From: Sharpea porci | GTDB lineage: Bacteria > Bacillota_I > Bacilli_A > Erysipelotrichales > Coprobacillaceae | Direction of reading: 5' to 3' | Length of the DNA: 34,163 bases | NCBI RefSeq assembly: GCF_009695655.1 | Contig: NZ_VUNM01000028.1 | Location: 1-34,163, forward strand | Part shown: positions 1-34,163 of the stretch, one piece after another | Numbering within the stretch: the stretch's first letter is position 1 | Layout of the letters: every line of letters starts with the position of its first letter | Program-made: the position numbers and the translations under genes | Notes under the pieces: model-generated | The model's database searches: none | Told to the model about the DNA's origin: nothing | The model's input: only the letters and a program-made list of their open reading frames with translations

Positions 1-34
1 GAACGGTGATGTTTTTGTATAACTGTCTTGCCAT

Positions 35-245
35 CCACCTGCATAGCAGGTGGTTTATTGTTTCGCGTCCTACGTACGCTCAACTGTCTAAAGACTAGAT
101 ACAAGCTTCGCTTGTACTACAAAAAAAGTCCCAACCGTGGTCCGCAGTGCGTTTCCGCCTTATGCGTGGTGGGCTCTCTCAATTATAATATAGCCAAAAT
201 GAAAAAAATATTCAAGTGCTTTTGCCAAAAATAGGGGGTTTCTAA
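35..245 (-). mobile_element. Decayed IS200/IS605-like element without transposase
   Basis: A perfect 8-bp hairpin with a 3-base loop (CCACCTGC-ATA-GCAGGTGG, 35-53) matches in form and flanks the terminal hairpin of the intact IS200/IS605 copy at 15446-15464. It is likewise preceded by AT and followed by a T-rich stretch ending in TTTCG. At 180-191 the 12-mer CAATTATAATAT is identical to 16084-16095 in the upstream end of the intact copy. Further right, TTCAAGTG and then GGGGGTTT (236-243) echo TTCGAGTG and GGGGGTTTT of that end. Both ends are therefore present in the same order, about 210 bp apart, with no tnpA between them. I infer a deleted or non-autonomous derivative. The open frame at 28-234 has no recognisable protein features. 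The exact right boundary is uncertain. Confidence 0.55.
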
Positions 246-494
246 AGTGAAAAGTTATATCATATTGCTGAAGGCTTTAAGACTTCAGTTTCAAAAGTCA
301 ATACAATAGACCATTTTCAACCCAGAAAATTCTGGCAAGTCTTGTTCACTACATAATTTTGCATTAACCTAAATACAAATTATAGTGATTATAAGAATGT
401 ATTTTGATATTTTTTGGGATATTTGCTTCTAAATCAAACAAAGCATTTAGGTATAATGATGTTATGTGCTTTATCTAAGGATATAACAGAATTC
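246..494. other. Intergenic stretch without a recognisable gene
   Basis: I see no convincing coding frame here. Two weak structures are visible. One is a short hairpin, CTGAAG/CTTCAG (268-288). The other is a spaced inverted repeat, CATTAACCTAAAT (362-374) with ATTTAGGTATAATG (445-458), which contains a TATAAT on the plus strand at 452-457 but no matching -35. Neither has an assignable role. Confidence 0.5.
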
Positions 495-1106
495 CTAATC
501 ATTAATAAAGTCTGTATATTGTTCTTTTGTCATTGTAGGTTTGTCTTTTTGATTCGCAATAGCTTTCATCATGAATGACATGTTGATGGCTAAATTATGG
601 ATTGTTTGTAAGCCTTCTTTGTCTTTATAGACATCATCACGTGTATAGCCATGGACATCATTCCAATAAGATGATGGAGCGATTGGCATGCCAGATATAC
701 CAAAGAACTGGTTTAATGATTCAAATGTTGCAGAATTGCCGCCACGTCGACAAGAGACAACACTTGCGCCCACTTTCATATGAAGATCAACCGTCGTGCT
801 ATAAAACAATCTTTGCGCAAACGATAATAATGTCCCATTGGGATTTCCATAGTATACTGGTGAGCCTAGAATAATACCATTGGCATCTTCTAATTCGGAT
901 GCAACTTGATTGACTAAGTCATCAAAGATACATTGACCTGCTTCTTTACAATGATTACAAGCTATACATCCTCTAATATCTTTAGATCCCACAAAGAATT
1001 CCTTTGTTTCAATACCTTCTTCATTAAAAATCTTACTTGCTTCCTCAAATGCAGTATGGATACAGCCTTTGACATCAGGAGACCCATTAATCATTAATAC
1101 TTTCAT
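495..1106 (-). CDS. Flavodoxin-fold NAD(P)H-dependent oxidoreductase (FMN reductase family)
   Basis: A 203-residue protein with the N-terminal phosphate-binding turn of flavodoxin-like FMN reductases (NGSP, residues 7-10). A second FMN-loop motif, GSPVYYGNPNG, lies at about 81-91. A cysteine cluster (Cys47, 50, 53, 59) resembles that of the iron-sulfur flavoprotein/NADPH-dependent FMN reductase family, though whether it holds a cluster cannot be told. It is probably cytosolic, passing electrons from NAD(P)H to a flavin or quinone-like substrate; the true substrate is unknown. The start is supported by AAGGTG six bases upstream of ATG. It stands alone: the next minus-strand gene upstream ends at a terminator. 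Confidence 0.85.
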   Translation of the reverse strand: MKVLMINGSPDVKGCIHTAFEEASKIFNEEGIETKEFFVGSKDIRGCIACNHCKEAGQCIFDDLVNQVASELEDANGIILGSPVYYGNPNGTLLSFAQRLFYSTTVDLHMKVGASVVSCRRGGNSATFESLNQFFGISGMPIAPSSYWNDVHGYTRDDVYKDKEGLQTIHNLAINMSFMMKAIANQKDKPTMTKEQYTDFIND

Positions 1107-1179
1107 ATATTCACCTTCTATCTACCTCATATTTTAATACACGATTGTAACTACCGGTCAAGAAGATTTCCCTAAATAC

Positions 1180-1204
1180 AAAAAGGAAGCTGTAAAGCTT
1201 CCCT
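1180..1204 (-). terminator. Intrinsic terminator of the kbaZ-HAD operon
   Basis: On the minus strand GGAAGCT-TTAC-AGCTTCC (arms 1185-1191 and 1196-1202) is followed by TTTTTGT. It begins about 20 bases after the stop of the HAD gene. Confidence 0.8.
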
Positions 1205-1220
1205 TAACTTCCCTTCAATT

Positions 1221-2039
1221 CTATTTTCTCAACAATTCATCTAGCCAGACAAGACAGCCATTTTCCTCACAGCTTGGTAGTATTTGATCAGCAACCTTAA
1301 GCACTTCTAATTGCGCATTCGCAGGTGCTACACAGTAACTTGCAGCCTTCATGCATTCTAGATCCGCTAATCCATCACCAATAACGGATACTTCATCCCA
1401 AGACTTATAGAGTTGTCTTAATAACTGATTGGAGCTTCTAAATTTATCAACATTGATATCTATTATATCGACAAATGTATCCGTACTTCTAATGACTTTG
1501 ACTGGTAAATGTTTTTCTAATTCTTCCTTAAGACTAAAGAAGACACGATCAATTTCTATTTTTGTCCCTGAAGCTGTACACTTCCATACAGCTTCTTTTA
1601 AGCCATCCTCTGGTTTATTCGTAAGAATGTAATCAATATGACAATTCTTCGCATCAAGCTCGTAACCTTTTGTCATTTTCAAGGCAAGCATTTGACGGGG
1701 CTGAAGAATGCCTGGAACGAGTTGATACTTAATGATAGTATGCCAGATATCTAATGCATGATGTGGTTGGATGGCATATTCAAAAAGTGTATGACCATTT
1801 TTAGCATCTTTGACATTAGCGCCATTACAGCAAATAACATAACCACCAAACTCATCCATTTTAAGTTGTCTTGAAAGAGGTATTACACCTGATAAGGCTC
1901 TAGCGGAGTTGAGGATGACAAGCATCCCCTGCTCCTCTAAAGCAATTATTTTCTTGGCAATCTCTTCATCTACATATAAGCCACTGCTAGGCTTCATTAA
2001 TGAGCCATCGATATCACAGAGAATTGTATGAATGGGCAT
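1221..2039 (-). CDS. HAD-superfamily phosphatase (Cof/IIB type) coupled to kbaZ
   Basis: A 272-residue HAD hydrolase. The nucleophile motif DIDGS lies near the N terminus (Asp9 and Asp11 with this start) and the late metal-binding motif GDGLADLE near residue 220. A long insert between them is typical of the IIB cap class that dephosphorylates sugar phosphates. An upstream in-frame ATG at 2105 would lie inside kbaZ and adds 22 residues that do not look like a HAD N terminus, so I place the start at 2039. There it is separated from the kbaZ stop by one base (TAA-T-ATG), which implies translational coupling. The substrate is not visible. The pairing with KbaZ suggests a ketohexose phosphate, but this is inference. 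Confidence 0.85.
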   Translation of the reverse strand: MPIHTILCDIDGSLMKPSSGLYVDEEIAKKIIALEEQGMLVILNSARALSGVIPLSRQLKMDEFGGYVICCNGANVKDAKNGHTLFEYAIQPHHALDIWHTIIKYQLVPGILQPRQMLALKMTKGYELDAKNCHIDYILTNKPEDGLKEAVWKCTASGTKIEIDRVFFSLKEELEKHLPVKVIRSTDTFVDIIDINVDKFRSSNQLLRQLYKSWDEVSVIGDGLADLECMKAASYCVAPANAQLEVLKVADQILPSCEENGCLVWLDELLRK

Positions 2040-2040
2040 A

Positions 2041-3354
2041 TTAGAATAATTCTTTTTGATGTGTTGCATAGAGATATTCATCAATACAGTTACATACACG
2101 ATCAATGATTAATTCTTCAGGTTTATTTTCAATAACCCCTTCTCTTACCTTAGTATACTGAATTGGCATGAACTGACTTAATAAGTTAAGTGGTACACCA
2201 TTTTCAAAATGCTTTAATAAGACTTCTCTAGCCTTTACAACACTCTCTACTGGCATATAGTAACGTGAACGGTCAGAGAATGAATATTTACGTTTAAGCG
2301 CAATTTCTTTTTCAGTACCTACATAGTGTTTCTTCCAGTTCTTTGGATTTGCTAGCATAGCATCATCAAGAACTTTTCTGAAATGACTTCTTTCATCTTC
2401 ATCATAAAGTTCATCTTCCGCAAATGATAATGCGAATAATGCTTCACGCATAGCATAAGTTAAAGCTGGACCTACTTTTAAGATACCAACACCATCTTCT
2501 ACCATTTCTCTTAATTTAATCTTTGTCTGATAGTCAGTAGAATGACCTTCAAAGACAACATTATCATAAGCTTTGATTGCAGCCATTAAATCAACAGCTT
2601 TGCTTCTATCATATTCGGTACATCCAGCATCTTTTTCTTCTACACCTGGCTGTACGACAATACCAATAACATTATCCCAAGCATGATCAAGACCATGATC
2701 CTTGAAAGCTTTTTCGAATGTCGCAAGTGTAGCACGGAAATCATCAGGTTTTGTGACTTCTACATGATCAGCAGCTGCACCACCCTGCTGGCCACCAGGA
2801 ATTGGTACTTCTGAACCAATGATATAAACAGGTTCTACTGCATCAGGATGTTCTTCCTGATATTTCTTGAATGTTTCTTCTGCAACAACTGCTAATTCAG
2901 CCCCACGTCTTGCGATTGTTTCATCACTTAAACGTGCATTCTGGTCATCATCAGCAACACGCATTGATGTATCGATGTGGATTTTTGTAAAGCCAGCACC
3001 AACATAACAACGAATAAGTTCTGCTGCTTCCTTCATAGCTTCAGCTTCAGGTTTATCAGTGAAAGTAAGTGGGCCTAAATGGTCACCACCCAAGAATAAC
3101 TTTGCCTTATTGAAACCAATTTCATCAGCTAGCTTTTCTACAAATGCCTTGAAATCAGCTGGTTTCATCCCAGTATATCCACCATACTGGTCAGACTGGT
3201 TAGCTGTACTTTCAATAAGTACGCAAGAGTCATCTTCTTTTCCTTTCTTTAATGCTGCTTTAATAACATATTCATTTGCACTACAACAAGAATAGATTCC
3301 AATCGCTCTACCTTCTTTTTGTGCTCTTACAATTTGTTTTAATGGATTCTTCAT
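2041..3354 (-). CDS. kbaZ: KbaZ/GatZ-family protein (class II tagatose-bisphosphate aldolase non-catalytic subunit family)
   Basis: A 437-residue member of the GatZ/KbaZ family, judged by full length, an N terminus of the NPLKQIVRAQKEG type, the GGDHLGP motif near residue 90, HIDTS near 125 and EGHSTDYQT near 265. In E. coli, GatZ/KbaZ stabilise and activate the aldolase GatY/KbaY, which splits tagatose-1,6-bisphosphate. Some family members have been reported as hexose-phosphate 4-epimerases. No KbaY/GatY-like gene is in this window. The start at 3354 is chosen over the ATG at 3363 because AAGGAGG (3364-3370) directly abuts the latter but sits nine bases from the former. It is first in a two-gene unit with the HAD phosphatase. 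A TATACT -10 lies at 3379-3384 without a good -35. Confidence 0.88.
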   Translation of the reverse strand: MKNPLKQIVRAQKEGRAIGIYSCCSANEYVIKAALKKGKEDDSCVLIESTANQSDQYGGYTGMKPADFKAFVEKLADEIGFNKAKLFLGGDHLGPLTFTDKPEAEAMKEAAELIRCYVGAGFTKIHIDTSMRVADDDQNARLSDETIARRGAELAVVAEETFKKYQEEHPDAVEPVYIIGSEVPIPGGQQGGAAADHVEVTKPDDFRATLATFEKAFKDHGLDHAWDNVIGIVVQPGVEEKDAGCTEYDRSKAVDLMAAIKAYDNVVFEGHSTDYQTKIKLREMVEDGVGILKVGPALTYAMREALFALSFAEDELYDEDERSHFRKVLDDAMLANPKNWKKHYVGTEKEIALKRKYSFSDRSRYYMPVESVVKAREVLLKHFENGVPLNLLSQFMPIQYTKVREGVIENKPEELIIDRVCNCIDEYLYATHQKELF

Positions 3355-3452
3355 TAGTTTCATCCTCCTTACTTTTACAGTATAAAACGAATCTGTTTTC
3401 TTTTGAATAGAGTTGGTATTTTATATAACTTTAAAATTAAAAAACACAAATA

Positions 3453-3473
3453 AGTAGGTTAAACAAACCTACT
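3453..3473 (-). terminator. Intrinsic terminator of the single-gene HAD unit
   Basis: Minus strand: arms AGTAGGTT and AACCTACT (8 bp, 5-base loop), followed by a T-rich run. The first arm overlaps the stop codon of the HAD gene. It separates that gene from kbaZ. Confidence 0.75.
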
Positions 3474-4251
3474 ATTTTGCATTTTTCATTATATCATCAA
3501 TTAAAGCTGCAATACAGCGATATTCTCTTTTCGCATGAGCTTTCACTTCAGGCAAAGCATAATCCATCACACAACCATGATAACCATATTCCATTAAAGT
3601 TAGGTCATTAGCAGCATCACCAATCGTATAAAGATCTTCTAAGTCAATACCTTCTTTCTGACGGACAATTTCAATACCAGTAGCCTTGCTCATACCTTTT
3701 GGCACAACATCCACAACATACTTATTAGCATAAGCTTCAATACGATCACCATATTGCGCTCTGAGCTTTGTTTCAAGCTCCTTCGCTCTTTCACGATTGT
3801 CAAGCGAAATGACAATCTGGGCATACTTTCCCATCTTCCATAAATCTTCTTCGCTCATATTAGGTTCTAAACCTGGATAACGGTGTTCTTCAAGACTATC
3901 ATCAATGATAATACGGTGACGATAGAAGCCATCATTAGCTACATAGGAAACACAGTCAGGCTGTTTGTGGGCACTCTTCATGATTTCTAAGCTTAGATGA
4001 GTATCTAAGTAAGAAGAGAAAAGTTCTTCCTCTTTATTATTGAAAAGCATACCACCATTATTAGTGACAAAGTAATCTACAGGTAAATCATATTTCTTTG
4101 CCTCTTCAAGTATCGATTCCATTGAACGTCCTGTATCAATGACAAAGAGATTGCCTGCTTCTTTCCATCTGATAATGGCATCACGGTCTTCCTTAGTCAC
4201 ATGATCTTGATATTTTAATGTTCCATCATAATCTGTCGCCAGTAACTTCAT
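3472..4251 (-). CDS. HAD-IIB family phosphatase (Cof-like)
   Basis: A 259-residue HAD hydrolase with nucleophile motif DYDGT (Asp7, Asp9), a threonine-bearing motif II (VIDTGRS, about 37-43) and GDAANDLTLM near residue 215 that binds Mg2+. This class typically dephosphorylates sugar phosphates or similar small molecules in the cytosol. It has its own promoter (TTGAAG, 18 bp, TATAAT) and its own terminator, so it is probably a single-gene unit between the PTS operon and kbaZ. It differs clearly in sequence from the HAD coupled to kbaZ. The substrate cannot be told. Confidence 0.87.
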   Translation of the reverse strand: MKLLATDYDGTLKYQDHVTKEDRDAIIRWKEAGNLFVIDTGRSMESILEEAKKYDLPVDYFVTNNGGMLFNNKEEELFSSYLDTHLSLEIMKSAHKQPDCVSYVANDGFYRHRIIIDDSLEEHRYPGLEPNMSEEDLWKMGKYAQIVISLDNRERAKELETKLRAQYGDRIEAYANKYVVDVVPKGMSKATGIEIVRQKEGIDLEDLYTIGDAANDLTLMEYGYHGCVMDYALPEVKAHAKREYRCIAALIDDIMKNAK

Positions 4252-4275
4252 GTTTATACCTCAACTTTCCTTCCC

Positions 4276-4305
4276 ATTATAGGCAAAAAGTTCCTCTTAC
4301 TTCAA
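4276..4305 (-). promoter_or_regulatory. Promoter of the single-gene HAD unit
   Basis: On the minus strand -35 TTGAAG (4300-4305) and -10 TATAAT (4276-4281) are 18 bp apart, 24 bases upstream of the ATG. Confidence 0.6.
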
Positions 4306-4321
4306 GTGACAAACACGCTAA

Positions 4322-4345
4322 AAGGGGAATCTTTCGATCCCCCTT
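4322..4345 (-). terminator. Intrinsic terminator of the PTS operon
   Basis: On the minus strand a stem AAGGGG-x-GAT closed by a GAAA loop (one internal mismatch) is followed by TTTT. It lies about 50 bases after the IID stop codon. Confidence 0.75.
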
Positions 4346-4393
4346 ATTAAAGCTTTGAGAGTTGGTTTATGACCATTTATATCGCAATTCTAA

Positions 4394-5269
4394 TTAAGCT
4401 ACAACCTTCCAAGGAACTGGTACAAGTGGAGTATAGCTACCAGCCCAGATACCGAAGATAGCACCTACAATACCAATGACTAAGATTAAGCCGATACATT
4501 TAACTGGAGTCCAGCCTTTTTTCTTAATAAGGTAGAACATCCAAAGTGTTAAGCCTAATGGTAAGATACATGGAAGAATCATATCTAAGTAATTCTGGAT
4601 AACGATTGGAGCCTTACCATTTGGAATAGAGATACCAAGTTTAGTACCAGCACCATAGTTAGAGATTAATGCACCTACTACGAATACACCAAGAACAGAA
4701 GCTGCATGAGTGAATTCCTGTGCATATTCAGTAATCATGCTGACAGCCTTCATACCTAAGTTATAAGCCCAATACATCAAGCCATAACGAAGAGCCATTT
4801 CAGCAACGAATAAGATTACGAAGTAAAGAACAGGACCTAAGAATGAGCCTTTAATAGCCATATTAGCTGTTAAACCAGCTGTGATAGGAACTAATGTATA
4901 CCAGAAGAGGGCATCACCGATACCACCTAATGGAGCTGCAACAGAGATACGAACTGTACGAATTGTCTGGACATCAGTCTTTAACTGTTCCATTGATAAT
5001 ACGATACCCATAACGAATGTTACTAGGAATGGGTGTGTATTGATGAAGTCCATATTGTGTGTCATTGAAGTCGCTAAGTCTTCTTTGTTTGTATGGATTT
5101 CTTCAAGACCTGGAAGCATAGCCCATAACCAACCACCAGACTGCATTCTTTCATAGTTGAATGAAGCCTGAAGCATTGTAGAACGCCAGATCATTTTAGT
5201 TAATGTAGATTTGCTGACACGAGGAGCAGGATTAGTATCTACATATTTTAATTCTTTATTAGATTCCAT
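4394..5269 (-). CDS. PTS mannose/fructose/sorbose family component IID
   Basis: A 291-residue membrane protein. The family signature LGGIGDALFW lies near residues 113-122, preceded by an amphipathic N-terminal region (WRSTMLQASFNYERMQ) conserved in IID proteins. Several hydrophobic segments follow from about 135 to 285. Together with IIC it forms the membrane channel that moves the sugar while IIB phosphorylates it. Its ATG overlaps the end of IIC by 11 bases (ATGGAATCTAA), and GGAGG lies within the IIC coding sequence, so the two are translationally coupled. The substrate is unknown. GalNAc-, galactosamine-, mannose- and sorbose-type systems share this architecture. Confidence 0.92.
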   Translation of the reverse strand: MESNKELKYVDTNPAPRVSKSTLTKMIWRSTMLQASFNYERMQSGGWLWAMLPGLEEIHTNKEDLATSMTHNMDFINTHPFLVTFVMGIVLSMEQLKTDVQTIRTVRISVAAPLGGIGDALFWYTLVPITAGLTANMAIKGSFLGPVLYFVILFVAEMALRYGLMYWAYNLGMKAVSMITEYAQEFTHAASVLGVFVVGALISNYGAGTKLGISIPNGKAPIVIQNYLDMILPCILPLGLTLWMFYLIKKKGWTPVKCIGLILVIGIVGAIFGIWAGSYTPLVPVPWKVVA

Positions 5270-6050
5270 CGCTGAATCCTCCTTCTTCTACCTTTTTGTT
5301 TAATCCAGTAACACGGAAATCGTTAAGTGCAATAGCTACACCGATGAATGCTACTAATAATAATGTTGCTGAAGATAATGCTTTAACGTTACCAATAACT
5401 AATGCTGCAACGAAACCAGCAAGGAGGTAACCCCACATATCGTTTGCTAACATGATCTTTAATAAGATAGCGAAACCTACGAAACGCATCATACCACCGG
5501 CAACTGATAAGCCACCCATGAACCAAGAAGCGTTCTTAGATAACTGCTGAAGTGGTTCAGACATTGCAGTACCACCAACATAAGCGATAATAGCGATAAC
5601 AGCGAATAAAGTACCTAAGATTAAGCAAGAGATTAAGTTAACCTGAGTGATTCCCTTAGGATTAGCTTCTTCAGCTGCTTTATCAGCTCTAGCCATTAAA
5701 CCAGACATGATAGTGAATGTGAATGTTACTACATACTGACCGAATGTAGCGAAGATCATACAAGCACCAAGTGCTGCGTTGATATCCATCTTAGCTTTAA
5801 CAGCGAAGATCATAGCGACAACAGAACCTAATACTGCATTTGGTGGTTGCGCACCACCTACTGGCATGTTACCAATCATCATTAACTCATAAGTACCACC
5901 AATAACTAAGCCTGTCTTAACATCACCTAAGATTAAACCAATAATAGGACAAGCAACCATTGGACGATAAGCAATTTCTGTTAATGAGAACTGGTCAATT
6001 GCGAAAATAAATGTAACGATTGCCAATAAGACAATTTCAATAACGCTCAT
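5259..6050 (-). CDS. PTS mannose/fructose/sorbose family component IIC
   Basis: A 263-residue polytopic membrane protein. It shows the family's conserved early region with RPMVACPIIGLILGD (about residues 29-43), then GGTYELMMIGNMPVGGAQPP (51-70), followed by repeated hydrophobic segments. It is the main sugar-binding channel subunit. It is second in a IIB-IIC-IID operon, 37 bases after IIB and overlapping IID by 11. No IIA gene is present, so the phosphoryl donor to IIB must come from a IIA elsewhere in the genome. Confidence 0.93.
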   Translation of the reverse strand: MSVIEIVLLAIVTFIFAIDQFSLTEIAYRPMVACPIIGLILGDVKTGLVIGGTYELMMIGNMPVGGAQPPNAVLGSVVAMIFAVKAKMDINAALGACMIFATFGQYVVTFTFTIMSGLMARADKAAEEANPKGITQVNLISCLILGTLFAVIAIIAYVGGTAMSEPLQQLSKNASWFMGGLSVAGGMMRFVGFAILLKIMLANDMWGYLLAGFVAALVIGNVKALSSATLLLVAFIGVAIALNDFRVTGLNKKVEEGGFSDGI

Positions 6051-6087
6051 ATTAATTACCCAATTTCCCTTCTAAAATTTTTCGACA

Positions 6088-6564
6088 CTATTCAAATAAC
6101 TTATTAATATCTTCTGCAGCGAATTGTGGAACTCTACGAATTTCAAGTTCAACACCCAAATCCTGCAATTTCTTGAAAGTAGCAACGTCATCATCATCTA
6201 CAGCTACCGACGTAGCGACCTGACGCTTGCCTTCTTTCATGTGCATGTTACCAATATTCACTTTCTTAATTGGTACACCACCTTCCACAAGTCTTAAGAC
6301 ATCCTGTGGAGTTTCACAAATGATTGCGATCATTTGTTTTGGGCTTGCCTTGTTGATAACAGCGATTGTCTTGTCAATAGAGAAATATCTTGTCTGTGCA
6401 TAACCAGGAGCAGCCATGTTCATAAGACCCTGTCTTAATTTGTCTTTAGCTACTTCATCATTAGCCACTAACAAGAGGTTAGCTCCTACTGAACCACACC
6501 ACTGTGTAGCAACCTGCCCGTGAATCAAACGATTGTCGATTCTAGTTAAAACGATATTTGGCAT
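6088..6564 (-). CDS. PTS mannose/fructose/sorbose family component IIB
   Basis: A 158-residue cytosolic protein that takes phosphate from IIA onto the histidine in IDNRLIHGQV (His15 with this start) and passes it to the incoming sugar. I start it at the ATG at 6564, which has AGGAAGG five bases upstream. The in-frame TTG six codons earlier lies in that ribosome binding site and is unlikely to be used. It is the first gene of the operon. The leader is about 120 bases from a TATAAT at 6690-6695. Confidence 0.93.
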   Translation of the reverse strand: MPNIVLTRIDNRLIHGQVATQWCGSVGANLLLVANDEVAKDKLRQGLMNMAAPGYAQTRYFSIDKTIAVINKASPKQMIAIICETPQDVLRLVEGGVPIKKVNIGNMHMKEGKRQVATSVAVDDDDVATFKKLQDLGVELEIRRVPQFAAEDINKLFE

Positions 6565-6689
6565 AAAATCCTTCCTCTCCAAGAAGTTAAATCTTTTTTA
6601 CTCCTTGCCTATATGGTAATACTATTGTTTTAAAAAATATTTACATTTTTTAATAACGAATTTGTCTCTTTTATTGTTTAGTTACTTGA

Positions 6690-6718
6690 ATTATACTTAT
6701 TCCATAAAATAAGCGCTT
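6690..6718 (-). promoter_or_regulatory. PTS operon -10 with an AAGCGCTT operator in the -35 position
   Basis: On the minus strand TATAAT (6690-6695) lacks a normal -35. In its place, 15 bases upstream, is the palindrome AAGCGCTT (6711-6718) within ATAAAGCGCTTAT, which resembles a catabolite-response (cre) or LacI-family operator core. A poor -35 is what one expects of an activator-dependent promoter, and an AraC-type gene is divergent next door. The regulator is inferred. Confidence 0.5.
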
Positions 6719-6804
6719 TATGTAAGGGCTTTGTTTGTTCTATTTTGCTTTTATTTGACGTTACTTGTTTAAAAGAGTACAAATTACGCTTTCAATACTC
6801 ATTT

Positions 6805-6846
6805 AATATTATTTTATCATGCTGATAATTTTATTTCAATAATATT
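6805..6846. promoter_or_regulatory. Nested inverted repeats between PTS operon and AraC-type gene
   Basis: An outer 9-bp inverted repeat, AATATTATT (6805-6813) and AATAATATT (6838-6846), encloses an inner palindrome TTATCA-TGC-TGATAA (6814-6828). It lies between the two divergent promoters in a 420-bp gap. It could be an operator for the adjacent regulator. The region is very AT-rich, so chance is possible for the outer arms. Confidence 0.4.
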
Positions 6847-6931
6847 ACTAATTAGTACAACATGTAAACTCTTACAATATAATTTCTATACATATTATAT
6901 CCTTTTTACTAGAATATTTGTGCTTTTTATG

Positions 6932-6940
6932 TGATATAAT
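6932..6940 (+). promoter_or_regulatory. Extended -10 promoter of the AraC-type gene
   Basis: TGATATAAT (TG-n-TATAAT, 6932-6940) is an extended -10 element. No good -35 is seen. It lies about 45 bases upstream of the start codon. Confidence 0.5.
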
Positions 6941-6985
6941 GGTAAAGAACAAACTTTTTATTATCTTGAAAGGAGTCGCATATTT

Positions 6986-8164
6986 ATGTTTAAGAAAACA
7001 TCTGGTATAGATTTTCTTAAGTATGGTGAAGTTTTTAACGAGACAGATGGCAAAAAAGGCAAACAGTTCTCCGAAGGCAATCATAAACTACCTGTTGAAA
7101 ACAAAGACCTCATCTTTCTCTATAAAGCCAATGAAGATGTTTATTTTAGAACACTTGAAGGCATTACCCTACTTGTTGTGTCCGAAGATCTTAATCAGGA
7201 ATCATTCCAAACCTTTGTCGTTCATCGTGTTGTTAAGGTCAAAGCCGGTATCTATTTCAACTTTATCGCCTTATCCGATACAGCCTTTATAGAACTCGCT
7301 ACAACACCAACCACAATCATGCAAAACTATTTCTTTGATCAAACATATGTTTATCACCGCATTACACCTAAATTTAAAGTTCATGAATTGATTGCTGATT
7401 ATTATAATGTACGTAGTACAAATTATCATTTTAATGGTGAATATCTCCCTTTTTGGGAAATTACATATGTAGATAGCGGTACACTTTATACTGTTATTGA
7501 TGGTACTGAATATATCTTAAATCAGAATCAGATCATTATTGCCCCACCTGGTGTCTTCCAGGAACAACATACGAAAGATAAACCTTGTTCCTACTTAACT
7601 ATTATTGCCAGAATGGAAGTTGATCCAAGATATAATGATATTATCTTTAATACAGTTCATATGGCTGATCGTAATATAAAAAGAATTATCGAAGACTTTG
7701 TTAAAGCAGATAGTGACGAATCAGATACAAGTGCAGATAATATTATTGTTATTCTTGAAGCCTTACTGGCAACAATCGTCCAAAACACAAAAGAACCATC
7801 ACAGCGTATTGCTAGTACACCAATGCAACAAAAATTTGAAAATGAACTTCTTGAACAAATCATCCTCTATATCAACGAGAACATCTTTACATCATTCAAT
7901 GTCGAAGATCTCTGTGACCAGTTTGCCATTAGCCGTTCATCGCTCCAATCCCTCTTTAAAGCCAACCTTAATATTGCTCCAAAAGAATATATCAGCAATC
8001 TTAAACTCCAGAAAAGCAAAGAACTCATCAAAGAAAGCAAATACACCATTTCTGAGATTGCTTCTATGCTTGGCTTCTCTTCTATTCACTACTTCTCTCG
8101 TCGTTTTAAACAGAAGTTTGATATTAATCCAACTGAATATGCCAACAAGCTTATTAAGTCTTAA
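6986..8164 (+). CDS. AraC-family transcriptional regulator
   Basis: A 392-residue protein whose C-terminal ~100 residues form the double helix-turn-helix of AraC regulators. The first helix pair is at about FNVEDLCDQFAISRSSLQSL, and the second carries the family signature ISEIASMLGFSSIHYFSRRF followed by NPTEY. A middle segment (about 155-215: GEYLPFWEITYVDSGTLYTV and onward) looks like the AraC-type cupin ligand domain. The first 130 residues are unrecognised. AAAGGAG lies ten bases before the ATG. It is divergent from the PTS operon and is the natural candidate to control it in response to a sugar or sugar phosphate. It ends at a bidirectional terminator shared with ftsH. Confidence 0.9.
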   Translation: MFKKTSGIDFLKYGEVFNETDGKKGKQFSEGNHKLPVENKDLIFLYKANEDVYFRTLEGITLLVVSEDLNQESFQTFVVHRVVKVKAGIYFNFIALSDTAFIELATTPTTIMQNYFFDQTYVYHRITPKFKVHELIADYYNVRSTNYHFNGEYLPFWEITYVDSGTLYTVIDGTEYILNQNQIIIAPPGVFQEQHTKDKPCSYLTIIARMEVDPRYNDIIFNTVHMADRNIKRIIEDFVKADSDESDTSADNIIVILEALLATIVQNTKEPSQRIASTPMQQKFENELLEQIILYINENIFTSFNVEDLCDQFAISRSSLQSLFKANLNIAPKEYISNLKLQKSKELIKESKYTISEIASMLGFSSIHYFSRRFKQKFDINPTEYANKLIKS

Positions 8165-8170
8165 AAAAAC

Positions 8171-8201
8171 AAAGGTATTGAGGATTATCCCCAATACCTT
8201 T
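8171..8201. terminator. Bidirectional terminator between AraC-type gene and ftsH
   Basis: Arms AAAGGTATTG (8171-8180) and CAATACCTTT (8192-8201) form a perfect 10-bp stem with A-rich and T-rich flanks, so it can serve both convergent genes. Confidence 0.85.
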
Positions 8202-10055
8202 TTAATCTTTCTTATTTAAGATTTCCATGAACTGTTCACCTGTGATTGTTTCATTGAGATAAAGGAATTTCGCAAGTTCATGTAATTTATCTTTGTTTTC
8301 ATTAAGAATATCAATTGCTTTTTGATGTTGTTTCTTGACTAAGGCAACAACTTCTTCATCAATCTTACGCTGTGTATCGCTTGAGGCTGCAAGTGAGGCA
8401 TCACCGCCAAGATACTGATTAGTCACTGTTTCAAAAGCAACCATATCAAAGTCACTCATACCAAATCTCGCAATCATCTGTCTGGCAATCTTTGTTGCCT
8501 GTTCGATATCATTGCTTGCACCAGTTGTAACATCACCAAAGACGACTTCTTCAGCAGCACGGCCACCTGTCAATGTCGCAATCTTATTTTCAAGTTCTTC
8601 CTTTGTCATCAGGTAATGGTTACCTTCATCAACCTGCATTGTATAACCAAGGGCACCTGATGTTCTTGGGATAATTGTGATCTTAGTGACTGGGGCAGAG
8701 TTTGTCTGCTTAGCAGCTACTAGGGCATGACCAATTTCATGATAAGAAACAACCATCTTTTCATGATCTGTCATAATCGCATTCTTCTTCTGATAGCCGG
8801 CAATGACGACTTCAATAGATTCTTCTAAGTCTGCCTGGGTAACAGCCTTTCGTCCATCACGAACAGCTCTTAAAGCAGCTTCATTGACAATATTCGCCAG
8901 TTCTGCACCACTAGAACCACTCGCCATTCTTGCAACCTTGTTATAGTCAATGGCATCGCTTGTCTTGACTTTCTTAGCATGCACTTTGAGAATATCTTCA
9001 CGGCCTTTTAAGTCAGGAAGTTCAACAGGCACACGTCTGTCGAAACGGCCAGGTCTTGTTAAGGCTGGGTCAAGTGATTCAGGACGGTTTGTTGCTGCTA
9101 GAATCATAACACCGGTATTTCCTTCAAAGCCATCCATTTCTGTCAACAACTGGTTGAGGGTCTGTTCTCTTTCATCATTACCACCAAAGTTACCACCATC
9201 ACGCTTTTTACCAATCGCATCAATTTCATCGATAAAGACGATACATGGTGCTTTCTCTTTAGCCTGCTTAAACAAGTCACGCACCTTTGAAGCCCCCATA
9301 CCAACGAACATCTCTACGAATTCTGAACCAGACATTGAGAAGAATGGGACATCAGCTTCACCAGCAACAGCTTTCGCCAACATTGTCTTACCTGTTCCTG
9401 GTGGACCAACTAAGAGAATACCCTTAGGCATTGTTGCACCTATTTCTTTATATTTAGTAGGATTCTTTAAATACGAAACGATTTCAGTCAAGTTCTCCTT
9501 CGCTTCATCTTCGCCAGCTACATCATCAAACTTAATGCCTTCTGTACTCTTGACATATATTTTCGCATTAGATTTACCAAAATTACCAAGGCCACCAAAG
9601 CCTCCACCACCAAATGACATGGCATCAGAGTTATTCATGGCATCATTCATACGCTTTCTAAAGCGATTACCTAACCACCAGAAGAAAGCAATAGGGACAA
9701 CCCAATAGAGTAAGAAATCAAGGATTGGTGAATTCTGCTGTTGGATTTCACCGGTAAATGTTGCTCCTGATTTATAGAGTCTGTCAGTAAGCCCGCTATC
9801 TTCTACTTTAGCTGTCTTGTAGGTTTTTGTTTTATCTTTGTTGGTGAAGAGAATACGATTGTCTTCGATCTTGACATCTCCAACCTTTTTATCAAGTGTC
9901 ATTTCTATGAACTTGTTGTAACCTACCTGTTCAATCTGGGCATCTCTGATCATTGGTACAATGAGGAAATTCCCTATTAAGATAAGGATTAAGGCAACAA
10001 TATAATACCTCACTAATCTTTTCTTTGGATCTTTATTATTATCTTCTTGTATCAT
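8202..10055 (-). CDS. ftsH: ATP-dependent zinc metalloprotease FtsH
   Basis: A 617-residue membrane-anchored AAA+ protease that extracts and degrades membrane and regulatory proteins. It has two membrane segments (about 16-36 and 111-128) flanking a short outer domain, and a glycine-rich linker. Next come Walker A GPPGTGKT (217-224), Walker B VFIDEID (273-279), the second region of homology ([18 protein letters not shown], 323-340) and the zinc-protease motif HEIGH (439-443). All catalytic residues are present, and the length is slightly short of the usual ~640. The ATG is preceded by AAAGGG. It has its own promoter. In many Bacillota ftsH follows tilS-hpt; here it follows noc instead. Confidence 0.97.
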
Positions 10056-10087
10056 TTATTTCACACCCTTTCAGTGTTCGTAACTAT

Positions 10088-10117
10088 AGTATAATGCAAT
10101 ATACACTAGTCCTTCAA
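10088..10117 (-). promoter_or_regulatory. ftsH promoter
   Basis: Minus strand -35 TTGAAG (10112-10117) and -10 TATACT (10088-10093), spacer 18 bp, about 33 bases upstream of the start codon. Confidence 0.6.
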
Positions 10118-10167
10118 CGAATGTGATTCTATCGAACGATTATTAACACAATTTGAACATAAGAAAA

Positions 10168-10187
10168 GAGATATGAAAACATATCTC
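10168..10187 (-). terminator. Terminator after noc
   Basis: Minus strand GAGATATG-TTTT-CATATCTC, then TTTTCTT. It abuts the noc stop codon and separates noc from ftsH. Confidence 0.8.
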
Positions 10188-10970
10188 CTACTTCTTAATA
10201 TGAATCGTCAAGATGACTTCGTCATCTGTTTCTGTCTGTTCACTATTAATATCACTACCCACCGTCTTTTCTGCCATATCAATAGCTTGCTTAAATGTAT
10301 TTAAGACAATCTTGACATTACGGCTAAAGGCTTTTGTTTTTCCTTTTTTAGGCTTAGGAGCCTTAGGTTCCAACATGGCTTTAATCCGTTTTTCTGTTTC
10401 TTCAACAGTGAGATTATTAGCTTCAATACTTCTCAACATATTATTCTGTTCAGCTGTATTTGAAAGCTTTAATAATGCTCTAGCATGACGTTCAGTAATC
10501 TTGCGTTCTTTAACAGCTTCCTGAACTGTTATTGGTAATTGTAACAATCTTAATTTATTCGCAATCGTTGATTGTTTCTTTCCCATTTGTTGGGCAAGTT
10601 CGCTTTGCGTGATATTTTGGGCATCAAGAATTTGCTGGTAGGCAAGGGCTTCTTCTATAGCTGAGAGATTCTCACGTTGGATATTTTCCACCAAGGCAGC
10701 ATTGGCTGTCTCTTGGTCATTGAGTTTTTGAATAATAACAGGAATCTCTTTAATACCGGAAAGTTTGCAGGCACGATATCTTCTTTCTCCCACGACAATC
10801 TGGTATTTTCTAAAGCCAATGGGTCTAACGACAATCGGTTGTAATAAGCCATTCTTTTGAATACTTTCAGCTAATTCCTGTATTTTTTCTTCTTCAAAGT
10901 GTGTTCTTGGCTGTTCTTTATTAGGTTCGATAAGATTCAGGTCTAAGAACTTATATGTATCTTTACGCAT
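10188..10970 (-). CDS. noc: ParB/Noc-family DNA-binding protein, likely nucleoid occlusion protein
   Basis: A 260-residue ParB-family protein. The N-terminal CTP-binding domain carries GERRYRA (about 61-67) and the ENIQRENLS box (about 95-103). A helix-turn-helix follows at about 121-145 (TQSELAQQMGKKQSTIANKL), with a basic linker and C-terminal dimerisation region. Noc/ParB proteins load at DNA sites and spread as CTP-dependent clamps; Noc also tethers DNA to the membrane to block septation over the nucleoid. Position directly after mnmG-rsmG is the usual place of noc. No soj/parB pair follows, so a ParB role cannot be excluded. I choose the ATG at 10970 because AGGAAGG lies eight bases upstream; the longer frame would overlap rsmG. 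Confidence 0.85.
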   Translation of the reverse strand: MRKDTYKFLDLNLIEPNKEQPRTHFEEEKIQELAESIQKNGLLQPIVVRPIGFRKYQIVVGERRYRACKLSGIKEIPVIIQKLNDQETANAALVENIQRENLSAIEEALAYQQILDAQNITQSELAQQMGKKQSTIANKLRLLQLPITVQEAVKERKITERHARALLKLSNTAEQNNMLRSIEANNLTVEETEKRIKAMLEPKAPKPKKGKTKAFSRNVKIVLNTFKQAIDMAEKTVGSDINSEQTETDDEVILTIHIKK

Positions 10971-10986
10971 ATCAAAGCCTTCCTTC

Positions 10987-11682
10987 CTACAATGGTTTCT
11001 TCTTAATCTGACCAAAGGCTCTTGGATATTTTGCAGGTGTGTTCTTTACTTTATGGATGATCAGATTATGACGGTGATCATTCTCATCAGTAAGCGTAAA
11101 AGCCACATCTTTCACAATCTTTCCCCCAAGCTTCTCAATTCCTTTGCTTGCTTCTTTAAGTTCAATATCACCCTGTAGGCCTTTAAGCACAAGAAAGTCC
11201 CCACCAACCTTTACAAGAGGCATACATAACTCATCTAGGATATTCAGTCTAGCCACAGCTCTAGCCGTCGCAATATCAAAAGCTTCACGATGCTTTATCG
11301 CAAATTCTTCAGCACGTGCATGAATCGCTTCAACATGATCCAAGTCCAGTTCTTGAACAAGATGATTCAAGAATATAATACGCTTCCCTAATGAATCCAC
11401 AATAGTAATTTGTAATTCAGGATAAACAATCTTTAGAGGAATACTTGGAAAACCAGCTCCTGCTCCAACATCAACAATAGATTGATTATTGAAATCATAA
11501 TCAAATGAAATCGTCAGTGAATCCAAGAAATGTTTTAAATAAACATCATCATGATCAGTAATTGCTGTAAGATTCATCTTCTCATTCCATTCTACTAGAA
11601 GTTGATAGTATCTTTCAAACTGATTTAATTGTTTTTCATTTAAAATAATACCTTTATTCTCTAAAGTCGTTTGAAAATCCAT
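10987..11682 (-). CDS. rsmG: 16S rRNA (guanine527-N7)-methyltransferase RsmG
   Basis: A 231-residue SAM-dependent methyltransferase. It has the RsmG N-terminal region (LLVEWNEKMNLTAI, about 28-41), the SAM-binding motif VDVGAGAGFPSIPLKI (about 70-85) and the ARAVARL segment typical of GidB proteins. It methylates G527 of 16S rRNA; loss of the enzyme gives low-level streptomycin resistance in other bacteria. It starts two bases after the mnmG stop and ends 16 bases before noc, so the three genes are one operon. Confidence 0.95.
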   Translation of the reverse strand: MDFQTTLENKGIILNEKQLNQFERYYQLLVEWNEKMNLTAITDHDDVYLKHFLDSLTISFDYDFNNQSIVDVGAGAGFPSIPLKIVYPELQITIVDSLGKRIIFLNHLVQELDLDHVEAIHARAEEFAIKHREAFDIATARAVARLNILDELCMPLVKVGGDFLVLKGLQGDIELKEASKGIEKLGGKIVKDVAFTLTDENDHRHNLIIHKVKNTPAKYPRAFGQIKKKPL

Positions 11683-11684
11683 AA

Positions 11685-13547
11685 TTATTCTCCATATTCA
11701 CTCTTCAAATATATCAACAAGACAGATATATCAGCAGGATTAATACCTGATATTCTGCTTGCCTGAGCTACTGTCACTGGGCGTACTTTCAAGAGTTTCT
11801 CTCTTGCTTCTAATGATAAATTGATAATCTTATGATAGTCAATATCTGCAGGAATTTCTTTTTCTTCCATGCTTCTCATCTTCTCTACTTGTCTTAGTGT
11901 TTTATCAATATAGCCCTTATATTTAATATTGATATTCACTCTTGTTTGTTCTTCTTCAGTAAGATCTGTTTCACCAATATAATCCTTAATAAGATTATAG
12001 GATACTTCTGGTCTTTGAATAAGTTCTTTAGCACTAATGCCTTCTTTAAGACGTGTTGAGCCAATGGATTCAAGAAGATTATTGATATTTTCATCTTTAG
12101 GAGTAAAGCGAATTGTCTTTAATCTCTCAATCTCTCCCTCAATTCTTGCCATCTTATCAAGATATTGTTGATAAAGAGCATCACTCACCAAACCAACCTG
12201 ATGACCATACTTTCTTAATCTTGTATCCGCATTATCATGACGAAGCAACAAGCGATATTCCGCTCTACTTGTCAACATACGATAAGGCTCCTTTGTGCCC
12301 TTTGTCACTAAGTCATCAATAAGGACACCTAGATAAGCTTCATCTCTTCTGAGAATTAATGGCTTTTCACCTCTCACTTTATGAATCGCATTAATACCAG
12401 CAATCATCCCCTGACCAGCTGCTTCTTCATAGCCCGATGTACCATTAATCTGACCTGCCGTAAAGAGATTTTCAACGACCTTTGTCTCCAATGATGGCTT
12501 TAACTGTAATGGGTCAATAGCGTCATATTCAATCGCATAAGCATATTTTAAGATCTTGCAGTTTTCTAGACCTGGCAAAGCATGTACCATCTTGTCCTGA
12601 ATCTCATGGGGCATACTTGTGGAAAAGCCTTGGACATAGATTGAATTCATTTCACGTGATTCTGGTTCTAAGAAGATTTGATGTCTTTCCTTGTCTCTAA
12701 ACTTAACAACCTTATCTTCTATTGATGGACAATAACGAGGACCAATCCCCTTGACAATACCTGAATACATTGATGATTTATCAAGATTATCAAGAATAAG
12801 CTTATGAATTGTTTCATTCGTATAAGTCAACCAACATGTATCCTGTTCTTCAACAGGAATAAATGTTGTTGTTTCATAGGAGAAGGCAAGTTTCGCATTC
12901 GTACCTGGCTGGACTTCAGTCTTGCTGTAATCGATTGTATCAGCTGCAACACGTGGTGGTGTGCCTGTTTTCAAACGCTGGATTCTAAAGCCTAAATTTG
13001 CCAGTTTACCTGAAAGATATTTGGAATAACGTTCATTGTCAGGACCACTAGGTGTTTTTGTCGCCCCCACAAGAATTTCTGCTTTCAAATATGTCCCTGT
13101 TGTCAAGATTGTGGTTTTGCCTTCAAAGACACGGCCATCTTCAAGAATAACACCCTTACATATTCCATTCTCCACAACCAAGTCTTCAACCATGCTTTCC
13201 ACAATATCAAGATGATCCTGATCACGAAGCACCTGTTGCATATAACGAGGATATTTCTTCTTGTCTTCCTGGGCTCTTAAAGCCTGTACACCTGGACCTT
13301 TAGCTGTATTGAGCATCTTCATCTGCGTATAACAAGCATCCGCACTCTTTCCCATCTGGCCACCAAGCGCATCGACTTCACGCACAATAATGCCTTTGGC
13401 TGGACCACCAATAGCTGTATTACATGGCATCTGCCCTGCATTTTCAAAATGACTTGTGATTAATAATGTTTTTAAGCCAACTCTAGCGGGTGCTAGGCAA
13501 GCTTCGATGCCTGCATGTCCGGCACCTACTACAATGACATCATACAT
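11685..13547 (-). CDS. mnmG: tRNA uridine-5-carboxymethylaminomethyl modification enzyme MnmG
   Basis: A 620-residue FAD enzyme. The N-terminal dinucleotide-binding GAGHAG (8-13) is followed by the MPCNTAIGGPAKG block (about 40-52) with the conserved Cys, then NAD-binding and helical C-terminal regions ending in the PVTVAQASRISGINPADISV block typical of the family. With MnmE it modifies the wobble U34 of several tRNAs. The length is normal. AAGAGGT precedes the start. It heads the mnmG-rsmG-noc operon. mnmE is not in the window; upstream lies a divergent gene, so the usual mnmE-mnmG adjacency is lost. Confidence 0.97.
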   Translation of the reverse strand: MYDVIVVGAGHAGIEACLAPARVGLKTLLITSHFENAGQMPCNTAIGGPAKGIIVREVDALGGQMGKSADACYTQMKMLNTAKGPGVQALRAQEDKKKYPRYMQQVLRDQDHLDIVESMVEDLVVENGICKGVILEDGRVFEGKTTILTTGTYLKAEILVGATKTPSGPDNERYSKYLSGKLANLGFRIQRLKTGTPPRVAADTIDYSKTEVQPGTNAKLAFSYETTTFIPVEEQDTCWLTYTNETIHKLILDNLDKSSMYSGIVKGIGPRYCPSIEDKVVKFRDKERHQIFLEPESREMNSIYVQGFSTSMPHEIQDKMVHALPGLENCKILKYAYAIEYDAIDPLQLKPSLETKVVENLFTAGQINGTSGYEEAAGQGMIAGINAIHKVRGEKPLILRRDEAYLGVLIDDLVTKGTKEPYRMLTSRAEYRLLLRHDNADTRLRKYGHQVGLVSDALYQQYLDKMARIEGEIERLKTIRFTPKDENINNLLESIGSTRLKEGISAKELIQRPEVSYNLIKDYIGETDLTEEEQTRVNINIKYKGYIDKTLRQVEKMRSMEEKEIPADIDYHKIINLSLEAREKLLKVRPVTVAQASRISGINPADISVLLIYLKSEYGE

Positions 13548-13572
13548 AAATGTACCTCTTTTCGCATTAGAA

Positions 13573-13601
13573 ACTATACCACAATCATATTGTCATTTCA
13601 A
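13573..13601 (-). promoter_or_regulatory. Promoter of mnmG-rsmG-noc
   Basis: On the minus strand -35 TTGAAA (13596-13601) and -10 TATAGT (13573-13578) have the ideal 17-bp spacer. Its -35 abuts the -35 of the divergent promoter. Confidence 0.7.
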
Positions 13602-13619
13602 TCAAAGGACATGTATAAT
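13590..13619 (+). promoter_or_regulatory. Promoter of the CoA-binding protein gene
   Basis: -35 TTGTCA (13590-13595), -10 TATAAT (13614-13619), spacer 18 bp. It interleaves with the mnmG promoter on the other strand. Confidence 0.65.
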
Positions 13620-13636
13620 AAGGTTGGTGATAAATT

Positions 13637-14023
13637 ATGAAAAGTATTGATATTTTGAGAGATTTTAAGAATTTTGCCGTGCTTGGAGCAACCACAGATA
13701 CCAAGAAGTATGGCTATAAGATTGTGCAGCGTTTATGTGAGATAGGTAAGACAGTTTATCCTGTCTCTCCTAAATATGATGAAGTCTATGGCTTGAAGGC
13801 TTATAGGGATTTACTTGAAATCGAGCGCCCCATTGACGTTGTAGTCTTTGTCATTAATAAGAAGTTTGCTTCACAGTATATTGCAGAGATGCGTGAACTG
13901 GGGATTGGGTTTGCCTGGATGCAGCCTGGTACATATGATGATATTCTTATCAAAGATATTCAGTCTCTAGGCATTACGCCAATAGAAGACTGTGTCTTAA
14001 TTGTTTCAAAGGAAATCGCATAA
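13637..14023 (+). CDS. CoA-binding domain protein (YccU-like)
   Basis: A 128-residue single-domain Rossmann protein of the CoA-binding family related to the N-terminal domain of succinyl-CoA synthetase alpha. It shows FAVLGATTDTKKYGYKIVQ near the N terminus, VYPVSPKYDEVYGLKAY in the middle and GFAWMQPGT near residue 95. Members are cytosolic; the physiological role is not established. Its stop overlaps the next start by one base (TAATG), implying co-translation with the following gene. Confidence 0.85.
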   Translation: MKSIDILRDFKNFAVLGATTDTKKYGYKIVQRLCEIGKTVYPVSPKYDEVYGLKAYRDLLEIERPIDVVVFVINKKFASQYIAEMRELGIGFAWMQPGTYDDILIKDIQSLGITPIEDCVLIVSKEIA

Positions 14024-15441
14024 TGGATATTTCACAATTACTAACAAGCCCACTCTATACACCACTCTATAGTGATGACTTAGATATGGTTAATGTCTAT
14101 GGTCAACCTATTTTAAGAAGAAGCACAGATAACTCACAACGCTCTATTTTCTTCTTTACTACGTTGGATTCTATTTATCATTTTATAGAAGAAGATGGTG
14201 GTATTGTCGATGATGTCTATCCCTTTGCCCTAGTTGAAGGTGATGCCTTCATTACACTACTTCAGAAAGCTTATAGCCTAGGAATCACTCATGTTGTCTT
14301 TGATCTCAATGAAGAAAACCATATAACCTACAAGCTTGACTATTTCTTTAAGCAATGTCATATCGCCCCAACACAAAACAACGTTACAACAATAGGCACA
14401 TATCCTATCTACAACTACTACGACCCCTACAAACTTACCCAAACAGAGATTGATCATCTTTCAAACAACTACAACCAAATGAGTCTACCTGAACTTATTT
14501 ATAGCTATCATAAAACTCCTGACAAAGCTATTCTCAAGGCCATCCGTCTAGCCCTTGATCATATTCCTTATTACTTGAAACTCAGCGATTATCAAGAACC
14601 CATTACCAACAACAATCAGCTTACTATTTATTATACAAACCGCTTTATTTATCATGAAAGAAATCAATATACATCTTTTGAAACAGTTGAAGCACTGGAT
14701 GATTTATTAAAAAGATTTGCGATTAAAGAAATTGTGATTACAGATGGTACTCATGACAAGCTTATCCTGCAAGCATCCACATTCCTTTCACAAGATCTTC
14801 ACAAAATCTATCAAGAGCCAAGTTTCACTCTCTTAATAACGGATTTTCAGGATGATTATTATGGTGGTTATTTACATGGTGTGATCAAAACAGACAATGA
14901 CTACACCCTTTATACAACTTCTTCAACAACAATTCATATCGATGAAATTGTAGAAGGACAAAAGATTGTCACAAAAGCTAATGATAGCTATATCAGAATA
15001 AAAACCAACAAGCCTATTCATGAATACAACTATAGCGTTGTTACCAATATGCCAGCAGTCGATAATCCGGTACTCTCCGTCCTTGCATTCCATACTCAAA
15101 GTATGATGATTGAGCCAGGTTTCTCTAAGGCTCTTGATGCAGCGATACTAAGCAGCCGTTATTATCTTATTGATGATCATAAAGCTGTCTTATCGCCAAA
15201 GCTCACGCAACAGCCATATCAGAAAGTTGATTTCAATAAGCTTCTACAACAACATAGTGATATCTTAATCAACGAGGGTATGTCAAACAGTCTCTTACTT
15301 CCATATGATTATTTAGCACATCTACAGGATCAGCCTGAAGTACAACAAGAATCATCTTCAACACATTTCATTACATATATATTGATTGCTTTACTTGTTG
15401 TGCTTGTCATACTATATGTCTATTTAAGTTACTTCCAGTAA
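14023..15441 (+). CDS. Unrecognised protein with a C-terminal membrane anchor
   Basis: A 472-residue protein with no signal peptide and a single strong hydrophobic segment at about 448-470 (ITYILIALLVVLVILYVYLS), three residues from the end. That predicts a tail-anchored protein with its bulk in the cytosol. The first ~110 residues (IFFFTTLDSIYHFIEEDGG, then a VFDLN-containing segment) faintly resemble the SseB N-terminal domain, and a similar pattern may recur around 190-260. This is a weak impression only. The remainder is unrecognised. It overlaps the CoA-binding gene by one base. The IS element begins five bases after its stop, between the gene and its probable terminator at 16174-16198. 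Confidence 0.75.
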   Translation: MDISQLLTSPLYTPLYSDDLDMVNVYGQPILRRSTDNSQRSIFFFTTLDSIYHFIEEDGGIVDDVYPFALVEGDAFITLLQKAYSLGITHVVFDLNEENHITYKLDYFFKQCHIAPTQNNVTTIGTYPIYNYYDPYKLTQTEIDHLSNNYNQMSLPELIYSYHKTPDKAILKAIRLALDHIPYYLKLSDYQEPITNNNQLTIYYTNRFIYHERNQYTSFETVEALDDLLKRFAIKEIVITDGTHDKLILQASTFLSQDLHKIYQEPSFTLLITDFQDDYYGGYLHGVIKTDNDYTLYTTSSTTIHIDEIVEGQKIVTKANDSYIRIKTNKPIHEYNYSVVTNMPAVDNPVLSVLAFHTQSMMIEPGFSKALDAAILSSRYYLIDDHKAVLSPKLTQQPYQKVDFNKLLQQHSDILINEGMSNSLLLPYDYLAHLQDQPEVQQESSSTHFITYILIALLVVLVILYVYLSYFQ

Positions 15442-15551
15442 ATATCCACCGGCTTAGCCGGTGGCTTTTCAGTTTCGGGCATAGCCCTGCTCCTACCAGT
15501 GACGCGTGAACCGCGTATTACGTTGTGCGGCTTGACCAACTGCCCGTTCAT

Positions 15552-16040
15552 TTATTTCTTTACTTTAATTTTCTCGACCTTGAATCCAGCAAATGGATCT
15601 TCAAAGTCCATTGCCAGCTGATCTATTTCTTTGTCTTCCACCAGCTGGTTTCTTATGTACTCTTTTATTTTCTTCGTATTCTTTCCTACTATATCGACAT
15701 AATATCCTCTACACCAGAAGGATCTGTTCCGATACTTGAATCTTGCATTTGCCCATCTTTCAAAAATCATTTGAGAGCTTTTTCCTTTAAGATATCCCAT
15801 TATTCCAGAGACAGAATACTTTGGTGGTATCTCAATCAGCATATGCACATGATCAACACATACTTCTGCTTCAAGGATGTTGATGCCCTTCCATTCACAT
15901 AGCTGTCTCAAAATTTGCCCAATTTCAATCCTTCGAGCATCATAAAATGCCTTTCTTCTATATTTTGGTGCGAAAACCACATGATATTTACAATTCCACT
16001 TAGTGTGTGATAAACTGTGTAAGTCATCATCATATGACAT
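15552..16040 (-). CDS. tnpA: IS200/IS605 transposase TnpA (HUH tyrosine transposase)
   Basis: A 162-residue Y1 transposase with the N-terminal KYHVVFAPKYRRK block (18-30), the HUH metal site HVH (64-66) and the predicted nucleophile Tyr128 in EYIRNQ after the GYYVDIVG strand. It cuts and joins single-stranded DNA at the element's end hairpins. All key residues are intact, so it may be active. AGGAGG lies upstream of the ATG but can pair with a complementary segment in the leader. Confidence 0.93.
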   Translation of the reverse strand: MSYDDDLHSLSHTKWNCKYHVVFAPKYRRKAFYDARRIEIGQILRQLCEWKGINILEAEVCVDHVHMLIEIPPKYSVSGIMGYLKGKSSQMIFERWANARFKYRNRSFWCRGYYVDIVGKNTKKIKEYIRNQLVEDKEIDQLAMDFEDPFAGFKVEKIKVKK

Positions 16041-16046
16041 GAAAGT

Positions 16047-16101
16047 GTCCTCCTATTCTGTATTGCAGTTGGTAGCCGCAGTACAATTATAATATGAGGA
16101 C
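16047..16101 (-). promoter_or_regulatory. tnpA leader hairpin that can mask the ribosome binding site
   Basis: On the minus strand GTCCTC (16096-16101) is complementary to GAGGAC (16047-16052), which forms part of the tnpA AGGAGGAC ribosome binding site. The bases between them can also pair in part (ATTG with CAAT). Translational masking by an upstream stem-loop is established for IS200 and would keep TnpA levels low here. Confidence 0.5.
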
Positions 16102-16173
16102 TCTTTCTTTACCACTTGGCTAAAGTTCGAGTGGACCCCCAGACAATCTGGGGGTTTTATGTTTCACAAAAAT

Positions 16174-16198
16174 AAAAGGTCTCATTTTGAGACCTTTT
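16174..16198. terminator. Bidirectional terminator between the IS and mgtE
   Basis: AAAAGGTCTC (16174-16183) and GAGACCTTTT (16189-16198) form a perfect 10-bp stem with a 5-base loop. It serves mgtE on the minus strand and, before the IS arrived, probably the tail-anchored gene on the plus strand. Confidence 0.8.
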
Positions 16199-16241
16199 CA
16201 TTACCATAATAATCATCTTTTTAGTTTCATACATTTGTGCA

Positions 16242-17648
16242 TTACATATGTAGAATATTCACCAACATAACCCAAGAAAGTCCATAGTATGTCACTACGC
16301 CCACTAAATCCGTTAGTGTCGTAATCAATGGTCCTGAGGCAACAGCTGGGTCAACACCTATCTGATTGAAAAAGATTGGTACGGCTGTACCTACAAAACT
16401 AGAAATCAACATAGCTAGAAGCAGTGATAGTCCGATACATGCTGAAATCGCAAAAGCTGTCATGACAGGCATATGACGCGCTGCCATAATATAGAGTCCA
16501 ATCACAACAAAAGATACGATACATAATATGAGCCCATTCGCAAAGCCCACACTCATCTCTTTACCAATCAAATGTAATTTTTCCCTAACAGTTAGATTTT
16601 TATCCATAAGTACACGAATTGTGACAGCTAGGGATTGTGTACCAACATTACCTGACATATCCAATATCATGGACTGGAAAGCCATGATGAGTGTTAGTTT
16701 CTGAACAACTGTTTCAAAAAGACCAACAACTGTAGAAACACCCATTCCCATAAACATCAGAAGCACAAGCCATGGCAAACGTTTCTTCACGCTGAGTAGA
16801 ATTGGTTCTTTAAGATCTTCTTCGGCAGACAAACCACCAAGTTTCGCATAATCTTCACCCATTTCATCATCGACAACTTCAACAACGTCCTGAGATGTAA
16901 TAACCCCAACAATGTGATTATCTTCTGATAAAACCGGGATGGACTCTTCAGAATAGTCTTTGATCTTTTCCAAGCAGTCTTCAATCTTTTCATCATCATA
17001 TACATATGGATAATTTGTTTCAACAATGTCCTCTAGCTTTGTTCCCTCACGAGCAATAATGAGATCCTTAAGATCAGCAGCACCATAAAAGATCCCTTCT
17101 TCATCAAGAATATAAATTACAGAAATATTATCATTTTCTGACGCTTGATCAATCAGTGAGCGCATTGCTTCTTTGATTGAGAGATTACGTTTAATAGCTA
17201 TATAATTTGTCCTCATACGACTCGCTATCGTATCTTCTTCATAAGCTGCCAGCATCCTAATAGCGTCCTGAATTTCAGGATCCATCATTTCCAGCCAAGC
17301 TTTCTTATATTGGGAGTCACTATTTTTTAAGATATCCGCTGCTGTAGCTGGTTCCATTTTTTCAAGCACGTTCGAAGCCTTCTTGGGATCCATTTCCTCA
17401 AGATAGATGTCCGCATCCTCATCCGCATATTCCATAATTTCCGCTAGATCTTCTATACGCATCACACGATAAAGAGTTAAACGCTCTTTCTTTTCTAGCT
17501 TAGGCAGGATTGCTGCCATATCATTCGCATGATAATTCTGTAGTTGATCACAGATCACACGTGGAGAATTGTTGGAACGAATAATGTCCAAAATTTCTTT
17601 TTCATATCCTAGCATTTCAACTGCTGTATTCTTTTCATCTCTCATCAT
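16242..17648 (-). CDS. mgtE: Magnesium transporter MgtE
   Basis: A 468-residue Mg2+ channel. The N-terminal helical MgtE domain (about 20-120, with acidic repeats such as YADEDADIYLEEMDP) is followed by a pair of CBS domains (about 130-260, ending SQDVVEVVDDEMGEDYAKL). About five membrane segments follow from residue 285, including the pore region ILDMSGNVGTQSLAV. In this family Mg2+ bound between the cytosolic domains closes the channel. I prefer the ATG at 17648, with AAGGAG seven bases upstream, over the ATG at 17678, where the only purine-rich stretch is too close. It is preceded by a long structured leader. Confidence 0.95.
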   Translation of the reverse strand: MMRDEKNTAVEMLGYEKEILDIIRSNNSPRVICDQLQNYHANDMAAILPKLEKKERLTLYRVMRIEDLAEIMEYADEDADIYLEEMDPKKASNVLEKMEPATAADILKNSDSQYKKAWLEMMDPEIQDAIRMLAAYEEDTIASRMRTNYIAIKRNLSIKEAMRSLIDQASENDNISVIYILDEEGIFYGAADLKDLIIAREGTKLEDIVETNYPYVYDDEKIEDCLEKIKDYSEESIPVLSEDNHIVGVITSQDVVEVVDDEMGEDYAKLGGLSAEEDLKEPILLSVKKRLPWLVLLMFMGMGVSTVVGLFETVVQKLTLIMAFQSMILDMSGNVGTQSLAVTIRVLMDKNLTVREKLHLIGKEMSVGFANGLILCIVSFVVIGLYIMAARHMPVMTAFAISACIGLSLLLAMLISSFVGTAVPIFFNQIGVDPAVASGPLITTLTDLVGVVTYYGLSWVMLVNILHM

Positions 17649-17780
17649 TTCTATTCTCCTTTCATCCTCTGAGTACATTTCACCTAAAACTGTTCTTTAT
17701 TCTTAAAATCATCAGGGACAATCAGTCTTATGTCACAATGAAATAGCTCACAGAAACAAAGAGAAAGAAATAATCACTTA

Positions 17781-17940
17781 GAAGAAACGCTATGTTTATA
17801 GTTTCTTACATGCAAAAAAAGGTGGAACAGAGCCCCTCTGTCCAACAGCTCTTCTTCCTCTGAGCTTCTGTACAATAATTTCTATTTGATATGGACTTCG
17901 TCCCTCACCATCACAATCAGCCATCTATTCCACCTCTTTT
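17781..17940 (-). ncRNA. Structured mgtE leader, possible metal- or ligand-responsive attenuator
   Basis: On the minus strand AGGTGGAA (17928-17935) pairs perfectly with TTCCACCT (17820-17827). The pairing extends through A-rich and T-rich flanks to about 13 bp. Inside are a hairpin around GGAC-GAA-GTCC (17893-17903) with outer TGAT/ATCA pairing, and AGCTC/GAGCT (17847-17866). The 3' side is an intrinsic terminator: GGACAGAG-GGG-CTCTGT-T-CC, then ACC and seven T. The TTCCA of the terminator's 3' arm is the same sequence used by the long stem, so the two folds exclude each other, which is riboswitch-like logic. A further AAGAAAC/GTTTCTT hairpin follows (17781-17807). I could not match it to the M-box (ykoK) Mg2+ riboswitch consensus. 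Confidence 0.6.
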
Positions 17941-17948
17941 CTTTGTCA

Positions 17949-17970
17949 TTAGAATATTTAAATATTCTAA
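17949..17970. promoter_or_regulatory. Perfect 22-bp palindrome in the mgtE leader
   Basis: The half-site TTAGAATATTT is repeated exactly as its reverse complement with no spacer. It lies just downstream of the predicted mgtE promoter and just before the structured leader, so it could be a repressor operator or a 5' UTR hairpin. Confidence 0.45.
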
Positions 17971-17982
17971 CCTTCTACCTTC

Positions 17983-18011
17983 ATTCTAACATCCACCCTT
18001 TTACTTGTAAA
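17983..18011 (-). promoter_or_regulatory. Predicted mgtE promoter
   Basis: On the minus strand -35 TTTACA (18006-18011) and -10 TAGAAT (17983-17988) have an exact 17-bp spacer. Transcription from here would give a leader of about 330 bases. The rest of 18012-18124 shows no gene. Confidence 0.55.
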
Positions 18012-18124
18012 CCGATATTTGTTTTATAAACATATATAATTTAGCCTTTTCTTAAATCACTTATTTTCAAGCTTCATCCATGTCACCCCTTGGTATTCCC
18101 TGATCTTTAATAACCTATATAGGA

Positions 18125-18153
18125 AGAAAAGACCTCACGATGAGGTCTTTTCT
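18125..18153 (-). terminator. Terminator of the mal-type transporter operon
   Basis: A perfect 13-bp stem AGAAAAGACCTCA/TGAGGTCTTTTCT with a 3-base loop. It overlaps the 3' end of the second binding-protein gene on the minus strand. Confidence 0.75.
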
Positions 18154-19760
18154 TTGTTTTTGATTTCATTGTTGACTTCTTGGGTAATAGCAGTACCGCC
18201 TTGTTCTTTCCATTTAGCGACAAAGTCATCAAAAGAGCTTACAGGCTTACTTCCCGAGATAATCTGGAGATAAGTATCGGTTTCAAGTTCCTGAAGTTTC
18301 CACATCTTCTTGTTCATTGTCTCTGTTGTTGAGAAGTAGCCAGACTTCACCTTAACGACATTTTTCTTTTCCAACAACCCCAATGCTTCAATACGTGAGG
18401 CATAAGCTGCCCAGTTCTCGGCACTGTTTTCTTTTTTATGAGCAAGATAGTTCTTGCATGCATTAGCATAAGGGACATCGATGGCCATGATATTCTTTGT
18501 TGATTCGCCATTTAAGATCTTGGTGATATTATAGTAGCTTCTCTTTAAGGCATCCTGGTAATCGACATTAATAGCAATAGGTCTAGCTGTTGGATCAACG
18601 TTGATTTCATAATAATGGTTGATATCATCAACATCCTTATTGTCATAACGAAGATAATCAAAGATCACTGAGATAATCTTAAAGATCACTTCTGGATGTT
18701 TATATCCCTTTCTCACAACAACAAACTTACTTGATGGGTTAACAGAATGATATGTCGTTGCATTACCATTGGTCTTAATCAAATAGGGTTTCCACTGGGC
18801 ACTGCTGTCTTTCTTGATAGCATCGACAAGTGGGTTATTAGGAACCCACCAAGGGCCAAAGATTGTTCCACATTTGCCATTAATAATTTCCCTGGCAATA
18901 TCATTATTTGTTCTAAGCAAGAAATTCTTATCGAGAACACCTTCTTGATAAAGGTCATGTAAGTGGGAAAGTGTTGCTTTAGCTCCTTCATTTAGAGAAT
19001 CATATTGGTAGCTGCCATTTCTTTCAATCCATTGTTTGGGATAGGTATTGTTGGCGGCAAAATAGAGATTGAGAAGATATTCGCTAGAAAAGCCTGTTCC
19101 AGCCGTTAAGCTCGTGTCAGCCATCAAGCCATCCGCATTCTTATATTGCCTAAAAGCCCTGACAGTATTCTCAACATCATCAAGTGTTTCTGGTTCTTTA
19201 AGATTAAGTTCTTTGCGCCAGTCATCTCTAACCCAGAAGAAATTAGGTCCATCATCAATATTGGTTTCCGGCATGGCATAGATCTTACCATTAAATGTCA
19301 CATTATCAAGAATGGAGGCATCATAGGATGCATACATGTCTTTAATACGTGGTGAAGCACATTGTTTATAGGCTGTCGTAAGATCTTCAATCAGATGATT
19401 TTCCACAAGATACTCTAAATCATCAAGTGATTCAACAATCATCACATCAGGTAATTTCTTAGAAAGAATGGCATGATCCACATATTCACTATAATGAACA
19501 CCATAACCTTCAAAGATATCTTTATTTTGAACATTGAGTTTCTTTAATAAATATCTTGTATAAGCGTTATTTTCATAGGTATCTCCTTCAGGCATATTAG
19601 AGTTATTTGTCCCCTTGAGATGCGCTATTGTATAAGTGACCTTCTGATCATAACGGCCATATGGTGTTTGTGAAGCCATAAAGGAGTCGCGATGCGACTC
19701 CAATTGACAACCTGTAATTGTGAATAATGAAAGTAATACAACGAATAACTTTCTTAACAT
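18135..19760 (-). CDS. Extracellular solute-binding lipoprotein (LplA-like, ABC sugar transport)
   Basis: A 541-residue lipoprotein with signal peptide and lipobox ITGC (Cys18). The body matches the large family-1 binding proteins seen beside YesMN systems: a PDVMIVESLDDL segment near residue 105, FNGKIYAMPETN near 155 and WVRDDWRKELNL near 173. It would bind an oligosaccharide at the outer face of the membrane. It starts six bases after the MalG-like gene ends and is last in the operon. It is much longer than and unlike the MalE-type protein that heads the same operon, so two unrelated binding proteins share one permease pair. Confidence 0.85.
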   Translation of the reverse strand: MLRKLFVVLLSLFTITGCQLESHRDSFMASQTPYGRYDQKVTYTIAHLKGTNNSNMPEGDTYENNAYTRYLLKKLNVQNKDIFEGYGVHYSEYVDHAILSKKLPDVMIVESLDDLEYLVENHLIEDLTTAYKQCASPRIKDMYASYDASILDNVTFNGKIYAMPETNIDDGPNFFWVRDDWRKELNLKEPETLDDVENTVRAFRQYKNADGLMADTSLTAGTGFSSEYLLNLYFAANNTYPKQWIERNGSYQYDSLNEGAKATLSHLHDLYQEGVLDKNFLLRTNNDIAREIINGKCGTIFGPWWVPNNPLVDAIKKDSSAQWKPYLIKTNGNATTYHSVNPSSKFVVVRKGYKHPEVIFKIISVIFDYLRYDNKDVDDINHYYEINVDPTARPIAINVDYQDALKRSYYNITKILNGESTKNIMAIDVPYANACKNYLAHKKENSAENWAAYASRIEALGLLEKKNVVKVKSGYFSTTETMNKKMWKLQELETDTYLQIISGSKPVSSFDDFVAKWKEQGGTAITQEVNNEIKNKEKTSS

Positions 19761-19766
19761 TATTAA

Positions 19767-20639
19767 TCAACCCTTTACTGCGCCAGACATTCCTTCGGCA
19801 TAATATCTTTGTAGATATACAAATAATATCGCAATTGGGATAGAAACGCAAACAGCACCTGCCGCAAATCGTGTATACCACACATCAATATATTCTTTAG
19901 ACAGCATATTCCATAAGCCGATAGCGACTGTATAGTAATCAGAATTCGCACGACAAATAACTTTTGCGAAGATGAAATCTAGCCATGGAGCTAAGAATGA
20001 AGTCAAGACAGTATAGACAATAATTGGTTTTGATAGAGGAATAGTCAATTTTGTGAAGACTTGCCATTTTGTTGCTCCATCAATGTAAGCTGCTTCATCA
20101 ATAGCTTTTGGAATTGTATCAAAGAACCCTTTCGCAATATAGAAGCCCATACCAGAACCTGCGGAATAAACAAGTACTAAGGCTACTCTGATCATGCCAC
20201 CTTCAGATAGACCAAGTGTCTTCAAGATATAGTAAACGGCAATCATGCTCATGAAACCTGGGAACAGACCTAAGATCATCGCAATATTCATAAATGGTTT
20301 ACGTAACTTGAATCTTAATCTACTCATACAATAAGCTACTGAAAGAACAAAGAAACAGCTGATGATACATGAGAATATAGCAATAATTAATGTATTCAAG
20401 AACATCTTAGGGAAGTTCAGAATATTTGTATCAGTAAAGAGCTTTACATAGTTATCTAATGTATAAGATTTAGGGAAGAATGAATCAACATAACTACCAG
20501 GTTCTGCTCTAAAGCTTGTTAGAATAACCCAGAAAATAGGAAGAACCCAGATAGCTGCTAATATAGCTAGGAAGGCGTGTACAATGACATTTTTAATACG
20601 CTTCTTTGTCTTATAAGACTTTGTGATTTGTTTAGCCAT
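19767..20639 (-). CDS. malG: ABC sugar transporter permease, MalG type
   Basis: A 290-residue inner-membrane permease with about six hydrophobic segments. The EAA loop that contacts the ATPase is DEAAYIDGATKWQVFTKLTI (about 190-210). The C terminus, RYYAEGMSGAVKG, is typical of Gram-positive MalG/MalD proteins for maltodextrin. Its ATG overlaps the MalF stop by one base (TAATG). No cognate ATPase (MalK/MsmX) is in the window; a shared multi-transporter ATPase elsewhere is common in Bacillota. Confidence 0.92.
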   Translation of the reverse strand: MAKQITKSYKTKKRIKNVIVHAFLAILAAIWVLPIFWVILTSFRAEPGSYVDSFFPKSYTLDNYVKLFTDTNILNFPKMFLNTLIIAIFSCIISCFFVLSVAYCMSRLRFKLRKPFMNIAMILGLFPGFMSMIAVYYILKTLGLSEGGMIRVALVLVYSAGSGMGFYIAKGFFDTIPKAIDEAAYIDGATKWQVFTKLTIPLSKPIIVYTVLTSFLAPWLDFIFAKVICRANSDYYTVAIGLWNMLSKEYIDVWYTRFAAGAVCVSIPIAILFVYLQRYYAEGMSGAVKG

Positions 20640-22015
20640 TACATGAATCCCTCCTCATCTTTATAACTGCCGGTATTACGATATGTCACTAAGGCCACAA
20701 TCGCTAAGACAATAAATGTAAAGATACCAATAACAGCACCAATAGAATAATACTGTTTATCAATTGTTAATTTATATAACCATGTTACTAATAGGTCAGT
20801 CTTACCTGCTGTTGCACCAACTGGTGTTGGATCACCACCTGATAAGAGGTAGATGACATTGAAGTTGTTGACGTTACCTGTGAACTGTGTAATGAGATAT
20901 GGTGTTGTAACGAATAACATATATGGTAATGTAATCTTCATAAATGTGACAAAGGCATTAGCACCATCAATCTTAGCTGATTCATAAAGTTCAGCTGGGA
21001 TATTCTGTAAGATACCTGTTACCTGCATCATTGTATAAGGAATACCTACCCACAAGTTAATGACAATAACACTTACTCTTGCCCATGTTACATCAGTAAA
21101 GAATGGTAAGCTTGTAGAAATCCAGCCAGCATTCTTTAAAAGCACGTTCACAGCACCTTCAGGCTGTAACATTGTACGCATGATTAATAAGCTGACGAAC
21201 TGAGGAACAGCGATAGAAAGAATAAAACAGAAACGCCAGAATGATTTCCAATGAGTTTCTTTACGATTAATTAAAATCGCAAGAAGCATACCAAAGAGAT
21301 AATTCAAGAATGTCGCAAAGACTGCCCATACCAATGTCCAGCCTAATACGCTCCAGAATTCCTTACCAATAGAATTATTGAAATTCAAGACTGTTCCAAA
21401 ATTCTTTAAGCCAACCCAGTCAAATAAGACTAAGTGGTTGCCTTTAATAGAATAGTTTGTGAAGGCCATTGAAATCATATATACAAGTGGCAGGATTGTA
21501 AAAATAAGAATACCTAGAACTGGACCAGTTAATAATAATCCAGCTAAGTTCTCATCTAATAGTGAAGCAATATCTTCTTTGAATGTATTCAAATGTTTCC
21601 CTTCAGAAGCAAGCTTCTGTGATTTATAGGAACTCTTGACACATAAGCGCCATACAAGAATGAAACCTATTAATAGGAATATTGTTGCTATACCATACAA
21701 CAAGATAGTCAGTGAGTTATCACCAGTACTATATTCATAAATACCTTTAGCTTCATTCCAGACACCTTCCTGAGCAGCTTCACCTAACCCAGGTAATTTA
21801 GAAAGGTTATAGAAACCATTAGTGACCATAAACAGGATGAAGGCCAGTTCGAAAAGCAAGAAGAGGGCCCCCTTAATAAACTGTTTGTGTTTGAAATGTC
21901 CAGCTCCCATAATAACCATGGAAAGCTTCGTCATTGAATCCCCTTCAGTTACAGCATTCGCAAATGAATAAGGGTCCTGAAATTCTTTCATTTTTTTCTT
22001 CTTATTGAATTTCAT
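20639..22015 (-). CDS. malF: ABC sugar transporter permease, MalF type
   Basis: A 458-residue permease with the long N-terminal extension of Gram-positive MalF/MalC proteins: two extra hydrophobic segments at about 48-66 and 101-124 before the core permease begins near residue 158. The EAA loop is ESAKIDGANAFVTFMKITLP. The C-terminal TDLLVTWLYKLTIDKQYYSI block is characteristic of maltose/maltodextrin permeases. AAGGAGT precedes the ATG. It pairs with MalG to form the channel. Confidence 0.93.
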   Translation of the reverse strand: MKFNKKKKMKEFQDPYSFANAVTEGDSMTKLSMVIMGAGHFKHKQFIKGALFLLFELAFILFMVTNGFYNLSKLPGLGEAAQEGVWNEAKGIYEYSTGDNSLTILLYGIATIFLLIGFILVWRLCVKSSYKSQKLASEGKHLNTFKEDIASLLDENLAGLLLTGPVLGILIFTILPLVYMISMAFTNYSIKGNHLVLFDWVGLKNFGTVLNFNNSIGKEFWSVLGWTLVWAVFATFLNYLFGMLLAILINRKETHWKSFWRFCFILSIAVPQFVSLLIMRTMLQPEGAVNVLLKNAGWISTSLPFFTDVTWARVSVIVINLWVGIPYTMMQVTGILQNIPAELYESAKIDGANAFVTFMKITLPYMLFVTTPYLITQFTGNVNNFNVIYLLSGGDPTPVGATAGKTDLLVTWLYKLTIDKQYYSIGAVIGIFTFIVLAIVALVTYRNTGSYKDEEGFM

Positions 22016-22079
22016 AACTTACTCCTTCCTATATAAGTGAGGTCTCCAGACGACTCTAGAGACCTCTATAATGAATCAA

Positions 22080-23321
22080 TTATTTAACAGCGTCTGTATT
22101 TAAAGACTTAACATATTTATCTGTTTCAGCTTTATAGTTAGCAGCAGTGACTTTCTTAGCAACAACATTCTTACCAAATGTTTCAGTTGGTGTCCAGAAG
22201 TTACCCATAGCTGAGATAGTTGGCTGAACGATAGAAGTATTGTTGATAGTGTTATTCTGAGCAGTTACAAGTGGATCCTTAGCAACTTCTTCATTCTTTA
22301 ATAATGTAGTGTTACATGGGATGATAGATCTTAATTTATAGTGATCTTCCTGTGCTTTTTCACCAGCAAGATAACGAGCTAATGCGATAGAAGCCTGCAT
22401 ATTCTTAGAGTTAGGGTTAACAGCGATTGCTTTAGAACCAGAGAAGCTCTTTAACTGTTTAGCCTGACCATTGATATTAACTGTTGGTAGCTGAGCGATA
22501 CCAAGTTTGTCACCTAATGCCTTCTTAACAGCATCATAGTCCCAAGAACCAGAGAACATAGCTTTTACAGTACCCTTACGGAAGTCTGTTAAACCTTTAC
22601 CATCAGCATCATTTTCGAAGTTAGGATTATTAACTAAGTCAACTAAATATTTAGTTGTTGCATAACCATTTTCACCACCGAACTGAATGCCAGCCTTCTT
22701 ATCAGTACCATCACCGAAGAGAGTGCCACCATTAGCTACATAGAAGCTACCTAAATACCAAGAGTTGCTTACTGGGAAGGCAACCTTACCTTTGCTTAAC
22801 ATTGTATCCAAGCTCTTAATATCTTCATCAGAGAAAGCAGTCTTGTCATAATACATAAACCAAGTATTACCAGTGAATGGTAAACCATAAACCTTACCAT
22901 TAGAAGTTACTGAATCTACTAATGCCTTACTGTTATTATCCTGTACATCCTTTAATGCATCGCCACCAAGCTGAGAGATAGCCTTAGCATCAAGTAATGT
23001 ACCTAACTGGTCATTCGCAAACATGTAAACGTCTGCGGCTGCCTTAGCATCCTGAGTGACTAACTTACCAGCATCACTTTCAGAACATACACCATATTTG
23101 AAGTTGATCTTCCAATCTTTATGTTCTTTAGCGAATGCTTCACATTCTTTCTGTAACCATTTACCACTCTTTGCAGACTGGTCTTCCTGTGGTGACCAGA
23201 CCTTAATTGTCATAGCACCATTACTAGAACTTGTATCTGAAGAACCAGACTTAGCACAGCCAGCAAGGCCAAACATCATCGTTGCTGCTAGGGAAGCAGC
23301 TAATACTTTTTTCGCATTCAT
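22080..23321 (-). CDS. malE: Maltose/maltodextrin-type ABC solute-binding lipoprotein (MalE-like)
   Basis: A 413-residue binding lipoprotein with lipobox LAGC (Cys22) and a Ser/Asp-rich linker. The mature part has the family-1 binding fold: MTIKVWSPQED at the start, VYGLPFTGNTWFMYYDKTAF in the middle and a SGSWDYDAVKKALG segment. It heads the malE-malF-malG-lplA-like operon. AAGGAGGA lies five bases before the ATG. Sugar specificity is inferred from the permeases and the debranching enzyme nearby. Some MalE-like proteins bind other oligosaccharides. Confidence 0.88.
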   Translation of the reverse strand: MNAKKVLAASLAATMMFGLAGCAKSGSSDTSSSNGAMTIKVWSPQEDQSAKSGKWLQKECEAFAKEHKDWKINFKYGVCSESDAGKLVTQDAKAAADVYMFANDQLGTLLDAKAISQLGGDALKDVQDNNSKALVDSVTSNGKVYGLPFTGNTWFMYYDKTAFSDEDIKSLDTMLSKGKVAFPVSNSWYLGSFYVANGGTLFGDGTDKKAGIQFGGENGYATTKYLVDLVNNPNFENDADGKGLTDFRKGTVKAMFSGSWDYDAVKKALGDKLGIAQLPTVNINGQAKQLKSFSGSKAIAVNPNSKNMQASIALARYLAGEKAQEDHYKLRSIIPCNTTLLKNEEVAKDPLVTAQNNTINNTSIVQPTISAMGNFWTPTETFGKNVVAKKVTAANYKAETDKYVKSLNTDAVK

Positions 23322-23367
23322 TATATTATTCCTCCTTACGAATTCCCTCTGTTTTCTTTACACCCAT

Positions 23368-23391
23368 ATTATAGAATTTGAAGCGCTTTCT
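23368..23391 (-). promoter_or_regulatory. malE operon -10 with AAGCGCTT operator in the spacer
   Basis: On the minus strand TATAAT (23368-23373) is preceded seven bases upstream by the palindrome AAGCGCTT (23381-23388) within GAAAGCGCTTC. This is a good match to a cre or LacI-family operator core, placed where binding would block RNA polymerase. No good -35 is visible. The adjacent LacI-type gene is broken, so CcpA is the simpler candidate. Confidence 0.6.
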
Positions 23392-23468
23392 TTATATATC
23401 AAAGATTTTTGTTTAATGTTGAATTTTTTAGAGTTCTTACACATTTAATCAAAAATTCCAACATAAAA

Positions 23469-23496
23469 ATCGAGCAAACAAAAGTGTTTACTCGAT
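23469..23496 (-). terminator. Terminator after the GH5 gene
   Basis: A 12-bp stem (one G-T pair), ATCGAGTAAACA/TGTTTGCTCGAT with loop CTTT, then TTTTATG on the minus strand. The first arm includes the GH5 stop codon. Confidence 0.8.
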
Positions 23497-25079
23497 GATA
23501 ATTGTTTTTATAATTACCGAACCTTCACATACACGGACAATAAGTTTTGTATTATTCAGTTCGTTGAAAGATGTTAAGGTGATTTTCTTTAATTCTGATA
23601 GCTCATCAACATGAATAGTATGATGTACTTCTCCTAATTGCACATCAAGAATACAGTGTTCACCTTTCATCTTGGCATATATAGTACCCTTATTCTCTTT
23701 TTCTCTTAATGTATAGGATACAAATTCATCTTCATGCATAACAAGCATAAGATTGTTATAATCACCATACTTAGGAACTGGTGTTAAAGCAATCTGCTTA
23801 AATTCATTTTGCTCGTAGGCTGGTTGTTCAAGAATCATCTGCATATGGCATTCTCTGCGATAACCTGAGAAGGAACAATAAGGATAGATTCCACTATAGT
23901 CTTTGCCAGGACCATTAACAATATCATAACCAATAGCAGGAATAGAGACGTTATTCTTTCTTAGAATAGCATTTGCTTCTTGTTCTTGTAATGTACAAGA
24001 AGCAAACTTCACGTTTTTAAGATAGCGATTGAATATGTCTTTGCTTTCTTTAAAGGTTGGCTTTGCTTCACCTTTAAAAACATAGTTGAGTATTTTCGAG
24101 AAGCCTTCAGGCAGTTTATAGGTTGCAAGTGTACAAGCATTCTTACGATCAACAGCTTTGTAGGTAAAGACATTGTAGCCCATATGATAACGTCTTAATA
24201 AATCATACATCACAACCGTCCAATGTTTACTTCCACCTGTCTCACCTATCCAAACTGGCACATCTAAGCGTTCTCTTTCTTCAAGAATTGGACCAATAAT
24301 ATCCATATCTGGTAGATCTTCATAAATATGCATTGTCAACACCCAATTATTGAAGGGATCCATATCTCTTTGAAATATATCTGCTCTTTTCGCAAAACGA
24401 TGACCTTGTAAGAAAATCATATGTTTTTGATCAATCTCACGAATACGTTGAATACAGCGCTTATAAAAGCTTATAAGTTGAGGAATCATATAGTCCCACT
24501 TAGGTAATGCCAAAGGTTCATTAAGTAATTCATAACCCGCAATACATGGTTCATCCTTATATATATATGGGCAAGACGTTCCCAAAGCAGTATTGTTCTT
24601 TCCATACTTTCTTCTTCTACAAAAAGGTGCACACTGTTATCTACACCATCATCACAGCCAATCCCACTTTGACTAGTATATGCCGCATGCATATCAAGAA
24701 TGACATACATTGCATTTTCACGACACGATTTAATTACGTTATCAAGAATATCAAACATATCCTGATTAAATACAATCTCTTCCTCTTCTTCAATAAACAA
24801 TCTTGCGACTAAAGGTAATCTGATGGAATTAAATCCCAATGATTTCATATACTGGATATCATCATTTGTAAGATAATTACGATAGTATGTATTCCAGAAA
24901 GTCTTGGCATAAGAAGACCCGCACGTTTCACAAATAATCTGATCAATAGTTCTTGGACGATCCATGCCTTCAGCTCGCATAAAGGGCTTAAGCTCACCAT
25001 AAAAGCTTCCTGATCCAAACAAGTATGCTTCCTGAATCATCCAGTTTCCTACAGCATAGCCTTCTAATAGTACTTCGGG
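23488..25079 (-). pseudogene. Glycoside hydrolase family 5 gene, N-truncated and frameshifted
   Basis: Two frames together encode one GH5 enzyme. The 5' frame (25079-24486) gives the segment GYAVGNWMIQEAYLFG, then FNSIRLPLVARL and LDMHAAYTSQ. The 3' frame gives KDEPCIAGYELLNEPL with the acid/base Glu, and VPVWIGETGGS with the nucleophile Glu, plus a C-terminal beta domain. They meet at an (AT)5 tract, 24559-24568; four repeats would join LWERLAHIY directly to KDEPCIAGYELLNEP. The 5' end is also missing: the reading frame has no start before GH5 homology ends at about 25079, where LacI-like sequence begins on the other strand. The first ~20 residues, ribosome binding site and promoter are gone. 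The likely former function is cleavage of a beta-linked glucan or similar sugar. Confidence 0.85.
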
Positions 25080-25878
25080 AGTGTCACATCATTTTTTGAA
25101 GATATTACAGCTGGTATTAATCAAATACTTGAAGATGAAATGTGTCAGCTTGATATTAATATGCTCAATAGTATGCAATTGAGTGAAAATAATATCAATG
25201 AATTATTAATGAATATAAGGGCAGCAAGTTATAGTGGTTTAATTCTATTAGGAGCGGATATGCCTAAATCTTTCATTCAGGCCCTTCTTGTATTATCACT
25301 GCCAATTGTCCTTATTGATACGTTCTATGAGGACTTGCCATGTAGTGCCATCACCGTCAACAATCGTTTTGGTGGTGCTATTGCTGCAAATTATCTTGCA
25401 ACGAAATATTTAGAAGAACCTGGATATTTGCGTTGTCGTTATCGCGTTAAAAATTTTGATAAACGTATTAATGGCTTTATGGAAAGATTACGTGATGATG
25501 GCTGGTCAAGGCATAAAGTCGAAGTTTTTACCCTTTCACACACGATTGAGGGGGCAAAGGCCGATATGGAAAATATCATTAAAAAAGGCGAGCCTCTTTG
25601 TCGTGCTTATTTTGCGGAAACGGACATGATTGCTATTGGCGCCATCAAAGCACTTCAAGAAAATGGTTATCGCGTGCCTGAAGACGTGGCAATCATGGGA
25701 TTTGAAAATATTACACTAGCCCCACTCATTAATTCCAAAGCTTACAACAATTGATATCCCAAGCACCTATATGGGACAACTTGCTGCAGAAAAGATCCTT
25801 GAACTGCTTAAATATCCGACAAAGCATACTTCCAATACAAAAGTTTCTGTTTCTCTTATTGAAAGAGAATCAGCTTAA
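25080..25878 (+). pseudogene. LacI-family regulator, DNA-binding domain lost and frameshifted
   Basis: The sequence encodes most of the LacI periplasmic-binding-like effector domain: VTSFFEDITAGINQIL, SGLILLGADMP, LPIVLIDTFYEDLPCSAITV, then RINGFMERL and PEDVAIMGFENI. The N-terminal helix-turn-helix (about 60 residues) is absent: an in-frame stop lies at 25068-25070, just before homology begins. An extra T near 25733 shifts the frame. The downstream frame continues with PKLTTIDIPSTYMGQLAAEK to a stop at 25876-25878. The remains cannot act as a DNA-binding repressor. By position it once controlled the divergent GH5/mal genes. Confidence 0.85.
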
Positions 25879-25933
25879 TTTTCATAAAATGAATGAATAT
25901 TGACCAGGTTAGTGATATTGATTATACTTTATA

Positions 25934-26015
25934 TGCATGCAAGTAATTGCATGCAATGAGAGTTGGCTTATAGCCAGAAAATATCACCGTTTCTTAAGGG
26001 AGCGGTGATATTTTT
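25934..26015. terminator. Three stacked hairpins ending in a strong terminator
   Basis: In order: TGCATGCAA-GTAA-TTGCATGCA (25934-25955); TGGCT-TAT-AGCCA (25964-25976); and a 10-bp stem AATATCACCG/CGGTGATATT (25980-26012) with TTT after it. The last is an intrinsic terminator on the plus strand for the former LacI gene, and also works in reverse. The two extra hairpins are unusual for a plain terminator. Confidence 0.65.
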
Positions 26016-26023
26016 GTAATAGG

Positions 26024-26113
26024 GTAGACAGGAAATAATATCAATACTGAGATTAATTATTATTTCTATGCCTCCCGTTGCACCGTACGTACGGATCTCG
26101 TATACGGCGCTAC
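26024..26113 (-). ncRNA. Group II intron domains V and VI
   Basis: Domain V is GCGCCGTA...TACGGTGC on the minus strand (26110-26080). Its catalytic triad reads CGC where class IIA/IIB introns have AGC, as in class IIC ribozymes. Domain VI follows: GAAATAATA pairs with TATTATTTC, and the upper stem carries one unpaired A that could be the branch point. Confidence 0.75.
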
Positions 26114-26133
26114 ATTTATATGATAAATTCAAA

Positions 26134-27429
26134 CTAACTTAGATAGTAGTTAAGAGGATTGACCAACCCTGGTCTATCCTTTTTCTTAATGGCTAAAATC
26201 TTGGGACTAAGTAGAAAGTTGACAACATGACCATTGGCCTGTCTGTATAGACCTAGCCTAGTGTTTGCTACCGAGAATATTTGTTCATCTGTAAAGAGAA
26301 ATCCGAGTTTCTTATTCAGTTTCTGTAGATTAATATAAATCCTTTTTGGTTTCTTCCACTGTTTAAGAATAATAACTCTGATTTTATGGCGAAGCCATTG
26401 ACCAAAGGTGTCAATGAAGTATTTCATCACGCCTATTCGATAATAGTTAATCCATCCCATTACAATCTGATTGATTCTCTTGAATGTAACTGCAATTGGT
26501 CGTGCAATTCCTATCCTTCTTATGAGTTCTCTTCTACATTTGTCGTAGAGTTTCATCTTGCTCTGATTGGAAGGCTTGCATTTCCATTCACCATTCCTTT
26601 GGAGGTAGGTGAATCCTAGAAACTTGCTTTCGGGCGGTCTGACCACTTTGGTTTTAGTAGCACTGACTTTAAGAAATAGTTTTCTCTCTAGCCATGAAGT
26701 GACTGACTTCATTACTCTATTCGCGCTCATCTCGCTCTTAACGAAGATATTGCAGTCATCTGCATATCTTACAAAGCGTAGTCCTCTATATTCCAGTTCC
26801 TTGTCAAACTTATCTAAATAAACGTTAGAAAGGATTGGAGAAAGTGGACCTCCCTGAGGCACGCCGATTCTAGAAGGTTTTACTAAACCATCTTCCATAA
26901 TCCCTGCCTGCATGAATTTGCGAATAAGATGTAATGTTGTTGAGTCATTCACATTCTTTTCTCTAAGTATTGAGATTAACTTGTCATGATTTACAGTGTC
27001 AAAATATGCTTCAATATCTAAGTCTATAATCCAGTCATAGCCTTCATTAATGTATTCTAGAGTTTTCAGTACAGCCATCTGTGCACTTCTTCTTGGTCTG
27101 AATCCATAACTGAATTCACTGAATGAAGAATCTAGTTTCTTCATTAACACTTGTGCAACGGCCTGTTGAATAACTCTATCTACAACTGTAGGTATACCTA
27201 ATGGCCTTTTCTTGCCGTTAGGCTTTGGAATATAGACTCTCTTGACTGATTGGGGCTTATATTTCTTATTGAATATGGAGTATCTAATCTCTCTTCTATG
27301 CTTATAGAAATATTCATCAAGTTCCTCTACTGTCATCTTATCGACTCCAGATACACCTTTGTTTCTCTTGACCTGTAGGATTGCCCTATCAATATTTGTA
27401 TCGCTCAGTATTTCATCAATTAATCTCAT
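26134..27429 (-). CDS. ltrA: Group II intron reverse transcriptase/maturase
   Basis: A 431-residue intron-encoded protein. The reverse transcriptase fingers-palm spans about 60-260, with RPLGIPTVVDRVIQQA, FSYGFRPRRSAQMAV, GVPQGGPLSPILSNVYLD and the catalytic YADD (222-225). A maturase/thumb region (about 290-345, WINYYRIGVMKYF) follows. There is no HNH endonuclease domain, as expected for class IIC proteins, which prime from other DNA ends. AAAAGGAG lies upstream of the ATG. It splices the intron RNA and copies it into new sites. The frame is intact. Confidence 0.95.
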   Translation of the reverse strand: MRLIDEILSDTNIDRAILQVKRNKGVSGVDKMTVEELDEYFYKHRREIRYSIFNKKYKPQSVKRVYIPKPNGKKRPLGIPTVVDRVIQQAVAQVLMKKLDSSFSEFSYGFRPRRSAQMAVLKTLEYINEGYDWIIDLDIEAYFDTVNHDKLISILREKNVNDSTTLHLIRKFMQAGIMEDGLVKPSRIGVPQGGPLSPILSNVYLDKFDKELEYRGLRFVRYADDCNIFVKSEMSANRVMKSVTSWLERKLFLKVSATKTKVVRPPESKFLGFTYLQRNGEWKCKPSNQSKMKLYDKCRRELIRRIGIARPIAVTFKRINQIVMGWINYYRIGVMKYFIDTFGQWLRHKIRVIILKQWKKPKRIYINLQKLNKKLGFLFTDEQIFSVANTRLGLYRQANGHVVNFLLSPKILAIKKKDRPGLVNPLNYYLS

Positions 27430-27969
27430 GTCTGTGTTCTCCTTTTCATATCGTAAATTTATCTAGAACCGTTCCCTCTTCCTTCATCTCCACAGAATTA
27501 CGTTTTCCATTTATAAGATGTTTCCAATTTCGAACTATCTAGATATTGCTTTATGATGAGTGACATCATATAAACATTAGGTCCTTTGGTGCTGGTGAGA
27601 CACCTACTATGACCTCAGCTGACTCCTCACAGTGAGCTTTTTGTCGCACAACTTACCATCACTGATTTTAAAGATATTGGACTTCGTTGCCTGTGAGGCC
27701 TCCCGGGGTAATTCACTAATCCTGTTTCCTTCACAACGCCTTGATTTACTCTTTTGGTTTTACGTTCACCTTTAGGACTTCGGTTTGTCTAGCAACCTTA
27801 TCCACCATTTAGCCTTGTATCAAGTTTCTGTTCGTACGCTCAAAGGAATCGCTACACCACTTCCTTCACTCCTACCTTTATGGTATCGGCTTGTGGTTCA
27901 CTACACTTGGCGGTAACTACCTGTGATCGGACTATCTCCGACTGAATCAGTGCCATGCCCGGCACACTA

Positions 27970-27993
27970 GAAAAACAGAGTCCTACGACTCTG
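27970..27993 (-). terminator. Terminator of the sensor kinase operon and intron target
   Basis: Minus strand CAGAGTC-GTAG-GACTCTG followed by TTTTTCTA. The stop codon of the kinase is just upstream and the intron begins directly after the T-run. Confidence 0.85.
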
Positions 27994-27995
27994 CT

Positions 27996-29720
27996 TTATT
28001 TCTGATCTGGTCTTTTTTCATATTTGTGCTTAGGTAAGCGAATTGTGACAATTGTCCCCTGTCCGACAATACTTTCTATATGTAAGCCATATTCTTCACC
28101 ATAAAGCAATTTAATACGTTGGTTGACATTACGCATGCCATAGCCCTTGCTGTTTTGTGAAAGCATGGTATTGATTGTCTCTTCATCCATCCCTACACCA
28201 TTATCTTCAACCATGATATAGACATTCTCTTGATCGACTGTCGCATAGACTTTCAATACACCTTTACGATCTTCCAATAAATCAATCCCATGTCCAATCG
28301 CATTTTCTACAATTGGCTGAAGAATGAGATTAGGTGTTTCATAGTCCATAATAGCATCATCAATTTCGATATCGAGATCGAATTCATAATCATGCATCAT
28401 TTGCTGGATATCAAGATAGGCATTCATATTCTTGAGTTCATCAGCTAAGCATGTTGTATTATGGCCTTTATTAAGTGCTGTACGATAGAAATCAGAGAGG
28501 GCAAGAGTGATTTTTGAGATATCATTCTGGCCACTTTCAATCGCCATGAAGTTAATCATTGAGAGTGTGTTATAGAGGAAGTGTGGGTTGATTTGTTGCT
28601 GGAGAGCACGCATTTCATAATTCTTCTGGGCTAGTTTGCTTTCATAGACTTCTTCGATCAAGAACTTAATACGGTTGATCATATGGCCAAAGCCAGTTAT
28701 GAGTTGACCAATTTCATCCTGGTCCTTGCTTTGTACCATGACTTCAAGCTTTCCTTCTTCGACAAGCTTAATATTATTCTGCAAGGCTTCAAGACGACTG
28801 ACTATAAATTTACTTGTGGCCCATAAAGCAATAGCTGCTGCAATAATTGTCACAACCATGACAAGTAATAAGAAGTTTGCAGCTTCAGATAATCTTGCAT
28901 CCGATATATTATCGCGTGAGTGATAATAATAGACCTTCCAGTTTGTTTCTGTACTGTTTTTGTAGATGACATTATCTGCCTTACGTTTAACCATCCCTTT
29001 GACTTCATTAAAACTCAACATTTGAGATTCACGATCTTGATCAAATTTCAGCTTCTCATACAAGACATGATTATCTCCATCAACAATATAAGCCCCATAA
29101 TTATCACCACTAAAATTATTAAAACTCTTAAAGAGCTGATCATAATTCATCCTTATATAAAGAATACCAAGAATCCCTTTACGTTCAAGAGTAGGCATTT
29201 TACGGACATTAATGACTTCTTTCTTATCCTTATTAATAATCCATACCGGTGTATCGCTTTGACTAGCCTTCTTAAACCAGCTTTCGTTCTCAATTTGGGT
29301 AATAGGTGCAAGGGTGCTGCCATGTTGGACAATATCATCCCTGGCATAAATTGTCACCTGTTCAAGATCAGTATGAAAATTAGCCACTGACAACAACATA
29401 GGATCCAATGTCTTATCAAGTTCTTTATAGAAATCAAATTGATCATTCGTATCGTTGCTGACGATATTAGCGACTGTTTCATTGTAAGCGAGATAGTCTG
29501 AGAGGTTGTTGTAGACCTTAATGTTGCTGTCTAATGAACTGGTGGCAAGTTCAATAGTGTTGGAGGTACTTGTCTTAATTTGTTTGATTACAGAATCCTT
29601 GATTTGACTAAAGAAAAGTGTACCAATGAATATTAATGGAAAAAGCCCGATCACAAAATAGATCATGATGATCTTGTATCGGACTTTCATATTTCTAAAG
29701 AATTGGACAAACTTGTTCAT
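27996..29720 (-). CDS. YesM-type sensor histidine kinase
   Basis: A 574-residue membrane kinase. It has TM1 at about 18-38, an extracellular sensor region (39-280, double-Cache-like), TM2 at about 282-303 and a HAMP linker (304-356). The His_kinase domain has the phosphorylated His380 in INPHFLYN, and the ATPase carries N-box PIVENAIGHG (469-478), DNGVGM (506-511) and GYGMRNV (526-532). YesM kinases sense carbohydrates or their binding proteins and phosphorylate YesN-type partners. Its ATG overlaps the regulator's stop by one base (TAATG). Full length, no defects. Confidence 0.93.
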   Translation of the reverse strand: MNKFVQFFRNMKVRYKIIMIYFVIGLFPLIFIGTLFFSQIKDSVIKQIKTSTSNTIELATSSLDSNIKVYNNLSDYLAYNETVANIVSNDTNDQFDFYKELDKTLDPMLLSVANFHTDLEQVTIYARDDIVQHGSTLAPITQIENESWFKKASQSDTPVWIINKDKKEVINVRKMPTLERKGILGILYIRMNYDQLFKSFNNFSGDNYGAYIVDGDNHVLYEKLKFDQDRESQMLSFNEVKGMVKRKADNVIYKNSTETNWKVYYYHSRDNISDARLSEAANFLLLVMVVTIIAAAIALWATSKFIVSRLEALQNNIKLVEEGKLEVMVQSKDQDEIGQLITGFGHMINRIKFLIEEVYESKLAQKNYEMRALQQQINPHFLYNTLSMINFMAIESGQNDISKITLALSDFYRTALNKGHNTTCLADELKNMNAYLDIQQMMHDYEFDLDIEIDDAIMDYETPNLILQPIVENAIGHGIDLLEDRKGVLKVYATVDQENVYIMVEDNGVGMDEETINTMLSQNSKGYGMRNVNQRIKLLYGEEYGLHIESIVGQGTIVTIRLPKHKYEKRPDQK

Positions 29721-31240
29721 TATGCTTCACCTTGATTTCTATATTTCTGTGGTGAAATGCCATAATATTCCCTAAAGCTCTGACAGAAATATGAGACATT
29801 GGAATAACCTACTGCCACCGCAATAGCGACGATACGTTCATGGGTATTTTCCAGCATATCCTTAGCCTTCTCCATACGCACCCTTTTAATAAATTTGCCT
29901 AAATTCTCCCCTGTTTCCTTCTTGAAAATATGGGAGAGATAGCTAGGTGCAAGACATACCTGGTCTGCTAAGAAATCCACACTCAAATCTAAATTATAAT
30001 GATTATAGACATATTTCATAACATCTTTAATTTCACCATGACTTAGACTTTCTGATTTCTTAAATTCCTTTTCCAACAATACCACAAACTGATCCATAAC
30101 TTGCTTCATACTCTTAAAATCATTAGCACGATAGAATTTCACAATCATTTGATCCAATGCTTTTTCATCCGTATGTGTTAAAGCTTCATAAATATCCTTA
30201 ATCATTCCAGAGAATAAGAATTTAATATAATCATTTGTAAAGTCGTTGGAAGCATTATAGAGATCATAGAAGCTATTAAAGTCTTTACGTAAGCTATCGA
30301 TATCTTTGATATGAATATCATGTTTGACAAGATTAGTGAGTTTTTCAATATCTTCATAGGGTGAACCGTTAACTTCTTCAATCTCATCAAGTTCACTATA
30401 AATATGCTTATCAGGATGGTAATACATGCCTTCAAGCGTATCTTCGAGTTCTTCAATAACTTTGGATATCTTGCCAATATCTTCAATCTTTTGACTAATG
30501 GCAATATAGGCATTACGATGGTATTTCACTTGTACAAAGTTATAGATATCATGGGCTACTGCATTCAATTTCTCAATATCTTCTTCTTCAAAGAAAAGCA
30601 CGGACTGCGATAAGTTTAAATTTAGATATTCATATGTCAATCTTACATTTTCTTTTAACTTTTCTTCAAACTCTTCTACTTCTCCAAAGAAGTTTCCATC
30701 AAATTCCAAAAGCAAAACCCTTGTATAAGGGGGAATAAAGTCACTGAAGTTATGACCACTTAATTGTTTACGAATGACTTCTAATGAATTCCCGTTGACA
30801 AGGTTATAGAGAATATGTTCTTTTAAGAGTTCTTCATGGGCTTCTTCCTGTTTAGCTGATTCATGTAATTTATCGACTTCACCAATGACCTTTTTAATGG
30901 TTGTCTTGAATTCTTCAGGATTGACAGGCTTAAGAATATATTCAAGTACACCAAGGGATAAGGCATTCTTGGCATATTCAAAATCACTATAGCCTGAGAA
31001 TATGGCAATCTTTAAATTGGGTTGTACTTTTAATGCTTCCTTAATCAGTTCTATACCATCAAGAAAGGGCATTTTGATATCGGTCAATAAGATATCAAGA
31101 TGATGGTTCTGGATATATTGCAAGGCTTCTTTCCCATTTTTAGCCTCAATAATATCAAGTTCCTCATCCATCTGGTCAAGAAGGAAGTGTACGCCCTTCC
31201 TGCCTATTTTTTCATCATCCGCAACTAAAATACTATACAT
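29720..31240 (-). CDS. YesN-type response regulator (receiver plus AraC domain)
   Basis: A 506-residue regulator. The N-terminal receiver domain has acidic Asp8-Asp9, phosphoacceptor Asp54 (LLTDIKMP) and Lys104 (ILKPVNP). A long middle region (about 130-395) is of the YesN type. The C-terminal AraC helix-turn-helix pair (about 405-503) has VDFLADQVCLAPSYLSHIFK and the signature AIAVAVGYSNVSYFCQSFRE. It is phosphorylated by the co-encoded kinase and probably activates the nearby ABC transporter operon, though that target is inferred. AAGGAGT precedes the start. It begins 11 bases after the small membrane protein gene. Confidence 0.93.
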   Translation of the reverse strand: MYSILVADDEKIGRKGVHFLLDQMDEELDIIEAKNGKEALQYIQNHHLDILLTDIKMPFLDGIELIKEALKVQPNLKIAIFSGYSDFEYAKNALSLGVLEYILKPVNPEEFKTTIKKVIGEVDKLHESAKQEEAHEELLKEHILYNLVNGNSLEVIRKQLSGHNFSDFIPPYTRVLLLEFDGNFFGEVEEFEEKLKENVRLTYEYLNLNLSQSVLFFEEEDIEKLNAVAHDIYNFVQVKYHRNAYIAISQKIEDIGKISKVIEELEDTLEGMYYHPDKHIYSELDEIEEVNGSPYEDIEKLTNLVKHDIHIKDIDSLRKDFNSFYDLYNASNDFTNDYIKFLFSGMIKDIYEALTHTDEKALDQMIVKFYRANDFKSMKQVMDQFVVLLEKEFKKSESLSHGEIKDVMKYVYNHYNLDLSVDFLADQVCLAPSYLSHIFKKETGENLGKFIKRVRMEKAKDMLENTHERIVAIAVAVGYSNVSYFCQSFREYYGISPQKYRNQGEA

Positions 31241-31251
31241 AGATTGACTCC

Positions 31252-31746
31252 TTATAAATGTGTGTTATGTGGGTGTCTTGAAGCAATGGCTTGTTTTAAA
31301 GCTTCATCAGCCTGGATATAAAGACACTCATAGCTATTCCCATTGTTGAAAACTAAGGCATAAATATGATCTTCATTTAAACGTGAGAAATATTTCTTAG
31401 TTTTCATACGTTTATTCTGATAACGTTTATAGAAATCTTCATTAACACATGAAAAGTCAATAATCTTACTTAAATCATAACGTGCCATCTTCTTACGCTT
31501 AGCCTTATTAATAATACGATCAATCGCTAAGTCATCATCTAGGAGAATATACTCATATTCACATTTTAACGAACGTTTATAGAAATAGGCAAGTGCAATA
31601 GCCGCAATAAATACTGGTACAAGAATGGTCACAAATAAACTATAGAAGCCTAAAAGCACACATATAGCGACTAAAAAGGCAAAGAATACATGACTTCTCA
31701 CTTCAACATCTTTCTTAAAACTATATTCTACATAGACACTATTCAT
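31252..31746 (-). CDS. Small membrane protein leading the YesN/YesM operon
   Basis: A 164-residue protein with two adjacent hydrophobic segments (about 19-57: VFFAFLVAICVLLGFYSLF and ILVPVFIAAIALAYFY), followed by a basic, soluble C-terminal half. It looks like a domain-of-unknown-function family of Bacillota (possibly DUF6106), but I cannot confirm this. The start at 31746 is supported by GGAGGA eight bases upstream; an earlier in-frame ATG at 31770 has no such site. Co-transcription with the two-component genes suggests an accessory role in signalling. Confidence 0.75.
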   Translation of the reverse strand: MNSVYVEYSFKKDVEVRSHVFFAFLVAICVLLGFYSLFVTILVPVFIAAIALAYFYKRSLKCEYEYILLDDDLAIDRIINKAKRKKMARYDLSKIIDFSCVNEDFYKRYQNKRMKTKKYFSRLNEDHIYALVFNNGNSYECLYIQADEALKQAIASRHPHNTHL

Positions 31747-31770
31747 AAGTACATTCCTCCATACAATCAT

Positions 31771-31798
31771 ATTGTAACAAGTTATTTTATTTTATCAA
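31771..31798 (-). promoter_or_regulatory. Promoter of the small membrane protein-YesN-YesM operon
   Basis: Minus strand -35 TTGATA (31793-31798) and -10 TACAAT (31771-31776), spacer 16 bp. A nearby inverted repeat TTGATAT (31802-31808)/ATATCAA (31819-31825) may be an operator shared with the divergent debranching enzyme gene. Confidence 0.5.
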
Positions 31799-31840
31799 AT
31801 ATTGATATTATAAGACACATATCAATTTTATTAGATAGTG

Positions 31841-31869
31841 TTGTCAATAAATAAAAGAGATTTTATAGT
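31841..31869 (+). promoter_or_regulatory. Promoter of the debranching enzyme gene
   Basis: -35 TTGTCA (31841-31846) and -10 TATAGT (31864-31869) with the ideal 17-bp spacer. It overlaps the in-frame GTG at 31838, which argues against that codon being the start. Confidence 0.6.
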
Positions 31870-31897
31870 AATTATGATTATGAAAGTGAGTGATTTT

Positions 31898-33814
31898 ATG
31901 AAAATAATCAACCCCAAGATAAAAAACAATTGCTTTGATAATGAAGAATGGCTCCTCACCAATGGTATCGGTGGTTATGCCTACTCACCAGTCGCAACAC
32001 ACCATACAAAAGCCTATAACGGCTTACTGATTGCTTCCCTTACTCCTCCAACAATGCGCTATAACGTCCTCAATCAGCTTGATGAACGTGTTGTCATTGA
32101 TGGGAATTCCTATAGTCTTGAAAGCTATCAATATGATGATCATATCGAAGATCATACTGCCTACATCAAAGAAGTGATTGTCGATGATTTTGTCACTTAT
32201 CGCTATGAAATAGGCAATGTCCATATCGATAAAACCATCACCTTAGTGCATGGCGAGAATACTGTAGCCATTAACTATCATATCACAAGCCACAATCATC
32301 AAGTCAATCTTTTCTTCACACCCTACTTTTCACTAAGAGATCATGCTGCACGCAACAATAAAGCCACAATTCCATGTTTTAGTGTACATGAAAGACATCT
32401 TAACCTGCTTCCTTTAGATCACAAGGATGTCCTCATAAGAACTTATATGAATACGGGTGTCTTTAATAAAGAAACAAAAATCAAAGATAATCTTTATTAT
32501 GAATTTGATTGTGTAACTGGATATAAAGAACTTGATGCCTTATATTCACCAGGATATTACAATGTCATGATGAGTGACCAGGAAACAAAGGATATCTCTT
32601 TTGTCTGCACGCTTGATCAAGCTTCTCGTACAGCCCGTGAATATCTCTTTGATGAAGTGAAGCGTAAAGCTATGCTTGTCAATACAAAAGATCCTATTAA
32701 GGCAAGACTAGAAAAGATAGCTGATCAGTTTATCGTTAATAGAAGTTCGACAAAGAATAAAACGATTATTGCGGGATATCCATGGTTTTCAGACTGGGGC
32801 AGAGATACTTTGATTGCCCTTGAAGGCTTGACTTTAGTAACAAAGAGATTTGATGATGCAAAGAGTATTATTCATACATTTGCGAAAACGATACATCATG
32901 GACTTGTGGTGAATCTGTTTGAAGATGGGACCAATAAACCACGTTATAATACGGCTGATGCTTCATTATGGCTTATTCATGCATGTTATATGTATGAACA
33001 ATATAGTCATGATACAGATTTTATTACGAAAGAAATCTATCCTCATCTTAAAGAGATTATCTCTGCCTATATTAGAGGAACGGATCATGCAATCTATATG
33101 GATGATGATTTTTTGATTCATGCGGGTGACAATGAAGATCAGATTACCTGGATGGATGTCTATACCCATGGTAAAGCTATTACACCAAGACATGGCAAAC
33201 CGGTTGAACTGAATGCCCTTTGGTATAATGCTCTGATGATTATGGCTTATTTCAGTCATAAAACTGATCATGATGAAAGCTATGGCTTAATTGCCCAGCG
33301 TACAAAAAAGAGCTTTGCGGACAAATTCTGGTGTGAACAGACACAATGTCTCTATGACGTAATTGAGCCCAATGATGCCAGCATTCGCCCTAATCAGCTC
33401 TATGCATTAAGTTTGCCTTTCCCCGTACTTTCATTTGATCTTGGTAAGAAGATGTTGAAGGTGGTGGATGAAAAGCTTTATGCCAAAACTGGTATTCGAT
33501 CTCTTTCTTATGATGATCCACGCTATATTGCACATTATGAAGGCAATCTAGATAAACGTGATCTTGCTTATCATATGGGGACAAGCTGGGCTTATTTAAT
33601 GGGTCCCTATATTCGTTGTCATGTGCTTCTTGATGAAGATAAAAGTCAGGCAAGAGCATTATTACAGCCATTACTAGAAACACTTGATCATAACTGTATT
33701 AATGGTATCAACGAGATTTTTGATGGTGATGCACCCCATACACCTAGAGGAACTGTGAACCAGGCTTGGAGTGTTGGTGAGCTCTTAGTAGCCTATGAAA
33801 TATCAAGAAAATGA
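31898..33814 (+). CDS. Glycogen/maltodextrin debranching enzyme (amylo-alpha-1,6-glucosidase, GH133-like)
   Basis: A 638-residue enzyme that hydrolyses alpha-1,6 branches of glycogen or maltodextrins. The N-terminal beta domain (EEWLLTNGIGGYAYS near the start) precedes an (alpha/alpha) barrel. The barrel has the hallmark AGYPWFSDWGRDT, then YNTADASLWLIHA, and a C-terminal GINEIFDGDAPHTPRG-QAWSV block. No signal peptide, so it is cytosolic. The ATG at 31898 has AGTGAG seven bases before it and lies downstream of the predicted promoter; the frame opens earlier at GTG 31838. It is divergent from the two-component operon. It fits intracellular use of sugars brought in by the MalEFG-type transporter. 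Confidence 0.92.
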   Translation: MKIINPKIKNNCFDNEEWLLTNGIGGYAYSPVATHHTKAYNGLLIASLTPPTMRYNVLNQLDERVVIDGNSYSLESYQYDDHIEDHTAYIKEVIVDDFVTYRYEIGNVHIDKTITLVHGENTVAINYHITSHNHQVNLFFTPYFSLRDHAARNNKATIPCFSVHERHLNLLPLDHKDVLIRTYMNTGVFNKETKIKDNLYYEFDCVTGYKELDALYSPGYYNVMMSDQETKDISFVCTLDQASRTAREYLFDEVKRKAMLVNTKDPIKARLEKIADQFIVNRSSTKNKTIIAGYPWFSDWGRDTLIALEGLTLVTKRFDDAKSIIHTFAKTIHHGLVVNLFEDGTNKPRYNTADASLWLIHACYMYEQYSHDTDFITKEIYPHLKEIISAYIRGTDHAIYMDDDFLIHAGDNEDQITWMDVYTHGKAITPRHGKPVELNALWYNALMIMAYFSHKTDHDESYGLIAQRTKKSFADKFWCEQTQCLYDVIEPNDASIRPNQLYALSLPFPVLSFDLGKKMLKVVDEKLYAKTGIRSLSYDDPRYIAHYEGNLDKRDLAYHMGTSWAYLMGPYIRCHVLLDEDKSQARALLQPLLETLDHNCINGINEIFDGDAPHTPRGTVNQAWSVGELLVAYEISRK

Positions 33815-33852
33815 GTTTTCTTATATTTTTCTAAAATTTGTGATATGTCTTT

Positions 33853-33874
33853 AAAGCGCTAACATTGGTACAAT
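33853..33874 (+). promoter_or_regulatory. cre-like AAAGCGCT site followed by a -10 box
   Basis: TTAAAGCGCTAACA (33851-33864) resembles a catabolite-response element, and TACAAT (33869-33874) follows. It lies between two convergent genes, so it controls neither obviously. Confidence 0.35.
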
Positions 33875-33903
33875 CCTGTCTTTGACAGTTGTGCATATAA
33901 AAA

Positions 33904-33948
33904 CCCTTCAAAAATACTGATAAGTTCAACGTTTTTTGAAGGGCTTTT
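33904..33948. terminator. Bidirectional terminator after the debranching enzyme gene
   Basis: CCCTTCAAAAA (33904-33914) pairs with TTTTTGAAGGG (33933-33943) across an 18-base loop; CTTTTTG follows on the plus strand. It lies about 90 bases after the stop and also suits the convergent gene. Confidence 0.8.
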
Positions 33949-33972
33949 TGCTTTAAAAATGTAGTAATATCT

Positions 33973-34163
33973 CTATCTCTTTGTATTCTTTATAATTTTT
34001 TTCATATTCTTCTCACCATTGATCTGATAATCGGTCCTGAACCCAAATGCCTCATGAAGAATATCAGTTGCATCATTTCTTGTATACGTTGGAACATAGC
34101 CACTTCCTTCATAATGATAGAAGTTATATCCTCTTAATGTATCAATAAGCTCCTCAATGGTCA
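33973..34163 (-). CDS. 3' end of an unrecognised gene (cut by the window edge)
   Basis: An open minus-strand frame enters from the right edge and ends at TAG (33973-33975), giving about 62 C-terminal residues. They contain YNFYHYEGSGYVPTYTRNDA, a GFRTDYQINGEK segment and a lysine-rich tail. Codon use looks like that of real genes here, and the position before a terminator supports coding. I do not recognise the family. Confidence 0.6.
   Translation of the reverse strand, partial: TIEELIDTLRGYNFYHYEGSGYVPTYTRNDATDILHEAFGFRTDYQINGEKNMKKIIKNTKR

Follow-up and report, generated by a model that had tools for sequence, protein, structure and literature searches.

A conserved leader open reading frame and a probable transcription attenuator upstream of the magnesium importer gene mgtE

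The stretch of DNA analysed here (the window) is 34,163 nt of Sharpea porci contig NZ_VUNM01000028.1, and both mgtE and the leader features described below lie on its minus strand. The gene occupies positions 16242–17648 (TIGR00400, 269.8 bits against a cut-off of 232.75). Its start is more likely the ATG at 17648, which follows AGGAG, than the ATG at 17678; in the longer version, alignment with homologs begins only around residue 11. Upstream lies the region 17649–18011, whose left edge agrees with a predicted sigma-70-type promoter, TTTACA-17 nt-TAGAAT with an extended TG (17983–18011), recognized by its match to the consensus at 10 of 12 positions. Just 3' of this promoter is a perfect 22-bp palindrome, TTAGAATATTTAAATATTCTAA (17949–17970), which could be an operator or a 5' stem, and a strong symmetrical terminator, AAAAGACCTCATCGTGAGGTCTTTTC (18125–18153), ends the upstream sugar ABC transporter operon. 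An IS200-type transposase ORF (15552–16040) lies directly downstream of mgtE, and elsewhere in the window there is a group II intron (26134–27886) with a reverse transcriptase/maturase ORF at 26134–27429 and D1–D4 RNA matches at 27581–27886.

About 250 nt upstream of mgtE, an ATG at 17924 opens a leader ORF of 42 codons (17796–17924; peptide MADCDGEGRSPYQIEIIVQKLRGRRAVGQRGSVPPFFACKKL, beginning MADCDGEGRSPYQ) whose N-terminus reads MADCDGEGRS, with a CGA arginine codon at position 9 (17898–17900). Its Shine-Dalgarno sequence (SD) is AGGTGG (17930–17935), in which AGGTG is at least 90% conserved among 51 aligned leaders. The original prediction had described an 8-bp stem here, extendable to about 13 bp; its core, AGGTGGAA (17935–17928) with TTCCACCT (17827–17820), is an exact match, and the best duplex lengthens it to 15 pairs. 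In this stem, which we call P1, the 5' arm (17922–17936, from folding and covariation) consists of the SD, spacer and start codon of the leader ORF, the sequence separating the arms is the ORF itself, and the 3' arm (17819–17833, from duplex prediction) adjoins a T7 run (17814–17820). The same 3' arm is also the 3' strand of an intrinsic-terminator-like hairpin, GGACAGAG-GGG-CUCUGUUCC (17824–17843), that is followed by the T7 run, and in the window P1 and the hairpin are therefore mutually exclusive, as had been proposed. Hairpin and T7 run are covered by two overlapping terminator predictions, where 0.2 ± 0.5 would be expected. The 161 nt from 17800 to 17960 fold at −45 kcal/mol, whereas dinucleotide-shuffled versions give −31.5 ± 3.3 (z = −4.1, 0 of 200 as stable), and the duplex of the P1 arm with its downstream region reaches −29.6 kcal/mol (z = −6.0 against shuffles); the folding energy of the whole 381-nt leader is ordinary (z = −1.1).

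A nucleotide blast among relatives of the host returned noise only, and the true relatives of the leader were reached through MgtE. A leader ORF with the SD AGGTG precedes 65 of 82 related mgtE genes, mostly from Lachnospiraceae. The peptide has the consensus MDSCDSHGRS / VANGDSHGSDGR, with an N-terminus of the form M/V-[DATE]-[NSG]-[CGS]-D-[SG]-[HCY]-G-R-S or a longer ...G-S-[DN]-G-R form, and it matches nothing in Pfam or NCBIfam. In all 89 non-redundant leaders frame 0 is open for at least 22 codons, compared with 37% and 6% for the other frames; codons 13–22, beyond the conserved part, are all sense in 87 of 87 leaders against 61% expected, and in the peptide alignment the variants differ in length ahead of the CGA codon by whole triplets. 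What lies upstream of the structural gene is a short ORF with an SD and a start codon that is under coding selection. An amino-acid attenuator of the trp, his or ilv type was considered and rejected: the peptide has no repeated residue and the gene is an ion importer.

Selection also appears to act on the mRNA. The first arginine codon is CGA in 73 of 77 leaders, against a background of 5.9% in mgtE and 10 of 133 later in the leader ORFs, and AGT for Ser-6 and GGG for Gly-8, the rarest codons for those residues in mgtE, are favoured as well. The leader is thus constrained in both its peptide and its mRNA sequence; conservation of the AGT, GGG and CGA codons is due in part to RNA pairing, and a role for the peptide is therefore putative. 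A conserved N-terminus with Asp, Cys and His could also belong to a small protein that acts in trans on MgtE or MgtA, with the stem merely tuning its translation. We think this highly improbable, since the C-terminal half of the peptide is variable and its length ranges freely from 22 to 65 codons, the identity of the rare codons is conserved, and the positions of stem and terminator follow the end of the ORF.

The original prediction had named covariation in relatives as its test, and P1 shows it. Across the 89 leaders, the SD/start arm pairs with its own downstream region at −21.9 kcal/mol compared with −17.0 kcal/mol when the arms are swapped (permutation z = −15.6), a test that controls for composition rather than for shared ancestry of the sequences. 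Thirty-two leaders recovered later with a sequence-only model behave alike in the arm-swap test. A count of ungapped pairs gives z = +11.3, with at least 12 of 14 pairs formed in 38 of 89 leaders against 13.7 after swapping. Covariation is strongest at −10 to +4, and the partner segment ends about 99 nt after the start, near the stop codon. The start codon keeps its U and G in every leader, and the P1 positions beside them compensate, with up to six pair types. A two-dimensional pairing map anchored on the P1 arm itself is circular for P1, and our case for the stem is built on the swap, position and ungapped tests. For the class A leaders described below, there was no support for a 2:3 hairpin conserved at one fixed position.

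The interval between the arms had been taken for a small aptamer, and this part of the original prediction was not supported. A metabolite or ion riboswitch with its aptamer inside P1, the ORF being incidental, would account for the P1-closed domain and for some conservation at the nucleotide level (AGU, GGG, CGA), though this core is framed as codons. We consider it very unlikely: the SD and start codon are invariant within a covarying stem, the frame is open in 89 of 89 leaders with indels that keep it, an AGT to TCT serine change is seen among the leaders, and the local hairpins are not conserved as an aptamer, with no conserved internal helices. No Rfam family matched at threshold, the best sub-threshold matches being chance. 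For the M-box (RF00380), whose absence had been noted from the start, there was no covariance-model match above the gathering score in the leader, no sequence or structural likeness, and no match elsewhere in the window's genome. The conserved core is an ORF of the translated type whose ribosome-binding site is sequestered by the long stem, which makes the ribosome the most likely sensor. What stands of the original prediction is a structured mgtE leader of the transcription-attenuator type, undescribed in the libraries and papers searched.

Altogether these data lead us to propose, with a probability of about 80%, that the leader regulates a Mg2+ importer as a leader-peptide-coupled transcription attenuator. 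It combines alternative RNA structures, at least one of which overlaps the translation signals of the ORF, with an intrinsic terminator. P1 would pair the SD, the spacer and the start codon with a segment that lies some 100 nt further downstream, close to where the ORF ends. Since a ribosome at the leader start and P1 cannot coexist, translation of the leader would set the RNA fold and with it whether transcription terminates before mgtE. We envision that low Mg2+ alters the speed at which ribosomes begin on the leader or move through it, by analogy with MgtL and the his leader, and that the early Asp residues and the rare AGU, GGG and CGA codons are the putative sensing features.

Which genes carry the leader bears on the signal. 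A sequence-only model (R1; 62 positions spanning the SD and about 14 codons) was searched against 299 genomes of the family of Blautia luti (Lachnospiraceae), and its best 30 matches (E up to 6.6e-4) all precede a Mg2+ importer, 29 of them mgtE and one mgtA. Weaker matches are mixed: four more lie before mgtE or mgtA and the rest are ordinary gene starts. With this model the leader was also recovered from further Clostridia, as well as from a few genomes in the order to which the host belongs. In a direct search of mgtA genes, leader ORFs of the same layout were found before 12; these leaders have diverged further and the pattern that selected them was loose, so their support comes from the test of P1 pairing (z = −3.9, p = 2e-4, n = 11). 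Because the same device precedes two unrelated importers in many gut bacteria, with its start signal locked beside a terminator, translation of the leader probably decides importer production. No M-box was found in 11 of 11 mgtE-leader genomes tested, or at 20 related mgtE-leader loci. For mutual exclusion of M-box and leader within the family, rough counts give an odds ratio of 0.2 (p = 0.15), and we make no claim for it. What speaks directly for Mg2+ as the probable signal is that the leader is associated with two unrelated Mg2+ importers, that it occasionally stands in tandem with an M-box, and that the M-box is absent from those 11 genomes. As is proposed for the present leader, the M-box controls mgtE or mgtA by premature termination, and in some mgtA genes it sits directly upstream of the leader ORF: four Lachnospiraceae mgtA loci (L167, L168, L169 and L171) have an M-box with its own terminator, followed by the leader ORF with its SD-sequestering stem.

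The direction of the switch is where the leaders differ. The 89 leaders fall into class A (52, including the window) and class B/C (37). In 25 of the latter 37 a separate, strong terminator lies between +115 and +210, and in these codons 7–12 pair with the 5' strand of the terminator (own −18.6 versus −15.7, z = −5.0, n = 25), a pairing that suggests an antiterminator. Pairing of P1 would cross this antiterminator in a pseudoknot, and P1 is therefore expected to promote termination in class B/C. In class A, a U-rich tract lies right after P1 in 35% against 18% (p = 0.003), and in several short class A leaders P1 with its U-run is the only terminator-like element, with no other convincing terminator. 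Given the class B/C antiterminator that P1 would exclude and these short class A leaders, we lean towards P1 being the OFF state, with a ribosome held near the leader start turning mgtE ON. Against this, the U-run directly follows P1 in only about a third of leaders, and among the window's closest relatives (L024–L027) the local hairpin is kept in all four and P1 is weakened in two (L025 and L027), a pattern more in keeping with termination by the hairpin and antitermination by P1.

The opposite sign is accordingly worth spelling out for the window, where we regard it as quite possible, if somewhat short of an even bet. Here the hairpin at 17843–17824 with the T7 run would be the terminator and P1, with which it has a common 3' arm, the antiterminator. 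A ribosome that stalls on CGA would leave the SD free and block new ribosomes, P1 would form and mgtE would be ON. The covarying part of P1 stops near +4, immediately beyond the edge of a ribosome that pauses on codon 9, and in the Salmonella his leader CGA is a slow codon (PMC4046918). However, P1 adjoins the T run more closely than does the hairpin, which is set off by a 3-nt spacer, and the class B/C pseudoknot argues for termination by P1. The original view that expression is permitted when the stem is held may thus be right for the window, whereas other leaders of the family suggest the reverse. The sub-architectures disagree: the classes point to P1 as OFF, the window's nearest relatives to the opposite.

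Enterobacteria offer a parallel. In MgtL, MgtM and MgtP (mgtA, mgtCBR), translation of a leader ORF is coupled to transcription termination (PMC3641672; PMC11282234), and at low Mg2+ translation of MgtL is aborted on early acidic residues, which controls mgtA termination (PMC11282234). The present leader likewise places an ORF with early acidic residues before a Mg2+ importer. However, its peptide is unrelated and is without the EPDP/proline–acidic destabilising motif of those leaders (PMC11282234), intrinsic rather than Rho terminators are suggested, and the SD of the ORF forms one arm of the switch, with a CGA codon, in Firmicutes and mainly before mgtE. The ilvB and fthC uORF motifs (PMC11109978) resemble it in combining a uORF, an intrinsic terminator and alternative stems, but amino-acid or initiator-tRNA signals were proposed for them and they belong to other genes and taxa. 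The mgtE motif SRC-65-1 of Thioalkalivibrio (PMC11109978) is also a structured mgtE leader of unknown ligand; it is restricted to that genus, and the SD and AUG included in its model belong to mgtE rather than to a leader ORF, a distinction that we draw from its description. We found no account of an mgtE leader peptide in Clostridia in the open literature searched, subscription papers falling largely outside it, and an earlier description is possible.

The papers searched do not answer how Clostridia without an M-box control mgtE. The ribosome is a large Mg2+ sink, and its use by these bacteria as a Mg2+ gauge, in parallel to enterobacterial MgtL, is suggested by a leader peptide common to both mgtE and mgtA. 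More broadly, we tentatively put forward, at close to an even chance, a widespread ribosome-based Mg2+ sensor of Firmicutes, unrelated in sequence to MgtL, in which slow decoding of the AGU-GGG-CGA/early-Asp leader at low Mg2+ would decide the SD-sequestering stem, switch two unrelated importers, and replace or back up the M-box. With the hosts, codons and base pairs listed here, Mg2+ sensing by the ribosome becomes open to direct tests in gut bacteria.

Finally, the window's mgtE looks like a newcomer to its genome. Its product shares 81% identity with the MgtE proteins from Lachnospiraceae/Eubacterium genomes, its nearest homologs, and among 43 genomes of the host's family a close homolog occurs in its own genome and two others only. 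Since the gene is rare in its own family and its nearest homologs are in Lachnospiraceae, it was probably acquired horizontally from that group together with its leader. A phage or plasmid origin of the leader element was also considered and gave no match. The same genome carries a second mgtE (G000:C34:83277-84590), a copy that is also present in a congener (G001).
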